Of a stretch of DNA of 64,000 nucleotides, positions 1 through 64,000 are shown one piece after another. The stretch covers positions 2,728,001 to 2,792,000 of the forward strand of contig NZ_CP015401.2 in the NCBI RefSeq assembly GCF_001688725.2, given 5' to 3'. Numbering within the stretch: position 1 is the stretch's first letter; each line of letters starts with the position of its first letter. The notes under the pieces are model-generated. The model was given only the letters and a program-made list of their open reading frames with translations, was not told the origin of the DNA and searched no databases. Origin of the DNA: Bacteroides caecimuris (lineage in GTDB: Bacteria; Bacteroidota; Bacteroidia; Bacteroidales; Bacteroidaceae). The translations under genes and the position numbers were made by a program.

Positions 1-987
1 GACTGCTATACGAAGTGCAGACTCGGCACGACGGTGCTGCGTACGAAACCAAAATGTGCCGACAATACCCAGCAGAATATTGAGCAATAAAAAGCCCATC
101 ATCCAAAGATGTATCTGTACTTGATTATAACTCCCTTGCTGGAAGCCATCCCGCAGATCTTCATAATCATGCACTTTCAGGATGAATAAGTTACCGACAC
201 TCAACTGGTTGGCAGACAATTTCATCAAACGTTCCGCAAAGTCTTTAGAAGTCCCCGGTTTCACACGCAGGCAAACTTCTACATCTGAAGGATAAAGTTC
301 ACTATCAAGTTTGGCCATTATCTTTTCAGAAAGAGCAATGGCTACATACCGGTCACTATAATTAGCCCAGAAGTCATTGTAACGCACTTTCTTCGATACT
401 CCTCCTATCTTGTATACTCTCGTAGAATCATCCACATCGACCATTTCTTTACCCAACAGTGTACGATCGCCTTTATAATCTTTGGACCAGCAATTTTCAC
501 CAACAACCACATTGCCATTCCTCAAAGCTTGTACCAACGGCTGATAACCACGTCCATCAGCACTTTGGTAACGGAAGACCTGAAAAAAGTCAGGGGTTAC
601 CGAACGCCGTAGCGGATGAATAACCAATGTATCGATACGCAAAATACTACCGGAATTATTCCCGATATAGGGACGCGCATTTCTGGATATTGAAACGACC
701 TCCACTTCCGGCAATCTCCGGAGACGATTGGTCAATTCAACAATGTCTTGTCCTAAAGATGTACTCTTTTGCTCTTTCGAAAGATAGGAATTACTCTTTT
801 CGTTTTTCAGGCTTAGTTCCAAATAATACGTATCGGTAATATCAAATCCTACCGGTTCGTAATAAGTACGCGCTGTCACATACGTCCGATCGACCACATA
901 CCACAGGACCACAAAAACAATTAACAGTTCTGACCATAACCATCCGTTTGACCGGCGCTCGTTCCATATTTGTTTTAATAGTTGCAT
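1..987 (-). CDS. FtsX-like ABC transporter permease, partial (C-terminus outside window)
   Basis: An open frame of 329 codons begins with ATG at 987 and runs off the left edge without a stop. The N-terminus (MQLLKQIWNERRSNGWLWSE) has one hydrophobic segment at about residues 18-32. A long extracytoplasmic MacB_PCD-like domain follows, and a second membrane segment near residues 297-312 leads into the charged FtsX loop (RTQHRRAESALR). This is the usual order for MacB-type permeases, so the missing part should hold the last two to three helices. It is the last visible gene of an operon with the permease, DUF2807 protein, ATPase and adaptor upstream on the same strand. The substrate is unknown; Bacteroides carries many such sets. 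Confidence 0.85.
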   Translation of the reverse strand, partial: MQLLKQIWNERRSNGWLWSELLIVFVVLWYVVDRTYVTARTYYEPVGFDITDTYYLELSLKNEKSNSYLSKEQKSTSLGQDIVELTNRLRRLPEVEVVSISRNARPYIGNNSGSILRIDTLVIHPLRRSVTPDFFQVFRYQSADGRGYQPLVQALRNGNVVVGENCWSKDYKGDRTLLGKEMVDVDDSTRVYKIGGVSKKVRYNDFWANYSDRYVAIALSEKIMAKLDSELYPSDVEVCLRVKPGTSKDFAERLMKLSANQLSVGNLFILKVHDYEDLRDGFQQGSYNQVQIHLWMMGFLLLNILLGIVGTFWFRTQHRRAESALRIAV

Positions 988-1016
988 TTTCTTTAGAATT
1001 TAGATGAGTTGAAGAA

Positions 1017-2306
1017 TTATCTTTCGTTGATGGCATCCACAATATTGGTGCAGGTTACTCTCCATGCCGGAATGGCGGCACTTAGCAAATTGAGTAGGAA
1101 GCAAGCCAAAAATGCCAGCAGGAATACGGTAGGGTCGAACAGTAAGTCGACACACATGGTCCGCAAATCTTCCACCCCATTGGATACAAAGTCTACGGAG
1201 AAAAGCATTCCTCCCAAAAGGAAAGCGGCGACATAACTTAATACCAGTCCGAGAATTCCTCCGAACAGGGAATAAAGCATATTTTCGGATAGTACCTGCA
1301 TCATAAGTTCCCCTCTGGATGCACCAAAGGCTTTTCGCACTCCTATTTCGGAGATACGCTTACGCATACGTGACAAAGTAAGTCCGGACAAGTTGACGGC
1401 AGGGACGATCAACAAGACAAGTAATGTCAGTATGTATTGCCGTATTGCTTCTTTCACAGCCGGAGGATTGTTGGAGGAATAGCGTTGCGCGGCTACGAAA
1501 TAAGTATCAGGCTGTCCGTGATAGAGTAAATCGAAATTGGGATGCCCTGCCATAAAGATAGTCCGTAAGCGGTCCGCTTCCTGCCGAATAGCCGGAAAAT
1601 CGTCTTTCGATTTAGCCAGTATATAGACGGCAGTCATACCCATGATATTGTCATCGCCCCAAGTGGCTGTGAAGGCATTTGTAGAACTCAAAGGAATCCA
1701 AACTTGCGCATAGGCGTACTTCGCCAGTTTAGAGACCGGACGTACCACTCCGCAAACAATATAAGCCGAATGATTCAGAAGGAATGTTTTCCCAACCACT
1801 TCTGACGTTCCGAACAAGCGGCGAGCCATATCTTCGGAAATCACCGCTTTGTCTGCTCCGGCATCAAAATCAGCATTATCATACGGTTTACCGGATAGAA
1901 ACTTAAATTCAAATATTTTCCAGAAATCATCGTCTGTTTGCAACACACTACAACTTTCCATCTCACCTGCCGGTTTAGCAGCCAGCATGGTTTCCTGCCC
2001 GATATTGGTTATGGAAACAGCTTCGGGAATTGTCATTGCTTTGAAACAAGCCTTTGCCGTATTGTATCCGATAGCGCCATTGCTTTGCCAATTCACGTTA
2101 GACTTATTTTGAAGGCCTGCGAAACGGAAAATGAGCATCCGGTCACGATGGGTTTCCGGCGCAAAGGGAGCAATAGTCGCACGTAAAGTAATCACGATCA
2201 CCATTATCATAGCAATAGCCAAAGCTGTACCAATAATGGAAATAGAAGAAAGCAGTTTATTTTCTCCCAACAGATGGAATGCTTGTTTAAAATAGAGTTT
2301 TATCAT
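1017..2306 (-). CDS. FtsX/MacB-type ABC transporter permease
   Basis: This 429-residue inner-membrane protein has the MacB permease layout. There is one N-terminal helix (about residues 19-44), a periplasmic MacB_PCD domain of about 230 residues, then three helices of the FtsX domain (about 285-415). The loop RKRISEIGVRKAFGASRGEL is the characteristic FtsX cytoplasmic segment that contacts the ATPase. It lies 29 bp from the next permease, so the two probably act together, either as a heterodimer or as alternative permeases served by the single ATPase. The family does tripartite efflux or mechanotransmission rather than classic transport. The substrate cannot be read from the sequence. Confidence 0.88.
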   Translation of the reverse strand: MIKLYFKQAFHLLGENKLLSSISIIGTALAIAMIMVIVITLRATIAPFAPETHRDRMLIFRFAGLQNKSNVNWQSNGAIGYNTAKACFKAMTIPEAVSITNIGQETMLAAKPAGEMESCSVLQTDDDFWKIFEFKFLSGKPYDNADFDAGADKAVISEDMARRLFGTSEVVGKTFLLNHSAYIVCGVVRPVSKLAKYAYAQVWIPLSSTNAFTATWGDDNIMGMTAVYILAKSKDDFPAIRQEADRLRTIFMAGHPNFDLLYHGQPDTYFVAAQRYSSNNPPAVKEAIRQYILTLLVLLIVPAVNLSGLTLSRMRKRISEIGVRKAFGASRGELMMQVLSENMLYSLFGGILGLVLSYVAAFLLGGMLFSVDFVSNGVEDLRTMCVDLLFDPTVFLLAFLACFLLNLLSAAIPAWRVTCTNIVDAINER

Positions 2307-2403
2307 GATCGTTATCAGTATAAAGTTCAGTATATTTCTTACTCATCTTTTTTATTCTTTTTTCGATTAGGTTACACAGTAGTTCGTCAAAGAACGTTCT
2401 ACG

Positions 2404-3030
2404 TTAGAAGTTCCAGCCCTTCTTTGTTATATCCTTACATTTCAAGTTTTTGTGATTGATTTTACCAACACCATCCTTTTTAAAGAAAGCAGTATCAGCC
2501 TTACCCGATAAAGTGATATTTCCTACTCCATCCACTTTAGCCTTGATAACACTACAGTCAACATTCATTTTCATATTGCCTACTCCGTCGACATCAAGTT
2601 TCAGTTCATCGCAATGAAGATTTTTCACGTTGCAATTTCCCACTCCGTCGAGTTCGAAAGCTATATTTTTAAGATTCAATTTTTCCTTTGCATCAAAGTT
2701 CCCTACCCCGTCGATTTTCACTTTACTCAAATCGGGAGCAGTTATATAAAAAATCAAATTCTTGACATTCTTTGCATTCTTCTCTTTATAATCGATAACC
2801 AGTGTACCATTCTTCACCGTTACCCGGGTTTTCTCTACAAATTCGGAAGGTCCTTCCAAACGGCAGGTACATTCTGCCGATTGAGCGAAAATAATATTTC
2901 CGACAGATTGCAGGTTGATGGCAGAAAATTTGCCTACATTATAATCTTTACTCACATTTTGTGCCGATAGCGAACAAAAAGCAACACTTAACAGGACAGC
3001 TATCGCAACGATGAAAATATTCTTTGTCAT
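2404..3030 (-). CDS. DUF2807 (GIN domain) putative adhesin-like secreted protein
   Basis: This is a 208-residue protein with a clear signal peptide (MTKNIFIVAIAVLLSVAFCS, then LSAQ). The body is a repetitive beta structure with five copies of a DGVGN/DGVGK turn at intervals of about 21 residues (roughly residues 106, 128, 149, 168, 187). That fits the right-handed beta-solenoid known for the DUF2807 'putative auto-transporter adhesin, head GIN' family. It sits inside the efflux operon between the ATPase and the first permease. Family members are common next to such transporters in Bacteroides, but their role is not established. It is probably periplasmic or surface exposed. Confidence 0.85.
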   Translation of the reverse strand: MTKNIFIVAIAVLLSVAFCSLSAQNVSKDYNVGKFSAINLQSVGNIIFAQSAECTCRLEGPSEFVEKTRVTVKNGTLVIDYKEKNAKNVKNLIFYITAPDLSKVKIDGVGNFDAKEKLNLKNIAFELDGVGNCNVKNLHCDELKLDVDGVGNMKMNVDCSVIKAKVDGVGNITLSGKADTAFFKKDGVGKINHKNLKCKDITKKGWNF

Positions 3031-3097
3031 ATTGGTTTTTAATTTAGAGAGATATTATTCTGTTTTCTATTTAGTTTTATGTATACAACGCAGGTTC

Positions 3098-3763
3098 CTA
3101 TTGCACCTGTCGTCCGTCAAAGAAACGGATCGTACGCGAAGTCTGCTTCGCCTGTTCTTCATTATGGGTGACCATAACAATGGTGCGTCCGTCTTCTTTA
3201 TTCAACCGGTGAAGCAGTTCCATTACTTCGGCTCCCATCCTTGAATCCAAGTTACCAGTCGGCTCATCGGCAAGGATTATTTCGGGATTACCGATAATAG
3301 CACGGGCAATAGCTACACGTTGGCACTGTCCACCGGAAAGTTGTGTAGGAAAATGTCTCATACGATGGCTTAACCCTACTTTTTTCAATACCTCTTGCGC
3401 CAACCGCTTTCGCTCACTACTGCCAACACGGCGATAAAGTAGAGGTAGCTCCACATTATCCATTACACTTAACGAATTAATCAGATGGAAAGACTGAAAC
3501 ACAAAACCAAGCGTTTTATTACGGAAAATCGCCAATTCTTTATCTTTCATTCCTTCGGTACGTATTCCATTGATTTCCACTATTCCCTTGGTAGGTGCGT
3601 CAAGTAATCCCATTATATTCAACAATGTAGATTTTCCGCACCCGGAAGGTCCCATTATACTTAGGAATTCTCCACGTTCTACCGTCAGATTCACATTTTC
3701 CAACGCTACCGTTTCAATCTCATCAGTACGGTAAATTTTGGAAAGAGAGTTCAATGTTATCAT
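3098..3763 (-). CDS. ABC transporter ATP-binding protein (MacB/LolD type)
   Basis: This 221-residue nucleotide-binding protein has all expected motifs: Walker [12 protein letters not shown] (about residue 38), the Q-loop in FVFQSFHLI, signature [15 protein letters not shown] (about 141), Walker [14 protein letters not shown] and switch histidine MVTHN. The second-glycine insert typical of the LolD/MacB/FtsE branch is present. It follows the adaptor gene by 17 bp and should power the two FtsX permeases downstream. It lacks fused membrane helices, unlike E. coli MacB. Confidence 0.92.
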
Positions 3764-3780
3764 AACTTCTAGTATTTAAT

Positions 3781-5028
3781 TTATTTAATCTTCAGCTTAT
3801 TCTTGTTCTTATATGCACTCATATCGCTTACCACTACCTTGTCGCCCGGTTGCAATCCACTCAAAACTTCTACATATTCAAAGTTTGAATCCCCCAACTG
3901 TATCTTACGTTTGACCAGTTCATTGTCTGAGTTGCAGACAAACAATTCGTATTCACCACGCCCCACATAGAAAGAGCCATTGGCAACACGCATCACATCT
4001 TCCTTCACGGCATTCATCACATAAACATCTGTCTTCAATCCGGAGCGCAGACGACGGTGATTATCTTCCTTCAACTGAACCGTGAATGATATGACGCCAT
4101 TCTTGGATAACGGTGTTACACTACTGACCGTTCCTTCCAGTTTATCACTTCCTATCTTAACTATTGCTTTTCCTCCGGCTGCCACACGGTCGCCATACGT
4201 ATCAGCAATCTCGCCTTCTACCTTAAAATGACTTAAATCGGAAATGATAGCGACTTGTCCGCCTTCGGAAATCTGCGCACCAATCTGGTTATTAATATAG
4301 GTAAGAATAGCTCTGCGCGGAGAACGGATTTGCGCGTCATCCAAAGTACGTTTCTTTTCGGAGAGACTCTTACGGAAGATGTTAAAATCGAGTTCCTGTA
4401 CTTTCAGTTCGGCAGCAGCTACCTCCTTCTCATTTTTATATTGCTGCCGGAGTTGTTCGTACTCTAACTGGGCAACATTATAGCTCAATTCAGCCTGGCG
4501 CACTTTATCCGTTGTTCCCGCACCGAGACTGTCCAGATAGTGTTCATTTCTCAATTCCACCTTCATCCGGCTTAATTTCATAGCCGAAACTTTGATCTGC
4601 ATCGCCATATCCGAAAGCTTCGTCTGATTATTGACACGAAGCTGATCGAGCTTATACCGACGCATCTGCTCTTCGTCCAGCAACTTTTTATATTCGGTTT
4701 CCGTACTCTGAAGGTCGAGTTTCAGAATCGGAGTACCTACATCTACGCTATCTCCTCCTTTTTTATAAACTTCAAGAATACGACTGTTGATCGGAGAATT
4801 GATAATTTCTTCAAATGCAGGAACCACCTTGCCGGAAGCACTGACACTTACCTCAATAACTCCTGTATCGACTGTGGAAAAGACAAGATCTTTTGCCTCT
4901 ACTCCTGCCCTTAGTACAGATATAAGTACACCAATGACAACAATACTTGCCACCCCGATGGATGAATAACGAATGATCTTCTTGTTACGTTCTTTCTGAC
5001 GTACTTCTTTAGGAATTTCTCTGTCCAT
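3781..5028 (-). CDS. HlyD/MacA-type periplasmic adaptor subunit
   Basis: This is a 415-residue membrane fusion protein. A single N-terminal helix (about residues 20-42) anchors it in the inner membrane. A split lipoyl/barrel-sandwich hybrid flanks a long helical hairpin (about residues 110-235), rich in E, K, Q and L, with a beta-barrel domain behind it. The C-terminal part (GLQPGDKVVVSDM) is the membrane-proximal domain of RND/MacA adaptors. It is the first gene of the operon. A TAnnTTTG element lies on the minus strand at 5078-5085, about 50 bp upstream of the start. It probably links the FtsX permeases to a TolC-like channel encoded elsewhere. Confidence 0.88.
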   Translation of the reverse strand: MDREIPKEVRQKERNKKIIRYSSIGVASIVVIGVLISVLRAGVEAKDLVFSTVDTGVIEVSVSASGKVVPAFEEIINSPINSRILEVYKKGGDSVDVGTPILKLDLQSTETEYKKLLDEEQMRRYKLDQLRVNNQTKLSDMAMQIKVSAMKLSRMKVELRNEHYLDSLGAGTTDKVRQAELSYNVAQLEYEQLRQQYKNEKEVAAAELKVQELDFNIFRKSLSEKKRTLDDAQIRSPRRAILTYINNQIGAQISEGGQVAIISDLSHFKVEGEIADTYGDRVAAGGKAIVKIGSDKLEGTVSSVTPLSKNGVISFTVQLKEDNHRRLRSGLKTDVYVMNAVKEDVMRVANGSFYVGRGEYELFVCNSDNELVKRKIQLGDSNFEYVEVLSGLQPGDKVVVSDMSAYKNKNKLKIK

Positions 5029-5077
5029 ATCTGATCGTTTACGATTTTACCATGTATCAATTTAGCATTTCATATAC

Positions 5078-5085
5078 CAAATCTA
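5078..5085 (-). promoter_or_regulatory. Putative -7 element of the efflux operon promoter
   Basis: On the minus strand this reads TAGATTTG, which matches the Bacteroides -7 consensus TAnnTTTG. It is 50 bp upstream of the adaptor start at 5028. I do not see a convincing -33 TTTG box, so confidence is moderate. Confidence 0.45.
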
Positions 5086-5129
5086 TGCCAAAACCGTAAG
5101 TGATTGATAAATAGAATATAACAAAAAAC

Positions 5130-5157
5130 ACAGGGTGTCCGAAATCGGACACCCTGT
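5130..5157 (-). terminator. Rho-independent terminator of the LysM glucosaminidase gene
   Basis: A perfect 13-bp inverted repeat (ACAGGGTGTCCGA / TCGGACACCCTGT) with a 2-nt centre is followed on the minus strand by TGTTTTTTG. It lies 36 bp after the stop of the gene ending at 5193. Confidence 0.85.
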
Positions 5158-5192
5158 ACGCATTTACTGTTCAGAATATGAATGGAAAGTCT

Positions 5193-6098
5193 CTATCGCA
5201 GACGCAAACGGTCTCCTATTTCCGGAACATATTCACCATCCTTACGATTCATTTTATACAGATTTTTGAGACGAATACCATATTTTTGAGAGATGCCATG
5301 CATGGAATCTCCATCCTTCACAATATATACAGTATAAGGTTTGGAAGCCTTTTTCTTCTTGCTCTTCAAGTAGATGATATCCCCTTTCATCAAGGTATAA
5401 TCACGCTGTAAGTCGTTGTACGTCACAAGTTTCTTCCAGCTAATGCCGAACTCGTTACCTAAATCTTTAAAGGTATCACCGCTGCGAGCTACCACATAAG
5501 CGATATCATTAGCAATATACACCTGATGTGGATTCATCAACCAAGGATTCTTTTTCAGTTTCCGTTCCGAATATACACCCTTACGGTCATATTTATACAG
5601 GTCATAATCTTCGATAATTGTAATCAAGCGGTTAGCGTATGAAGGATCGGTAGCATAGCCTGCTTTTTTCAGTCCACGCGCCCAGCCTTTATAATCGGTG
5701 ATATTCAGTTTGAAAAGAAAAGCGTAACGGGCACCTCTTCTAAGGAAGACGGAATGATCTTCGTAAGAGTCACGCGGATGCTTATAAGCACGGAAACATT
5801 CGTTGCGGGCATCATCATCATGACGGACCGTACGTCCCCGCCAACTGCCACCACACTTAATACCAAAGTGGTTATTACTCTTCCGTGCCAACTGGCTGTA
5901 TCCGGCACCGCTTTCCAGCAATCCTTGCGCCAACGTGATACTCGCCGGAATCTTATGAAGCTTCATCTGTTCAACAGCCAAATCACTATACTTATTTATA
6001 TATTCGACGTAACGGGCATTCCGTTTCTGTGCCTGCATTCCTACGGCAAAGAAAAAAACAACGGTTAAAAAGATAAATCTATGCAGTTTATTCTCCAT
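5193..6098 (-). CDS. Glucosaminidase-domain LysM protein (cell wall hydrolase)
   Basis: This is a 301-residue secreted protein with a signal peptide of about 23 residues ending in VGMQAQ. Residues ~35-180 form a FlgJ/Auto-type N-acetylglucosaminidase domain; the motifs ITLAQGLLESGAGYSQLARK (catalytic Glu in LLESG), NNHFGIKC and AGYATDPSYANRLI are typical. Two LysM repeats follow, one near residues 200-250 (VARSGDTFKDLGNEFGIS) and one at the C-terminus (YIVKDGDSMHGISQKYGI). It should bind and cleave peptidoglycan glycan strands in the periplasm. It is monocistronic, with its own terminator, and divergent from cdd. Confidence 0.88.
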   Translation of the reverse strand: MENKLHRFIFLTVVFFFAVGMQAQKRNARYVEYINKYSDLAVEQMKLHKIPASITLAQGLLESGAGYSQLARKSNNHFGIKCGGSWRGRTVRHDDDARNECFRAYKHPRDSYEDHSVFLRRGARYAFLFKLNITDYKGWARGLKKAGYATDPSYANRLITIIEDYDLYKYDRKGVYSERKLKKNPWLMNPHQVYIANDIAYVVARSGDTFKDLGNEFGISWKKLVTYNDLQRDYTLMKGDIIYLKSKKKKASKPYTVYIVKDGDSMHGISQKYGIRLKNLYKMNRKDGEYVPEIGDRLRLR

Positions 6099-6143
6099 TT
6101 TTATTCAGATGTGAATTAGATGGCACAAAAATCCGAAAAATAA

Positions 6144-6173
6144 TTGGGATTATCAATCTCTTTCCTAACTTTG
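6144..6173 (+). promoter_or_regulatory. Bacteroides-type promoter of cdd
   Basis: The -7 element TAACTTTG is at 6166-6173 and a TTG of the -33 box at 6144-6146, separated by 19 bp, the usual Bacteroides spacing. This predicts a start of transcription near 6180 and a leader of about 28 nt. Confidence 0.7.
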
Positions 6174-6208
6174 TAACATTAATTGTAGAAACCAATACCC
6201 TGACGTAT

Positions 6209-6691
6209 ATGAAAGACCTCACAATTACCGCTATTATCAAAGTATATCAATATGATGAGTTGAATGAGGCTGATCGGGCACTTATGACGGCAGCCATGGA
6301 AGCAACAACTCGTAGTTATTCTCCATACTCCCACTTCTCCGTAGGTGCCGCTGCGCTATTGGGCAACGGAACGGTGGTTACAGGAACCAATCAGGAAAAC
6401 GCGGCCTATCCGTCGGGACTTTGTGCAGAACGTACTACATTATTCTATGCCAACTCCCAATATCCCGACCAACCGGTTGTCACTCTTGCCATTGCGGCAC
6501 GAACGGAAAAGGATTTTATCGACCTTCCGATTCCCCCCTGCGGCGCTTGCCGGCAAGTGATTCTGGAAACGGAAAAACGTTACAAACACCCCATCCGCAT
6601 CCTATTATATGGCAAAGAATGTATCTATGAAGTAAAAAGTATAGGAGATCTACTGCCGTTATCATTTGACGCATCAGCAATGGAGGATTAA
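6209..6691 (+). CDS. cdd: Cytidine deaminase
   Basis: This 160-residue protein would catalyse hydrolytic deamination of cytidine and deoxycytidine in pyrimidine salvage. It has the family motifs: YSHFSVGAA (substrate pocket), TGTNQENAAYPSGLCAERTT with the catalytic Glu in CAERT, and the zinc-binding PPCGACRQVI. Length fits the homotetrameric class. The start at 6209 is supported by the promoter just upstream. Confidence 0.95.
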   Translation: MKDLTITAIIKVYQYDELNEADRALMTAAMEATTRSYSPYSHFSVGAAALLGNGTVVTGTNQENAAYPSGLCAERTTLFYANSQYPDQPVVTLAIAARTEKDFIDLPIPPCGACRQVILETEKRYKHPIRILLYGKECIYEVKSIGDLLPLSFDASAMED

Positions 6692-6985
6692 TGGGGCAAA
6701 AAGTCTTTTCTTCACGCCTTCACAATCTCCACTGTTTGCATTTTCATAGCCTGTAACCTTCGCATCGGTAGTGTCAATCTTAGCATATTGAGCAGTTTGC
6801 ATTTGAGCAGCCGAATGCTTACAATAAAATATACGAGAAGACGGTAGTTTATCAGTAATAAGAAGGCGAAAAGACATTGTGATCCTAGCCAATGCCGTAA
6901 TGTTATTATCCGACTCGTCACCATGCGTACTCAAAACACTCAAAAAGACAAAGACAACGACAAAGGATTCTAATCTTCTTGCCAT
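6674..6985 (-). CDS. Possible small secreted protein (weak)
   Basis: Between cdd and the RclA-like gene there are about 360 bp. The minus strand holds a 103-codon frame with a hydrophobic N-terminus (about residues 8-18), the stretch NNITALARIT, and two later cysteines. The start would be at 6985; the 3' end overlaps the cdd 3' end by 18 bp. NITALA faintly recalls the NVEALA motif of small secreted Bacteroidetes peptides, but I cannot recognise a family and no clear promoter or ribosome site was found. It may be real, decayed, or chance. Confidence 0.25.
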   Translation of the reverse strand: MARRLESFVVVFVFLSVLSTHGDESDNNITALARITMSFRLLITDKLPSSRIFYCKHSAAQMQTAQYAKIDTTDAKVTGYENANSGDCEGVKKRLFAPLILHC

Positions 6986-7049
6986 TATGAAACAAATCGT
7001 ATTTTCAGACTGTTATATAGTCTCATACGAATCGTCAATACAAGAAGTT

Positions 7050-8423
7050 ATGAAACAATATGATGCAATTATTATAGGATTCGGCAAGGCAGGGAAAACC
7101 CTGGCTGCCGAACTATCGAACCGCGGATGGCAAGTGGCCATCGTAGAACGTTCTAACATGATGTATGGAGGTACTTGTCCGAACGTAGCCTGTATTCCAA
7201 CCAAAACACTGGTGCATGAGGCAGAGGTTTCCGCCTTGCTTCACCACGATGATTTTCCGCAACAGGCGAATATGTATAAACAAGCCATCGACCGAAAGAA
7301 CCGTCTCACTTCCTTTCTTAGAAATGATAACTACGAAAGATTAAGTAAACGTCCCAACGTGACTATTTATACCGGAACAGGGTCTTTCATATCCGCCGAT
7401 ACCATAAAAGTGGAACTTCCCGAAAGCGAAATCGAACTGAAAGGAAAAGAGATCTTTATCAACACGGGGGCTACTCCCATTATCCCTGCAATAGATGGTA
7501 TTCAGCAAAGTCAGCATGTATATACCAGCAGCGCACTTCTGGAATTAAGCGTACTTCCTCATCACCTGATTATCATAGGTGGAGGATATATCGGACTGGA
7601 GTTTGCTTCTATGTATGCCAATTTCGGCAGTAAAGTAACGATACTGGAAGGAGGAAACAAATTTATGCCTTGCGAAGATCGGGATATTGCAAACAGCGTC
7701 AAAGAAGTGATGGAGAAGAAAGGTATTGAAATCCATCTGAACGCTCGGGCGCAGTCTATCCACGACACGAATGACGGAGTGACAGTGACCTACTCGGACG
7801 TATCCGACGGTACTCCTTATTATGTAGATGGGGATGCCATTCTTATCGCAACGGGACGTAAACCGATGATTGAGGGATTGGATCTGCAAGCAGCGGGCGT
7901 AAAAGTTGATGCCCACGGAGCTATCATCATAAACGATCAGTTACGCACTACTGTTCCTCATATATGGGCAATGGGAGATGTGAAAGGCGGATCACAGTTT
8001 ACTTATCTCTCGCTGGATGATTTCCGGATTATCCGCGATCAGCTCTTCGGCGACAAGAAACGTGATATCGGAGACCGTGATCCTATACAATATGCAGTGT
8101 TTATTGATCCGCCATTGGCACATATCGGAATCAGTGAAGAAGAAGCGCTGAAAAGAGGATACTCATTCAAGGTTTCCCGGTTGCCGGCATCCTCCATCGT
8201 CCGTACCCGTACATTGAGGCAGACAGATGGTATGCTAAAAGCTATCATCAATAATCATAACGGGAAGATTATGGGCTGTACTCTATTCTGCACCGATGCT
8301 TCAGAAATTATCAATATCGTAGCTATGGCAATAAAAACAGGGCAGACGTCTACGTTCTTGCGCGATTTTATCTTCACACATCCCAGCATGAGTGAGGGAT
8401 TAAACCAACTGTTTGATGTATAA
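7050..8423 (+). CDS. RclA/mercuric-reductase-like FAD-dependent disulfide oxidoreductase
   Basis: This pyridine nucleotide-disulfide oxidoreductase of 457 residues starts at ATG 7050, after an AAGAAG ribosome site; an upstream in-frame ATG exists at 6987. It contains the FAD fold (AIIIGFGKAGKTLAAEL), the redox-active pair in GGTCPNVACIPTKTL, the NAD(P)H fold IIIGGGYIGLEFASMYA, IATGRKP, WAMGDVKGG and the dimerisation domain ending in FTHPSMSEGLNQLF. That C-terminus and the TKTL after the cysteine pair resemble E. coli RclA (YkgC) more than lipoamide dehydrogenase. RclA is a copper(II) reductase that protects against reactive chlorine; whether this one does the same is inference. Confidence 0.85.
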   Translation: MKQYDAIIIGFGKAGKTLAAELSNRGWQVAIVERSNMMYGGTCPNVACIPTKTLVHEAEVSALLHHDDFPQQANMYKQAIDRKNRLTSFLRNDNYERLSKRPNVTIYTGTGSFISADTIKVELPESEIELKGKEIFINTGATPIIPAIDGIQQSQHVYTSSALLELSVLPHHLIIIGGGYIGLEFASMYANFGSKVTILEGGNKFMPCEDRDIANSVKEVMEKKGIEIHLNARAQSIHDTNDGVTVTYSDVSDGTPYYVDGDAILIATGRKPMIEGLDLQAAGVKVDAHGAIIINDQLRTTVPHIWAMGDVKGGSQFTYLSLDDFRIIRDQLFGDKKRDIGDRDPIQYAVFIDPPLAHIGISEEEALKRGYSFKVSRLPASSIVRTRTLRQTDGMLKAIINNHNGKIMGCTLFCTDASEIINIVAMAIKTGQTSTFLRDFIFTHPSMSEGLNQLFDV

Positions 8424-8461
8424 GAATGAGAAAGAGTATAACTCACTTCTTTCTAAAACAA

Positions 8462-8534
8462 AGCCTCTGAATAGGGTAAACAGAGGCTCTATTGGGAGTA
8501 ATCGGAGGCTCTGAATGAGGTAAACGGGGCCTCT
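8462..8534 (+). repeat. Imperfect direct and inverted repeat after the RclA-like gene
   Basis: Two 26-bp units (8465-8490 and 8509-8534), both of the pattern CTCTGAATrrGGTAAACrGr and ending in CTCT, differ at about five positions and are offset by 44 bp. Each can fold: AGCCTCTG at 8462-8469 pairs with CAGAGGCT at 8482-8489, and GAGGC with GCCTC in the second unit. The region may act as a transcription terminator or stable 3' end, but no strong T-run follows. Confidence 0.5.
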
Positions 8535-8593
8535 GAATAAATGAAATTCATTCTTTTTTCAGTCTTAATAGAGTGAAATCGAATAAAAAGTAT

Positions 8594-8601
8594 TATCTTT
8601 G
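8594..8601 (+). promoter_or_regulatory. -7 element of the ABC-F gene promoter
   Basis: TATCTTTG matches TAnnTTTG exactly and is followed by GC, as in many Bacteroides promoters. Transcription would start near 8608, leaving a leader of almost 200 nt before the gene at 8805. Confidence 0.65.
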
Positions 8602-8607
8602 CAGTCA

Positions 8608-8804
8608 AGTTAAACTATATACCTACCGCAATGATAATTACTAAGTAAGACAACACTTCTAAGTAAACATCACTTTTCTTATATGCTTTTTCTATATTGT
8701 CAAGCATCACGAAATCCGTGTTGTTTAGCCAGTATTGTGTTTGTCGTTCCCCCTATCCTGTGATTTTTTCACTCTATTTTCAACCTCAAACCCAATAGAT
8801 CATC
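8608..8804 (+). promoter_or_regulatory. Long leader with a 5-codon upstream ORF before the ABC-F gene
   Basis: The leader holds ATG ATA ATT ACT AAG TAA at 8631-8648, a 5-codon frame encoding MIITK. Just past its stop, ACAACAC (8650-8656) can pair with GTGTTGT (8718-8724). The right arm overlaps a local CACG (8708-8711)/CGTG (8717-8720) hairpin, so the two pairings exclude each other. This is the arrangement expected of ribosome-mediated attenuation, known for several antibiotic-resistance ABC-F genes. The regulatory role is inferred. Confidence 0.4.
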
Positions 8805-10505
8805 ATGTCTATCAGTATCCAACAAATCAGCTATATCCATCCGGATAAAGAAGTATTATTCAGTGACCTCAATTTCGCCATCAGTAAAGGACAGAAATTG
8901 GGATTAGTCGGTAACAATGGTTGTGGCAAGTCTACTTTGCTACAAATTATTGCCGGGCAGTTATCCCCCTCTTCCGGTGTCATTGTCCGCCCGGACGATC
9001 TATATTATATCCCGCAACATTTCGGGCAATATGATTCACTGACCATCGCACAGGCTCTTCAAATAGAGCGCAAACAGCAAGCTCTGCACGCCATCCTGGC
9101 AGGAGATGTCTCAAACGAGAATTTCACCATTCTAAATGATGACTGGAATATCGAAGAACGTTCCATCGCCGCTCTCGATTTATGGGGATTAGGACAGTTT
9201 ACGCTATCCTACCCGATGAATCTGCTTAGTGGCGGCGAGAAGACCCGCGTATTCCTGGCAGGTATGGACATTCATCATCCGTCTGTCATACTTATGGATG
9301 AACCGACCAATCATCTCGATTCTTCCGGCAGACAACGTTTATATGACTGGGTAGAAAAATATCGTTCCACCCTGTTAGTGGTAAGTCATGACCGTACTCT
9401 GCTCAATCTTCTCCCCGAGATTTGCGAACTGGAGAAGCATCAAATCAATTATTATGGCGGAAATTACGAATTCTATAAAGAACAAAAAACGCTGATGCAG
9501 GAAGCATTGCAACAACGTATTGAAGAAAAAGAAAAGGCACTACGTATCGCCCGTAAAGTGGCTCGCGAAACGGCCGAACGTAGGGACAAACAGAATGTAC
9601 GCGGCGAAAAGAGTAATATAAAAAAAGGAGTTCCGCGCATTATATTGAACGCACTCCAAGGGAAATCCGAGAAGAGCATCAGTAAACTGACAAGCGTTCA
9701 TCAGGAGAAAGCTGAGAAGTTAACAGATGAGCGCAACCAGCTTCGAGGTTCGCTCTCTCCGACTGCGGCATTAAAAACCGATTTCAACAGTTCCTCGCTT
9801 CATACCGGGAAGATATTAGTGACAGCAAAAGAGATTAACTTCAGTTATCATTCCAATTCGGTTAACAATAATATGCTGACGAATGATGAAATTAATTCTT
9901 CTAATATAGATTATCATAATAATCCAGACAGCATTGATATTCAGGAAAATAGTATTTCAAAGCAACAGCTTTGGCAAACTCCTGTCAGCTTTCAGCTAAA
10001 GAGCGGAGACCGCCTCCGTATAGAAGGAACCAACGGTAGCGGGAAAACAACTCTATTGAAATTAATCACCGGCCAACTTCAACCACAGGAAGGCACCCTG
10101 ACACGGACGGACTTTAGCTCTGTCTATTTGAATCAAGAGTATTCGATCATTGACGACCGGAACAGTATTCTTGAACAGGCTTACGCTTTCAACAGCCGGA
10201 ATCTGCCGGAACATGAAATAAAGATTATTCTGAACCGTTACTTGTTTCCTGCATCCGAATGGGACAAATCCTGCCGGAAACTTAGTGGTGGTGAGAAAAT
10301 GCGTCTCGCTTTCTGCTGTCTGATGATTAGTAACAATACTCCCGATATGTTTATCCTGGATGAACCTACCAACAATTTGGACATACAAAGTATTGAAATT
10401 ATCACTGCTACTATCAAAAATTATACAGGCACTGTGATAGCAATCTCACACGACAATTATTTTATTCAGGAAATTGGTGTCGAACAATGCATTTTATTGA
10501 GTTAG
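8805..10505 (+). CDS. ABC-F family ATPase (ribosome-associated)
   Basis: This is a 566-residue soluble protein with two ABC domains and no membrane segment. Domain 1 has Walker [12 protein letters not shown] (about residue 40), signature LSGGEKTRVF and Walker B VILMDEPTNHLD. A charged, helical linker follows (about residues 225-310), with KEKALRIARKVARETAERRD. Domain 2 has GTNGSGKTTLL, LSGGEKMRLAFC and MFILDEPTNNLD. ABC-F proteins bind the ribosomal E site and rescue stalled or antibiotic-bound ribosomes. The lower similarity of the two halves, an insert of about 40 asparagine-rich residues before domain 2, and the structured leader suggest an inducible resistance-type member rather than the housekeeping EttA. 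The antibiotic is not predictable. Confidence 0.88.
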   Translation: MSISIQQISYIHPDKEVLFSDLNFAISKGQKLGLVGNNGCGKSTLLQIIAGQLSPSSGVIVRPDDLYYIPQHFGQYDSLTIAQALQIERKQQALHAILAGDVSNENFTILNDDWNIEERSIAALDLWGLGQFTLSYPMNLLSGGEKTRVFLAGMDIHHPSVILMDEPTNHLDSSGRQRLYDWVEKYRSTLLVVSHDRTLLNLLPEICELEKHQINYYGGNYEFYKEQKTLMQEALQQRIEEKEKALRIARKVARETAERRDKQNVRGEKSNIKKGVPRIILNALQGKSEKSISKLTSVHQEKAEKLTDERNQLRGSLSPTAALKTDFNSSSLHTGKILVTAKEINFSYHSNSVNNNMLTNDEINSSNIDYHNNPDSIDIQENSISKQQLWQTPVSFQLKSGDRLRIEGTNGSGKTTLLKLITGQLQPQEGTLTRTDFSSVYLNQEYSIIDDRNSILEQAYAFNSRNLPEHEIKIILNRYLFPASEWDKSCRKLSGGEKMRLAFCCLMISNNTPDMFILDEPTNNLDIQSIEIITATIKNYTGTVIAISHDNYFIQEIGVEQCILLS

Positions 10506-10591
10506 TCTATTGATATTTTATCTGATAAGTCTAAATATCAATCTAGTTTTTTTATAACTTCGCAGCGCGAAGATCAAGAATTAGAATTAAA

Positions 10592-11404
10592 ATGAATCAG
10601 ACAACACAATCATGGTGGTTTATCTTTTACAAAGACCAACTGCTTCTTGAGAAAAAAGAGGATGGCATATATGCTATCCCGTGTAAAGAAAGCTCTCCTA
10701 TTGTTATTAAAGAAAAAACAACCGTACACAATATCACTACACTGGAAGGGAGAAACTGCAAGGCTTTCTCCCTCTCCTCTCCCATTGAAGAATCGGAGCA
10801 ATGGGTAATGATAGGACTTCGTGCCTCCTATGAATATCTTCCTTTGTCTCATTATCAGACAGCAGGAAAAGCACACGAGATTCTGCATTGGGATAGAAAC
10901 AGCCGCTTTTGTTCCGCCTGCGGCACGCCTATGGAACAGAAAGAATCTATCATGAAGCGTTGTCCGAAATGTGATCGGGAGGTATATCCTTCCATTTCCA
11001 CAGCGATTCTTGTATTAGTAAGAAAAAAAGATTCACTACTTTTAGTGCACGCCCGCAATTTTAAAGGAACATTCAACAGTCTCGTTGCCGGATTTCTGGA
11101 AACCGGAGAAACGCTAGAAGAATGTGTAGCACGTGAAGTGAAAGAAGAAACCGGACTGGATGTAAAGAATATCACTTATTTCGGTAATCAGCCCTGGCCT
11201 TATCCCAGCGGATTAATGGTCGGCTTTATTGCTGATTATGCCGGAGGGGAAATCAACCTCCAAGATGAAGAATTGAGTTCGGGAGACTTTTATACAAGAG
11301 ACAATTTACCCGAACTTCCCAGAAAACTTAGTCTTGCCCGAAAAATGATTGATTGGTGGATAGAGCATCCAAATGAACAATATGGCATAAATGGACTTGG
11401 ATAG
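10592..11404 (+). CDS. nudC: NADH pyrophosphatase NudC (Nudix hydrolase)
   Basis: This 270-residue Nudix enzyme hydrolyses NAD(H) to NMN(H) and AMP and can remove NAD caps from RNA. Domain order is the usual one: an N-terminal beta domain, a zinc ribbon with CSACG and CPKCD (about residues 108-128), then the Nudix box GFLETGETLEECVAREVKEE. The NudC-specific QPWPYP motif follows it, replacing SQPWPFP. It is transcribed after the ABC-F gene, 86 bp apart. A small hairpin (CTTCGC/GCGAAG, 10558-10572) lies in the gap. Confidence 0.92.
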   Translation: MNQTTQSWWFIFYKDQLLLEKKEDGIYAIPCKESSPIVIKEKTTVHNITTLEGRNCKAFSLSSPIEESEQWVMIGLRASYEYLPLSHYQTAGKAHEILHWDRNSRFCSACGTPMEQKESIMKRCPKCDREVYPSISTAILVLVRKKDSLLLVHARNFKGTFNSLVAGFLETGETLEECVAREVKEETGLDVKNITYFGNQPWPYPSGLMVGFIADYAGGEINLQDEELSSGDFYTRDNLPELPRKLSLARKMIDWWIEHPNEQYGINGLG

Positions 11405-11704
11405 GCACGAAAAAAAGAAATAGCACTGACTGAAAAATAGACTAAGAAAGCAGGCCACGAAATACACATAACTACAAACGAACAACTTACGAATATGAAA
11501 CTGAACGTATCACTCTAAAGCATCAACAAAACTTGTGTATCCGCAGCCTGCCTGTTGAAATTGAGATGATGCCAATACAACAAGATTCGGGCAAGAAGGA
11601 TTAGCAAGTGGACTTAAAGAATGCAAAGGAAATGAAAGAACTGTGCCAAATGAGGAAAAAAGCCCGAAAATAGGCAGAATCAGGGCTATGCATAGAGAAA
11701 AAGA
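11405..11704. other. Intergenic stretch with no recognisable gene
   Basis: About 300 bp between nudC and the phosphohexomutase terminator. All frames are interrupted by stops. The base composition looks codon-like (A-rich plus strand, short runs such as SINKTCVSAACLLKLR), which may be a decayed coding sequence, but I recognise nothing. Confidence 0.5.
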
Positions 11705-11742
11705 AGCGCCTCCATAATCTTTTCGAAGATTATGGAGGCGCT
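11705..11742 (-). terminator. Strong terminator of the phosphohexomutase gene
   Basis: A perfect 17-bp stem (AGCGCCTCCATAATCTT with its complement) closes on a TTCG tetraloop. On the minus strand it is followed by TCTTTTTCTC. It lies 52 bp past the stop at 11795. Confidence 0.88.
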
Positions 11743-11794
11743 ATTTATTATTTATCTTTCGTTATCTATATCTGAAATTTCAGCAGAAACCCAA

Positions 11795-13540
11795 TCAGAT
11801 ACCTAATGATTTCTTCACTGCTTCAATCTTTTCCATTGCGGCAGATTCGGCAGAAGCATAACAATTGCGGCATCCCATTTCGCCCTGAACTTCCATATAG
11901 AACTTAATCTTCGGTTCTGTACCTGAAGGACGAACAGAAACTTTGCTACCGTCTTCAGTGAAATACTGAAGTACGTTAGATGGTTCCGGCATATCGATTG
12001 CAGTTACGTTACCTTTATCATCTGTCTGTTTCAGTGCCTTATAATCTTTGCTCAGGATCACTTTAGAGCCACCCAATTCTTTCGGAGGATTGGCACGGAA
12101 GTTCTCCATCATAGCTTTGATTTCTTCTGCACCGCTCTTACCCGGTTTCACTACGTTTACAGTAAACTCTTTAGAGAATCCGTATTCTACGTAGATATCC
12201 AGCAACAACTGATACAAGGATTTACCATTATCTTTTGCCCATGCAGCAACTTCAGCAATCAAACAGCAAGCTGATACGGCATCTTTATCGCGAACGAAAT
12301 CTTCGGCAAGGAATCCGTAGCTTTCTTCACCACCACCGATATATTTCTGTTTGCCTTCACGCAGACGGATTTCACGGGCAATCCATTTAAATCCGGTGTA
12401 ACAGTCAAGCATTTCGATATTGTTCTTATCTGCGATTTTCTTGATTAATTCAGTTGTAACGATTGTCTTCACGCAGAACTCGCCACCTTTAATCTTACCC
12501 AGTTGTTTGTACTGCGTCAGAATATAATAAAGGTACATCATACAAGTCTGGTTACCGTTAATCAGTACCCATTCGCCTTTATCATCCTTGCAAGCAATAC
12601 CTACACGGTCAGCATCCGGATCGGAAGCCATAACGAGGTCAGCATCAATTTCTTTGGCAAGGTTTACAGCCATAGAAAGAGCTTCCGCGTTTTCCGGGTT
12701 CGGAGATACGACAGTCGGGAAGTTACCGTCCTTAATCATCTGTTCGGGCACAGTAAATACGTTTTCGAATCCCCACATTTTCAATGCACGAGGAATCAAC
12801 ATCATACCTGTACCGTGGATCGGAGTATAGACAATCTTCATGTCTTTGTGACGGGTGATAGCTGCCGGATCAATAGAAACAGTTTTCACCATGTCCAGAT
12901 AAACCTTATCGATGTCTTCACCAATAATCTGAATCAACTCCGGATTTCCCTGGAATTTAATATCGGCAGCAGAAGCAATTGCATTCACTTCGTCGATGAT
13001 ACCTTTATCGTGTGGAGCCAATACCTGTGCACCATCGTCCCAATATGCCTTGTAACCGTTATATTCTTTCGGATTGTGAGAAGCAGTCAGAATGATACCG
13101 CTCTGGCAACCGAGGTGACGGATGGCGAAAGACATTTCCGGTGTCGGACGCATGTCGTCAAACAGATATACTTTAATACCATTGGCAGAGAAAATATTAG
13201 CAGAAGTTTCTGCAAACAAACGGCTGTTGTTGCGGCAATCGTGACCGACTACTACAGAAATCTGCGGCAGGTCTTTGAAGTTCTTTTTCAGATAGTTGGA
13301 AAGTCCTTGAGTGGCAGCACCTACCGTATAGATATTCATACGATTGCTACCTACGCCCATAATACCACGCAGACCACCAGTACCAAATTCAAGATCTTTG
13401 TAGAAAGCTTCAATTAGTTCGGTTTTATCATCGTTTTCCAACACACGTTTCACTTCAGCCTGGGTTTCAGCATCATAAGCCGGGGTTAGCCATTTTTCGG
13501 CTTTTTCAGTGACCTGTTTAATAAGTTCCTGATTTTCCAT
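11795..13540 (-). CDS. Phosphoglucomutase/phosphomannomutase
   Basis: This 581-residue alpha-D-phosphohexomutase interconverts hexose 1- and 6-phosphates. It shows the phosphoserine loop TASHNPKEYNGYKAYW, the metal loop ASDPDADRVG, the sugar-specificity loop GGGEESYGF and the phosphate-binding RPSGTEPKIKFY. GEESYG and the length near 580 fit the PgcA-type phosphoglucomutase branch. It appears monocistronic, with its own promoter and a strong terminator. Confidence 0.92.
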   Translation of the reverse strand: MENQELIKQVTEKAEKWLTPAYDAETQAEVKRVLENDDKTELIEAFYKDLEFGTGGLRGIMGVGSNRMNIYTVGAATQGLSNYLKKNFKDLPQISVVVGHDCRNNSRLFAETSANIFSANGIKVYLFDDMRPTPEMSFAIRHLGCQSGIILTASHNPKEYNGYKAYWDDGAQVLAPHDKGIIDEVNAIASAADIKFQGNPELIQIIGEDIDKVYLDMVKTVSIDPAAITRHKDMKIVYTPIHGTGMMLIPRALKMWGFENVFTVPEQMIKDGNFPTVVSPNPENAEALSMAVNLAKEIDADLVMASDPDADRVGIACKDDKGEWVLINGNQTCMMYLYYILTQYKQLGKIKGGEFCVKTIVTTELIKKIADKNNIEMLDCYTGFKWIAREIRLREGKQKYIGGGEESYGFLAEDFVRDKDAVSACCLIAEVAAWAKDNGKSLYQLLLDIYVEYGFSKEFTVNVVKPGKSGAEEIKAMMENFRANPPKELGGSKVILSKDYKALKQTDDKGNVTAIDMPEPSNVLQYFTEDGSKVSVRPSGTEPKIKFYMEVQGEMGCRNCYASAESAAMEKIEAVKKSLGI

Positions 13541-13594
13541 TTCGATTGTTATTTATTGGTTAATGAATTATTTATTATCAATTTCTTGAGCACA

Positions 13595-13602
13595 CAAATG
13601 TA
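13595..13602 (-). promoter_or_regulatory. Putative -7 element of the phosphohexomutase promoter
   Basis: The minus strand reads TACATTTG, 55 bp upstream of the start at 13540. The surrounding DNA is very A+T-rich and a -33 box is not obvious. Confidence 0.45.
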
Positions 13603-13699
13603 AAATAATAAGTTTATAATTCCTATTCTTTTAATTGAAATTTGAGAATTAAGAATTAGAAAGCGATATACTTAATACCTAATAGTTCATACTTAATAT

Positions 13700-15343
13700 C
13701 TATTCTTGTGGCACTTTATATCTGTCACCAGTCTGCTTGACATATTCCTGCAAGAATTCTTTCGGATATCCGGGACGCATCACTCCGGCAGGTTGTCCGA
13801 TGGAATTACGCTCAAACTTACCGTCTTTAACGCGTTTCACCACTCCATCATTGTACTTCACAATCAAGAATGTTCCCAATTGTTTCCAAGTATCGAAAGT
13901 GCTCTGTGCGGTCATATTTGTATAGTTTGTCAGAAAGTCAACTGCTGCGTTCTTATCTTTTGCCAGCAGTTTGGCAGCCATTTCTTCAATGCCTTCCTGT
14001 GCATTGTTGAAAGTAGTTTCCATTTCTTTCTGCGCTTCCCGTACATCACCGATCATCAAATCATAACGCGGATAGACCATATTAGATACCCAGTTGAAAA
14101 TCCAGAAAGCAGAGTTCCAGGAGAAAGTAATATAATCGGCTCCGTCTACACGGGTATAACATACCGGCGCTTTAGTAGCACAACAATAAACCGGGGTAAA
14201 TACTGCCATGTTCGCATCATCCACGCCAAACCAAAGTACTCCGCCTATCGGGTCCGGCTTGTTAGCGCGCATTTGTGCAACAAATACAAACCCGCTTTGT
14301 TGAGTGGAAATCGGACGTTCGTTGAAATATTCCTGCCCGTCTACCTTGAAGTTCAGAGGAGAAAGACGGTAAGGTGTCTTATAAGGTCCGGCTCCGAAAT
14401 CATTGGAAATGTCAAGGGGCGTTCCTTCATAATGGTCACGCATCATATCTTTCACATCTTGCACGGATAACTTCTGTTTCGGTTTCACAAAAAGAGGCAT
14501 CGGCGTATTAGTCTTTCCCTCAATGTAAGGAAGATAATCTTTTCCGTTATCCGTAAACTTATTAAAATAGCTCCACACACGAGCCTCACAGAAACGACGG
14601 GCACCAAAATCAAGAGGCGCATAGGCTAATGAGAAACTAAAGTCTTTATTTACTCCATTAAAATATCCCTTTTCGCGAGCAAAAGAAATGACATCCGGAG
14701 AATACATACAGTTTTCCTTGTCGTTCATATCAAACTGGTGGATACGTGACTGGTTCGCATGAGCTGAGATACAATCATCAGGCACGCGTACTGCTACCCA
14801 AACCGCTCCACGGATGCTGGGACCTTTACCAATCATTTCCATAATCCATATTTCGTTCGGATCGGCAATAGTAAAGGATTCTCCTTCGCTATAGTAGCCG
14901 TATTGCTGCACTAAATCGGTCATAATCTTAATAGCTTCACGGGCAGTGCGCGAACGTTGCAAACCGATATAAATCAGACTTCCGTAATCGATAATCCCTG
15001 TAGAATCGGCCAATTCCGGACGTCCGCCGAAAGTTGTCTCACCAATGGTAACCTGATATTCATTCATATTACCAACTACATTATAAGTTTGGCGTGCCTG
15101 CTCTATTTCTCCCAGATACTTGCCAGTATCCCATTCATAAACTTTCAGCATCGTCCCTTTGGGATAGGTGGCAGCCGGATAATGATAAAGTTCTCCGAAT
15201 AAGCCATACGAGTCGGCAGAATAGGAAACAATCGTCGAACCATCGGCAGACGCATTCTTTCCGACAATCAGATTGGTACAGGCGAAAGTGTTCGCCACGG
15301 CCGCCATCAATACAGCGGCACAAAGAATAATTCTTCTCTTCAT
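13700..15343 (-). CDS. C69-family dipeptidase (PepD-like Ntn hydrolase)
   Basis: I choose the start at 15343 because it gives a clean signal peptide (MKRRIILCAAVLMAAVANTF) followed directly by Ala-Cys-Thr-Asn. In this family the Cys becomes the N-terminal nucleophile after processing. A longer frame to 15412 exists but would bury the signal. The protein is 547 residues, close to the family norm. Visible features are GSTIVSYSADSYG, the segment IADPNEIWIMEMIG and SAHANQSRI, all usual in C69. It would cut dipeptides in the periplasm. It lies 28 bp after the M23 peptidase gene on the same strand, so the two are probably co-transcribed. Confidence 0.85.
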   Translation of the reverse strand: MKRRIILCAAVLMAAVANTFACTNLIVGKNASADGSTIVSYSADSYGLFGELYHYPAATYPKGTMLKVYEWDTGKYLGEIEQARQTYNVVGNMNEYQVTIGETTFGGRPELADSTGIIDYGSLIYIGLQRSRTAREAIKIMTDLVQQYGYYSEGESFTIADPNEIWIMEMIGKGPSIRGAVWVAVRVPDDCISAHANQSRIHQFDMNDKENCMYSPDVISFAREKGYFNGVNKDFSFSLAYAPLDFGARRFCEARVWSYFNKFTDNGKDYLPYIEGKTNTPMPLFVKPKQKLSVQDVKDMMRDHYEGTPLDISNDFGAGPYKTPYRLSPLNFKVDGQEYFNERPISTQQSGFVFVAQMRANKPDPIGGVLWFGVDDANMAVFTPVYCCATKAPVCYTRVDGADYITFSWNSAFWIFNWVSNMVYPRYDLMIGDVREAQKEMETTFNNAQEGIEEMAAKLLAKDKNAAVDFLTNYTNMTAQSTFDTWKQLGTFLIVKYNDGVVKRVKDGKFERNSIGQPAGVMRPGYPKEFLQEYVKQTGDRYKVPQE

Positions 15344-15371
15344 AATAAATATATGATTCATTTTTAATAAT

Positions 15372-17027
15372 TTACCAAACAAAGCTTTCACGGACCACTG
15401 TTTCATTCCCACAGTAATCGGTCACTGTAAATTCAACAGTATGTTTGCCTCCTTTCTTAACGCGTTTCGGGTCTAACGTACATTCCCAGTACGATTTCAC
15501 AATATTGGGACGTCCGAAAAGCGCATACTTTCCGTCAATCGTACCGCGATAGGAAGCAATTCCCGTACCCTGATCTTTCAGTCGACAGACAATCTTTCCG
15601 TTTCTTCCCCAGTGATTCTTGTTGACAGGGATAATCTCCGGCGGGATGGTATCGATGGCAACAGTGTAAGTTCCCAACTCCCGGATAGATGCTTTCATGT
15701 ATCCGTCTTCATACTTTCCGCCTACGCTGTATTTTCCTCCTTTTGGAGTTATGCGGGCCACATAATATTTCGTCGTATCGGCAATTGGTTTTCTACGCAA
15801 CCCGATACACAGTTCACAAGCTGCGTGCAGCGGAACCGTCTTATCATTCAACTGATAAGTAAAAGCAACGGCACCACTATCCGCCTTCACCTGATAATTA
15901 AGGGGAACATCATCATACAACATTCCTTTCGGAACGACCAGGTTCAATCCCGGTTCTTGCAGATAATTAGTCTTATTCCAGGTAAAATAATATTTCTCCC
16001 GATGATTCAACGGTTCAATCGGTTGCTTCCGCCCCCGTACAGTGAAACTATATTTGGAAGTGTTTCCGAAAGCATCTTTTAATGTATATAAGAACTGATA
16101 GTCCCGTTCCTCGTCAATCGTCACCAAGCCACGGTTATCATTCGATGCTTTTAACAGACGCAAAGTGTTACCCGGATCAATGAATGATTTCATATATTGT
16201 CCGTAAGTCCAGGAATTAATCATCCGGTTCTCTTCCTGCGAGAAACGATCTACGGTGCTACGAAATATTTCATTTCCATCTACCGTAAGCACAACCGAAT
16301 AAACTCCATAATGGTTATTCACTCCATCCATGTAATCGTATGCTTTGATCCCCACACCTATCATTCCCCATGCTTCCACCGGACACTCGCTATTGGGAAG
16401 GATGGTTTTATTCTCTTGCTTTCCATCCACTACTCCTTTACCCGGCTGTGGAAAAAATAGAATGCCATCCGCTTTCGGAGCGCGCGTATCTTTTATTTTC
16501 GACCGAAAGAAAGGCATAGGATCAACATAATCTCCCGATTCCGTTTCAAATACATCCAGGTGAAGATGCGGACCGAACGAATATCCGGTGTTTCCGCTCC
16601 ATGCGATCTGCTGCCCCCCTTTCACCGGATATTCTCCCGGTTCGGGAACAATCTCTACTTCCCAGCTTTCTTCTTCATATTGAAGTTTCTCCACCCTTTC
16701 GGCAATGGGAGAAACAAAACCATTCAAATGGCGGTTGATCGTTGAATAGCCATTGTGATAACAGACATCAAGTACATATCCCGAACCATTCGTGACGCGA
16801 ATACGCGAAATATAGCCATCAGCGAGAGCACGAACGGGTTTACCGATAACTCCGCCTGTTTTAAAATCCAGTCCGCCGTGGAAATGATTGGAACGGATTT
16901 CCCCAAAGTTTCCACTCAATGTAAGAGGAAAGTCAAAAGGAGGTACAAAAGTTGCTTGCTTCTTCTCTTGTCCATACCCTCCGATACAGCAAGCCAGCAT
17001 CAGAGCAGTAATATATCGTCTCATCAT
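15372..17027 (-). CDS. Secreted M23 (LytM-like) peptidase
   Basis: The start at 17027 gives MMRRYITALMLACCIGGYGQ, a signal peptide. The promoter at 17050-17057 rules out the longer frame from 17069. The protein is about 551 residues. An M23 domain occupies roughly residues 30-165: the first zinc ligands are in HFHGGLDF and the last in HLHLDVFE. The following 380 residues are beta-rich and end with Ig-like segments (CRLKDQGTGIASYRGTIDG, VTDYCGNE). It probably cleaves peptidoglycan cross-links or another Gly-rich peptide in the envelope. Confidence 0.87.
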   Translation of the reverse strand: MMRRYITALMLACCIGGYGQEKKQATFVPPFDFPLTLSGNFGEIRSNHFHGGLDFKTGGVIGKPVRALADGYISRIRVTNGSGYVLDVCYHNGYSTINRHLNGFVSPIAERVEKLQYEEESWEVEIVPEPGEYPVKGGQQIAWSGNTGYSFGPHLHLDVFETESGDYVDPMPFFRSKIKDTRAPKADGILFFPQPGKGVVDGKQENKTILPNSECPVEAWGMIGVGIKAYDYMDGVNNHYGVYSVVLTVDGNEIFRSTVDRFSQEENRMINSWTYGQYMKSFIDPGNTLRLLKASNDNRGLVTIDEERDYQFLYTLKDAFGNTSKYSFTVRGRKQPIEPLNHREKYYFTWNKTNYLQEPGLNLVVPKGMLYDDVPLNYQVKADSGAVAFTYQLNDKTVPLHAACELCIGLRRKPIADTTKYYVARITPKGGKYSVGGKYEDGYMKASIRELGTYTVAIDTIPPEIIPVNKNHWGRNGKIVCRLKDQGTGIASYRGTIDGKYALFGRPNIVKSYWECTLDPKRVKKGGKHTVEFTVTDYCGNETVVRESFVW

Positions 17028-17049
17028 TCCGTTCACTTTTTTACTCCCG

Positions 17050-17057
17050 CAAATGTA
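17050..17057 (-). promoter_or_regulatory. -7 element of the M23/C69 peptidase operon
   Basis: The minus strand reads TACATTTG followed by CGGGAG. It is placed 23 bp upstream of the chosen M23 start, giving a very short leader. Confidence 0.55.
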
Positions 17058-17176
17058 CACTATTCCCACTAAACTATGAAATATCCGAGGAGAATGATGA
17101 CCGTAGATACTAGTTAATATTTCTTTTTAATGTTATATTGATTGCAAATTAATAGTCATTGTGTTATTTATATTAG

Positions 17177-17184
17177 TAATTTTG
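17177..17184 (+). promoter_or_regulatory. -7 element of the metalloprotease-SusCD operon
   Basis: TAATTTTG matches TAnnTTTG and is 39 bp upstream of the gene at 17224. The region before it is strongly A+T-rich. Confidence 0.5.
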
Positions 17185-17223
17185 TGACCGTTTTTTTAAT
17201 TATAATTAAAAGTTAGAGACTCA

Positions 17224-19848
17224 ATGAGAATGTATGTCAAAGTAATGGCAGCGGTCATTGCATGTATATTGCTGAGTGGAGAAACGTTCTCAGCATTTGC
17301 AACTACCCCCGCTACAGAAAATCTGAGTTGGTTTAAAAAGAAAAAGAAGAAACCAGAAGAGAAGAGTAAAAGCGACTACGAGAAATTAGTGGAAGACAGT
17401 AAAACAACCAAAGGGATGTTTACTGTACATCAACAGAAGAATGATTATTATTTTGAAATTCCCACTTCACTTTTGGGACGTGACTTATTAGTTGTCAATA
17501 AGCTGCAACGAGTCCCTGCCGAACTTAACGATGCGGGCGTAAACCGCGGAGTAAACTATGAGAATCAGATGGTTTGCATGGAATGGGACAAAGCGACGGG
17601 CAAACTAATGTTACGCCAACAACGCCCATTACCTCTGGCCCCCCAAACGGACGCTATCTTCCGTTCGGTAAAGGATAATTTTATCTCTCCACTAATTGCC
17701 GCATTCAAAATCGAAGCAATCAATGCAGATTCTACGGCATTAGTAATCAAGGTAAATGATATTTATGACGGTACGGAAACCAGTATCAATAATGTATTTA
17801 CCAATATTAATCTGGGTACTTCGGCCATCAAGAATTTATCACGTATTCTATCCATCAAATCTTTTTCAAACAATGTCGTGGCAACTTCCGAGTTGACCAC
17901 TCGGGTAACGGAAGGAACTACTACTGTTTATGTAACGGTGGAGGTTAGTTCGTCTATTCTCTTATTGCCCGAAAAGCCGATGATGGGACGATTCGACAAT
18001 CAGAAGGTCGGTTATTTCACGAATCCGTTATTAAGTTTCAGCGATGCACAGCAGCGTACGGATAAGACACAGTATATCACCCGCTGGCGCATGGAACCCA
18101 AACCGGAAGATCGGGAGGCTTACCTGAAAGGTCAGATGGTGGAACCTGCCAAACCGATTGTCTTCTACATTGACAATTCAACTCCTTACCAATGGCGTTC
18201 GTACATTAAGAAAGGTATTGAAGACTGGCAGATTGCTTTTGAAAAGGCTGGTTTCAAGAATGCGATTATCGCCAAAGAAATCACTGACAGTATGCATGTA
18301 GACATGGATGATGTCAACTATTCCGTAGTGACTTATGCTGCTTCGGAAAAGAAAAATGCAATGGGACCTTCTTTGTTAGATCCCCGTTCCGGAGAAATCC
18401 TGGAAGCTGATATTATGTGGTGGCACAATGTGCTTTCTATGGTACGTGAATGGATTACTGTCCAGACCGGAACAGTGTGTCCGGAAGCACGTAATGTGCA
18501 ATTGCCCGATGCTTTGATGGGAGATGCCATTCGATTTGTAGCTTGTCATGAGGTAGGCCACTCTTTAGGACTCCGCCACAATATGATGGGTTCATGGGCT
18601 TTCCCAACAGATTCATTACGTTCCGAAGCATTCACTTCCAAAATGAATTCTACCGCTTCATCTATCATGGATTATGCACGATTCAATTATATCGCACAGC
18701 CTGGAGATGGAGTGAAAGTTCTTTCTCCGCATATCGGTCCATACGATATGTTCGCTATCGAATATGGGTATCGTTGGTACGGAAAGAATACTCCGGAAGA
18801 AGAAAAGGATATTTTATTCGATTTCTTGAGCAAACATACTGATCGGCTTTATAAATATAGTGAAGCACAAGACGTACGCGATGCGGTAGACCCACGTGCA
18901 CAGAACGAAGACTTAGGTGATGATCCGGTTCGTTCTTCTTTACTTGGTATTGAGAATCTGAAACGCATCGTTCCACAAATTCTTCAATGGACTACTACCG
19001 GTGAGAAGGGACAAACTTATGAAGAAGCATCTCGCCTCTACTACGCTGTAATCAACCAATGGAACAACTATTTATATCATGTCCTTGCCAATATTGGCGG
19101 TATCTACATTGAAAATACAATTGTAGGAGACGGCGTTAAAACTTATACATTCGTAGAGAAAGAGAAACAACAAGCTTCACTGAAATTTCTGATGGATGAA
19201 GTTTTGACATACCCTAAATGGCTGTTTGACACGGAAGTGGGGCAATATACTTATCTACTTCGCAATACTCCCATCGGAAAACAGGAAAATGCTCCTACAC
19301 AAATCTTAAAGAACGCCCAAGCCTATATCCTTTGGGATTTACTTGGCAATACTCGTTTGATGCGTATGATAGAGAATGAATCTGTCAATGGAAAGAAAGC
19401 CTTTACAGTAGTGGAACTTATGGACGGACTTCATAAGAACATATTCGGTGTTACCGAACGCGGTGGCATCCCTAACGTAATGGAACGTTCTTTGCAGAAA
19501 AACTTCCTCGATGCATTACTTACAGCCGCTGCAGAACCTGAAGCCGTTAAAATCAACAAGAAAATTGCCAACGAGCATTTCTTGCTTGACCACGCTACTC
19601 CTTTCTGTAGCTGTTACGCTGCCGAACAGCGTGCACTTCGTCAGGAAGACCGGATGGGTGCTCCACGTGTGCTCAACTTCTACGGCAGTCAGCTCAACCG
19701 TATTTCAGATGCTATTTCTGTGAAACGCGGTGAATTATTACGTATCAAGAAGTTGTTGCAGAACCGTCTCGGAACTTCCGATACCGCTGCACGCTATCAT
19801 TATGAGGACATGATTCTGCGTATTAATACGGCTTTAGGAATCAAATAA
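17224..19848 (+). CDS. Secreted zinc metalloprotease of the DUF5117/DUF5118/DUF4953 family
   Basis: This 874-residue protein has an N-terminal signal peptide (about 26 residues). A lysine-rich stretch with KKKKKKPEEKSKS follows at about residues 38-52. The metzincin-type zinc site HEVGHSLGLRHN is at about residue 442. Downstream SIMDY with its Met may supply the Met-turn. DUF5118 and DUF5117 are expected before the catalytic domain and DUF4953 around it. Exported proteins of this type are common in Bacteroidetes and their substrates are largely unknown. It is the first gene of an operon with SusC and SusD (32-bp and 12-bp gaps), which suggests it feeds peptides to that transporter. Confidence 0.88.
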   Translation: MRMYVKVMAAVIACILLSGETFSAFATTPATENLSWFKKKKKKPEEKSKSDYEKLVEDSKTTKGMFTVHQQKNDYYFEIPTSLLGRDLLVVNKLQRVPAELNDAGVNRGVNYENQMVCMEWDKATGKLMLRQQRPLPLAPQTDAIFRSVKDNFISPLIAAFKIEAINADSTALVIKVNDIYDGTETSINNVFTNINLGTSAIKNLSRILSIKSFSNNVVATSELTTRVTEGTTTVYVTVEVSSSILLLPEKPMMGRFDNQKVGYFTNPLLSFSDAQQRTDKTQYITRWRMEPKPEDREAYLKGQMVEPAKPIVFYIDNSTPYQWRSYIKKGIEDWQIAFEKAGFKNAIIAKEITDSMHVDMDDVNYSVVTYAASEKKNAMGPSLLDPRSGEILEADIMWWHNVLSMVREWITVQTGTVCPEARNVQLPDALMGDAIRFVACHEVGHSLGLRHNMMGSWAFPTDSLRSEAFTSKMNSTASSIMDYARFNYIAQPGDGVKVLSPHIGPYDMFAIEYGYRWYGKNTPEEEKDILFDFLSKHTDRLYKYSEAQDVRDAVDPRAQNEDLGDDPVRSSLLGIENLKRIVPQILQWTTTGEKGQTYEEASRLYYAVINQWNNYLYHVLANIGGIYIENTIVGDGVKTYTFVEKEKQQASLKFLMDEVLTYPKWLFDTEVGQYTYLLRNTPIGKQENAPTQILKNAQAYILWDLLGNTRLMRMIENESVNGKKAFTVVELMDGLHKNIFGVTERGGIPNVMERSLQKNFLDALLTAAAEPEAVKINKKIANEHFLLDHATPFCSCYAAEQRALRQEDRMGAPRVLNFYGSQLNRISDAISVKRGELLRIKKLLQNRLGTSDTAARYHYEDMILRINTALGIK

Positions 19849-19880
19849 AACAATATCAATCATTTTAATAATCTATATTG

Positions 19881-22800
19881 ATGAGAAAAAAATACTTATA
19901 CGTTCTTATATGTTTTCTGATGAGCACGTTGGCTACAGCCAACGCTGCTAATCGTATAATCACCGGAGTCGTTATATCCGGGGAAGATAATGAACCTCTG
20001 ATCGGTGCTTCCGTATATGTTAACGCAGATGACTTGAAAAAGGCCGGAGCATCACAGACTTCTCTAGGTACTATCACTGATATGGATGGTAAATTCTCCA
20101 TTTCCATTCCGGAAAAGGTGACCAGACTACATTGCAGTTATATAGGTTTTGAAGAACAAAATATCGTGTTGCAAGCTGGAAAAGATACTTATCGTATTGT
20201 ACTTCAAGCTTCATCACACACATTAGGAGACGTAGTAGTAACTGGTTATCAAGAACTAGAACGTCGTAAACTGACTGCTGCTATCGCTAAAGTAGACGTT
20301 ACAGACGGAATGGTAGGTGCTGCAAAAAGTATCGATCAGGCATTAGCGGGACAAATCGCCGGTGTGGCTGTAACGACAACTTCCGGTGCACCGGGAGCTC
20401 CAGCACGTATTCGTATTCGTGGTACTGCTTCACTGAATGGAACACAAGACCCGTTGTGGGTATTGGATGGGATACCTTTGGAGGGGACAGATATTCCTGA
20501 CCTTGGAGACGAAGCTAATAACATTGTTGACATGAAACAATCATCCATTGCTGGAATAAGCCCGAATGATATTGAGAGTATCACTATTCTGAAAGACGCT
20601 GCCGCTACTGCCATATATGGTGCACGTGCAGCAAACGGAGTAATTATCGTGACAACCAAAAAAGGAAGAACAGGCAAGCCTATCATTAATTTCAACACTA
20701 GGTTAACTTACACTCCTAATTTAGATACTTCGAAATTAAACCTTTTAAATTCTGAAGAAAAAATTAATTTAGAATTAGAATTGATGAAAGAGCCTAATGA
20801 TGTTATTAATAATCTTCCAGCTTACTATTGTAAAGGAGGTGTAGCATCTGTCTTAAAACAATATGACTTATTCAAAGTATATCAGCAGCAAGGCTGGAAT
20901 GGACTTCCCATTGAAGCACAAAATGCTATCAATCAATTAAAAAACATCAATACAGACTGGAATGATATTTTGTTTAGAGATGCTTTTACTCAAGAATATA
21001 ATTTCAGTATCTCGGGAGGAAGTGAAAAAGTTACTTACTACAACTCCCTCGGCTATTCTAAAGAAGACGGTAACGTACCAGGAGTAAGTATGAGTCGTTT
21101 TAACCTGACCAGCAAAACTTCATATCAAATGAATCGTCTGTTAAAAATTGGTTTCTCTCTTTTTGCCAACAGACGAAAAAACACAAACTTTGTTACAGAT
21201 TCGCATGGTTATTCAAACCCTATTTATTATGCACGTACAGCCAACCCATATCAAGAAAGTTACGATGCAGCGGGTAACTATATATATGACTATAATATTA
21301 ATACAGATGATGAACCAAACCCTAATCAGGGCTTTAATATTTTTGAGGAACGAGCCAACACAAATAAGGAAACAGTAACAAGTGCAGTCAATGCAATGTT
21401 TAATGCAGACCTGCGTTTCAATGACCATTGGAAACTTACATCACAAGTTGGCTTACAATGGGAACAAGCTAACCAAGAACAATATATCGGAGGCAATACA
21501 TTTACAATGCGCAACATGCGAGAGAATAGTAAATATGACAATGGTACAAAATATCTTATTCCCGAAGGAGGTATGCACAAAGTCAATAATGCCACGACAT
21601 CGCAAATCACATGGAAAGTACAAGGAGAATGGAATCAATCTTTCAAAGATATCCATGAGGTTCAAATCATGGCAGGTTCCGAGATTCGAAAGAATTGGTA
21701 TGATGCAATAGCCACCAATGCCTATGGATATGATCCTAAGACTCTCACAACAAAGCCAATTATCTTTAGAGACAAAGATGACGCCAAAAATTATCCATTA
21801 CATACAAAAAGTTACACAGAAAATGCTTTTGCCTCATTCTATACCAACGGTTCTTATACATTAATGAGACGTTATACATTAGGAGCAAGCGTTCGCATGG
21901 ATGGTTCCGACCTTTTTGGTGTAGATAAGAAATATCGTTACCTGCCAATTTATTCTGTTAGCGGTCTCTGGCGTATATCAGACGAACCCTTTTTAAGAAC
22001 AACGAGAAATTGGATGGATAATTTAGCATTACGATTATCTTATGGATTACAAGGAAATATAGACAAAAACACCTCTCCTTACCTTATTGGTGATTATAAA
22101 AACGAGACTATACTTAACAATGAGGAAACAAGTATCAGCATATCGGGAGCCCCTAATGACAAATTGCGTTGGGAAAAAACTGCTTCATACAACATTGGTG
22201 TCGATTTTTCTATATTAAAATCAGCAATAAACATGAGTGTGGACTACTATTACCGCAAAGGAACAGATCTTATTGGTATAAAAAACCTACCTCTAGAAAA
22301 CGGCTTCGAGAGTATGACCATTAACTGGGCAAGTATGGAAAATAAAGGCGTAGAAATCAATCTGCAAACACGTAATATAACTACCCGTAATTTCTCTTGG
22401 TATACAACATTCAACTTTGCCTATAATTATAACAAAGTATTAAAAGACCTGACAGCTTCCAATAGTCTCACTCCTGGACTCGAAGGTTCTCCTGTAGGTG
22501 CTATCTTTGCAATCAAAAGCGAAGTCGATCCTGAGACCGGACGTATACTCATCTACCCGAAAGGAAGTAATGAAGCCATTGATGTAGAAACATTGTTTGA
22601 CATGAAAGATGAATGGGGTATCGGGTATTACTCTTACAATGAAGATGCAGAGTTCCGACGTAATTTATATGAATATGCAGGTACTACTGACGCTCCTTAT
22701 ACTGGTGGTTTAATCAACACATTTAATTACCGCAATTGGGAACTAAGTTTTAATTTTGCTTACAATTTGGGAGCCCATGTCCGTACAAGTCCATCATATG

Positions 22801-23201
22801 ATATAACCAGCTTCGACCCAGGACATAATGTAAATCGCGATATCTTGGACCGCTGGACACCGGAAAACCCTACTGGAAAATTACCAGCTCTTCTTAACCG
22901 TAACAATTATCCGGCAGACAACTATTTCTTTGATAACGTCAAAGAAGTCTACAGAAATCTTGATATATGGGTAAAGCGTCTTAGTTATGTACGTCTACAA
23001 AATATAAGACTGGCTTATACGCTACCACAGGAATGGCTACATAAAATAAATATAAATGGAGCAACCGTTGCCCTAGAAGGTCGTAACTTGTTTGTCTTTG
23101 GTTCCAGTTATAAAAATTACATGGATCCGGAATCTATGTTCAACCGTTATTCCACTCCTGTAGCCAAATCAATGACATTCAACCTGAGTCTTAACTTTTA
23201 A
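19881..23201 (+). CDS. SusC/RagA-type TonB-dependent outer membrane transporter
   Basis: This is a 1106-residue outer membrane protein starting at ATG 19881. After the signal peptide (ends near ANAAN) comes a carboxypeptidase-like regulatory domain (about residues 26-112), with the conserved GVVISGEDNEPLIGASVYV. The TonB-box region LGDVVVTGY follows, then the plug (QALAGQIAGVAV, RIRIRGTASLNGTQDPLWVL, ILKDAAATAIYGARAANGVI) and a beta-barrel to the C-terminal Phe. It pairs with the SusD gene 12 bp downstream to import an oligomer. The protease upstream points to peptides rather than glycans, and no glycoside hydrolase is nearby. Confidence 0.95.
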   Translation: MRKKYLYVLICFLMSTLATANAANRIITGVVISGEDNEPLIGASVYVNADDLKKAGASQTSLGTITDMDGKFSISIPEKVTRLHCSYIGFEEQNIVLQAGKDTYRIVLQASSHTLGDVVVTGYQELERRKLTAAIAKVDVTDGMVGAAKSIDQALAGQIAGVAVTTTSGAPGAPARIRIRGTASLNGTQDPLWVLDGIPLEGTDIPDLGDEANNIVDMKQSSIAGISPNDIESITILKDAAATAIYGARAANGVIIVTTKKGRTGKPIINFNTRLTYTPNLDTSKLNLLNSEEKINLELELMKEPNDVINNLPAYYCKGGVASVLKQYDLFKVYQQQGWNGLPIEAQNAINQLKNINTDWNDILFRDAFTQEYNFSISGGSEKVTYYNSLGYSKEDGNVPGVSMSRFNLTSKTSYQMNRLLKIGFSLFANRRKNTNFVTDSHGYSNPIYYARTANPYQESYDAAGNYIYDYNINTDDEPNPNQGFNIFEERANTNKETVTSAVNAMFNADLRFNDHWKLTSQVGLQWEQANQEQYIGGNTFTMRNMRENSKYDNGTKYLIPEGGMHKVNNATTSQITWKVQGEWNQSFKDIHEVQIMAGSEIRKNWYDAIATNAYGYDPKTLTTKPIIFRDKDDAKNYPLHTKSYTENAFASFYTNGSYTLMRRYTLGASVRMDGSDLFGVDKKYRYLPIYSVSGLWRISDEPFLRTTRNWMDNLALRLSYGLQGNIDKNTSPYLIGDYKNETILNNEETSISISGAPNDKLRWEKTASYNIGVDFSILKSAINMSVDYYYRKGTDLIGIKNLPLENGFESMTINWASMENKGVEINLQTRNITTRNFSWYTTFNFAYNYNKVLKDLTASNSLTPGLEGSPVGAIFAIKSEVDPETGRILIYPKGSNEAIDVETLFDMKDEWGIGYYSYNEDAEFRRNLYEYAGTTDAPYTGGLINTFNYRNWELSFNFAYNLGAHVRTSPSYDITSFDPGHNVNRDILDRWTPENPTGKLPALLNRNNYPADNYFFDNVKEVYRNLDIWVKRLSYVRLQNIRLAYTLPQEWLHKININGATVALEGRNLFVFGSSYKNYMDPESMFNRYSTPVAKSMTFNLSLNF

Positions 23202-23213
23202 AATTAAAGATAT

Positions 23214-24572
23214 ATGGATAAGATAAAAAAACTATATACAATTTTCATAATCAGCGGATGTTTGGTTCTTTCCTTGACATCATGTGATAGTTTTCTAGAC
23301 ATTCAGCCTGTAGGAAAAGTTATTCCTAATACTTTGGAAGAATATAGAGCACTTATAACTACAGCTTATGGGGTAGATTTGACAGATAGAGGCATGTGCG
23401 ACATGCGTACGGAGGATATTTCTGTCAGCAAAGACGAATTTGATCAAAATAACTTCAAAGACATTGAAAGATGGGTTACAAGTAATCCATCCGGAACAGA
23501 ATTTGGCTGGAGCTATTACTACCAAAATATTTATTATGCCAATGCTATCATCAACAAGAAAAATGAGATAACAGAAGGGAGTGAAGCAGAAATTAATCAG
23601 TTAGTGGGAGAAGCATATTTTATGAGAGGGTATATGCACTTTCTGCTAGTCAACCTTTATGGACAACCATATACAAAAGAAGGAGCGCCAACTAGCAAAG
23701 CCATTCCATTAAAATTATCCCTGGATTTGGAAGAGATGCCGTCACGTAATACAGTAGAAGAAATCTATACATCTATTCTTTCCGATATTGAAAATGCCCG
23801 GCAACTCATCAACCATAAAGAATGGGAAACTGATTATAACTATCGCTTCAGCAAACTTGCTGTAGATGCGTTTGAATCTCGTGTACGACTTTATAAAGGT
23901 GAATGGCAAGCGGCCTATAATGCAGCAGAACGTGTACTAGAACAGAAAAGCGCATTAGAGGACTACAATAATAACAATAGCACCGACTTTCAGATGCCTA
24001 ACACATATACTTCTGTAGAGTCTATCACTGCTTATGAAAATGTATATAGCCGTAACGGAATTAATGCTTCACTTGCCACCCCAACATTCGTTAAAATGTT
24101 CAAAGAAGGAGATCTTCGTACTGAAAGATATTTCGGTGATGTAGATGAGGAAAATGATGGCAACTACAAAATTATTAAAACCAATGAGACTTCACAATAT
24201 AAATGTACTTTCCGTACTGCTGAACTCTATCTAAATGCAGCTGAAGCTCTTGCTCAACTAGACCAACTTCCAGAAGCCCGTGACTATCTGCTAAAACTAA
24301 TGGAAAAAAGGTATACCTCTGCAGGATATACGCAGAAAAAGAACGAAGTAAATGCAATGAATCAGGCAGAACTTATTACCGAAATATTAAACGAACGGGC
24401 GCGTGAATTAGCTTTCGAAGGACATCGTTGGTTCGACCTACGCCGCACCACTCGTCCTGAACAAAGAAAAACAATAGATGGGCAAACATTGATATTGTCG
24501 CAAGATGACGAACGATATACACTGCGCATCCCTCAAAGTGCTATCGCAGCCAATCCTGATCTAATGAATTAA
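23214..24572 (+). CDS. SusD/RagB-type nutrient-binding lipoprotein
   Basis: This 452-residue lipoprotein has a lipobox LSLTSC at about residue 23, followed by DSFLDIQPVGKVIP. The TPR-like core includes YYQNIYYANAIINK, LVGEAYFMRGYMHFLLVNLYG, and the C-terminal motif NERARELAFEGHRWFDLRR. It is shorter than average for the family. It would form the lid on the SusC barrel at the cell surface. Confidence 0.93.
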   Translation: MDKIKKLYTIFIISGCLVLSLTSCDSFLDIQPVGKVIPNTLEEYRALITTAYGVDLTDRGMCDMRTEDISVSKDEFDQNNFKDIERWVTSNPSGTEFGWSYYYQNIYYANAIINKKNEITEGSEAEINQLVGEAYFMRGYMHFLLVNLYGQPYTKEGAPTSKAIPLKLSLDLEEMPSRNTVEEIYTSILSDIENARQLINHKEWETDYNYRFSKLAVDAFESRVRLYKGEWQAAYNAAERVLEQKSALEDYNNNNSTDFQMPNTYTSVESITAYENVYSRNGINASLATPTFVKMFKEGDLRTERYFGDVDEENDGNYKIIKTNETSQYKCTFRTAELYLNAAEALAQLDQLPEARDYLLKLMEKRYTSAGYTQKKNEVNAMNQAELITEILNERARELAFEGHRWFDLRRTTRPEQRKTIDGQTLILSQDDERYTLRIPQSAIAANPDLMN

Positions 24573-24626
24573 TACATCACTTCAAAATACGGGTTCTATC
24601 CTAAAACGAAGTTATCTTACATTCAG

Positions 24627-24675
24627 AATAACTCCATTCTCCTTTTTCTGGAAGAAAGAGAATGGAGTTATTTTT
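24627..24675 (+). terminator. Terminator of the metalloprotease-SusCD operon
   Basis: An inverted repeat (ATAACTCCATTCTC / GAGAATGGAGTTAT, inner pairing partly continued by CTTTTTC and GAAGAAAG) is followed by TTTTT. It lies about 55 bp after the SusD stop. Confidence 0.85.
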
Positions 24676-24772
24676 GACACACTTTTGTTATTCATGCACT
24701 GTTGGATTTAAGATCTTGAATGGGAAAATCAACAACCTAGAGTACAACATTTAATATATTACACAATATATA

Positions 24773-26065
24773 CTATTTCAATTTTTCATCTAGCAATTTT
24801 TGCAATTGTCCTTTTTCTGCACGAAGAGCTGAACCGGCATAGACTATAATTCCTTCTTTATCAATTATAATCATGTGAGGAATTCCTCCTATTAGATAAT
24901 CTCCCATAAAAGACTTCATCTCTTCATTCGAGCTTGTCCTAAGTTGTTCCCAAGGCATTTCAAATTTGTCCACTGCTTCTTTCCATTTCTTATCTGAATC
25001 ATCGATTGAAACACTGACTATTGAAAGGCCTTTGTCTTTATAATCATCATAAACTTTTTTCAAATGTGGAATTTCTCTTTTACAAGGTCCACACCATGAC
25101 GCCCATACATCAACAACTAATAATTTGGACTTGCCAACATAGTTTTTCAGTTCTTTGCGTTTCTTAGAAAGCGTCTCGAATATATGATTTTTAAATGTTT
25201 CTCCTGACATTTGGGAAAGCTTATTCATACGTTCTTGATCTCTTTTATGTTCCTCTACTACAGCAAGCATCCATGGAGTATTTTTCAGGGTATCATCAGC
25301 TAACCCATATAATTCTTCAAAATCGGGCAATGAATAATTCCATCCATAGCAGTACATACGTCCTATTCCATTATGTATATTCTGCTTCACAAATTCTTTA
25401 TACATTGCTCTTCTTGACATACCAAACATTCGCCGCAAACTATCTGATTTAACCTGAAGGATATCATTGGTAAAACGCTTCGTCGTTCTCTGGAATTGCG
25501 TTAAAGCATCATTCAAAGGCGTACCAACCGCACTCAATGAATCTAAAGAGACTTGTATATTTCCTGCATCCAAGAATAATTCTACTGAACGCGTGGGTTT
25601 GGGATAATTACCTACTGCCAATATTGAAGGATTATAGTCATTCACCTTTCCTCGAAAACTGAATTTACCATCCGCCACCATTACCGTATCAACATGTTGG
25701 ATCTTCTCCCAATCGGTAGACTTGAATGTGAATAACATAGCAAGTTCTCCATTATATGCAGGGTTTATCGTCCCATGAATTATATATTCATCAGGTTGCA
25801 AAGGGGCTTCTTCCGGTTTATTAATTGTCCAAAAGGTCCAAATACCATTTCGTGCTATTTCACCAAAATTCATGATAGCATTACGAACAGATATAACCTC
25901 ACCTGTCCCAGTTGCTTCTTCTTTATAAACTTTCCAATATGCCACTTGTGTATCCATAACTTTAGAATCCATAAAGCAGATAACCGTAGAATCAGGCAAC
26001 TGCATTTGGCTTTTTATCGGTAGAAAAAACATCTGCATCAACAAAAAAAATACTATATATTTCAT
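24773..26065 (-). CDS. DUF4369/TlpA-type thiol-disulfide oxidoreductase, copy 2 of the peptide locus
   Basis: This is a 430-residue exported protein. The signal peptide (about residues 1-19) is followed by a DUF4369-like beta domain (about 85-180). A helical middle part leads to a TlpA/ResA thioredoxin domain (about 300-430) with active site WASWCGPCKRE and the cis-Pro in GGIPHMII. From about residue 66 on it is almost identical to the protein encoded at 31003-32298; the first ~65 residues differ strongly. It is the last gene of the peptide operon, downstream of a decayed precursor gene. A periplasmic role in reducing or shuffling peptide disulfides is inferred. Confidence 0.85.
   Translation of the reverse strand: MKYIVFFLLMQMFFLPIKSQMQLPDSTVICFMDSKVMDTQVAYWKVYKEEATGTGEVISVRNAIMNFGEIARNGIWTFWTINKPEEAPLQPDEYIIHGTINPAYNGELAMLFTFKSTDWEKIQHVDTVMVADGKFSFRGKVNDYNPSILAVGNYPKPTRSVELFLDAGNIQVSLDSLSAVGTPLNDALTQFQRTTKRFTNDILQVKSDSLRRMFGMSRRAMYKEFVKQNIHNGIGRMYCYGWNYSLPDFEELYGLADDTLKNTPWMLAVVEEHKRDQERMNKLSQMSGETFKNHIFETLSKKRKELKNYVGKSKLLVVDVWASWCGPCKREIPHLKKVYDDYKDKGLSIVSVSIDDSDKKWKEAVDKFEMPWEQLRTSSNEEMKSFMGDYLIGGIPHMIIIDKEGIIVYAGSALRAEKGQLQKLLDEKLK
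24802..25860 (-). repeat. 1.06-kb near-identical direct repeat, unit A
   Basis: This segment equals 31032-32090 with a constant offset of 6230 bp and no indel. By eye I count about six base differences, all but perhaps one silent. It covers the 3' five-sixths of the TlpA-like gene. Sequence outside both ends diverges quickly, which points to recent duplication or gene conversion. Confidence 0.9.
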
Positions 26066-26137
26066 ATTTACTCATAAATTGAAGCCTATTTCCTGTAAGA
26101 AAAAAATAGACTTTATATTAATAATTACTACAGCTAA

Positions 26138-26269
26138 TTAAAATTTAGTTGACATGACACATTCACATCCTATTGTTTTTTTACAAAATCTTAGTACAGA
26201 AGGAAGTTTCTGAGTCATAATGCATATTATGGAACACAATACCCAGAACATTCTTAATAACTTTTTCAT
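26138..26269 (-). pseudogene. Decayed copy of the GG-leader peptide precursor
   Basis: A 43-codon frame starts with MKKLL and ends with FCKKTIGCECVMSTKF. The end matches the end of the intact precursor at 32367-32636 (ICKKTIGCECVISGIN). The upstream A+T-rich 25 bp before the start also match those of the intact gene. Nearly all of the leader, including the double glycine, and the first half of the core are missing. Frame shifts separate traces such as SGYCVP and HYDS that match CSGTCAPYRHYDS in the other copy. It sits between glf and the second TlpA-like gene, exactly where a precursor should be. It cannot be matured by the GG route. Confidence 0.75.
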
Positions 26270-26321
26270 ATCTATAAATCATTAGATTAATAATACTTTA
26301 ATGGGGCAGCCCTGATTAAAG

Positions 26322-27434
26322 TTATATAAACTTATGACTAAAATCTAGCGCTCTTTGTACAACTTCATCCATATTATAATACTTATATTCAGCTAGTCTT
26401 CCTCCGAAATCTACTCTTTCTTCTTGCTGAGCTAACATCCGATACTTCTCATACAAGGTATTATTATGTTCATCATTCACTGGATAATAAGGCTCACCTC
26501 CTTTAGCAAAACTCTGTGGATATTCTATAGTAATTACCGTATCTCGTTGATTTCCAAACTCAAAATGCTTATGCTCAATAATTCGAGTATAAGGAACCTC
26601 AGCATCAGTATAATTAACTACAGCATTTCCTTGGTAATTCTCAACTCCATTCAATAAGGTGGTATCAAACTTCAAACTACGATACTCTAATCTACCATAA
26701 CAATAATTAAAATATCGATCGATCTCTCCCGTATAGATTATCCGTGCCGCCATATTATCAAAACAATCTTTCTTCTTAAAATAATCTGTATTTAGCATAA
26801 CATCGCAATCGATCAACATTCTTTCAATAATAGGAGTATAACCACCTATCGGAATTCCTTGATAGTTATCATTGAAATAATTATTATCAAAAACGAATCG
26901 TACAGGAATACGTTTTATTATTGAGGGTGGAAGTTCCGTCGCTTTTCTGCCCCACTGCTTTTCTGTATATCCTTTTATTAAAGTCTCATATATATCTTTT
27001 CCGACTAAAGATATTGCCTGTTCCTCTAAATTGGACGGTTCTTCTATGTTAGCCATCTTTTTTTGAAGCTCAATAATCTTACGTACATCTTCTTGAGTTA
27101 TAGCACCCCACATTTGATAAAAGGTATTCATATTAAAAGGCAAATTGTATAATTTACCTTTATAATTAGCAATAGGAGAATTTGTATATCTATTGAATTC
27201 TGCAAATGAATTTATATACTTCCATACTCTCTTATCATTTGTGTGGAAAATGTGTGCTCCATATTGATGAACAGTAATCCCATTTACAGTATTTGTATAC
27301 ACATTACCTCCAATGTGCCCACGCTTATCAATAACTAAACAAGACTTTCCTTTTTTAGTCATTTGTTCTGCCACTACAGAACCGAATAAGCCACAACCAA
27401 CTATTAGATAATCATATTGTTTCATAATGTTCAA
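26322..27434 (-). CDS. glf: UDP-galactopyranose mutase
   Basis: This 370-residue flavoenzyme converts UDP-galactopyranose to UDP-galactofuranose. It has the FAD fold DYLIVGCGLFGSVVAEQ, the substrate region IGGNVYTNTVNGITVHQYGA-HIFHT, KQWGR, and the C-terminal TVITIEYPQ and PYYPVND. A second ATG at 27425 is an equally good start. It is unusual in a peptide-export operon. Its presence next to a glycosyltransferase suggests that the sugar donor for this locus is UDP-galactofuranose, which is inference. Confidence 0.92.
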   Translation of the reverse strand: MNIMKQYDYLIVGCGLFGSVVAEQMTKKGKSCLVIDKRGHIGGNVYTNTVNGITVHQYGAHIFHTNDKRVWKYINSFAEFNRYTNSPIANYKGKLYNLPFNMNTFYQMWGAITQEDVRKIIELQKKMANIEEPSNLEEQAISLVGKDIYETLIKGYTEKQWGRKATELPPSIIKRIPVRFVFDNNYFNDNYQGIPIGGYTPIIERMLIDCDVMLNTDYFKKKDCFDNMAARIIYTGEIDRYFNYCYGRLEYRSLKFDTTLLNGVENYQGNAVVNYTDAEVPYTRIIEHKHFEFGNQRDTVITIEYPQSFAKGGEPYYPVNDEHNNTLYEKYRMLAQQEERVDFGGRLAEYKYYNMDEVVQRALDFSHKFI

Positions 27435-27461
27435 AGATTATACATCACATTATTAATAGCT

Positions 27462-28775
27462 TTAGTTCTTCAATATTTTCTTTAATGGCTGCAACAAACG
27501 TTCAATCAACCTCAAATCTTCAGTTATTATTTCCGCTTGCCCACTCATCTCACGCGTTACAGGTAGTGTCTTACCATAATTAGTGTTCATTCCTTCAGGT
27601 AATACTATTTCTACAACATATCCATTTTGTTGTTCCTGTACAATTGGCATAGGAGAAATGTTACTAACCTTTCCTTTCAAATATCCAAATTCCTGATCTG
27701 GAAAATTGTTTAAGCGAATGTGAACCTGCTGCCCGACCTTTACTTTACCAGAACCTTGAATTGGCATAAAAGCTTTACCGATTGGAACCGCATTTTCTAT
27801 CGGTGCAATTACAAATGCTGTCTCACCTTGAGTTACCCATTGATTTCCACTCCATATTCCTATATAAGATAAGCGCCCACTTATTGGAGCGATTAATGAG
27901 TATTGTTGTTCCCACAAAGAAATTTGAACCCAAAGTTGCTCTAAACTGTTTTTCAGATTCAACTGATAAGTTTCATCTTCATTAACCCATTCTTTTTGTA
28001 TATCAACTAGGTTACTTTTTTCTCTTTCAATTTGCAATTCAACTTGTGCTACAGACATGTGTGAATTTTTATTTGAACTTAAACCTTGCAAATAATTTCG
28101 TTTTGAATTCTCAAACTCTTCAGCAACTACAATCTGACGAGAAAAAAGTAAGGAATCACGTGCAAACATCTTATAAACCAATGCACAATCTTCTTCAGAT
28201 ATAGACAACCCATCTTTAACTAAACTGTAATAAGCTTCTTGAAGATTGAGTTGTTTTTGCGCACTTAATATCTTTTTCCTATAATAGTCCTGTTTCAAGA
28301 ATCGCGCATAATCCTTCAACAAAGTAACAAATGAAGCATAAGTTGATTGGATTTCACCCAATTGAAAAGTCTTTTCACTAAATAACTGATTGCCATAAGT
28401 CAAATCATATCCTTCATTTTTCCATTGGTTCAATAATATTTTTAGAGAATCTATATCTTGGAAGGATGCAACATTCTCTATTAATGCCAAACGCTGACCG
28501 ACTTTGACCTCACTTCCATTTCCTACAAAAAGAGAATCGACTTTTCCTGATACTTTCGTGACCAAATATGTGGGTGGATTTAGCATCGTCAATGTGATTT
28601 GAGCATTTATTTTATCAGGATATTTAAACCAATAGGATCCTATTATAATAAAACTAACAACACCAAATATCACAGTAGTACCCCATCTCAAAATCCAGGG
28701 TGGTATTCGATTCATAACTTCTTGAACTTCATCACTACGAATCTCGATATCTTTATAATTCTTTTCCTCTTTCAT
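27462..28775 (-). CDS. HlyD-family secretion adaptor for the peptide exporter
   Basis: This is a 437-residue membrane fusion protein. A single transmembrane helix lies at about residues 29-50, preceded by a cytosolic arm with RIPPWILRWGT, typical of Bacteroidetes bacteriocin adaptors. A lipoyl half (VSGKVDSLFVGNGSEVKVGQ), a long coiled coil (about 120-285), the second lipoyl half (LIAPISGRLSYIGIWSGNQW) and a beta-barrel follow. The start codon overlaps the stop of the exporter gene by one base, so translation is coupled. It should bridge the C39 ABC exporter to a TolC-like channel not present in this window. Confidence 0.9.
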   Translation of the reverse strand: MKEEKNYKDIEIRSDEVQEVMNRIPPWILRWGTTVIFGVVSFIIIGSYWFKYPDKINAQITLTMLNPPTYLVTKVSGKVDSLFVGNGSEVKVGQRLALIENVASFQDIDSLKILLNQWKNEGYDLTYGNQLFSEKTFQLGEIQSTYASFVTLLKDYARFLKQDYYRKKILSAQKQLNLQEAYYSLVKDGLSISEEDCALVYKMFARDSLLFSRQIVVAEEFENSKRNYLQGLSSNKNSHMSVAQVELQIEREKSNLVDIQKEWVNEDETYQLNLKNSLEQLWVQISLWEQQYSLIAPISGRLSYIGIWSGNQWVTQGETAFVIAPIENAVPIGKAFMPIQGSGKVKVGQQVHIRLNNFPDQEFGYLKGKVSNISPMPIVQEQQNGYVVEIVLPEGMNTNYGKTLPVTREMSGQAEIITEDLRLIERLLQPLKKILKN

Positions 28776-30982
28776 TAAAGACCTAACTCAAGTTGATTTT
28801 TCACTAATTCATAATATAACCCTTTTCTTTTGGTTAATTCATGATGAGTACCTTGTTCAGCAACCTGCCCATTATTTAATACCACTATATTATCTGCATC
28901 TTTCACTGTACTTAATCGGTGCGCAACAACCACAACCGTTTTTCCTTTATAAAACTCATGCAAATGCGCCATGATTTCTTTCTCATTATTTGCATCCAAA
29001 GAATTAGTAGCTTCATCGAAAAACAAGAATTCAGGATTTTTATACACAGCTCTGGCAATTAATAAACGTTGACGTTGCCCTTGACTGATACCATTTCCTT
29101 CCATTCCGATTTTAGTATTGTACCCTAAAGGTAAAGAGTCGATAAACTCCCTAATATTTGCAACCATTACAGAATGGCGCAATTTTTCTATATCTATTTG
29201 CTCTTCACCGACTGCTATGTTTTGCGCTATTGTCTCTGAAAAGATGTAACCATCTTGCATTACTGCACCAGCACTTGCGCGCCATAAATGTGGATTTATA
29301 TTTTCTAAAGGTGTTCCTCCCACTAATATCTTCCCTTTATTCGGTTTATAAAATCCCAACATTAGTTTTACCAAAGTTGTTTTACCACTCCCACTAGCAC
29401 CAACAATAGCTGTTACTTTATGTTCAGGTATTACTAAATTGATATCATTTAGTACATAGTCTCTATCTGCTCCATCATAACTAAATGACAAATTATTTAA
29501 TTCAATATATTTAAATGCTGGTAATGAAGCCATTTTCATATCAATATTATGTTCTTCGTCTTCTATCTCATGAACTTCATTCAGACGTTCAAGACTTATT
29601 TGTGCATCCTGAAATTGTTGAACGAAACTAATAAAAGAACTTACCGGTGCAGATAGCTGCCCTATTATATATGTAAGGGACATCATCATACCTAAAGTTA
29701 GATCCCCCTCTACAACCGATTTCGCAGCAATAAAAGTTATAATAATATTGGTCGTATGTGAGAAGAATACAGATCCTATTTGCTGAATTTGTCCAAGAGC
29801 TAATCCCTTAACACTTATCTTAAACAATTTCACTTGTATCCGTTCCCATTGCCATCTTTTTTGTTTCTCACAATTATTCAATTTGATTTCCTGCATTGCA
29901 GTCACCAACTGGATCATATTACTTTGTTCACTTGATGACTGTGAAAAACGGCGTATATCTAATACTCTACGATACTTCAAAAACAATAGAACCCAACAAA
30001 CATACAAAGTATTTCCAAACAGAAAAATAGCTAGGATACTCAAATTATAGTAGGCTAGCACAAAGGAAAAAACAAAGAAATTGACAAAGGAAAACAAGGT
30101 TCCTATTGAGGAACCTGTTAGAAAGCTTTCAATACGACCATGATCACCTATACGTTGCAATATATCACCGACCATTTTTGAATCAAAATACCTCAAAGGA
30201 AGCTTCATAAGTTTACACAGAAAATCAGAAATTAATGATATATTAATACGTGTATTCATGTGTAACATTATCCAACTTCTAATAAACTCGACTGATAATT
30301 GAGATAAGAAAACTATTAACTGTGCTATTAATATTAGAGTAATAAAGGAGAGGCTTCCATCTTGAATTCCTATATCAACTAATGATTGAGTAAGAAATGG
30401 AAAAATTAATTGTAGCAAACTTCCAATTAACATTCCTAACGTTAACTGTAATAATTCCTTCTTATATGGAGACAAATATCTTAAGAAAAAATCAAGGCTT
30501 CTTTTGTTTTTCTTATTTTCATCCTCCATTTCATAAAACTCAGCACTAGGTTCCAATATTAAAACAGTACCTTTAGATTCCCTCTCACTGACTGTCGTTA
30601 TCCATTGTTTTCTAAATTCTTGCTCTTTATAAGTTATCAAATCACCAACAGGATCTGCTATATCAATCAAATACTCTTTTTTTTTCTTCCTAATATTATA
30701 GCACACTACAAAATGATTTTGATTCCAGTGCAATATACAAGGCAGTGGGATTCCACTAATTAACTGTTCGAATGTTATTTTAGCACCTATTGTGCGAAAA
30801 CCAATAGCTTCAGCTGCATCGCTTATACCTAGCAAAGACACTCCGTTCCTTGTCAAGTATGACCGAGAACGAAGTGACTGTAAAGAATATGATTTACCAT
30901 AATAGCGAGCGATCATCCGCAGACAAGTAGGACCACAATCCATTGCGTCAAGTTGCGTATAGAAAGGAAATGCTTTAATCAT
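28775..30982 (-). CDS. Peptidase-containing ABC transporter (C39, GG-leader processing exporter)
   Basis: This 735-residue exporter has three parts. Residues 1-140 are a C39 peptidase with catalytic Cys in MDCGPTCLRMIARYYGK, His in NHFVVCYN and Asp in IADPVGD. Residues ~165-450 form a six-helix ABC membrane domain. The ATPase has Walker A GASGSGKTTLVKL, signature ISQGQRQRLLIARA, Walker B FLFFDEATNSLD and switch His VVVAHRLST. The family cuts leaders after a double glycine and exports the mature peptide. The intact precursor at 32367-32636 is the obvious substrate. Whether the TlpA-like protein from the preceding gene acts on the exported peptide is unknown. Confidence 0.95.
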   Translation of the reverse strand: MIKAFPFYTQLDAMDCGPTCLRMIARYYGKSYSLQSLRSRSYLTRNGVSLLGISDAAEAIGFRTIGAKITFEQLISGIPLPCILHWNQNHFVVCYNIRKKKKEYLIDIADPVGDLITYKEQEFRKQWITTVSERESKGTVLILEPSAEFYEMEDENKKNKRSLDFFLRYLSPYKKELLQLTLGMLIGSLLQLIFPFLTQSLVDIGIQDGSLSFITLILIAQLIVFLSQLSVEFIRSWIMLHMNTRINISLISDFLCKLMKLPLRYFDSKMVGDILQRIGDHGRIESFLTGSSIGTLFSFVNFFVFSFVLAYYNLSILAIFLFGNTLYVCWVLLFLKYRRVLDIRRFSQSSSEQSNMIQLVTAMQEIKLNNCEKQKRWQWERIQVKLFKISVKGLALGQIQQIGSVFFSHTTNIIITFIAAKSVVEGDLTLGMMMSLTYIIGQLSAPVSSFISFVQQFQDAQISLERLNEVHEIEDEEHNIDMKMASLPAFKYIELNNLSFSYDGADRDYVLNDINLVIPEHKVTAIVGASGSGKTTLVKLMLGFYKPNKGKILVGGTPLENINPHLWRASAGAVMQDGYIFSETIAQNIAVGEEQIDIEKLRHSVMVANIREFIDSLPLGYNTKIGMEGNGISQGQRQRLLIARAVYKNPEFLFFDEATNSLDANNEKEIMAHLHEFYKGKTVVVVAHRLSTVKDADNIVVLNNGQVAEQGTHHELTKRKGLYYELVKNQLELGL

Positions 30983-31002
30983 AATATATTACACATCATG
31001 CA

Positions 31003-32298
31003 TTATTTCAATTTTTCATTTAACAAATTCTGCAATTGTCCTTTTTCTGCACGAAGAGCTGAACCAGCATAGACTATAATTCCTTCTTTATCAATTATAA
31101 TCATGTGAGGAATTCCTCCTATTAGATAATCTCCCATAAAAGACTTCATCTCTTCATTCGAGCTTGTCCTAAGTTGTTCCCAAGGCATTTCAAATTTGTC
31201 CACTGCTTCTTTCCATTTCTTATCTGAATCATCGATTGAAACACTGACTATTGAAAGGCCTTTGTCTTTATAATCATCATAAACTTTTTTCAAATGTGGA
31301 ATTTCTCTTTTACAAGGTCCACACCATGACGCCCATACATCAACAACCAATAATTTGGACTTGCCAACATAGTTTTTCAGTTCTTTGCGTTTCTTAGAAA
31401 GCGTCTCGAATATATGATTTTTAAATGTTTCTCCTGACATTTGGGAAAGCTTATTCATACGTTCTTGATCTCTTTTATGTTCCTCTACTACAGCAAGCAT
31501 CCATGGAGTATTTTTCAGGGTATCATCAGCTAACCCATATAATTCTTCAAAATCGGGCAATGAATAATTCCATCCATAGCAGTACATACGTCCTATTCCA
31601 TTATGTATATTCTGCTTCACAAATTCTTTATACATTGCTCTTCTTGACATACCAAACATTCGCCGCAAACTATCTGATTTAACCTGAAGGATATCATTGG
31701 TAAAACGCTTCGTCGTTCTCTGGAATTGCGTTAAAGCATCATTCAAAGGCGTACCAACCGCACTCAATGAATCTAAAGAGACTTGTATATTTCCTGCATC
31801 CAAGAATAATTCTACTGAACGCGTGGGTTTAGGATAATTACCTACTGCCAATATTGAAGGATTATAATCATTCACCTTTCCTCGAAAACTGAATTTACCA
31901 TCCGCCACCATTACCGTATCAACATGCTGGATCTTCTCCCAATCGGTAGACTTGAATGTGAATAACATAGCAAGTTCTCCATTATATGCAGGGTTTATCG
32001 TCCCATGAATTATATATTCATCAGGTTGCAAAGGGGCTTCTTCCGGTTTATTAATTGTCCAAAAGGTCCAAATACCATTCCGTGCTATTTCACCATAACG
32101 CATGATAGCATTACGAACAGATATAACTTCACCAGTTCCATTAATCTCACCATCTCCCATTTTCTTTGCTGTAAATTGATAATCAGCTTCTTTAGAATCT
32201 ATAAAACAAATCGTTGAATCGGGTGATAACATTTCCTGCCCTTTTACAGATATAGGAGAAAATAATATTATAAGAAATAAATATATTACATTTTTCAT
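31003..32298 (-). CDS. DUF4369/TlpA-type thiol-disulfide oxidoreductase, copy 1 of the peptide locus
   Basis: This is a 431-residue exported thioredoxin-fold protein with signal peptide (about residues 1-20). It has the same architecture as the copy at 24773-26065: DUF4369-like domain, helical middle, then a TlpA domain with WASWCGPCKRE. It follows the intact precursor gene by 68 bp. Only the first 65 residues (for example QFTAKKMGDGEINGTGEV) and the last few differ from copy 2. If the variable N-terminus contacts the peptide, the two copies may be matched to different precursors, but recombination alone could explain the pattern. Confidence 0.87.
   Translation of the reverse strand: MKNVIYLFLIILFSPISVKGQEMLSPDSTICFIDSKEADYQFTAKKMGDGEINGTGEVISVRNAIMRYGEIARNGIWTFWTINKPEEAPLQPDEYIIHGTINPAYNGELAMLFTFKSTDWEKIQHVDTVMVADGKFSFRGKVNDYNPSILAVGNYPKPTRSVELFLDAGNIQVSLDSLSAVGTPLNDALTQFQRTTKRFTNDILQVKSDSLRRMFGMSRRAMYKEFVKQNIHNGIGRMYCYGWNYSLPDFEELYGLADDTLKNTPWMLAVVEEHKRDQERMNKLSQMSGETFKNHIFETLSKKRKELKNYVGKSKLLVVDVWASWCGPCKREIPHLKKVYDDYKDKGLSIVSVSIDDSDKKWKEAVDKFEMPWEQLRTSSNEEMKSFMGDYLIGGIPHMIIIDKEGIIVYAGSALRAEKGQLQNLLNEKLK
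31032..32090 (-). repeat. 1.06-kb near-identical direct repeat, unit B
   Basis: Partner of 24802-25860 in the same orientation. Recombination between the two units would delete 6230 bp carrying glf, the HlyD adaptor, the C39 exporter and the decayed precursor. Confidence 0.9.
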
Positions 32299-32366
32299 AC
32301 ATCGAATTATTTATCATAATGGGAAACATTTTCAAGGCAAATGTTTCCCATTTAAACTTCATAAGG

Positions 32367-32636
32367 TTAGTTTATACCAGATATAACACATTCACATCCA
32401 ATTGTTTTTTTGCATATTCTTGGTTTCATTACAAATGAGCCATTAGATGAATCATAATGTCTATAAGGAGCACAAGTACCAGAGCATTTTGTCTGAGGAG
32501 GATCAAATGAAATATATTCTTCATAACAATTATCGCCAGTTTGTCTAGCGAAGGAGTTTCCTCCCAATATCTGTTTCATTTCTGAATCAGACATCTTCTC
32601 TACATGTAGTAGAGTCATTTTAGATAACTTTTTCAT
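32367..32636 (-). CDS. GG-leader, six-cysteine natural product precursor peptide
   Basis: This is an 89-residue precursor. Residues 1-26 are a GG-Bacteroidales leader (MKKLSKMTLLHVEKMSDSEM, then KQILGG), the kind recognised by C39 peptidases and described for the 'natural product precursor, GG-Bacteroidales' family (TIGR04149). The predicted core, residues 27-89, has six cysteines at 37, 51, 55, 75, 81 and 83 (NCYEEY, KCSGTCAPY, ICKKTIGCECV). Six cysteines allow three disulfides. The core is rich in Ser, Thr and Tyr, giving possible glycosylation sites. It lies between two thioredoxin-type genes. Function, probably an antibacterial or signalling peptide, is inferred. Confidence 0.85.
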   Translation of the reverse strand: MKKLSKMTLLHVEKMSDSEMKQILGGNSFARQTGDNCYEEYISFDPPQTKCSGTCAPYRHYDSSNGSFVMKPRICKKTIGCECVISGIN

Positions 32637-32690
32637 GTTTGTAAATTATTAAATTAATAATAGCCGCAACGTGCAGCAAATAATACTATT

Positions 32691-34232
32691 CTAAATATCT
32701 GTATCTAGGAAAAAAGATAAATTTTCTATTGTATATTGAGGAGGAAGTAAATATCCATTAACTAAGATTGTTGGAGTAGCCACTAGATGCGTATACCTTT
32801 TCCATTGTTCATGTTTTTCCAACTCCTCTTCCACTCCTTCAAAGCTAAAATTATATTTTGCTATAAAATCATCCGAATGATATTTACCTTTCTCATACCA
32901 ATCTTTATATATTTCATCTATTTCGCCAGATTTCCCATTTAGATATGTTGCAATCAAAAAACGATTACTATCTAACAAGTCATCGCTAAAAGCTGAAAAG
33001 ATATATTGCACACAAAGTTTATCTGCATTAATAGCCAACATCTTCTTTACTCTCGTATGCATCTGTCCACAAGGCTCACAGTGCGGATTAGTCAATATAG
33101 TTACTTTTAACTTCGCTTTTGGATTACCAAATACTATTTTCGTTGTATCCTGTGTTTCAAAATAGGGTTGTGATTTTAATAGAGCTTTAAATACATCATC
33201 AGAATTCTTTAATGCAGTAAATCCTTGTTCAAGCAATTCCAATCTATTAGAATGAGCTATTTTCATAGTTGATATATTGATCAACAAAACGATAAATACA
33301 TAAAACGAACCAATCGAAATTGATGGTATAATACTTAATGGGGATTCATTAAAACATACTCCCAATATATTAGTTAAGAAAATAGCCCACAACAATACTT
33401 GAACTATCAAACATAGCATGCACCACTGCCGAACTTTCTTATATTGATACCAGACACTCCAAACAGTATAAGGAAGAGCAAAAACATTAATTATTGCTTG
33501 ATAAGAAATATAATTGGGTAACAGAATAATCAATAATAGATTTGCAATAAAATAACCTAATCCTATCTCACTCCAACTAAAAAATCCAATTTTAGCTGCT
33601 GGCAATTCCAAAATATTATTACAATCTCGTTGATGAAATAAAGAACAAATTTTATCTGCATAATCACTTTGTCTCTTCTCTTGTTTCAGTAGCAACAAAT
33701 ATGATATGTATATGCCAACTAAATTGATAACAGATAAAATAGTTCCATATACTCCTATTTGTTCCATATTTGCATACCATGCTCCAAAAAGAAAAAGAGA
33801 AGGAATAATGCATAATAAAACAGTTTGAAGTTTTTTCACTAAAGTTATCATCAAATGTTTTTGATAATCTGGTTCTACAGAGTCTACAGCTGGTTCTGCA
33901 AGAAGCGCAACTCCAGACCATACCTCTTTAAAATTATCAAAAGAGTTTTTTATCTCAATATTTCCCCAATCATAAGTAACATTATTTTCTGAGATAGCTT
34001 TAACAACGACAAATTCTTCTCCAACATGAGCAATAAAAGGAGGCACAAACTGCCTTACATTTTTATCAACAGAACGTACTCCTTCATTATAAACGCCATA
34101 AGTTTTTAACATATGAGAAAGTCCATACAAAGAATCACGATAAGGATGGGTTCTATATAATTTATCTGAAAAAGCTGCGGTATGTTTTACTTTCAGAGCA
34201 GTAAGAAATTGTGTAAATATAGTATTTTTCAT
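32691..34232 (-). CDS. VKOR-thioredoxin fusion with degenerate C39-like N-terminal domain
   Basis: This 513-residue membrane protein has three parts. Residues 1-125 resemble a C39 peptidase fold (HPYRDSLYGLSHMLKTYGV, PPFIAHVGEEFVVV). The catalytic CGP segment is absent and His is replaced in GEEFVVV, so it is probably a leader-binding pseudopeptidase. Residues ~135-330 form a VKOR/DsbB-like domain with several helices, the outer cysteine pair region CSLFHQRDCNNILELPAAKI and the quinone-site CMLC. Residues ~365-513 are a DsbA/DsbG-like thioredoxin domain with CEPC and cis-Pro ATPTILVNG. Together this is a self-contained quinone-linked disulfide-forming machine. It is encoded 55 bp before the six-cysteine precursor. 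Confidence 0.87.
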   Translation of the reverse strand: MKNTIFTQFLTALKVKHTAAFSDKLYRTHPYRDSLYGLSHMLKTYGVYNEGVRSVDKNVRQFVPPFIAHVGEEFVVVKAISENNVTYDWGNIEIKNSFDNFKEVWSGVALLAEPAVDSVEPDYQKHLMITLVKKLQTVLLCIIPSLFLFGAWYANMEQIGVYGTILSVINLVGIYISYLLLLKQEKRQSDYADKICSLFHQRDCNNILELPAAKIGFFSWSEIGLGYFIANLLLIILLPNYISYQAIINVFALPYTVWSVWYQYKKVRQWCMLCLIVQVLLWAIFLTNILGVCFNESPLSIIPSISIGSFYVFIVLLINISTMKIAHSNRLELLEQGFTALKNSDDVFKALLKSQPYFETQDTTKIVFGNPKAKLKVTILTNPHCEPCGQMHTRVKKMLAINADKLCVQYIFSAFSDDLLDSNRFLIATYLNGKSGEIDEIYKDWYEKGKYHSDDFIAKYNFSFEGVEEELEKHEQWKRYTHLVATPTILVNGYLLPPQYTIENLSFFLDTDI

Positions 34233-34272
34233 TTGATAAAGCCAAATAAATTAGTTAATAAAAAAATAGCCA

Positions 34273-35211
34273 TTACATTTTCATAACCCATGTACCAATT
34301 TTGGCTAATTTACTATTCATCATATATAAATCAAAATCAATATCTAAAAGGAGTTTATCTACCAATACATCAAGTTTAGTAACTAACGGAGATAATGATA
34401 ACGGCATATTAAATAGCCAATACCAATTTAATTCCGATTCAAACATTAAACTCTCATTCATTACATCCATATGAAAATTTATGCTTTTGACTTTTACCAG
34501 TAGCTCTTTAGTAATTCTATCTTCCGGCAATAATGAAACAACTTTCTTCAACAAAACAATATTTACATCTCTATTTCTATTAATTGACTGTAGCGCACAT
34601 TCCAGAAGATAATCATATAAAGGATAAAATCGACACTTATCAGCAACAAAATCAGATAACTTTAACAAAACGAAAAGAATTGAGCTTATTAATAAAATCC
34701 TTGACGAGTTATCTTTTATTTGTCCCAAATCAATCGCCTCAACTGCATCTATAACCTTAAAAATCCATTGCTCCTTCTGAGAATTAACAACATCTTCTAC
34801 AGACAAACGATCTAATAAATATAAACCTGAAGAATAGATGGGATAATCAGCATTCATATCCTCCATTAGCGTTTCTTTTACATCACATAACAACTGCTCG
34901 TCTAAAACGTCTAAAATTTCTGAGGGATCGCCTTCTACGTACTTTTCCTTTATAATTCGGCACATTGCACAACCTATTCCAGCTAATCCACGTTCATAAT
35001 TTCTTGGAATTGCATCATTCATTTTATTATAAATATCATCAATTATTTCATCTGCGATATTTTCATAAAACTGGTTATTTACAAATCTAGAATATCTATA
35101 CATAAATAACGCCAATCCTATTTTACCATATAAAAAGCCAATACCGTCCGCATTATTCAGATTTGCAATAATTGTATTGGAAATTTGAAGTAATATTCTT
35201 TTTTCTATCAT
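34273..35211 (-). CDS. LanC-like protein, short and probably without zinc site
   Basis: This 312-residue, all-helical soluble protein resembles the N-terminal half of LanC-like proteins in GG-Bacteroidales peptide loci. Supporting motifs are GFLYGKIGLALFMYRYSRF and NYERGLAGIGCAM (helical toroid repeats with GxxG). The zinc ligands of a true lanthionine cyclase (Cys, then Cys-His) are not visible in the C-terminal half, which is poorly conserved and hydrophobic. No LanB, LanM or other dehydratase is present. It is therefore more likely a scaffold or leader-binding partner than a cyclase. It starts 2 bp after the glycosyltransferase gene ends. Confidence 0.6.
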   Translation of the reverse strand: MIEKRILLQISNTIIANLNNADGIGFLYGKIGLALFMYRYSRFVNNQFYENIADEIIDDIYNKMNDAIPRNYERGLAGIGCAMCRIIKEKYVEGDPSEILDVLDEQLLCDVKETLMEDMNADYPIYSSGLYLLDRLSVEDVVNSQKEQWIFKVIDAVEAIDLGQIKDNSSRILLISSILFVLLKLSDFVADKCRFYPLYDYLLECALQSINRNRDVNIVLLKKVVSLLPEDRITKELLVKVKSINFHMDVMNESLMFESELNWYWLFNMPLSLSPLVTKLDVLVDKLLLDIDFDLYMMNSKLAKIGTWVMKM

Positions 35212-35213
35212 AA

Positions 35214-37064
35214 TTATTGATTCTTTTTGTATGCTATTACTTTTCTAAAGAACTCTATAAGCTGAGGAACATGATAGTCGAATGAGAATTCCATTCTATG
35301 TCTCAACATATTAACACGTAAGCGAGAGAGCATTTCTGCATCTTTTAATTTAGTTACCAACTCTTCATAATTATCAAATAGGACACCAATATCCAATTTG
35401 TTTACACAATCTTGAATTGCGACTAAAGCATTAGAGTTATTTTTCATCATAACTGGCAATCCAGCAGCAGCATAAGTGCTAATTCTGGCCGGTATATTCA
35501 AATCATCCCAACCAACTTTAAGTATATCATTATTATTATAGCTATTAAAACAATGCAAACAACCGATATCGTATTTTGAAAATTCTTTTGTCCAATTATC
35601 AGCACTCACGTGAGCATGAACATGAAAATGATTTGGTGCAATACGCATCCATTTTTGTTCAGCGCTAAAACGAGATTCATAATAATTTTCAGTATATGAA
35701 TGAACATGAATATTATTGTCTGCCAACAAAGCCAACCCCTCATCCTCTATGCCAATCATGCGCCCGGCAACAAGAATATGTATAGCATTATCATCTTCCG
35801 AAAGCTTTTTTGAAAAATTATTTTTGAAATAATCAACTTTTGGCAAATCCCCATCTAACACCATAGACAATCCATCTTTATCAATTATAAACTGGTTATA
35901 CCACGATTGGGTCAATTCGTTCAAATAGATTTTTCCTGTTGAAAACGTATATAAATACATTAATTCATTCCATGTACCTTCTCGCAAACAGATAAATGGT
36001 CCTTCCTTAAAATGCCAAACAAATGGAATTTGACGAAACTCTCTCAAAACATTATAGGCAAATGAAACAGCACCTGAGTTTAGCATTGCATAAATAACAT
36101 CTGGCTTTATTCTTTCCACTTCATCTTTCCACCGAGATATATTTAGATCTTCCACATGCCCAAAAGGCAAATGTCCAACAGTCGAAAAACTATATTGCGG
36201 CTCTGGCAACCACAGTCCATACAATTTATGACCAGCTTGCTCTAAAGCATAAATACGTTCTGGATTATAAGACAATTCACCTACTATTAAAATTTTCAAT
36301 GATTGCTCACATACAGAAATCTTTTCTCTATAGGAACTGTATAAGCTGTCCTCATTAATAAACTTATATTTAGAAACTCTTAACTTAATAGGATCCTGTA
36401 CATGATAATATCCCCTATATTTATTTAATCCACCACCATATTTTTCCGCTATTAATCTATGTCTTTGATAAGGATGGTTTGTCCAATAACAAGTTATCTT
36501 TTGAGTCATTGAAAACAAACCTTTGTCAGCTAATTTATGCCAAAACATCGCAAATAAATCATTAGTAATCCATTCTTTTCGTTCTAACCAGCGATCTAAT
36601 GTTTTCCTATGCGCTGTTTGGACCAATTGCATACTAAATCCCTTTTTTATTCCTAAGCTTTCGGTGTCAGAAACGTTAAATAAAGAATCTTTCACATCAT
36701 ATCGTACACCAGAGTATGCTAAGACAATATCCTCATTTTTATCAAACTCTTCTCTTAAGACATCCAAATGGTCTCTAAAATAGTAATCATCTGATGGAAG
36801 ATAAGCAATATAATTATAGGTTGCTTTCTCAATTCCTTTATTCAAGGAATATCCTAACCCCTCATTTTTGTCGTTTTTCAAATATATGATTCGTTTATCT
36901 TCTAAAAAAGAAGAAACAAATCGGTCTGTATCATCTACACTACCATCATTTACAATCACCAACTCCCAATGTAAATAGGTTTGTTGAAGTAAGCTAAAGA
37001 TAGCACGTCTAATGAAAGCCGCCTGATTATAAGTAGGCATAATAACTGAAATACCATCAACCAT
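35214..37064 (-). CDS. GT2-GT4 fusion glycosyltransferase of a GG-Bacteroidales peptide locus
   Basis: This 616-residue cytosolic enzyme is the first gene of the operon. Residues ~4-230 are a GT-A, family 2 domain: ISVIMPTYNQAAFIRRAIFS, VIVNDGSVDDT and the metal-binding DD in YLPSDDYY. Residues ~280-600 look like a GT-B, family 4 domain (ILVAGRMIGIEDEGLALLAD, then IPARISTYAAAGLPVMMKN for the donor site). Similar fusions are known in GG-Bacteroidales peptide systems. It may glycosylate the precursor, with glf in the same operon supplying UDP-galactofuranose; it could instead make a surface glycan. Both points are inference. Confidence 0.82.
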   Translation of the reverse strand: MVDGISVIMPTYNQAAFIRRAIFSLLQQTYLHWELVIVNDGSVDDTDRFVSSFLEDKRIIYLKNDKNEGLGYSLNKGIEKATYNYIAYLPSDDYYFRDHLDVLREEFDKNEDIVLAYSGVRYDVKDSLFNVSDTESLGIKKGFSMQLVQTAHRKTLDRWLERKEWITNDLFAMFWHKLADKGLFSMTQKITCYWTNHPYQRHRLIAEKYGGGLNKYRGYYHVQDPIKLRVSKYKFINEDSLYSSYREKISVCEQSLKILIVGELSYNPERIYALEQAGHKLYGLWLPEPQYSFSTVGHLPFGHVEDLNISRWKDEVERIKPDVIYAMLNSGAVSFAYNVLREFRQIPFVWHFKEGPFICLREGTWNELMYLYTFSTGKIYLNELTQSWYNQFIIDKDGLSMVLDGDLPKVDYFKNNFSKKLSEDDNAIHILVAGRMIGIEDEGLALLADNNIHVHSYTENYYESRFSAEQKWMRIAPNHFHVHAHVSADNWTKEFSKYDIGCLHCFNSYNNNDILKVGWDDLNIPARISTYAAAGLPVMMKNNSNALVAIQDCVNKLDIGVLFDNYEELVTKLKDAEMLSRLRVNMLRHRMEFSFDYHVPQLIEFFRKVIAYKKNQ

Positions 37065-37191
37065 AGTAATCTAAAAAATTATAGCATTTATACTAAAACC
37101 GTACAAAGGAAAGGAAAAGGCATTAAAAGCTAGGAAAAATATAAACCAATAAAGGACAAAATCTATTCATTTGTCTGTTTTTAGGGTAATT

Positions 37192-37221
37192 CAAAAGTAA
37201 CTAAGCTATTCCTCCTTCAAG
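37192..37221 (-). promoter_or_regulatory. Promoter of the peptide biosynthesis operon
   Basis: On the minus strand the -7 element TACTTTTG lies at 37192-37199. A TTG of the -33 box sits about 18 bp upstream, near 37218-37220. The leader to the start at 37064 would be about 120 nt. No other clear promoter was seen before the downstream genes; the operon may be one transcript of about 12 kb. Confidence 0.5.
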
Positions 37222-37299
37222 AAAAGTAGCTAAAAGATAGGAATACAGGCGAATTGGCTATTGAAAATGAAAAATGTATACTATCAAGAAATTCTTATA

Positions 37300-38244
37300 T
37301 TACATTGAAAACAAATAATCTTTCCCGGCTGCTTGCCGATAAGATTCAACCAATTCATTCATCACCTCTGCCACCGACTGTTGACGGGATATTATTGCCG
37401 AGACCTGACCTATTTCCAGTTCACCTTCTTCCAAGTCACCTTCGAAGATACCTTTCTTAGCACGTCCGCGTCCGAGCAAAGTTCTTAATTCCTCGGAAGT
37501 AGCGCCACTATCTTCAGCCTTCTCCACCGCTTCACGAAAAGCATTTTTTACCAATCGTGTCGGAGCCAGTTTTTTCAATAACAACTTAGTATCCCCTTCA
37601 CCAAGACTCAAACAATAATCTTTAAATACAGGACTCGCTGAACTTTCTTCAGTCAGCGCAAAACGTGTTCCTATTTGTACGCCTTCGGCACCCAACACCA
37701 TAGCAGCCAGTATTCCTTCTCCTGTTCCAATACCTCCTGCGGCTATCAAAGGCAATGTGGTAGCCTCACGCACAGCAGGAATCAAACAGAAAGTCGTTGT
37801 TTCCTCCCTCCCATTATGTCCTCCGGCTTCGAAACCTTCAGCTACTACTGCATCTACCCCGGCTTCTTCACATTTCACAGCAAAACGAGAAGATGAAACG
37901 ACATGAACAACTGTTATTCCACGCGCTTTCAACCATCCGGTCCACGTTTTCGGATTTCCGGCAGAGGTAAAAACAATCTTCACTCCCTCTTCCACTACAA
38001 TATTCATAATCTCTTCTATTTGGGGATACATCAAAGGGATATTCACTCCAAAGGGAAATTTTGTGGCTGCATTACATTTACGGATATGTTCACGTAAAGT
38101 GTCCGGATGCATAGAACCGGCGCCGATCAATCCCAATCCGCCGGCATTGCTCACGGCAGAAGCAAGACGCCAACCGCTACACCACACCATACCACCTTGA
38201 ATAATAGGATATTGAATACCCAGAAGGGAAGTAATTCTATTCAT
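37300..38244 (-). CDS. Nitronate monooxygenase / FabK-like FMN enzyme
   Basis: This 314-residue TIM-barrel flavoprotein has GIQYPIIQGGMVWCSGWRLA at the N-terminus, the FMN-phosphate regions VVAEGFEAGGHNG and PLIAAGGIGTG, then AEGVQIGTRFALTEES. This pattern covers both nitronate monooxygenases and the enoyl-ACP reductase FabK, and I cannot separate the two by eye. AGGHNG with the histidine is shared by both. It is not part of the peptide operon, which starts 236 bp downstream on the same strand. Confidence 0.85.
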   Translation of the reverse strand: MNRITSLLGIQYPIIQGGMVWCSGWRLASAVSNAGGLGLIGAGSMHPDTLREHIRKCNAATKFPFGVNIPLMYPQIEEIMNIVVEEGVKIVFTSAGNPKTWTGWLKARGITVVHVVSSSRFAVKCEEAGVDAVVAEGFEAGGHNGREETTTFCLIPAVREATTLPLIAAGGIGTGEGILAAMVLGAEGVQIGTRFALTEESSASPVFKDYCLSLGEGDTKLLLKKLAPTRLVKNAFREAVEKAEDSGATSEELRTLLGRGRAKKGIFEGDLEEGELEIGQVSAIISRQQSVAEVMNELVESYRQAAGKDYLFSM

Positions 38245-38320
38245 AATTAATAATTTATCTATGTGTTAATATGTTGATGTACATTACACATTGTTACATC
38301 AACACATCATTATAACGTCT

Positions 38321-39046
38321 TCAGCGTGCAATCTGTTCGATCGGTTTATTTATCAACACAGTTGTAGAATCTCCATAAGTTCTCAAAACCTCCAATGTGC
38401 GGGCGCGGTTATCTCTGCCTTTCTTATTCCAAAACTCTTTGGTAAAGACAGCCATCAGGTCAAGTCCGCCGACCGTTCTGCCATTGACATATACTCCACT
38501 TCCACCAAACAAGGGAATAGGTGCATCCATCACTACCGTGTTCACCATCATTCCATTAGCACGTTCGCTCAACTGCCGGAAACGTACTCCACTCGCCTGT
38601 ATCTCTTCCAAAGATTTACGCACCCCTTTCGCCATCGGATTACGTGCCCAGTTCGAGTAGGATCTTTGATGGCGTATTTCATAGAAAGGATCTCCCCGCC
38701 AAGTGTTTTTATCAATCTTTATCTTCTTCTGATAAATAGGATCCCAGTTATAAGGGGTATTCGCTTTATATGGCATCAGGCTCAACACCACTTTCGGTTT
38801 AGGCAATGCTTCAGGAAGCGATTCATCAGGCATCATCCAGCTTTTCTCCTCCGACATTCGGGGAGTACCAACCGCAGTTCCGAAATCAATCGACTTTACA
38901 GCATCCATATTCAAATGCAACTCTTGGTCACTCTCCAGCAATTTCTTCAAATGCAAAGAGTCTTGCGCCGTCCATACTTGCGAATATGCAAATAAAGCCG
39001 TCAGGCACAGTACCATTGTTGCAATAAACCGTTTCAATCTATCCAT
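38321..39046 (-). CDS. DUF4858 secreted protein
   Basis: This is a 241-residue protein with a signal peptide ending near FAYSQ. The remainder matches my recollection of the DUF4858 family of Bacteroides (segments LNMDAVKSIDFG, PKVVLSLMPYKANTPYNWDP). No catalytic motif is evident. It follows an ECF-sigma operon on the same strand and is probably envelope-located. Function unknown. Confidence 0.75.
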   Translation of the reverse strand: MDRLKRFIATMVLCLTALFAYSQVWTAQDSLHLKKLLESDQELHLNMDAVKSIDFGTAVGTPRMSEEKSWMMPDESLPEALPKPKVVLSLMPYKANTPYNWDPIYQKKIKIDKNTWRGDPFYEIRHQRSYSNWARNPMAKGVRKSLEEIQASGVRFRQLSERANGMMVNTVVMDAPIPLFGGSGVYVNGRTVGGLDLMAVFTKEFWNKKGRDNRARTLEVLRTYGDSTTVLINKPIEQIAR

Positions 39047-39258
39047 CCTCTATCTTCTTTCAATACCTGTTATTTTGGAGCGCTTCATATATAACGAATT
39101 CACATACGTTTCTCCCTTACGTTACCGCCCATATTCTCCTACGAGAAGCGATCTTTTGAACGTAGTAATCCCCTGTCAGCAGCATAAGACTACTGATACA
39201 AACAAACGTTCCCACATGAATGTTTCCTATTTTTTACTTTCCGAAGGCGCCGCCTTTG

Positions 39259-39789
39259 TTACCACCAACGATAACCCGACCCACAAAGCGGCTCATCGTA
39301 GCACGGATCAATCGTCCATCTTGTTTTCGGATATTGGCGTTCTTCCCACCAATTACGATAACAAGTGGCTGCATCGAGCACCTCCTCATCAGTCAGGAAA
39401 TAGATTGCTTCATAATTTTCAGCATTCGCCAATACCATTTTGCAACCTAATGACGGAGGTGTACCTTGGCGGATAGATTCAATCACCCAAAGCATACACT
39501 CGCCCAACCGAATTTTACCGTTATTCATATTATAAACCGACGGAAAAGAAGGAATAATGGTCAGATCTTCTGCATATTTTAAAAGTTCGGGGATGTCCTC
39601 TTCCGTAAAGTGAGGAACCTCCACCACCCCTTTATCATTCTTCATCTTGTACGTACCCGACTTCAATTGTTTTACAAAAAGGGCAACATCCGGATTGTTA
39701 TAATCCATTTCTTCGCTGGTGCATCCTGTAAAAGATACGATCAGGCAAACAGCCATCCACAGCATTAGTAGTGTTTTTTTCATTTTCAT
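39259..39789 (-). CDS. DUF4943-like lipoprotein
   Basis: I use the ATG at 39789 (MKMKKTLLMLWMAVC), which places a lipobox SFTGC at about residue 23; a longer frame to 39819 would put the signal too far in. The mature part of about 155 residues has segments FVKQLKSGTY and LWVIESIRQGTPPSLGC and ends in CGSGYRWW. It fits the DUF4943 family as I recall it. It starts 5 bp after the preceding gene, so it belongs to the sigma-factor operon. Confidence 0.7.
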   Translation of the reverse strand: MKMKKTLLMLWMAVCLIVSFTGCTSEEMDYNNPDVALFVKQLKSGTYKMKNDKGVVEVPHFTEEDIPELLKYAEDLTIIPSFPSVYNMNNGKIRLGECMLWVIESIRQGTPPSLGCKMVLANAENYEAIYFLTDEEVLDAATCYRNWWEERQYPKTRWTIDPCYDEPLCGSGYRWW

Positions 39790-39794
39790 AAGGA

Positions 39795-40844
39795 TTAATA
39801 CGTCATGCGAAGTCCGCAAAGTAAATTAAAATTAGTCGGCCGTTTCGTTCGTACCGTAGCCAGTTTCGAATCTGTTTTGAAATAATGCGAAACTCCGGGC
39901 TCGGCAAAAACAGCAAGTCGGTCATTAATCTTATAATTGATTCCAATACCGGCAGTCACTGCCAGCTGGATAGGTTCTTCTTTAAAACTGTTGTCCGGCG
40001 CGCCGGCGATACATTTATCGGCTATTCCGCCTACGGTAGCATAAAGGTCAAATTTCTTCGTATCTACCAATGTTACATTTACTTTAACGGGGATACCCAG
40101 ATAGTGCAAATGCTGCCCCGCCGAACGAAGGTTTGAATAAAGCAGTCCGGTTTCTATTCCGAGAGATTCGTTTAGTTTACGCTCTACCGTTACCCCTGCG
40201 GAAACCGGCATTTTATAAGTGCCATTATCAGCTGGAAGCACCGTGCCTACCTGAACTTTCATCGCCCAGCGATGCTTTTTCACCGCTTTGGGTTGAGCCA
40301 CATTCACATTCGATTGTTCTTCCGGAGCAACAGATGATTCCGTATCACCGTTTGTTGCCTGCCAAAAGCCGTTTTTCCCTTGATTACCATATCGGTTGCC
40401 ATTTCCTGTAGAAGTGGTGGCAGAAAAAGAAAACGACATGGAGAAAGTGATAGAAAGCGAATCTTCTTCCTCTGTGTATTGTGACAGCATACCGTAAGAC
40501 TTTGGAACCGGTTTCGGCAACACCGGTTGTACCGGCAACGGTAACTGATTGACGCGTATTCCATCTCCATCCATCTGTCCTCCATTTGTCACGGCTATCT
40601 TTGTAAATGCTTCTTCCATTTCTTCTTTGGGAGAGAAATACAAGAAAGTAGCCGACGAGGCCGCCAAAACGAGCAATACAGACGCCGCAGCCGCCACACG
40701 GAAGAGCAGAATCCGACGACGATGCTGGCAAGCCACAGGTATTTCCTGCGAGAGTTCTTCCCAAAAGCCATCCCGTACACTCATCCCGGAATCAGCGAGA
40801 CGCGTACGAAACAGATCGGTTATTTCATCATTTTCTTTCTTCAT
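39795..40844 (-). CDS. Membrane protein with C-terminal outer-membrane beta-barrel-like domain, paired with ECF sigma factor
   Basis: This 349-residue protein has an N-terminal cytosolic segment of about 43 residues and one transmembrane helix (about 45-68). A Ser/Gly/Asn-rich linker follows, then a beta-strand-rich domain with porin-like strands (VQVGTVLPADNG, LGIETGLLYSNL) ending LLCGLRMTY. The layout (short cytosolic part, one helix, outer part) is usual for the gene directly after an ECF sigma factor in Bacteroides. The first 17 bp overlap the sigma gene. A role in controlling that sigma factor is likely but unproven. Confidence 0.7.
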   Translation of the reverse strand: MKKENDEITDLFRTRLADSGMSVRDGFWEELSQEIPVACQHRRRILLFRVAAAASVLLVLAASSATFLYFSPKEEMEEAFTKIAVTNGGQMDGDGIRVNQLPLPVQPVLPKPVPKSYGMLSQYTEEEDSLSITFSMSFSFSATTSTGNGNRYGNQGKNGFWQATNGDTESSVAPEEQSNVNVAQPKAVKKHRWAMKVQVGTVLPADNGTYKMPVSAGVTVERKLNESLGIETGLLYSNLRSAGQHLHYLGIPVKVNVTLVDTKKFDLYATVGGIADKCIAGAPDNSFKEEPIQLAVTAGIGINYKINDRLAVFAEPGVSHYFKTDSKLATVRTKRPTNFNLLCGLRMTY

Positions 40845-41385
40845 GAGTCCTATACTCTTTAATTCTTTTTGCTAACAAATACTTGGCCCGGTGCAACTGC
40901 GAAGTAGACGAATGTTCCTTAATGTGAAGCATCTTGGCTATCTCCTTGTGCGATTTCTCTTCAAACACATAAAGGTTGAAAACGGTTCGGCAACCATCCG
41001 GCAATTCGGCAATAAAAGCCATCAATTGCTCTTCGGAGATTCCAGCCCCTCCTCCCGAATCCGATATATCCGGTATATCGGGAAGCTGCTCTTCATGCAC
41101 TACCAACTGGCTGACTCGTTTCTCCCGCCGCAGGAAATCGAGCGATTGAGTAACCATCACCCGGGTGATCCATGTACAGAGCGAAGACTCGCCACGGAAC
41201 GAGAAGTTGGTAAAAATCTTGATGAAACCGTCATGCAGTACATCGTGCGCCGCATCCATATCGCCCGTATAGCGGAAACATACCGCCAGCATCTGTTTGG
41301 AATAGAGGGTGTAAAGTTCCTTTCGGGCTGAATCCTTTCCTGCCCGACAGCCCTTTACCAGTTCTATCTCGTTTTCCAAAGTCAA
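40828..41385 (-). CDS. ECF-type RNA polymerase sigma factor
   Basis: This is a 185-residue sigma-70 family protein. Region 2 is present (YTGDMDAAHDVLHDGFIKIF, then TWITRVMVTQSLDFLRREKR). Region 4 follows: ELPDGCRTVFNLYVFEEKSH and IAKMLHIKEHSSTSQLHRAK, the recognition helix-turn-helix. It heads an operon with the membrane protein, the lipoprotein and possibly the DUF4858 gene. Confidence 0.92.
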   Translation of the reverse strand: MTLENEIELVKGCRAGKDSARKELYTLYSKQMLAVCFRYTGDMDAAHDVLHDGFIKIFTNFSFRGESSLCTWITRVMVTQSLDFLRREKRVSQLVVHEEQLPDIPDISDSGGGAGISEEQLMAFIAELPDGCRTVFNLYVFEEKSHKEIAKMLHIKEHSSTSQLHRAKYLLAKRIKEYRTHEERK

Positions 41386-41497
41386 TTACTTTTTTTTAAA
41401 ATCGAACGTATGTCTGCGTCGTTTTACTCATTAGACGCAAGAGTTTGAGGAATACTGCAAGGAATATTGCTAAAAGAAGTTAAAGAACAGAAGAGAA

Positions 41498-41590
41498 TTC
41501 ACCACAGAGGACGCAGAGGACACAGAGGAACAATGATAGGAAATTCTTCCTATAAAGTAAGTTTAAAACCTCTGCGTCCTCTGTGGTGAA
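41498..41590. repeat. 22-bp perfect inverted repeat (CCACAGAGG type)
   Basis: TTCACCACAGAGGACGCAGA plus GG at 41498-41519 is exactly complementary to 41569-41590, with a 49-bp spacer. The left arm continues with a further GACACAGAGG repeat. It begins directly after the nadC stop (41597), so the RNA would form a long hairpin. Similar CACAGAGGACACAGAGG elements recur in many bacterial genomes, from general knowledge. Confidence 0.85.
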
Positions 41591-41596
41591 AGAAAA

Positions 41597-42445
41597 TCAG
41601 CACGCTTTGAAACTCATATCCAATCCTTTCACTGAATGAGTCAAAGCCCCTACCGAGATGAAGTCTACGCCACATTCGGCATAGTCACGTAGGGTATCAA
41701 AGGTAATGCCGCCCGACGATTCGGTTTCGTATTTGCCTGCTACCATCTCCACTGCTTTCTTAGTCATTTCGGGGGTGAAGTTATCAAACATGATACGATC
41801 CACTCCGCCGAGGTCAAGGACTTGTTGCAGTTCGTCGAAGCTGCGGACTTCTATTTCTATTTTCAGGTCTTTGCCTTTTTCTTTGCAATATTCTTTGGCG
41901 CGAGTGATCGCTTTGTCGATACCTCCGGCAAAGTCTACGTGGTTGTCTTTCAGAAGAATCATGTCGAACAAACCAATACGATGGTTTACTCCACCACCGA
42001 TTTTCACTGCCATTTTTTCGAGGATGCGCATACCGGGAGTTGTCTTACGGGTGTCGAGCACACGGGTATTTGTTCCTTCCAATACCTTTGCGTATTTGCG
42101 GGTCATGGTTGCGATGCCGCTCATACGCTGCATCACGTTCAGCATCAGGCGTTCGGTCTGAAGCAAAGATTGCACTTTTCCTTCCACTACCATTGCTACG
42201 TCGCCCGGTTTCACTTCTGTTCCGTCGTTGATAAACACTTCCACTTTCATAGTGGGGTCGAAGCGGTTGAAGATTTCTTTGGCAACTTCGATACCTGCCA
42301 GCACACCGGCTTCTTTGATAAGCAATTTTGATTTTCCCATTGCCGTAGCAGGAATACATGAAAGGGTGGTATGATCGCCATCACCTATATCTTCTGCAAA
42401 AGCAAGATCGATCAACTTGTCGATCAGTTCTTTTTCCTTATTCAT
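41597..42445 (-). CDS. nadC: Nicotinate-nucleotide pyrophosphorylase (quinolinate phosphoribosyltransferase)
   Basis: The enzyme forms nicotinate mononucleotide from quinolinate and PRPP in NAD synthesis. The start at 42445 (MNKEKELIDKLIDLAFAEDI) gives 282 residues; a frame from 42457 adds four. The motifs EDIGDGDHTT, LLQTERLMLNVMQRMSGIAT, DTRKTTPGMR, LLKDNHV, EIEVRSFDE and SSGGITFDTLRDYAECGVDF are diagnostic. It overlaps the end of the DUF4783 gene by 8 bp, so it is translated in coupling with it. No nadA or nadB lies nearby. Confidence 0.95.
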   Translation of the reverse strand: MNKEKELIDKLIDLAFAEDIGDGDHTTLSCIPATAMGKSKLLIKEAGVLAGIEVAKEIFNRFDPTMKVEVFINDGTEVKPGDVAMVVEGKVQSLLQTERLMLNVMQRMSGIATMTRKYAKVLEGTNTRVLDTRKTTPGMRILEKMAVKIGGGVNHRIGLFDMILLKDNHVDFAGGIDKAITRAKEYCKEKGKDLKIEIEVRSFDELQQVLDLGGVDRIMFDNFTPEMTKKAVEMVAGKYETESSGGITFDTLRDYAECGVDFISVGALTHSVKGLDMSFKAC

Positions 42446-42830
42446 TGATTTTGTCAATTCTTATTTGATGTATTAAATATTGATTCCGCACTTTCTTCAG
42501 GAAGCAGTTCACACGAAAGTTCCCATTAACAGTAGCCAACGTGCCGATAACGAAACTTGATTCGTCCCGTTTTCCCTGATGGTTCACATTAAATCCGCTG
42601 ACTTTATTCTCCGTAAAGAATTCTTGCATCACAGCTGTTGCTTTCTGTTTGTCAACGTTTATCGAGCGACCTTGGAGCACCAGGTTTACCTTGTCTCCCA
42701 TATACTTACTTAGCTCTTGCGAGCTTCCTCTTTTAAATGCCGTAATCACTCCTGCCGGTATCTCTTGCGCCATTAGCAACGAGAGGGAAAGAAGCAATGC
42801 GGTCATTCCTACGAGCACTCGTTTTGTCAT
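42438..42830 (-). CDS. DUF4783 secreted protein
   Basis: This is a 130-residue protein with a signal peptide ending near LLMAQ. The rest is a compact alpha/beta domain (VITAFKRGSSQELSKYMGDK, KATAVMQEFFTENKV) matching the DUF4783 family, an NTF2-like fold. It precedes nadC in the same operon, a conserved neighbourhood in Bacteroides as far as I recall. Function unknown. Confidence 0.85.
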   Translation of the reverse strand: MTKRVLVGMTALLLSLSLLMAQEIPAGVITAFKRGSSQELSKYMGDKVNLVLQGRSINVDKQKATAVMQEFFTENKVSGFNVNHQGKRDESSFVIGTLATVNGNFRVNCFLKKVRNQYLIHQIRIDKINE

Positions 42831-42885
42831 AATTACAAGCTTTTAAGTTGAAGTTTAAAGGCTTAAACTTTCAACTAATGATAGG

Positions 42886-42893
42886 CAAAGGTA
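42886..42893 (-). promoter_or_regulatory. -7 element for the DUF4783-nadC operon
   Basis: Minus strand TACCTTTG, 56 bp before the start at 42830. Divergent from the rlmH promoter 33 bp away. Confidence 0.6.
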
Positions 42894-42925
42894 AGCATTT
42901 ATTGCAGAATAACATAAAAAATACC

Positions 42926-42933
42926 TATTTTTG
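42926..42933 (+). promoter_or_regulatory. -7 element of the rlmH promoter
   Basis: TATTTTTG, 25 bp before the ATG at 42958. It supports the shorter start, since an upstream frame beginning at 42931 would overlap the promoter. Confidence 0.6.
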
Positions 42934-42957
42934 TGCAATAATCAGAATTGTAGATGT

Positions 42958-43431
42958 ATGAAAACAACCCTGCTCGTCGTAGGACGAACCGTAGAACAAC
43001 ACTATATCACTGCCATCAACGACTATATCCAGCGTACCAAACGCTATATCACTTTTGATATGGAAGTGATTCCCGAACTGAAAAACACCAAGAGTCTTTC
43101 AATGGAAGTGCAGAAAGAAAAGGAAGGAGAACTGATACTGAAAGCTCTTCAACCGGGTGACGTCGTGGTGCTGCTCGATGAACACGGAAAAGAAATGCGC
43201 TCTCTTGAGTTTGCCGAATATATGAAACGGAAAATGAATACGGTGAATAAACGGCTCGTTTTTATTATCGGAGGTCCTTATGGTTTTTCAGAAAAAGTGT
43301 ATCAGGCAGCACACGAAAAGATTTCAATGTCGAAGATGACTTTTTCTCATCAAATGATTCGGCTGATATTCGTGGAGCAGATTTATCGGGCAATGACGAT
43401 ATTGAATGGAGGACCGTATCATCATGAATAA
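42958..43431 (+). CDS. rlmH: 23S rRNA (pseudouridine1915-N3)-methyltransferase
   Basis: This 157-residue SPOUT methyltransferase modifies helix 69 of 23S rRNA. The knot region IIGGPYGFSEKVYQ and the C-terminal FSHQMIRLIFVEQIYRAMTI plus GGPYHHE are diagnostic. Length matches the family. Confidence 0.95.
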   Translation: MKTTLLVVGRTVEQHYITAINDYIQRTKRYITFDMEVIPELKNTKSLSMEVQKEKEGELILKALQPGDVVVLLDEHGKEMRSLEFAEYMKRKMNTVNKRLVFIIGGPYGFSEKVYQAAHEKISMSKMTFSHQMIRLIFVEQIYRAMTILNGGPYHHE

Positions 43432-43456
43432 AGCATACTCAATATAGTGTTAAAAG

Positions 43457-43545
43457 GAGGCTGTCTAAAAAGTCGTCAGTAACTCTAACTCCCCTCTTTC
43501 GGGAAGGAGGAGAATGAGGATAGAACCGACTTTTTAGACAGCCTC
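43457..43545. repeat. 19-bp inverted repeat GAGGCTGTCTAAAAAGTCG
   Basis: GAGGCTGTCTAAAAAGTCG at 43457-43475 is exactly complementary to 43527-43545, with a 51-bp spacer. The same GAGGCTGTCTAAAAAG core forms the terminator at 48284-48311. It lies between convergent rlmH and queF and could terminate both. The spacer holds a smaller CCTCTTTCGGGAAGGAGG hairpin. Confidence 0.8.
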
Positions 43546-43664
43546 TGAAATAATCCGATTGGGTATCCATAGTTTCAGATCCCCTCTTTCCACATACATG
43601 ATGAGCTATATTCGATATTTTTAGCTAATGAGTTTTTATATCCTTACTATTACTCCCGATTCAT

Positions 43665-44120
43665 TTATTCCCGATTCATCAAGCGATGTTCCGCCATCTG
43701 CTCGAATTTTGTTCCCGGACGACCGTAATTGGCGTATGGATAGATAGAAATACCGCCACGAGGAGTAAAGATACCTGTTACTTCAATATATTTGGGATTC
43801 ATCAGTGTTATAAGATCCTTCATAATGATATTTACGCAATCCTCATGAAAAGCACCATGACTGCGGAAACTGAAAAGGTATAGTTTCAAACTTTTGCTTT
43901 CTACCATTTTTATATCAGGAATGTAGCTGATACGTATTTCAGCAAAATCCGGTTGCCCTGTGATAGGACACAGACTTGTGAATTCCGGGCAGTTAAAACG
44001 TACCCAATAGTCATTTTCAGGATGCTTATTATCAAAAGCTTCCAATACTTCAGGAGCATAATCTTGCTTATACTCGGTCTTTCTTCCTAATAAGGAAAGT
44101 TGGTCTTTTAATTCTGTCAT
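43665..44120 (-). CDS. queF: NADPH-dependent 7-cyano-7-deazaguanine reductase
   Basis: This 151-residue enzyme reduces preQ0 to preQ1 in queuosine synthesis. It shows [16 protein letters not shown] (catalytic Cys and Asp), [20 protein letters not shown] (QueF motif) and a C-terminal RGGI. Its length fits the short, unimodular class. queC and yhhQ lie upstream on the same strand but 557 bp away. Confidence 0.95.
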
Positions 44121-44331
44121 TGTACTCGTTACCTATAGTCTCTATCCTAGATAAAAAAACACATTTCCTCTTTCACCTTTCACCGCTAGTCTCAAACGCC
44201 CTATTCATCGACGTTTCAGTGGTGAAAGACTCATTTCACAACCTATCACCAAATCTATCACCTATCATCACCAACTCTTAACCCACGGTTGCTTTATCCG
44301 CAGCTTACTTGTTACAGTTTGTTTCATTGCC

Positions 44332-44475
44332 TGAAACAAAGTGTTTCACACCGAGAAACCAAGTGTTTCATGCCTTGGAACTAATAGTTTCAAGTAACAG
44401 AAACTTTAGTTTCCTACTGTTGAAACTCTAGTTTCCTACCGTTGGAACTTTAGTTTCAAGCTGCTGAAACTAAAC
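44332..44475. repeat. Degenerate 22-bp tandem repeat of GAAAC/GTTTC palindromes
   Basis: About six and a half units follow each other at 22-23 bp: GAAACaaagtGTTTC, GAAACcaagtGTTTC, GGAACtaataGTTTC, GAAACTttAGTTTC, GAAACTctAGTTTC, GGAACTttAGTTTC and a final partial GAAACT. Each unit is a palindrome of about 14-15 bp and the period is two helical turns. The repeat occupies the gap between queC and queF. No spacers exist, so it is not a CRISPR array. Confidence 0.8.
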
Positions 44476-44529
44476 TAAGCCAATATATTCCCAGGCAGAA
44501 GCTATAATCTTCTATGAATTGAAACTTAC

Positions 44530-44655
44530 TGGTGACAATAGATGTGACAGCAAAATATCAAGTTTTGTTGCTGTCACCACTTGCTGTCACAAAGTATTTA
44601 TTTTATAATCAACCGTTTAACAACAACAATGTGACAGATGACAGCAAAAAATGCA
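44530..44655. repeat. Cluster of TGTGACAGCAA motifs in both orientations
   Basis: GTGACAGCAA occurs at about 44535, its complement TTGCTGTCAC at 44568-44577 and again at 44581-44590, and GTGACAG/TGACAGCAAA at 44630-44647. The first pair forms a hairpin. Together with the neighbouring 22-bp repeat this fills the 557-bp gap before queC. No gene was seen there. It could be a protein-binding region or the remnant of a lost element. Confidence 0.65.
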
Positions 44656-44677
44656 TTTTAATCTCTATGTAGAGATA

Positions 44678-45337
44678 TTATTGATTCTTACTTTTTAAAT
44701 ACTTCTCCAATCCTTCCCGGCGTAACGTACAAGCCGGGCAATGTCCGCAGCCATCTCCTTGAACACCATTATAGCATGTCAAAGTCTCGGTGCGAATCAG
44801 TTCCATCACTCCCAATTTGTCGGCCAGCGCCCATGTTTCTGCTTTATCAATCCACATCAAAGGAGTATGAATCACAAACTGTTCATCCATAGCCAGATTG
44901 AGAGTCACATTGAGAGACTTGATAAACGCATCCCTACAATCGGGATAACCGCTGAAATCCGTTTGGGAAACTCCCGTTACCAAATGATTAATACCACGTT
45001 CACGGGCATATACAGCCGCAATACTCAAAAAGAACAGGTTGCGTCCCGGAACAAATGTATTGGGAACACTATCTGCCGGCTTTTCCTGATCCATCATCAT
45101 GGTGGTATCGGTCAATGAATTATGCCCTAACTGTCCGATGAAGGAAACATCCATCACATCAAATTCCACTTCCGCTTTCCGGGCTATCTCCCGCGCAAGT
45201 TCCACTTCTTTCTGATGCTTCTGACCGTACAGAAAACTCAAGGCATATACTTTTTTAAAATTGCGTTTTGCCCAAAACAAGCAAGTGGTAGAATCCTGTC
45301 CGCCACTAAACACAACCAATGCTGTTTCTCTATTCAT
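44678..45337 (-). CDS. queC: 7-cyano-7-deazaguanine synthase
   Basis: This 219-residue ATP-dependent enzyme makes preQ0 from carboxydeazaguanine. It has the PP-loop [13 protein letters not shown] and the zinc cluster [19 protein letters not shown]. It is 8 bp downstream of yhhQ, hence in the same operon. Confidence 0.95.
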
Positions 45338-45345
45338 ATCCTATA

Positions 45346-46026
45346 TTAAATATCTTTGATTTTCAACACATTATAAGAGATATTGGTGTCGTAAACATCG
45401 CTACCGTCTATTTTCTTGATTGCTTTCACCACACGGATCGTTACCGGAAGGATCATCACTTCATACAAGGATTTCAATAGAATCTGAATCCCCATCATGA
45501 TAAGCAGTTCTTTCCAGGCAATGGTACCTCCAAAAGCTACCGGGAAGAAAATCAACGAATCGGCAGTCTCCCCCACTACAGTCGACCAAATAGCACGGGC
45601 TGAAAAGTTACGTCCCTGACTGGCTACTTTCATTTTACTCATCACATACGCATTAAGAAACGAACCTACCAAAAAGGCCATCAGACTGGCAGCCACAATA
45701 CGGGGAGCCATACCAAACACAAAATCAAAATGCTCCTCGCCTTCCCAAAAAGGAGCAGCAGGAATGGCAACAGCTATCAACCCAAGAGCGACCACAAAAA
45801 AGTTCATGGCAAAACCACTCCAAATGATAAGGCGCGCTTTCTTGAATCCCCAAACCTCGGCGATACAGTCATTTATAATATAAGAAATAGGAAAAACCAA
45901 TAATCCGGCTGTCACGGTCAAACTACCGATCTGGATTACTTTCGTTTCAAGAAGATTGGCTGCAATGAGGCAAACATTAAAAAGAATACCCAGCAGCATA
46001 AAGGGTACAGATACTTTTTCTTTCAT
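45346..46026 (-). CDS. yhhQ: Queuosine precursor transporter (YhhQ/QPTR family)
   Basis: This 226-residue membrane protein has about six helices and motifs of the COG1738 vitamin/precursor transporter family: VFPISYIINDCIAEVWGFKK, and SARAIWSTVVGETADSLIFF near the centre. YhhQ imports preQ0/preQ1. Pairing with queC supports this. Its leader carries a preQ1-I-like riboswitch. Confidence 0.92.
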   Translation of the reverse strand: MKEKVSVPFMLLGILFNVCLIAANLLETKVIQIGSLTVTAGLLVFPISYIINDCIAEVWGFKKARLIIWSGFAMNFFVVALGLIAVAIPAAPFWEGEEHFDFVFGMAPRIVAASLMAFLVGSFLNAYVMSKMKVASQGRNFSARAIWSTVVGETADSLIFFPVAFGGTIAWKELLIMMGIQILLKSLYEVMILPVTIRVVKAIKKIDGSDVYDTNISYNVLKIKDI

Positions 46027-46030
46027 AATT

Positions 46031-46063
46031 CCTGTTTTTTACGTGGTGTTCTAGAATACACGA
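46031..46063 (-). promoter_or_regulatory. Probable preQ1-I riboswitch upstream of yhhQ-queC
   Basis: On the minus strand a CGTG/CACG stem encloses a 13-nt loop, TATTCTAGAACAC, and is followed by TAAAAAACAGGA. The TTCTAG...ACACC loop and the A-rich tail are hallmarks of the preQ1-I class. The tail includes the AGGA ribosome site just before the ATG at 46026; UUCU in the loop can pair with it to form the pseudoknot, which would block translation when preQ1 is bound. Found by eye, no covariance model was run. The genes controlled fit exactly. Confidence 0.6.
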
Positions 46064-46105
46064 CCGCTATCCACGGCATCATACGTCTTTTATTCTTTTG
46101 CGCTG

Positions 46106-46113
46106 CAAAGGTA
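46106..46113 (-). promoter_or_regulatory. -7 element of the yhhQ-queC operon
   Basis: Minus strand TACCTTTG followed by CAGCGC. Transcription from about 46099 gives a leader of roughly 73 nt containing the riboswitch. Confidence 0.65.
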
Positions 46114-46287
46114 TAGGAAAAACAATGAAAAACAAAAAAAATTCGATATATGCTTTAAATTGACCTATACTATATAGTTACCTAACAAATATGTGGATGA
46201 ACAAAAAAGAATGAAAATTCTCTAATTGAAGAATCCTTTTCAGGTAGTCATGTGTTTAAAATCCATGTTTAACTAAAAGACCAAATC

Positions 46288-46572
46288 ATGGAACATCAAT
46301 TTAAAAAAGACGTAAAAGAAGCAGCAATGCAGGCAAAAGCAAATGCCCGGCTTGCTGAACAAAGAGCTGAAGAGGCTAAAGAAAGAGGTGCCGAAGCAAG
46401 TTCACATTCGGGTGAAAGTTTGAAAAAGAAAGTACAGCATGCCGCACATGTTGCTCAGGAAAAAGCAACAGAAGCGACTAACACTGTGAAAGAAAAAGCT
46501 ACAGAAGCAGCCCATACCGTACAAGAGACTGCTCAAAAAGCTAAACACAGAGTACAAGAAATGCTGGATTAA
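46288..46572 (+). CDS. Small helical, Ala/Lys/Glu-rich protein (LEA/apolipoprotein-like)
   Basis: This 94-residue soluble protein is almost entirely amphipathic helix with loose 11-residue repeats (AAHVAQEKATEATNTVKEKA, AAHTVQETAQKAKHR). Such composition recalls LEA-type stress proteins or phasins. No signal peptide. A stress-protective role is a guess. No standard TAnnTTTG promoter was found upstream. Confidence 0.7.
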   Translation: MEHQFKKDVKEAAMQAKANARLAEQRAEEAKERGAEASSHSGESLKKKVQHAAHVAQEKATEATNTVKEKATEAAHTVQETAQKAKHRVQEMLD

Positions 46573-46586
46573 CAGTAAAACATGAA

Positions 46587-46619
46587 CCTTCCAGCCAGTT
46601 GTCGTCTATGGCTGGAAGG
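46587..46619. terminator. Hairpin between convergent genes
   Basis: An 11-bp perfect stem (CCTTCCAGCCA / TGGCTGGAAGG) with an 11-nt loop lies between the helical protein and the sigma-factor remnant. Neither side has a strong T-run, so termination is uncertain. Confidence 0.5.
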
Positions 46620-46633
46620 CTCATCTATCCATC

Positions 46634-46985
46634 TTAAGAATGTAATACACGATACAGTTGCTTCATATCATAAGCCAATTCAAACTTGTCACCATCTTCA
46701 TCTTCAATCATGTGCTGCTGATGGATAGAATAGGTATCATCTATGATATTCATTTCACGAACTGTACGACGATAGTTATTCACAAAAATATTGCGCATAA
46801 GTGTGTACATCCATCCTTTGAGGTTCTTACTATATGCAAACTTCTGATGATTATCCAATGCCTGTAATACACAATCCTGAACCAAATCTTTGGCAGAATC
46901 ACGATCTGCCGTCAATTTATACGCAAAGCGTTGTAAACGCTGATTGTATATCTAATATTCCTTGAGTAAATTCTACTTTTCCCAT
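46634..46985 (-). pseudogene. Broken ECF sigma factor gene
   Basis: The remnant starts at ATG 46985 with MGKVEFTQGILDIQS, then shifts frame within about 15 codons; the continuing frame reads QRLQRFAYKLTADRDSAKDL and runs to 46634. It covers sigma region 2 (LKGWMYTLMRNIFVNNYRRT) and stops after YDMKQLYRVLHS, before region 4. A single-base indel plus loss of the 3' third make a functional sigma factor unlikely. A 93-codon frame from an internal ATG at 46915 remains open, without region 4. Confidence 0.8.
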
Positions 46986-47148
46986 CACGGTATTTCTTTT
47001 ATCTAATTACTATAATACAAAGATCCGCTTTTTTAGAACAAATATAAATAGCAATTCTTCCGATAAGTTTGGCTATTTTTCCTTCGGAGCTCTCAACCAT
47101 TTCTTTTGTAAGTTGTTCTTTGGGCATTCACCTAAAACTTAACTTATA

Positions 47149-48262
47149 ATGAAAACAAGCATTAAGATGGTAGCTATGCTATTGGGGATAGGAATTTTCC
47201 CCATCTGTGCCCAGGCACAAAAGAAGGTAATTATCGAAAATGAGGAACCTAATTCGATCATGTTTGTCTCACGAGACAAAGCAGGCGATGAAATCATACA
47301 GATTATGAACAACCGCCAACAGATGCGTTTTCACGATCCCAACACTCCCCACTTCCACCCTGTTCCTCAAATTGGTAGGACGTACCAAACATTTGGGAGA
47401 CTTCGTAGTTTACACTGCCGGTAACTTCCGCGGTGACGGAAAAACCTTTGAACTGCAAAATGCGTATGCACAGTTTTTGGGTTTCACTATCGGATATAGC
47501 TATGGCTCATTCATGGATCTTTCAGCCCTACCTCCTACTATCGACTTTGCAGGTCCTAACGGTTCTACCTTTTACCGCACTACGCAATTAAGTTATATGT
47601 ACGATAAGTTGAAAAACTGGAAGTTCGGTGCAGCTATAGAAATGCCTTCAGTAGACGGCACAACAAATAGCAATGTTTCTGTCAACACCCAACGGATGCC
47701 GGACTTTGCAGCTTCTGCACAATTCAACTGGAATAGCAATAGTCACATCAAATTGGGAGCCATCGTTCGCAGCATGACTTATTCAAGCAATATATACGAT
47801 AAAGCATATTCTACCACCGGATTCGGTCTACAAGCATCTACAACTTTCAATATCACAAAAAAGTTGCAAGCTTACGGACAGTTCAATTATGGAAAAGGTA
47901 TCGGTTCTTATCTGAATGATTTAAGCAATCTGAACGTGGATATCGTTCCCGATCCTGATGACGAAGGAAAAATGCAGGTTCTGCCAATGATGGGATGGTA
48001 TGCGGGACTCCAATACAATATTTGCCCGAAATTCTTTGTATCCGGCACTTATAGTTTATCCAGACTTTATTCTGAAAACGGATATTCATGCGAAAACCCG
48101 GAATCTTACCGCAAAGGTCAATATCTTGCTGCTAACGCTTTTTGGAATGTAAGCAGCAATCTGCAAGTAGGCGTTGAATATTTGAGAGGATGGAGAAGCA
48201 ATTACGATTCTTCAACAAGTCATGCCAACCGATTGAATATGCTGGTACAGTATTCTTTCTAA
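47149..48262 (+). pseudogene. DcaP-like outer membrane porin with internal deletion and frameshift
   Basis: The 5' part (47149 on) encodes a signal peptide and MNNRQQMRFHDPNTPHF. At about 47355 the frame changes, and the other frame continues as TLFLKLVGRT, KHLGDFVVYTAGNFRGDGKT and on through a beta-barrel to the terminal QYSF at 48262. In intact family members these two parts are separated by a stretch of roughly 50-70 residues, from memory. So an internal deletion joined the parts out of frame. The 3' part alone has no signal peptide and cannot be exported. Confidence 0.82.
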
Positions 48263-48283
48263 ACTGGCATAATAATAAAACAA

Positions 48284-48311
48284 AAAAGAGGCTGTCTAAA
48301 AAGCCTCTTTT
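48284..48311. terminator. Bidirectional terminator with GAGGCTGTCTAAAAAGCCTC core
   Basis: AAAAGAGGCT and AGCCTCTTTT form a 10-bp stem around GTCTAAAA. The A- and T-runs make it work in both directions, for the porin remnant and for the FadL gene. Confidence 0.8.
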
Positions 48312-48333
48312 CTATATATAAAGGATTAGAAAT

Positions 48334-49719
48334 TTAGAACTGATAGTTCACACTCACACCAAACACTTTATTAGTACGGCTGTATACATTAGTACCGAAT
48401 ATCCCTGTACCATTGTAATTTGGGGATTTTTTAGTATAATCTTCATAAGTAGTCCACATATAACCTACATTTAAAGCAGCTCTTTCACTCAACATCAATT
48501 TCGCACCCACACCTATTGAATAAGAATCACAAGAGAAACTAGTATCACTTTGGAAGTTGTCAGACAATCCATAATCCGTAATCTGACCACCACAACTTAA
48601 AGTCAATCGTTTAATTATGTCCCATTCGACTCCCATTAGATATTCGTTTGTTCCCTTTGTCAAATACTTCTGCTTTCCATCAGCCATTCCTGCTTTTTTG
48701 TCGTCATAGAAATGGTATTCTACAGATGCACGCAGTACAGGTAGAAATTCATAAGCAGCTGCAACTGAAAGCATGGAAGGTATATCGTTAGGAGTGTTCA
48801 CACCATGCTTGAAAGGTGCCAGTGCATCCGTCTCTACAGAAGCTTCAATTTTTTTTGTATTGTTTTCTATATTAAGATTAGTCTTGAATTCATACTTAGC
48901 ACCAATATTCAATTTACCCAACTTAGCATCCACACCAATAACGGGAGTGAATCCCCAACCTGTCTGATCACAGTCTAAAGCCAAATGCATCAAGTCGGCT
49001 CCTCCTAAGTCTGCTTTCATTTTAGCATCCAAAAAGCCCACATAACCACCAGTAAAATAATTCATGCGTCCTCCCGCAAAAGCAGAAAGCCAATCATTTA
49101 TTTTATAGGATAACCCTAATTGTAACGCATAGATATATTGCTTGCCATCCATAGCAGTGCTAATGTCATACATACCAGGAGTAACGATAGGGCTCTTTCC
49201 ACCAGAAGTTAAATGTTTTTTTAAACTTTCCTGAAAGATACCTGCCATAGCCACCGACTCAAACATTGGCAAACCGTCATCAAATGAAGCTTTACCACCT
49301 CCACCAGTAATTGCAAAGAAACCGGAAATAGTCCAATCACCTTTTTTATAAGCTGCAAATACACTCGGAATAATGGGAGCAGCAGCCTTTCCTTCATAAT
49401 ATTTACTATAATACTTGTCGGAAACGGTAGGAACAGGAGCGGTAGGGTTTAAATCAAGACCACTATATGTCATAAAGCTAGCATCAATATTTCTTGTTTG
49501 AAAAGCACTCTGAATACTCAAACCCATATAGAAACCATCATTCGGCAAAAAAGCCAAACCAGCAGGATTAGACAAAGCACCATCTATTTCAATTGTAGCA
49601 CCACGAGATAACATACGAAGAAAAGCAGCGTGTTGATTAGTATTTGTCAGAAGACCTCCGGCAAAAGTTGGAATTGAAACGATTAACATTACAAATCCAA
49701 TCAAGGAAATTTTTCTCAT
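48334..49719 (-). CDS. OmpP1/FadL-family outer membrane transporter
   Basis: This is a 461-residue outer membrane protein with a 20-residue signal peptide (ends PTFAG). It has the FadL-type N-terminus (GGLLTNTNQHAAFLRMLSRG, then GALSNPAGLAFLPNDGFYMG) forming the hatch, and a 14-strand barrel ending VFGVSVNYQF. It would move hydrophobic compounds across the outer membrane. Monocistronic. Confidence 0.9.
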   Translation of the reverse strand: MRKISLIGFVMLIVSIPTFAGGLLTNTNQHAAFLRMLSRGATIEIDGALSNPAGLAFLPNDGFYMGLSIQSAFQTRNIDASFMTYSGLDLNPTAPVPTVSDKYYSKYYEGKAAAPIIPSVFAAYKKGDWTISGFFAITGGGGKASFDDGLPMFESVAMAGIFQESLKKHLTSGGKSPIVTPGMYDISTAMDGKQYIYALQLGLSYKINDWLSAFAGGRMNYFTGGYVGFLDAKMKADLGGADLMHLALDCDQTGWGFTPVIGVDAKLGKLNIGAKYEFKTNLNIENNTKKIEASVETDALAPFKHGVNTPNDIPSMLSVAAAYEFLPVLRASVEYHFYDDKKAGMADGKQKYLTKGTNEYLMGVEWDIIKRLTLSCGGQITDYGLSDNFQSDTSFSCDSYSIGVGAKLMLSERAALNVGYMWTTYEDYTKKSPNYNGTGIFGTNVYSRTNKVFGVSVNYQF

Positions 49720-49747
49720 CTAAATCTTTTTTAAAATTATTTGGGCG

Positions 49748-49755
49748 CAAAGATA
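49748..49755 (-). promoter_or_regulatory. -7 element of the FadL gene
   Basis: Minus strand TATCTTTG followed by CGCCC, 29 bp before the start at 49719. Confidence 0.65.
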
Positions 49756-49928
49756 CGACATTATTGCACACGAAAGATACGTTTGTGCATTTATTTTCAT
49801 TCATCGGCCTATTTTAATTGAAAAAACAAACTGTTTCTAATGAAACAATCTATATTTACTACTGTACAGAAAGCAAACAAATCCACCTGTTCCGATGTTT
49901 AATACTATATAATTTATAGAATACTATT

Positions 49929-50930
49929 ATGGCCTATACAATTGCATTTTTCGGCACAAAGCCTTATGACGAGTCCTCTTTCAATGACAAAAACAAAGAA
50001 TTCGGATTTGAAATACGCTATTACAAAGGAAATCTGAATAAGAACAATGTACTACTGACACAAGGTGCAGATGCTGTATGCATCTTCGTAAATGATGTTG
50101 CCGATGCAGAAGTAATCCGTATCATGGCAGCTAACGGAGTAAAACTGCTGGCACTGCGATGTGCAGGTTTCAACAACGTAGATTTGGATGCAGCTGCCGC
50201 AACCGGAATTACCGTTGTACGCGTACCGGCTTATTCACCCTATGCAACTGCCGAATACACAGTGGCTCTTATGCTGTCGTTGAATCGTAAAATCCCCCGC
50301 GCCTCCTGGCGTACCAAAGACGGCAATTTCTCCTTGCATGGTCTGATGGGATTCGACATGCATGGAAAAACAGCAGGTATCATCGGCACAGGAAAAATAG
50401 CGAAAATATTAATTCATATTTTAAGAGGTCTCGGCATGAACGTGCTGGCATATGACCTCTACCCTGATTATAACTTCGCACGGGAAGAGAAGATTGTCTA
50501 TACTTCACTGGACGAACTATACCACAATTCGGATATTATCTCCTTACACTGTCCGCTCACTGAAGAGACCAAATACCTGATAAACGACTACTCTATCAGC
50601 AAAATGAAAGACGGAGTAATGATTATCAATACCGGTCGCGGGCAATTGATTCATACCAATGCGCTGATTGAAGGGTTGAAAAACAAGAAAATAGGTTCCG
50701 CAGGACTGGACGTGTACGAGGAAGAAAGCGAATACTTTTATGAAGATCAATCCGATCGCATCATCGACGATGATGTACTCGCCCGTTTGCTCTCGTTCAA
50801 CAATGTAATCGTCACTTCTCATCAAGCTTTTTTCACACATGAAGCAATGGAGAATATTGCTGCAACCACCCTGCAAAACATAAAAGATTTTATCAATCAT
50901 AAGCCTTCATTAAATGAAGTGAAGAAATAA
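49929..50930 (+). CDS. ldhA: D-lactate dehydrogenase (2-hydroxyacid dehydrogenase)
   Basis: This 333-residue NAD-dependent enzyme reduces pyruvate to D-lactate. It shows LLALRCAGFNNVDLDAA, the Rossmann motif GIIGTGKIAK (about residue 151), the active-site Arg in NTGRGQLI, Glu in LDVYEEESEYFYED and the catalytic His in TSHQAFFTHEAM. YEEE and the following acidic segment are typical of the LdhA branch. Confidence 0.93.
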   Translation: MAYTIAFFGTKPYDESSFNDKNKEFGFEIRYYKGNLNKNNVLLTQGADAVCIFVNDVADAEVIRIMAANGVKLLALRCAGFNNVDLDAAAATGITVVRVPAYSPYATAEYTVALMLSLNRKIPRASWRTKDGNFSLHGLMGFDMHGKTAGIIGTGKIAKILIHILRGLGMNVLAYDLYPDYNFAREEKIVYTSLDELYHNSDIISLHCPLTEETKYLINDYSISKMKDGVMIINTGRGQLIHTNALIEGLKNKKIGSAGLDVYEEESEYFYEDQSDRIIDDDVLARLLSFNNVIVTSHQAFFTHEAMENIAATTLQNIKDFINHKPSLNEVKK

Positions 50931-50976
50931 AACTTTTAAGTCTCTTCCTTTGTTTACCAAACATATAAACAAATAA

Positions 50977-51348
50977 GAGAAAGAATTCCTGCAGATCTGG
51001 ATGATGCCGAAAGAACGGAACACCCGTCCCGTTTATCAGGATTTCAGCATTGCAGAATTGGAGCGTCCAAATGAACTGGCAATCATCGTATCTCCCGACG
51101 GTAGCACACCTGCTTCCCTTTTGCAAGATACCTGGTTCTCCATCGGCAAAGTAGAAGCCGGGAAGAAATTAGGTTATCACATACATCAAAGTCATGCAGG
51201 CGTCTATATCTTCCTTATTGAAGGAGAAATAGTGGTAGACGGTGAAGTTCTGAAACGCCGTGACGGCATGGGTGTTTACGATACGAACAGCGTTGAACTA
51301 GAGACATTGAAAGACTCACATATTCTATTAATAGAAGTACCTATGTGA
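50977..51348 (+). pseudogene. 5'-truncated pirin-family gene
   Basis: The frame upstream of the first ATG (51001) reads KEFLQIWMMPKERNTRP, which matches the linker and C-terminal cupin of pirins. The whole N-terminal cupin with its metal site is absent and a stop lies at 50974. The remaining 116 residues end in LLIEVPM, a normal pirin C-terminus. It could still be translated from 51001, but as half a bicupin protein. Confidence 0.75.
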
Positions 51349-51391
51349 TTTCATCATTAAAAATAATAAACTAAAACTGCCAGATAATCTT

Positions 51392-51530
51392 ATGGCGAAA
51401 TTAAACATAGCAGATATCCGACAGGAATATACGAAAGGCGGGTTGCGGGAAAGTGAACTTCCCGGTGCCCCGCTTTCTATACACCTCACAACCGGACGGA
51501 GAATGGAAAATCAGTCGCCTTGCTCCTTGA
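51392..51530 (+). pseudogene. pdxH: Pyridoxamine 5'-phosphate oxidase gene with large internal deletion
   Basis: It begins with MAKLNIADIRQEYTKGGLRE and SELPGAPL, the start of PdxH. It ends, in another frame, with RFLYTSQPDGEWKISRLAP and a stop at 51530, the exact C-terminus of PdxH (compare RFLYQ...RLAP in E. coli). Around 170 codons between them, with all FMN and substrate residues, are gone. It sits between the pirin remnant and the MBL-fold gene. Confidence 0.85.
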
Positions 51531-51596
51531 TTTCATCGATTTTTCTTGGCAACTCCAACTAGAATACGTAATATTGCAACTATAAAATAGTCAGCT

Positions 51597-52328
51597 ATGA
51601 CACTAGATTATATTTATCACAGCGGTTTCGCCATCGAAATGGAAGACACAACCGTTATCATCGATTACTACAAAGATTCTTCCGAAACGGAACACAACCG
51701 GGGAATCGTGCACGATTATCTCCTGCAAAGACCGGGTAAACTGTACGTATTGGCTACCCATTTCCATCCCGATCACTTTAACCGTGAGATATTGACTTGG
51801 AAAGAGCAACGCCCCGACATTCAATATATCTTCTCCAAAGATATTCTGAAGTCCCGCCGTGCCAAAGCCGAAGATGCTTTCTATATTAAAAAAGGAGAAA
51901 ACTACGAAGACGACACGATCCGAATCGACGCCTTCGGATCGACAGATGTCGGCAGTTCGTTCCTTCTTCACTTACAAGATTGGAGTATCTTCCATGCCGG
52001 CGACTTGAACAACTGGCACTGGAGTGAAGAATCGACCGAAGAAGAGATACGAAAAGCCAATGGTGACTTCCTTGCAGAAGTTAAATATTTAAAAGAAAAA
52101 GTGCCTAACATCGATCTGGTGCTATTTCCAGTGGATCAGAGAATGGGAAAAGATTACATGAAAGGGGCAAAACAGTTTATCGAACAAATAAAAACTACTA
52201 TATTTGTGCCCATGCACTTCAGTGAAGATTATGAAGGAGGAAATGCGCTTCGTAGTTTTGCAGAAAATGCAGGATGCCGTTTTATCAGCATCACCCGTAG
52301 GGGCGAAAGTTTTGAAATTACCAAATAA
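51597..52328 (+). CDS. MBL-fold metallohydrolase
   Basis: This 243-residue protein of the metallo-beta-lactamase fold has YHSGFAIEM at the start, the metal motif THFHPDHF (about residue 59), a second ligand in HAGDLNNWHWS and the last His in VPMHFSEDY. It resembles the UlaG-like branch of metallo-hydrolases. Substrate unknown. It lies 66 bp after the pdxH remnant. Confidence 0.85.
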   Translation: MTLDYIYHSGFAIEMEDTTVIIDYYKDSSETEHNRGIVHDYLLQRPGKLYVLATHFHPDHFNREILTWKEQRPDIQYIFSKDILKSRRAKAEDAFYIKKGENYEDDTIRIDAFGSTDVGSSFLLHLQDWSIFHAGDLNNWHWSEESTEEEIRKANGDFLAEVKYLKEKVPNIDLVLFPVDQRMGKDYMKGAKQFIEQIKTTIFVPMHFSEDYEGGNALRSFAENAGCRFISITRRGESFEITK

Positions 52329-52341
52329 ACACATTATAATT

Positions 52342-53487
52342 ATGAATAAATTTACAATTCTGTTTCTTACCCTGTTTCTCTCGTTGCCGATGGCAATGAA
52401 AGCAGCTTCTGCAAAAGAGAAGAAAGATGACACCAGGTACCTTGCAGGAGCTGTTCCTGAAGTAGAAGGTAAAGTAGTATTTTCCAAAGAATTCCAGATT
52501 CCCGGAATGAGTCAGGCACAAATCTACGACACAATGACAAAGTGGATGGATGAGCGCCTGAAAGAGAATCAAAATATCGACAGCCGCATTGTTTTCTCCG
52601 ACGAAGCAAAAGGGACAATTGCCGGTATCGGAGAAGAATGGATTGTTTTCAAATCCAGCGCCTTGTCATTAGACCGTACATTAATGAACTATCAGATAAC
52701 CGTTACCTGCAAACCCGGAAACTGCCTGGTAGAGCTTGAAAAACTTCGTTTTACTTATCGTGAAACAGAAAAATATAAAGCCGAAGAATGGATTACTGAT
52801 AAATATGCGCTCAATAAAACCAAGACTAAATTAATACGTGGCTTGGCTAAATGGCGTAGAAAAACCGTAGACTTCGCGGATGATCTATTTATGGATGTAG
52901 CGGTGGCTTTCGGAGCACCTGATACCCGTCCGAAAACAGAGAAAAAGAAGAAAGAAGAACAAAAACCATCCATCATTACAGCCGCAGGTCCGATTGTCAT
53001 TAGTGGCGCAGATAAAAAGACTGACGTAAAAGTGACCACTGACGAACCTGCTCAAACCACTGTTCCGGCTGCCACTCTCACTCCTGCTACTCCTGCCGGC
53101 AAGGCTTCCGCTGATATGCCGGGTTATATAGAAATTGATTTGAAACAAATCCCGAGTGAAGTATATGCTTTGATGGGAAGCGGAAAATTAGTAATTAGCA
53201 TCGGAAAAGATGAATTCAACATGACCAATATGACTGCAAATGCTGGTAGCGCACTTGGTTATCATTATCAATTAGGAAAAGCAGTTGCCTATTGCACACT
53301 TTCACCCGATCAAGCTTACGATGCAATAGAAAAGGCAGATAGCTATACATTAAAATTGTATGCTCCGAACCAAACAACACCTTCGGCTGTTATCGAATGT
53401 AAGAAAATACCTTCACAGACAACCCCGCAAGCCGGACAACCGCGCACATATGTTGGAGAAATCGTGAAGCTCTTAATGAAAAAATAA
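52342..53487 (+). CDS. DUF4468 secreted protein
   Basis: The start at 52342 gives a signal peptide (MNKFTILFLTLFLSLPMAMK). The protein is 381 residues. The DUF4468 domain covers about 40-190 (VFSKEFQIPGMSQAQIYDTM, YQITVTCKPGNCLVELEKLR), a TBP-like fold. A Pro/Ala/Thr linker leads to a second, smaller domain. It starts 13 bp after the MBL-fold gene. Confidence 0.85.
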   Translation: MNKFTILFLTLFLSLPMAMKAASAKEKKDDTRYLAGAVPEVEGKVVFSKEFQIPGMSQAQIYDTMTKWMDERLKENQNIDSRIVFSDEAKGTIAGIGEEWIVFKSSALSLDRTLMNYQITVTCKPGNCLVELEKLRFTYRETEKYKAEEWITDKYALNKTKTKLIRGLAKWRRKTVDFADDLFMDVAVAFGAPDTRPKTEKKKKEEQKPSIITAAGPIVISGADKKTDVKVTTDEPAQTTVPAATLTPATPAGKASADMPGYIEIDLKQIPSEVYALMGSGKLVISIGKDEFNMTNMTANAGSALGYHYQLGKAVAYCTLSPDQAYDAIEKADSYTLKLYAPNQTTPSAVIECKKIPSQTTPQAGQPRTYVGEIVKLLMKK

Positions 53488-53501
53488 GGAAAATCGCAAC
53501 C

Positions 53502-53879
53502 ATGGAAATAAAAAGTAAATTTGACCATTTTAATATCAACGTCACTAATCTGGAACGGAGTATCGCTTTTTATGAAAAAGCACTCGGTTTAAAAGAACAT
53601 CATCGGAAGGAAGCATCCGACGGCTCGTTCACGCTAGTCTACCTGACTGATAACGAAACAGGTTTCTTGCTGGAATTGACGTGGTTAAAAGATCATACTG
53701 CTCCATACGAACTGGGAGAAAACGAAAGCCATCTCTGCTTTCGTGTAGCCGGTGATTACGATGCAATCAGAGCTTATCACAAAGAAATGAATTGTGTATG
53801 TTTTGAGAACACTGCCATGGGGCTTTATTTCATCAATGACCCGGACGATTATTGGATTGAGATTCTTCCACAGAAGTAA
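53502..53879 (+). CDS. VOC-family (glyoxalase I-like) protein
   Basis: This 125-residue protein has the vicinal-oxygen-chelate fold: FDHFNINVTNLERSIAFYEK at the start, LELTWLKD in the middle, HLCFRV for the second metal ligand and FINDPDDYWIEILPQ at the end. Metal ligands His, Glu, His, Glu fit glyoxalase I. The exact substrate is uncertain, so no symbol is given. Co-transcribed with the DUF4468 gene (14-bp gap). Confidence 0.85.
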   Translation: MEIKSKFDHFNINVTNLERSIAFYEKALGLKEHHRKEASDGSFTLVYLTDNETGFLLELTWLKDHTAPYELGENESHLCFRVAGDYDAIRAYHKEMNCVCFENTAMGLYFINDPDDYWIEILPQK

Positions 53880-53983
53880 GAGAGGACGTCCCCAAAAGTC
53901 CCTAAAAAGAAAAATCACCCTTGTTACAATTTGGAGTGATTCCCAAAAGCTAAACAGATTAAAAAGGGACGTTTAATACAAAC

Positions 53984-54024
53984 AAAAAGGCAACTAATTC
54001 ACTGCGAGTTAGTTGCCTTTTTTT
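53984..54024 (+). terminator. Terminator of the MBL-DUF4468-VOC operon
   Basis: AAAAAGGCAACTAA pairs with TTAGTTGCCTTTTT around a loop of 11 nt, followed by further T residues. Confidence 0.88.
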
Positions 54025-54089
54025 GTATTTCTAAGCAGAGATACTCAATAAATGTCTCTAAAAATTTTCTCGGACAACCTATGCTGTTT

Positions 54090-54563
54090 CTAAAAAACAA
54101 AAGATAGCCCCCAAATTGCCACCCGTATAAAAAAACAACCAAGGACAAAATGGCTAATAAACAGCTTAATCATTTGCATCCTTGGCAATACAGATATATC
54201 ATCTTTCTTTTTTTTATTATAAAATACGACAACCTTATCACCTATATGATACTGTTTGGGATAAAAATGAGCATAAACATACCTTTCCTCTTCATTCTTT
54301 GGAGCAGCAGGAAGAAATTGGCAATATACTTCTTTTTCTCCCTCCAATTTATACTTTATTTTGGGTATACATACATCAGTAATATTCATACCATCAGACT
54401 TTGCCTGCATCTCTATATCCACTACCTCTCCATATACTTTCATACTATACGTTGTCATTATCTTGGAATAAAACGTCCACAATAACCACATATACGTAAC
54501 AAGGAAAATACCTCTCAATAGAAGTATAACAGCAACTATACAAATTATAATATTTATAACCAT
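54090..54563 (-). CDS. DUF3592-like small membrane protein
   Basis: This 157-residue protein has N-terminal helices (about 4-35) and one C-terminal helix (about 132-155). Between them is a beta domain with KVYGEVVDIEM and YPKQYHIGDKVVVFYNKKKK, the pattern of DUF3592 proteins. Function unknown. Four bp downstream of the small basic protein gene, so co-transcribed. Confidence 0.65.
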   Translation of the reverse strand: MVINIIICIVAVILLLRGIFLVTYMWLLWTFYSKIMTTYSMKVYGEVVDIEMQAKSDGMNITDVCIPKIKYKLEGEKEVYCQFLPAAPKNEEERYVYAHFYPKQYHIGDKVVVFYNKKKKDDISVLPRMQMIKLFISHFVLGCFFIRVAIWGLSFVF

Positions 54564-54567
54564 TCTT

Positions 54568-54753
54568 TTATTTTTTATGACGATTAGCTCTCTTCTTCCG
54601 GATATCTGCTTTCATCTTCGCTGCACCCGAACCATGCTGCCCACGAATGTACGTTGCTTTTTTCGCTTTCGTCTTCACTTTTTCCTCTTCTTTGGGCTTA
54701 TCTTTCTTACCTTTAAAGACGATTCCACCCATGATTGCTTCTTCTATATTCAT
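54568..54753 (-). CDS. Small highly basic protein of unknown function
   Basis: This 61-residue protein has a third of its residues Lys or Arg, ending ADIRKKRANRHKK. A divergent -7 element (54788-54795) fits its start. It looks nucleic-acid-binding, but I recognise no family. Confidence 0.6.
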   Translation of the reverse strand: MNIEEAIMGGIVFKGKKDKPKEEEKVKTKAKKATYIRGQHGSGAAKMKADIRKKRANRHKK

Positions 54754-54787
54754 ATAATCATTTATTAGTATTCAACATTTCCGACGA

Positions 54788-54795
54788 CAAAGATA
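54788..54795 (-). promoter_or_regulatory. -7 element for the small basic protein operon
   Basis: Minus strand TATCTTTG followed by TCGTCGG, 35 bp before the start at 54753. Confidence 0.65.
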
Positions 54796-54816
54796 ACCCT
54801 TTTCTGCGGATTTATT

Positions 54817-54824
54817 TATCTTTG
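54817..54824 (+). promoter_or_regulatory. -7 element of the methyltransferase gene
   Basis: TATCTTTG followed by CAG, 25 bp before the ATG at 54849; back to back with the promoter at 54788-54795. Confidence 0.65.
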
Positions 54825-54848
54825 CAGAGTTAACAATCATAACCACCA

Positions 54849-55580
54849 ATGGCAATAACAACTCTTTCTGCAGAAAAGGACCCGATGGGAGCCGCTATTT
54901 CTGATTATTTCAACCATCACAAAGCTGGTCGTTTGCGGGTATTCTCTTCCCAATTTGAAGAAGATGAAATTCCCGTCAAAGAATTGTTCCGTAATATACA
55001 GTCTATGCCTATAATAGAGCGTACCGCCCTACAAATGGCTACAGGGCGGATATTGGATGTAGGTGCCGGAAGCGGATGCCATGCACTGGCACTTCAGGAA
55101 ATGGGAAAAGAGGTGTGTGCCATTGATATTTCTCCGTTATCCGTCGAAGTGATGCAACAACGCGGAGTGAACGATCCGCGCCTCATCAACCTTTTTGACG
55201 AAACATTTACCGAAACATTCGATACGATCCTGATGCTTATGAATGGTTCCGGAATTATCGGAAGACTGAATAATATGCCCGGATTCTTCCAACGAATGAA
55301 ACGCATTCTCCGTCCCGGAGGATGCATACTCATGGATTCCAGCGATTTGCGCTATCTTTTTGAAGAAGAAGACGGCAGCATAATCATCGACCTGGCAGGA
55401 GATTATTATGGAGAGATTGACTTCCAAATGCAATATAAAGATGTAAAAGGAGACACATTCGACTGGTTATATGTAGATTTTCAGACTCTTAGCTTATACG
55501 CTTCCGAATGTGGTTTCAAAGCAGAACTGGTAAAAGAAGGAAAACATTACGATTACCTTGTCAAACTTAGCATTGCTTGA
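54849..55580 (+). CDS. Class I SAM-dependent methyltransferase
   Basis: This 243-residue protein has motif I ILDVGAGSGCHALALQEMG (about residue 68), motif II VCAIDISPLSVEVMQQRGV and a post-I region with FDTILMLMNGSGIIGR. The C-terminal half is the usual beta sheet. The substrate is unknown. Confidence 0.85.
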   Translation: MAITTLSAEKDPMGAAISDYFNHHKAGRLRVFSSQFEEDEIPVKELFRNIQSMPIIERTALQMATGRILDVGAGSGCHALALQEMGKEVCAIDISPLSVEVMQQRGVNDPRLINLFDETFTETFDTILMLMNGSGIIGRLNNMPGFFQRMKRILRPGGCILMDSSDLRYLFEEEDGSIIIDLAGDYYGEIDFQMQYKDVKGDTFDWLYVDFQTLSLYASECGFKAELVKEGKHYDYLVKLSIA

Positions 55581-55595
55581 GAAGCTCATTATTAG

Positions 55596-55634
55596 ATAGT
55601 GACGCCATCACATCAGGATAGCGTCACTATTTTT
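55596..55634. terminator. Terminator after the methyltransferase gene
   Basis: ATAGTGACGC / GCGTCACTAT with a 15-nt loop, then TTTTTA. Convergent with the TlpA-family gene. Confidence 0.85.
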
Positions 55635-55681
55635 ATATGCTCATAAATGCTCCGTCAGAAACGCTTAATGAAGGCTTTCTT

Positions 55682-56284
55682 TCATTTCAGCATCTCATTA
55701 ATCTTCTGTACAAGAGAAGCAAATTCTTCTTCATTATATAAACGAGTCAGTTTTACAATTCTTCCTTCCTTATCAACTAACACATTTCTTGTTATTCCGG
55801 ATTCACGCAATGCATATTTCGCAAAAATATCAGCTCCCGGATCCAGTCCTAACGGATAAGTCACTCCGGTAGATTTAGCAAAAGCCAATACTTTATCAAG
55901 TGGTTCGTCACGGTCAATGCCAATTAAAGCAAAGTCTGCATTATTTTTATGCTTTAACCAAATATCCTTCTCAATAAACGGCATTTCTTTACGACAAACC
56001 CCACACCAACTTGCAGTGAACTGCAACATGACAACTTTTCCACGAAGGGAAGATAGACTCACTTGTTTACCATCTGTCAAGGTAATCGTAAAATCCGGAG
56101 CCATCTCTCCTACCCGAACAATATATCCTGTACTGTCTGCCCGAACAGATATAGCATCCGTAGCTACTTCTACACTATCTGTTGCAACTTCAACATTCGG
56201 CGTTCCTTTCTTCTGTCCGGAACAAGCACATATACCTATGGCTAGAAGCGCCATACTACATACATTCATAATTTTCATTTTCAT
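55682..56284 (-). CDS. TlpA/ResA-family thioredoxin lipoprotein
   Basis: This 200-residue lipoprotein has a lipobox AIGICAC at about residue 21 and a spacer rich in VATDS repeats. The thioredoxin domain is at about 60-200, with QFTASWCGVCRKEMPF (active site CGVC) and an EF/cis-Pro-containing C-terminal half. Likely periplasmic thiol reductant or oxidant; unrelated in arrangement to the DUF4369 proteins of the peptide locus. Confidence 0.85.
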   Translation of the reverse strand: MKMKIMNVCSMALLAIGICACSGQKKGTPNVEVATDSVEVATDAISVRADSTGYIVRVGEMAPDFTITLTDGKQVSLSSLRGKVVMLQFTASWCGVCRKEMPFIEKDIWLKHKNNADFALIGIDRDEPLDKVLAFAKSTGVTYPLGLDPGADIFAKYALRESGITRNVLVDKEGRIVKLTRLYNEEEFASLVQKINEMLK

Positions 56285-56303
56285 CTAATCATTGGTAACT
56301 TTG

Positions 56304-56311
56304 CAAATATA
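56304..56311 (-). promoter_or_regulatory. -7 element of the TlpA-family lipoprotein gene
   Basis: Minus strand TATATTTG followed by CAAAG, 20 bp before the start at 56284. Confidence 0.55.
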
Positions 56312-56352
56312 AAAAAAGTATGCGATGTATTTGCATTTTTAAAAGAAATTCA

Positions 56353-56360
56353 TACCTTTG
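56353..56360 (+). promoter_or_regulatory. -7 element of the tRNA-Thr gene
   Basis: TACCTTTG followed by CACC, 19 bp before the mature 5' end of the tRNA; a TTTG at about 56330 may be the -33 box. Confidence 0.65.
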
Positions 56361-56378
56361 CACCCGCAAAAGAAAAAC

Positions 56379-56452
56379 GCCTCTTTAGCTCAGTTGGCCA
56401 GAGCACGTGATTTGTAATCTCGGGGTCGTTGGTTCGAATCCGACAAGAGGCT
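56379..56452 (+). tRNA. tRNA-Thr (anticodon TGT)
   Basis: The acceptor stem GCCTCTT pairs with AAGAGGC, with T as discriminator. The D arm GCTC/GAGC, the anticodon loop TTTGTAA (anticodon TGT) and the T arm GTTGG-TTCGAAT-CCGAC all form; one T-T mismatch is present in the anticodon stem. The 3' CCA is not encoded. 74 nt. The tRNA may be the attachment site for the element to the right. Confidence 0.93.
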
Positions 56453-56460
56453 CTCCTATA

Positions 56461-56498
56461 AAAATGCTGTTTACCGATTAGGTAAAACAGCATTTTTT
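56461..56498 (+). terminator. Terminator after tRNA-Thr
   Basis: AAAATGCTGTTTACC pairs with GGTAAAACAGCATTTT (one bulge), then T residues. Confidence 0.85.
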
Positions 56499-56580
56499 TA
56501 TTTATACTCTTTTATTTCTTTGTTAATGAGGCTCAGTCTGAAAATTTGGGGGATTGCGTTAAAATTCTTATTTTTGCATC

Positions 56581-56952
56581 ATGAAAACATCCTCTTCCCA
56601 AACGATTGATCCTGTTGCTTCTTTAAGCTTGTTCTTGCCTTCAGGAATCCTTGATTACTTCACCCTAGTCAATCATGTATCTCAGGATACTTGCTTTATT
56701 CTTTATTTAGAGGAGAAAGCGACTATTCCTTCCGAGTACTCTGATCTCCATCTTCACTCAAAAGGTTTCCTCCCTGAGATTGAAGTTCAGGACTTCCCTA
56801 TCCGTGGTAAAGCCGTTTATTTACGTATCAAGCGTCGTCGCTGGGAAGATCCATCCACCGGGCAGACGTATAGTCGTGACTGGAGTTTGGTAGCCACCGG
56901 TACTCGCATAACCGCTGAGTTCGGTGCTTTTTTAAAAGAATTACTTGGATAA
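56581..56952 (+). CDS. ISAon1-type transposase N-terminal protein
   Basis: This 123-residue protein contains a zinc-ribbon-less N-terminal region followed by a basic segment YLRIKRRRWEDPSTGQTYSR. In this IS group it is encoded apart from the catalytic protein. The end overlaps the next frame by 8 bp (+1 relative frame), so the second protein is made by re-initiation or by frameshifting at the run TTTTTTAAAAG near 56930. Confidence 0.8.
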   Translation: MKTSSSQTIDPVASLSLFLPSGILDYFTLVNHVSQDTCFILYLEEKATIPSEYSDLHLHSKGFLPEIEVQDFPIRGKAVYLRIKRRRWEDPSTGQTYSRDWSLVATGTRITAEFGAFLKELLG

Positions 56953-57928
56953 TCACGCTGTTAGCTGCCAAAGTGTAGCCGAGCATTACTGCATGGATGG
57001 CAAACAGCTTCAAAGCCAATATAAGGACCACCTGAGTGACTTCCAGAATTGGGATCAGAGAGCACATGCCCAAGAGTATATCCTTTATCCAAAGAATATG
57101 GGTTATCACCTATGTATTGACGAGACGGCTTTAAGCAAGGGAGATCTTTATACCATCTTAATAAATAGAGATAAGCGAGGCAGGAAAGGTTCTATTATAG
57201 CTGTAATTCAGGGCACTAAAACCGATGATATCATTGCGGTACTTACAAAGATGCCACAGGAGCTGCGGAATCAAGTCAAAGAAATCACACTGGATATGGC
57301 AGGGAGCATGCAAAAGATTGCGAAAACGTGCTTTCCACGTGCCATGCAGGTGATTGATAGGTTTCATGTACAAAAACTTGTATATGAAGCTGTACAAGAG
57401 TTGCGCATTACATATAGATGGCAAGTGATAAAAGAGGAGAATAAAGCCATGAAAGCGGCAAAAGAGAAGGGGGAAGTATATAAAGCGGAAGAACTCGAAA
57501 ACGGAGATACACTCAGGCAATTATTGGCCAGAAGCAGATATTTATTATTTAAATCACCTGATAAATGGACCAAGAGTCAGAAAATCAGGGCAGAATTACT
57601 TTTCAAGCAGTTTGAAGATATTAAGCACGTATATTACTACTCATTGGAGTTGGGAAAGATATTTTCCACAAACTATGACAAGGATGTAGCAAGAGCAAAG
57701 CTGGCACTATGGTATAATAAGATTGAAGAATATGGATACGATACATTCACAACAGTAGCAAACTCTATTGAGAACCATTACGAAAGGATTTTAAACTTCT
57801 TTGTGAACAGGAGCACAAATGCAGCTGCAGAAGCATTTAATGATAAAATCAAAGCATTTAGGGCATCATTTAGAGGAGTCGTGGATATGAGATTCTTCCT
57901 TTTTAGGCTAGCAAAGGTATATGCATAA
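56945..57928 (+). CDS. ISAon1-type DDE transposase
   Basis: This 327-residue catalytic protein starts with TTG at 56945. DDE residues are visible: Asp in LCIDETALSKGDLYTIL, Asp in EITLDMAGSM and Glu in NAAAEAFNDKIKAF. RFHVQKLVYEAVQELR is the ISL3-type segment after the second Asp. The length and the ends of the element are intact, so it may be active. Confidence 0.88.
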   Translation: MDNHAVSCQSVAEHYCMDGKQLQSQYKDHLSDFQNWDQRAHAQEYILYPKNMGYHLCIDETALSKGDLYTILINRDKRGRKGSIIAVIQGTKTDDIIAVLTKMPQELRNQVKEITLDMAGSMQKIAKTCFPRAMQVIDRFHVQKLVYEAVQELRITYRWQVIKEENKAMKAAKEKGEVYKAEELENGDTLRQLLARSRYLLFKSPDKWTKSQKIRAELLFKQFEDIKHVYYYSLELGKIFSTNYDKDVARAKLALWYNKIEEYGYDTFTTVANSIENHYERILNFFVNRSTNAAAEAFNDKIKAFRASFRGVVDMRFFLFRLAKVYA

Positions 57929-58001
57929 ATGGAAGTTACAAATATTAATCCCCCAAGAATTACAACTGAGCCGAGGAACATTTTAGTTATGAGCAAAAGA
58001 A

Positions 58002-58055
58002 AAACCCTTTCAGAAAACATCTGAAAGGGTTTCGTGAGGTTCCTGGCGAACCTCT
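58002..58055 (+). terminator. Two hairpins after the insertion sequence
   Basis: AAACCCTTTCAGA/TCTGAAAGGGTTT (58002-58032) and GAGGTTC/GAACCTC (about 58037-58055), the latter followed by TTTTTC. They can stop transcription from the IS or tRNA before the integrase gene. Confidence 0.7.
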
Positions 58056-58162
58056 TTTTCTTTATTTTCCTTATTTATTAGATAAAACATTATTTCCATA
58101 AACTACTGAAAAACAACAAATTATTTATCACATAAAGAAAATAGAATAAAATAAGATAAAAG

Positions 58163-58218
58163 TTTGTAGTACCAATGCAGTACCAAATCAAAAAGAATCT
58201 CTATCTTTGTAGTACCAA
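58163..58218 (+). promoter_or_regulatory. Integrase promoter with AGTACCAA repeats
   Basis: TTTGTAGTACCAA occurs at 58163-58175 and 58206-58218, with a partial copy GCAGTACCAA at 58177-58186. The -7 element TATCTTTG at 58202-58209 overlaps the last copy. Such placement suggests an operator for the integrase itself or for a repressor. Confidence 0.5.
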
Positions 58219-58235
58219 CTTATAAAAGTAAAAAT

Positions 58236-59561
58236 ATGGGTGCAACATTCATTTTAAGAACTGACAAAAGCGAAGGATATGCAACCTTATACGCTCGCAT
58301 ACAAAACAGGATTCCAAAGATTAACATTCGAGTATCTACCGGATTAGAGGTTGATATAAAAGAGTGGAACAAATCTTTAACAGGAGCCAAAGCCCTAACA
58401 GCTTTCAGGACAGGCAAAGGAAAAGAACTTTACCTTAAACTAGATGCTATTTCATCAACGATTGACGCACTAATAAAAAATGGTGTAGCCATAACTTCCG
58501 ACATGGCTAAAGAGCGTATACATGAAATAGTATATGCTGAACAGATAGCAGCCGAAAAAGAACGGGCCGAAGCTGAGGCTAAAGCTCTGGAAGAAGAACA
58601 GGCCACCAACTTCAACGGCTTCATAGCACAATTCATTCACGAATGCGAAACCGGAAAACGGAAAAAGAAAGGAGGAACCACAAATATATCTCCTGGAACA
58701 ATCAAGAGCTACAAAGGCTTTCAGTCCCAGTTTAAAGCGTATCAGGAAACAAGATTAAAGGTTATTGATTTTGATGACCTGACAATAGAGTTTTATAATG
58801 ACTTCCGCTCATTCCTCACAGATAAGGAATATTCCCCCAACACTATCGCCCGCATGGTGAAGATATGCAAAACGATATGTTACGCAGCCGAGCAGCTTAA
58901 ACTTATGGATGCGGCAAACGTCCGGTTTGGTTTTGATGTGATCTATAAAGATGTTGATAATGTCTACTTGACTGAAGAACGAATACAGGAACTTTATGAG
59001 TACGATTTATCCAATCGTCCGGCATGGGAAAAGATAAAAGATGTGTTTGTAGTCGGCTGTCTGACCGGGCAACGAGTAAGTGATTATAAGCGCATCAATT
59101 CAAAAATGATAGTTACCCTTACCGATGGCAATAAGTACATCAAACTTAAACAGGAAAAGACCGGAAATATCGTTTATATTCCTCTTGATTATCGTGTTGC
59201 GGCTATCCTTAACAAATATAACGGTACACTACCCAAAGTCTACGACCAAAAGATAAACGACCATATCAAAGAGATTGGCGAGGCCTTAGGATGGACGGAA
59301 ATAGTAGAGTTAGACGAACAACGGGGAGCGATGGAGTATACAGCAAAGAAACGTTTCTGCGACCTTCTTAAAACTCATACCTGCCGAAGAAGCTTAGCAA
59401 CCAATATGTATAAAGCCGGGGCTTCATTAAGTTCTATAATGGCTATCACCGGACACAGCAGCGAACAGCAGCTAAAGACATATCTCAAACTAGATGAATC
59501 GGAAAAGAGCATGATAGCAGCTAAAGAGAATTATTTCACAAAATTAAGAATAGCCCAATAA
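58236..59561 (+). CDS. Tyrosine recombinase (integrase)
   Basis: This 441-residue integrase has an arm-binding N-terminal domain (FILRTDKSEGYATLYARIQN), a core-binding SAM-like domain (about 140-240) and a catalytic domain. Catalytic residues are Arg in LTGQRVSDYKR, the HxxR pair in THTCRRSLATN, His in TGHSSEQQ and the nucleophile Tyr in LKTYLK. It lies next to tRNA-Thr and opens the mobile element. An Ala/Glu-rich coiled stretch (about residues 100-128) is an unusual insert. Confidence 0.92.
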   Translation: MGATFILRTDKSEGYATLYARIQNRIPKINIRVSTGLEVDIKEWNKSLTGAKALTAFRTGKGKELYLKLDAISSTIDALIKNGVAITSDMAKERIHEIVYAEQIAAEKERAEAEAKALEEEQATNFNGFIAQFIHECETGKRKKKGGTTNISPGTIKSYKGFQSQFKAYQETRLKVIDFDDLTIEFYNDFRSFLTDKEYSPNTIARMVKICKTICYAAEQLKLMDAANVRFGFDVIYKDVDNVYLTEERIQELYEYDLSNRPAWEKIKDVFVVGCLTGQRVSDYKRINSKMIVTLTDGNKYIKLKQEKTGNIVYIPLDYRVAAILNKYNGTLPKVYDQKINDHIKEIGEALGWTEIVELDEQRGAMEYTAKKRFCDLLKTHTCRRSLATNMYKAGASLSSIMAITGHSSEQQLKTYLKLDESEKSMIAAKENYFTKLRIAQ

Positions 59562-59567
59562 TAGATT

Positions 59568-60437
59568 ATGGAACAATACAAAAAGCACCCGAGATTTATT
59601 CATATACTGTCAATCCCTCCATCACTTCAACAAGAATATCTTAGTTGTTGCCAATATATCTATTTAAATGTGGATAATTACGGGAAAATCCCATTGCAAA
59701 AAGTGGTTATATGGGAGATTATGAGAGTGAACATCGGAAGATATGGAATTACGGAGGAAAATTATAAAGACAGTCTTGTTATAAATGTCATCCCTGATTT
59801 GACAGAGTATGCACGAGGCTTCCTTAATGGCTATAATGAAGATTTTAAACCATTTATCAATGATACGGAAACCTTGAAAGAATATATAATCAATAAAGCT
59901 TGTAAAGGGTTTAGTAGCCTACCTAGAGTATGTACCCCAAATGGCACATACTATCCAGATAATAAGTTGTATGAAACCGGATTTTATGAAGGAGAAAGAT
60001 ATAAAGCTTGGGAAATAATATTGCAAACTCCTAGTGTATTTGAATCTTATTTTGCCAATGAAAAATATACAACAGGAACTACCATTAAACAAAGAATAGA
60101 AAAACAGCCTAATACATCTTATGAAATCAATGAATCTGTTATATCATACGTTTATGAAATTTTAAATAATGATGCCTTTATTCTATCAAGAGCACAGTTT
60201 AGCACATTAGTAGAAAACGCAGATTTCTCATCTATCTATGGTATAATGAGCAAAAACAAAGCAAAAATAAAATGGATGATTAGTTGCTTATCTGTTTGCA
60301 TGAATGATACTTGGTATGAAAATGCAGCAAAAAGCATAAATACAACTCAACAAAAATGTAGTGGTGCTAATGTCGCTGAATATATCAAAAACAAATTGAA
60401 TAAAGAGAAAATAAGGGAAATTATGAAGAAAAAATAA
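59568..60437 (+). CDS. Hypothetical protein of the mobile element
   Basis: This 289-residue soluble protein starts 6 bp after the integrase. It is rich in Asn, Ile, Tyr and Lys, with no signal peptide and no motif I recognise. Segments such as GKIPLQKVVIWEIMRVNIGR may be helical. Base composition is A+T-richer than the integrase. Function unknown. Confidence 0.65.
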   Translation: MEQYKKHPRFIHILSIPPSLQQEYLSCCQYIYLNVDNYGKIPLQKVVIWEIMRVNIGRYGITEENYKDSLVINVIPDLTEYARGFLNGYNEDFKPFINDTETLKEYIINKACKGFSSLPRVCTPNGTYYPDNKLYETGFYEGERYKAWEIILQTPSVFESYFANEKYTTGTTIKQRIEKQPNTSYEINESVISYVYEILNNDAFILSRAQFSTLVENADFSSIYGIMSKNKAKIKWMISCLSVCMNDTWYENAAKSINTTQQKCSGANVAEYIKNKLNKEKIREIMKKK

Positions 60438-60440
60438 TAG

Positions 60441-60592
60441 TTACGCCACAGTCGCACCACAGTTTCGCCACAGTCTTTTTTACAGTCACTTATATAACAC
60501 ATTGATACACAATCGTATTAGTGTGTTATTTTTTTTATTCAAAAATTAAAAATTCCCTTGTTGCGCCACAGTTGCGCCACAGTCGCCACAAT
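60441..60592 (+). repeat. Two clusters of GCCACAGT iterons
   Basis: CGCCACAGT occurs at 60444, CACCACAGT at 60455 and CGCCACAGT at 60466 (11-bp steps). Then CGCCACAGT is at 60564 and 60575 and CGCCACAAT at 60584. The 90 bp between clusters is A+T-rich. All copies point the same way. The clusters lie directly before the HTH gene. They could be a replication origin or binding sites for a regulator of this element. Confidence 0.7.
60494..60535 (+). terminator. Terminator after the integrase operon
   Basis: ATAACACA pairs with TGTGTTAT, continued partly by ATAC/GTAT, and a T-run follows. Confidence 0.7.
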
Positions 60593-60656
60593 ATAACTTC
60601 GCATTTGAAGATAAGGACGTGCACAGCCTACCTTCATAACAGATAAAAATAAAGTT

Positions 60657-60956
60657 ATGAAAGAATTAAATTCAACCCAACAAGCTATTATCATGAGTTT
60701 CTTTGCTCCATTCGTAGATGTGATCGTAGACAGAGTATCTGAAAGGGTCTTGTCTATAACTGCCAAGAAAGAACCAAAGTTCTACACCCGAAAGGAAACA
60801 GCTAAAATCCTTCATGTCACCTTGCCAACATTGGCGAGAATAACAAAAGACGGACTTCTTATCTCCAAACGTGTAGGTAGTAGAATCCTGTATGAAGCAG
60901 ATGCTATCGACGAGGCAGTAAAAAAACAGGTCGTATTCAAATATCGGAGGGCATGA
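60657..60956 (+). CDS. Excisionase/MerR-type HTH protein
   Basis: This 99-residue protein has a helix-turn-helix of the HTH_17 type at about residues 43-95 (FYTRKETAKILHVTLPTLAR, then VGSRILYEADAID). Such small proteins act as excisionases or replication accessory factors on Bacteroides elements. The iteron clusters just upstream may be its target. Confidence 0.75.
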   Translation: MKELNSTQQAIIMSFFAPFVDVIVDRVSERVLSITAKKEPKFYTRKETAKILHVTLPTLARITKDGLLISKRVGSRILYEADAIDEAVKKQVVFKYRRA

Positions 60957-61264
60957 CTATGAAAGAAAAGAAAAAGGCAGCCTCCACGACCGCCAATCTC
61001 CTCAACAACAGGAGCAAAGATAACAAATCATCTCGAATAATTCAACAGGTACGATCTATTTTCTTATCTGGCCGGAAAGTAACGGCAAAAGAAATTAACG
61101 CTGAAACAAATTCGAATGATGCCAGACGTGTAATCTCCACCCTCCGTAATGATGAAGGCTGGGATATTAAAGACGTTCGTCTGGACGATAGAAGAAAACT
61201 ATATTGGTTAGAACCGAACAAACGGCAAATGTCTATTGATTGGAAAGGAGGTAATAATGAATAA
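60953..61264 (+). CDS. Small winged-helix-like DNA-binding protein
   Basis: This 103-residue, Lys-rich protein overlaps the previous gene by 4 bp (ATGA). The part SGRKVTAKEINAETNSNDAR and VISTLRNDEGWDI looks like a winged helix. Function unknown, probably regulatory. Confidence 0.6.
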   Translation: MTMKEKKKAASTTANLLNNRSKDNKSSRIIQQVRSIFLSGRKVTAKEINAETNSNDARRVISTLRNDEGWDIKDVRLDDRRKLYWLEPNKRQMSIDWKGGNNE

Positions 61265-61478
61265 GGATAGTATACAACTTAATAAAGAATGTCGACTTTA
61301 TGAAAAAGCGTTGCGAAAACTTCCTGATAAAGATCATATAAAAGTAAGCCTTGCAGGTATTAGTTATATTACTAATGGCAAAGTACCTCACTTCCGTGGA
61401 ATACGTAAAGAAGTTTTCAAAGAAATCCGCCCTATACCCGATCGGTGGAAGAGTTTGGTAACACCCAAAAGTGAATGA
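61257..61478 (+). CDS. Small hypothetical protein of the mobile element
   Basis: The start at 61257 is chosen because AAGGAGGT lies 6 bp upstream, which is unusually strong for Bacteroides. The 73-residue protein has no recognisable domain. It overlaps the end of the preceding gene by 8 bp. Confidence 0.6.
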   Translation: MNKDSIQLNKECRLYEKALRKLPDKDHIKVSLAGISYITNGKVPHFRGIRKEVFKEIRPIPDRWKSLVTPKSE

Positions 61479-61479
61479 A

Positions 61480-62199
61480 ATGGGAAAGAATAGTTTTTTA
61501 TTATACACATCTGATTATAAGTGCATAAAAGATCTTCCTTTAGAGCAAAAAGGAGCGTTGTTAGACGCTATTTTCGAATATGCTTCAACAGGAACAATAA
61601 TAGATTTGCCCCCTATTGTTAGCATGGCTTTCAATTTTTTTCGCTCCCATATTGATGATAATACCAAGAAGTGGAACGAAAAAGTAGAAAAGAGAAGAGC
61701 AGCGGGAAGACTTGGCGGATTAGCCAAGGCAGAAAACTCCAAGCAAAGCCAAGCAAACGTAGCAAATGCTAAAGATGCTAAGCAAAGCCAAGCAAACGTA
61801 GCTGTTAATGTAAATGATAATGTTAATGTAAATGATACTCTCTCTCTTACTCTCTCTCATTTGGTAGAGAGTGCGAACGAGAGTGTGAGTGAGAGCGAGA
61901 GTGTGAATGAGAGAGAAGAAGCTAATAAAGTTTTCAATCCCCAATCAATCAAAGAGCAACTACTATCAGATGAAATCTGGAAAGAATCCGTTTGTATGCA
62001 ATCTACTTTAGGCGTGTCTTTCATTTCTATGCTTCCCGACCAGTTAGATAAGTTCATTGCTTATATCGTTTCAATTGGAGAGGAACAGAGTATATCAAAC
62101 ATATCGGATGCAAAGAGAAGGTTTACTTATTGGTGGCAGAATCACGGAAGAAAGGAGGTACAGGATGAAAACAAACAAGTATACACCGTCCCCAATTAA
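61480..62199 (+). CDS. DUF6291-like replication-region protein with low-complexity linker
   Basis: This protein has about 239 residues, or three more if GTG 61471 is used. The N-terminal domain (SFLLYTSDYKCIKDLPLEQK, FEYASTG) resembles DUF6291. A linker at about 80-150 is repetitive: KQSQANVA occurs twice with a 13-residue period, and VNVND and SES repeats follow. The C-terminal domain (DAKRRFTYWWQNHGRK) is common beside DnaB genes of Bacteroides phages, from memory. It overlaps the helicase gene by 35 bp. Confidence 0.65.
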   Translation: MGKNSFLLYTSDYKCIKDLPLEQKGALLDAIFEYASTGTIIDLPPIVSMAFNFFRSHIDDNTKKWNEKVEKRRAAGRLGGLAKAENSKQSQANVANAKDAKQSQANVAVNVNDNVNVNDTLSLTLSHLVESANESVSESESVNEREEANKVFNPQSIKEQLLSDEIWKESVCMQSTLGVSFISMLPDQLDKFIAYIVSIGEEQSISNISDAKRRFTYWWQNHGRKEVQDENKQVYTVPN

Positions 62200-63565
62200 G
62201 GGAATGCCGAACGCACCTGAAGCAGAACAAGCCGTTATCGGTTCACTTCTTAACTTTGGCGGTGACAAAGTATTCGATGCCATATCTCCCGAACTGAATA
62301 AAGATATGTTTTATGATAACCGGTACGCTGTATTGTATGATGCTATCCAGTCGCTTTATGCAAGCAATAAACCATGTGACATCGTATCGGTATCAAACGA
62401 AGTCCGCTCAATGGGGAAGATTGAAGAAGCGCCTCCGCACTTCATAGCGGAAACCCTCAATTACGGGTTTGATTCATTTCATGCCGTCGAACATGCTTTG
62501 ATGGTAAAACAGAAATATCTACAACGGAAAGCCATTGAATTATCCCATATACTCCAACAGCAAGCCTATGATGATACAGAAGATATCGGAGACGTCCTTT
62601 TCAATGCGGGGAAAGCACTGGAGCAAATGCAGCAGGATTTAATCGGGCAAAGTGAATCCCAGTCATTTAAAGACATTGCACAGTCCGCATTAAAAAACAT
62701 AGAGAGGAAGATGGGATTGTATAGTAGCGGGAAACAGACAGGAATAACAACCGGACTACAAGACCTTAACGATATAAATTCCGGTTGGCACGGTGGCGAG
62801 TTGATAGTATTGGCAGCACGCCCAGCCATGGGAAAAACTGCTGTATCTCTACATTTTGGAAAGTCAGCAGCTAGACAAGGTATTCCGGTAGTCATTTTCT
62901 CTTTAGAAATGGATTCTGTCAGCCTGTATGAACGTTTCATTGCTTCAGAATCCAATGTACATCCCAGCAAATTAAGGTCCGGCAATATAAGCCAAGATGA
63001 GCTACTGCAAATAGATAAGGCAATAGGGGGAATTTTATACAGCTTACCGATAACAATAAACGATAACGCAGCTATAGGAATGAGTTACATCCGTGCAACG
63101 TGCCGTTTATACCATCGACAAAACAAATGTGGAATGGTGATAATAGACTATTTACAGTTGGTAACCGAAAGCTCAAATGGAACAAGAAACAGAGAACAGG
63201 AAATAGCCCGGATGTCCCGGGAAGCAAAGATTATCGCTAAAGAATTGAATGTACCTGTTATCCTTCTGTCACAACTCAACCGGGAAGTAGACAAGCGACA
63301 GGATAAAAAACCTATTCTTGCAGACCTTCGGGAATCGGGAGCCATTGAGCAGGATGCAGACATGGTTATATTCGTTCATCGTCCGGAATATTACGGAATC
63401 AGTGTCAAGGATTCATCCGGGCATGAGATTTACAACTATGGTGAATTGATTATAGCCAAACATCGAAACGGTTCTGTCGGAACTGTCAAATTCAAACATG
63501 ACGGTTCCCTTACAAAGATATTCGACTACGATACGAAAGGTTATACAGAAAACAATCCTTTCTAA
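62165..63565 (+). CDS. DnaB-type replicative helicase
   Basis: The start at 62165 follows AAAGGAGGT. The 466-residue protein has a DnaB N-terminal domain (PNAPEAEQAVIGSLLNFGG) and a RecA-like domain with Walker A AARPAMGKTAVSL, Walker B MVIIDYLQLV and ILLSQLNREVDKR plus the arginine-finger segment LADLRESGAIEQDAD. It is diverged from the chromosomal form and presumably replicates the phage or element. Confidence 0.92.
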   Translation: MKTNKYTPSPIKGMPNAPEAEQAVIGSLLNFGGDKVFDAISPELNKDMFYDNRYAVLYDAIQSLYASNKPCDIVSVSNEVRSMGKIEEAPPHFIAETLNYGFDSFHAVEHALMVKQKYLQRKAIELSHILQQQAYDDTEDIGDVLFNAGKALEQMQQDLIGQSESQSFKDIAQSALKNIERKMGLYSSGKQTGITTGLQDLNDINSGWHGGELIVLAARPAMGKTAVSLHFGKSAARQGIPVVIFSLEMDSVSLYERFIASESNVHPSKLRSGNISQDELLQIDKAIGGILYSLPITINDNAAIGMSYIRATCRLYHRQNKCGMVIIDYLQLVTESSNGTRNREQEIARMSREAKIIAKELNVPVILLSQLNREVDKRQDKKPILADLRESGAIEQDADMVIFVHRPEYYGISVKDSSGHEIYNYGELIIAKHRNGSVGTVKFKHDGSLTKIFDYDTKGYTENNPF

Positions 63566-63609
63566 TGAACATTGGTTTTATTGTCTAAGTATTTAGTAGA
63601 TTGAGAAAG

Positions 63610-64000
63610 ATGAAAACAATAATAGATCATAATCCGCACATTGCACTATCAGACCTAAAAGAGCTGTTCAGGCTTTCTGAAGGATCGGCAAGTTTTACAG
63701 CTAATGGAGTACAATACACTATCGTTTTTTCGCTAGAGAAACAAATATGCGTCTTTCTATGGGAGTATAATGGGAAGAAAAAACAGGAGAAGATAGAGTT
63801 AAGAAAAGAGCCCAGTAATTTAGGACAGGGCTATGTGTGGTATTTTGTTTGTCCATGCACAAGGCGCAAATGTCGAAAACTATTTTTAGACGGGAATATT
63901 ATAGCAAGCCGGTACGCATTTAATCACGTCTATAGCATCCAAATGGAAAATAAGCAAAATATATTCTTCCGCAAGTTAGGCAAGTTGGATGATCCTCGCA
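63610..64000 (+). CDS. Hypothetical protein of the mobile element, cut by the window edge
   Basis: The frame opens at ATG 63610 and stays open for 130 codons to the right edge. It contains a cysteine group CPCTRRKCRK that may bind zinc. No family recognised. It is 44 bp after the helicase. Confidence 0.6.
   Translation, partial: MKTIIDHNPHIALSDLKELFRLSEGSASFTANGVQYTIVFSLEKQICVFLWEYNGKKKQEKIELRKEPSNLGQGYVWYFVCPCTRRKCRKLFLDGNIIASRYAFNHVYSIQMENKQNIFFRKLGKLDDPR

Follow-up and report, generated by a model that had tools for sequence, protein, structure and literature searches.

Does the tight, co-directional minus-strand operon at positions 24773–37064 of the window (a 64,000-nucleotide stretch of Bacteroides caecimuris contig NZ_CP015401.2) encode a glycosylated peptide, or do its sugar genes merely adjoin those of a sugar-free one? 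Our analysis modestly favors a secreted, glycosylated, disulfide-bonded peptide as the overall best explanation of the operon product, which is probably antibacterial. The gene content agrees with the original prediction, which had listed a GG-leader six-Cys precursor, a C39 exporter, an HlyD protein, disulfide enzymes, a GT2–GT4 glycosyltransferase, a LanC-like protein and a UDP-galactopyranose mutase; as it had also stated, no dehydratase or radical SAM enzyme is present among the nine operon proteins scanned. The features are listed from the 5' side of the operon.

37192..37220, minus strand: candidate promoter of the Bacteroides type ahead of the operon, weak
35214..37064, minus strand: glycosyltransferase (GT), 616 aa, GT-A/GT2 half (~1–240) fused to a GT-B/GT4-like half (~253–616)
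34273..35211, minus strand: LanC-fold protein, 312 aa, without conserved zinc ligands, proposed to act as the GT's substrate adaptor
32691..34232, minus strand: CVT, a fusion of C39-like (no conserved Cys), VKOR and DsbA-like thioredoxin parts, 513 aa
32367..32636, minus strand: precursor peptide, 89 aa, with a 26-aa GG leader and a 63-aa core holding six Cys
31003..32298, minus strand: copy 1 of a TlpA/ResA-like thiol-disulfide protein, 431 aa, containing DUF4369
28775..30982, minus strand: peptidase-containing ABC exporter (PCAT) with C39 domain, 735 aa
27462..28775, minus strand: HlyD-family membrane fusion protein, 437 aa
26322..27434, minus strand: UDP-galactopyranose mutase (Glf), 370 aa, with 27425 as the probable ATG start
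26138..26269, minus strand: decayed remnant of a second precursor gene that retains its start and C-terminal end but has lost the GG leader and first core part
24773..26065, minus strand: TlpA/DUF4369 protein, copy 2

The candidate promoter follows the Bacteroides-type consensus, and 47 of 1000 mononucleotide shuffles held one too. The two TlpA copies share 98.2% DNA identity over 1159 bases with a divergent N-terminus, and the last residues of the decayed precursor resemble the C-terminus of P0007/P0009. We identified no immunity gene. A defence system reading was rejected, with no PADLOC match at E ≤ 0.001 for the six proteins searched.

The precursor leader scores 23.7 and 24.5 bits against TIGR04149 in two profile searches (family cut-off 25), and the sole TIGR04149 match of the genome lies within the operon. 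Among 158 Bacteroides genomes, a full-length member of the precursor family occurs only in the window, while nine other matches in five Bacteroides genomes span the leader but never reach beyond the first part of the core; the search for solved-structure relatives returned only chance matches (best E 0.22). The redox positions C196, C204, C271, C274, C385 and C388 of CVT are invariant in 17 sequences, and CVT may act as the oxidant for the peptide disulfides. Export and disulfide bonding of the peptide are very likely. This disulfide/export core is found in many more genomes than the glycosylation cassette (41 versus 1 of 395, the window's own genome being within both counts). Furthermore, by tblastn none of the 20 fetched CVT loci contains this GT or Glf, with one 25-bit profile match in L191, indicating that the precursor type needs no cassette. 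The proposal that all parts belong to one precursor family is therefore not upheld, as the cassette also accompanies other GG-leader cargo.

The GT is 48–59% identical to 16 relatives, whereas relatives of the LanC-like protein are only 18–33% identical to the window protein, as expected if the latter meets varied substrates. None of the 25 NCBIfam matches of the GT at E ≤ 0.1 is a peptide S-glycosyltransferase of the SunS type (TIGR04195). The GT-B half alone has no Pfam match at E ≤ 1 and was assigned by fold comparison; the folds given for the operon proteins are predicted ones throughout. The LanC-like protein, left unexplained in the original prediction, adopts a predicted LanC fold over its whole length, and no Cys or His is invariant across 18 relatives, the zinc ligands Cys, Cys and His being gone. 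It is encoded in the stretch of 36 of the 39 Bacteroidales GT loci, and in L086 a LanC-like domain is fused to GT4. With its zinc site lost, it looks like a substrate adaptor of the GT.

The operon Glf scores 433.5 bits against TIGR00031, above the cut-off of 303.75, and is the only match to this family in the genome. Its linkage to the GT was assessed in the 10 Bacteroides genomes that match the GT strongly (22 GT copies) and in 148 others, which include six genomes with partial GT matches (G007, G022, G086, G120, G158 and G178). A Glf over the cut-off is present in 10/10 GT-positive genomes and in 65/148 of the others. Within the GT-positive genomes, such a Glf lies within 15 kb of 11 of the 22 GT copies as compared with 3 of 129 other listed GT2 matches, and within 10 kb of 7/22 as compared with 0/129; in all 10 genomes, one or more of the GT copies has a Glf within 15 kb. 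The two genes are direct neighbours, separated by at most 16 bases, in L118, L120, L121, L135, L144, L148, L156 and L165. On the Glf tree, the linked/unlinked label requires 4 changes versus 14.0 after shuffling, and 0 of 500 shuffles were as low; part of this clustering may be taxonomic, because all unlinked Glfs used came from Bacteroides. Most linked Glfs group in clades of their own, which do not join into a single one, and the window Glf falls in a six-row linked clade with support of 95/99. Some linked Glfs are partial or frame-broken (L118, G116 and G104:C138).

The gene set, which the original prediction had proposed to seek in other Bacteroidales genomes, is present again in Dysgonomonas, Pedobacter, Mucilaginibacter and Chitinophaga. 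Chitinophaga L165 and Pedobacter L185/L187 each combine CVT, precursor, TlpA, GT, PCAT, HlyD and Glf, and Mucilaginibacter L148 and L155 have the same set without a TlpA match. Outside the window's own genome we collected 78 GT loci, of which 61 are from Bacteroidota and 17, non-Bacteroidota or unassigned, served as controls. Glf is present in 24 of the 61 (25 by tblastn), 19 of the 24 also containing exporter, HlyD or CVT; in the 17 controls, tblastn recovered the GT in 17/17 and Glf, HlyD, CVT and the LanC-like protein in 0/17. The GT/LanC pair also lies beside TIGR04148/TIGR04150 genes (L094) and TIGR04157 genes (L090, L095), and the cassette beside radical-SAM peptides and large, toxin-like, Gly/Tyr-rich GG-leader proteins. 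In GT-linked cores (n = 23 versus 26), Ser is higher (p 0.04), Tyr higher (p 0.02), Asp lower (p 0.002) and Cys lower (p 0.02), uncorrected over nine features. Ser plus Thr content is not clearly raised (p 0.11) and gives no clear pointer to the target.

These observations bear on an unlikely alternative, in which the exported, disulfide-bonded peptide carries no sugar, and the GT, LanC-like protein and Glf make a surface glycan. In Bacteroides, Glf frequently figures as a capsule gene, and the unlinked Glfs L212, L214, L216 and L218 sit among glycan genes, as read from the neighbouring frames. In addition, the CVT systems manage without the cassette, and 16 of the 17 GT relatives that are non-Bacteroidota or unassigned have no peptide genes nearby, the exception being L159 with an exporter only (PCAT-like, 33% identity over 730 residues). 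However, the nearest other GT2 gene (20 matches in the genome) is 55 kb from the operon, so that Glf as a piece of an adjoining capsule locus is not supported, and the evidence on the case named as refuting the original prediction, a glf and GT of a neighbouring glycan locus, favours that prediction. The recurrent linkage to exporter, HlyD and precursors across families, the Glf tree and the LanC-like/GT4 fusion likewise argue against it. Glf and the GT thus travel with peptide-export genes, and glycosylation of the peptide by this GT is probable.

The identity of the sugar is a separate matter. Furanose attachment, which the presence of glf had suggested, is a natural inference, and we give galactofuranose about an even chance. 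Half of the Bacteroides GT copies (11/22) have no Glf within 15 kb, so a different sugar may be used at those loci; in fold, the GT-B half is similar to glucosyl/GlcNAc enzymes (Gtf3 and GtfC among them), and models named beta-1,6-galactofuranosyltransferase match the GT at about 13–20 bits only. A GT that adds a different sugar, with Glf serving another step or another glycan in trans, is nevertheless improbable in view of the Glf near some GT copy in every GT-positive genome and the direct neighbours described above. We regard a working cyclase and a lanthipeptide product as highly improbable: despite the LanC fold, an active cyclase was rejected on the missing conserved Cys/His, no dehydratase was found among the scanned proteins, and the six Cys stand beside two disulfide enzymes.

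Our best reading is a phylum-wide disulfide-peptide export core that carries a rarer glycosylation cassette of GT, pseudo-LanC adaptor and Glf. In the proposed mechanism, the precursor would be synthesized in the cytoplasm, where the LanC-fold protein, a cyclase no more, would hold it for the GT2+GT4 enzyme. We infer both the GT substrate and the sugar site on the peptide: the enzyme would place one or two sugars on core Ser/Thr (or Tyr), and Glf would convert UDP-galactopyranose into UDP-galactofuranose for one sugar-adding step. The C39 exporter would then cleave after Gly-Gly and export the core with the help of HlyD and of an outer-membrane channel whose gene lies elsewhere. CVT and its TlpA-like partner would form and proofread three disulfides, and the C39-like part of CVT, without conserved Cys, may just bind the leader or the exporter. 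More tentatively, a Bacteroidota mix-and-match cytoplasmic cassette (GT2+GT4 enzyme, LanC-fold adaptor and dedicated Glf) could put galactofuranose on varied GG-leader cargo before C39 export, the cargo comprising six-Cys disulfide peptides, radical-SAM peptides and large Gly/Tyr-rich toxin-like proteins.

Few glycosylated RiPPs are known, and the characterised glycocins are from Firmicutes. We know of no earlier galactofuranosylated RiPP class, and a literature search that covered mostly openly available journals gave, among the matches listed, no galactofuranosylated RiPP and no C39–VKOR peptide system. If true, the mix-and-match reading would represent the first known galactofuranosylated RiPP class and a new role for LanC folds. 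A product of the proposed kind would also bring glycosylated RiPPs, made by unrelated enzymes, to a dominant gut phylum, offer a function for zinc-less LanC proteins set aside by earlier genome mining, and account for glf genes that lie away from capsule loci. Mammals lack galactofuranose, and such a tag could therefore influence how stable the peptides of gut bacteria are, where they are targeted or how the immune system recognizes them.

Glycocins of Firmicutes (sublancin, glycocin F and thermoglycocin) combine a GG-type (or GK) leader, a C39 exporter, thioredoxin-like proteins, a glycosyltransferase and disulfides, according to PMC12457901. The operon has the leader type, C39 PCAT exporter, thioredoxin-like partners, glycosyltransferase and predicted disulfides in common with them. 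The likeness of logic drawn by the original prediction thus stands, whereas glycocin membership does not, because the operon GT is a GT2+GT4 fusion and not of the SunS type; beyond the glycocin set, the operon also encodes the pseudo-LanC, the VKOR fusion and the linked Glf. Three disulfides, if formed, would use all six Cys of the core and leave none free for S-glycosylation. The missing LanC zinc ligands and dehydratase likewise set the operon apart from lanthipeptides.

Bacteroidetocins are GG peptides of Bacteroidetes with an ABC transporter/peptidase and a thiol oxidoreductase, probably disulfide-bonded, and the main text of PMC6671954 contains neither 'glycos' nor 'VKOR'. As described there, they have a 15-aa leader, a 42-aa core with four Cys and a gene for a TM protein, and differ in these respects from the operon. 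The TIGR04148/TIGR04149/TIGR04157 radical-SAM GG-peptide systems of Bacteroidetes have a leader family that the operon leader resembles at scores just under the TIGR04149 cut-off, and no radical SAM maturase was found among the operon proteins scanned. LanC-like proteins without the zinc motif were placed by Fernandez-Cantos 2023 in loci with glycosyltransferases or other CAZymes (BGC3-5) and judged more like endoglucanases, not involved in lanthipeptide clusters; galactopyranose, thioredoxin and disulfide do not occur in the main text of that paper (PMC10352776). Finally, O-glycosylation of serine-rich repeat proteins by Gtf3 and GtfC is coupled to accessory Sec export, while the operon encodes a PCAT and adds a LanC-fold partner.

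The operon reported in the original prediction was confirmed. It runs from 37064 to 24773 on the minus strand of the window, in a 4.84-Mb Bacteroides genome of one contig, with its genes in the following order.

Minus strand, gene 1: GT2–GT4 fusion glycosyltransferase (GT), 616 aa
Minus strand, gene 2: LanC-like protein, 312 aa
Minus strand, gene 3: C39–VKOR–thioredoxin fusion (CVT), 513 aa
Minus strand, gene 4: six-cysteine GG-leader precursor, 89 aa
31003–32298, minus strand, gene 5: TlpA-like protein (copy 1), 431 aa
Minus strand, gene 6: C39 exporter, 735 aa
Minus strand, gene 7: HlyD, 437 aa
Minus strand, gene 8: UDP-galactopyranose mutase (Glf), 370 aa
26138–26269, minus strand, gene 9: decayed precursor, 43 codons plus stop
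24773–26065, minus strand, gene 10: second TlpA-like protein, 430 aa

The intergenic gaps are −1 to 72 bases, and the GC content of the operon block is 31–37% as compared with about 37–47% in its surroundings. What we take to be a SusC/SusD-like pair flanks the operon at one end, with a putative FabK-like gene at the opposite end. The operon appears to be a new variant, a putatively glycosylated, disulfide-bonded GG-leader peptide system with a modular cassette, of which the sugar, its site and the peptide activity are predictions.

Of 158 Bacteroides genomes, 16 gave a GT match at E ≤ 1e-20; the match was strong in ten genomes, which carry 22 GT copies, some partial, and six genomes with short partial matches were left out of this set. 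TIGR00031 exceeded its cut-off in 75 of the 158 genomes, and Glf was present in all ten strong-GT genomes as compared with 65 of the 148 remaining ones (Fisher p 4e-4). Measured start to start, Glf lies within 15 kb of 11 of the 22 GT copies versus 3 of 129 other GT2 matches, the latter from the 150 listed out of 272 GT2 matches and all three belonging to one locus (p 1e-8; GT copies in one genome are not independent). Within 10 kb, the counts are 7 of 22 versus 0 of 129. In the window's genome, the single TIGR00031 match is the operon's Glf, and the nearest of 19 other GT2 matches is 55 kb from the operon. Some Glfs linked to a GT copy are frame-broken or partial (G116, G104:C138 and L118), and in genome G105 the linked Glf comes after HlyD and a second, presumably outer-membrane-efflux-like, gene.

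A tree was built from 43 Glfs, comprising 25 linked and 18 unlinked ones (from 19 unlinked stretches fetched). Caution is due because all the unlinked rows come from Bacteroides. The linked/unlinked label changes 4 times on this tree, as compared with 14.0 in shuffles (0/500 as low), and the window's Glf falls in a six-row clade of linked Glfs (support 95/99). The Glf of locus L230 is linked by position yet lies within the clade of unlinked Glfs, which suggests repeated recruitment.

The disulfide/export core system is more widespread than the glycosylation cassette of GT, LanC-like protein and Glf. CVT occurs in 41 of 395 genomes sampled evenly across the phylum (E ≤ 1e-30) and GT in one of 395 sampled likewise (E ≤ 1e-80), with the window's genome included in both counts and only three candidates scored per genome. 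The exporter was found in 16 of 20 further CVT loci fetched (two of them cut by the stretch end), and neither this GT nor Glf in any of the 20. The loci examined hold 52 distinct GG-leader peptides, 21 directly behind CVT, a set that is not independent because 20 leaders already seen went into the leader model; the following gene is TlpA-like in 18 of the 52 and a six-bladed propeller in 10. Such proteins might help their particular peptide to fold or provide immunity to it.

One scan yielded 78 GT loci, with flanks of up to 10 kb per side that are often shortened by contig ends. By tblastn, the 61 Bacteroidota loci include LanC-like in 39, exporter in 26, Glf in 25, HlyD in 23 and CVT in 14. 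The 39 loci that are Bacteroidales by name hold LanC-like in 36, exporter in 17, Glf in 16 and CVT in 9, and the 22 of other Bacteroidota hold exporter in 8, Glf in 8, LanC-like in 6 and CVT in 5. The 17 non-Bacteroidota or unassigned loci all matched GT by tblastn, with the exporter in one (L159) and Glf, HlyD, CVT and LanC-like in none. These are L159, whose exporter is PCAT-like, L163, L166–L168, L170, L172, L174–L178, L181–L183, L188 and L189; the GT fusions of these loci, 40–45% identical, come from Massilia, Herbaspirillum, Actinomycetota, Chloroflexi and other groups.

The gene order in Pedobacter L185 and L187 is CVT, precursor, TlpA, a 528-aa gene (DUF6734 in L185), GT, exporter, HlyD and Glf, and that in Chitinophaga L165 is CVT, precursor, TlpA, a 350-aa gene, DUF6734, GT, Glf, exporter and HlyD. 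In Mucilaginibacter L148 and L155, the CVT, precursor, GT, Glf, exporter and HlyD genes are arranged differently from this, with no TlpA match. No LanC-like match was obtained in these five loci, indicating that the LanC-like protein is not needed everywhere. In L165 and L185, the DUF6734 protein may perhaps substitute for it. DUF6734 lies directly upstream of GT in both (L165 6889–8337; L185 8391–9974). GT relatives are 48–59% identical to the window's protein versus 18–33% for LanC-like relatives, and we read GT as the likely catalyst and the LanC-like protein as a putative substrate adaptor. L086 (11158–13353, minus strand) encodes a fusion of a LanC-like domain with a GT4 glycosyltransferase, adjoining GT, Glf, two precursors and CVT.

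GT/LanC pairs also adjoin GG-leader proteins of about 150–400 aa, several with Gly/Tyr-rich starts, in a list from a loose pattern of which many other rows are chance matches. Ten of these proteins were scanned: one exceeds the cut-off for DUF5675 (46 bits), and two have Tlde1 matches under cut-off. These weak Tlde1 matches suggest that the L089 and L132 proteins may be exported antibacterial enzymes. Large GG-leader proteins that begin Gly/Tyr-rich lie beside GT in L089 (10212–11264), L132 (12853–13653), L169 (8496–9257) and L097 (16693–17898). L094 combines GT, LanC-like, a frame-broken Glf, a GG peptide, a TIGR04148 radical SAM maturase and TIGR04150, and TIGR04157 glycosyltransferases exceed cut-off in L090 and L095. 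L095 also encodes a double precursor (19398–19844, minus strand), with two complete leader–core units in tandem within one open frame. Often, as in L103, L115, L118, L120, L192, L194 and others, a GG precursor has its own TlpA-like or six-bladed-propeller protein encoded just behind it.

A search of about 5.8 billion proteins found 14 precursor relatives; the source labels one of them, with 82% identity, a partial TIGR04149 family peptide from Bacteroides caecimuris. In their alignment, which includes several partial rows, the GG-site region is nearly invariant and the core is variable around the cysteines. The decayed precursor (26138–26269, minus strand), which adjoins the second TlpA gene on its 5' side, retains the upstream region, start codon and C-terminal stretch, and a deletion has removed its leader together with the beginning of the core; its end resembles those of relatives P0007 and P0009. 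The two TlpA/DUF4369 genes are 98.2% identical over 1159 bases. We read this arrangement as a probable duplication of the precursor–TlpA pair, after which one precursor copy died. The first 50–60 residues of the two TlpA/DUF4369 proteins differ, in a pattern as after gene conversion.

Zinc-less LanC-like proteins near CAZymes and glycosyltransferases in Bacteroidales RiPP loci are reported, and judged more endoglucanase-like, in Fernandez-Cantos 2023 (PMC10352776). A literature search returned no galactofuranose on a RiPP among the matches listed. The glycocin-like interpretation of the original prediction is supported as to the logic of the system and unsupported as to membership; glycocins (PMC12457901) and bacteroidetocins (PMC6671954) are its functional neighbours.
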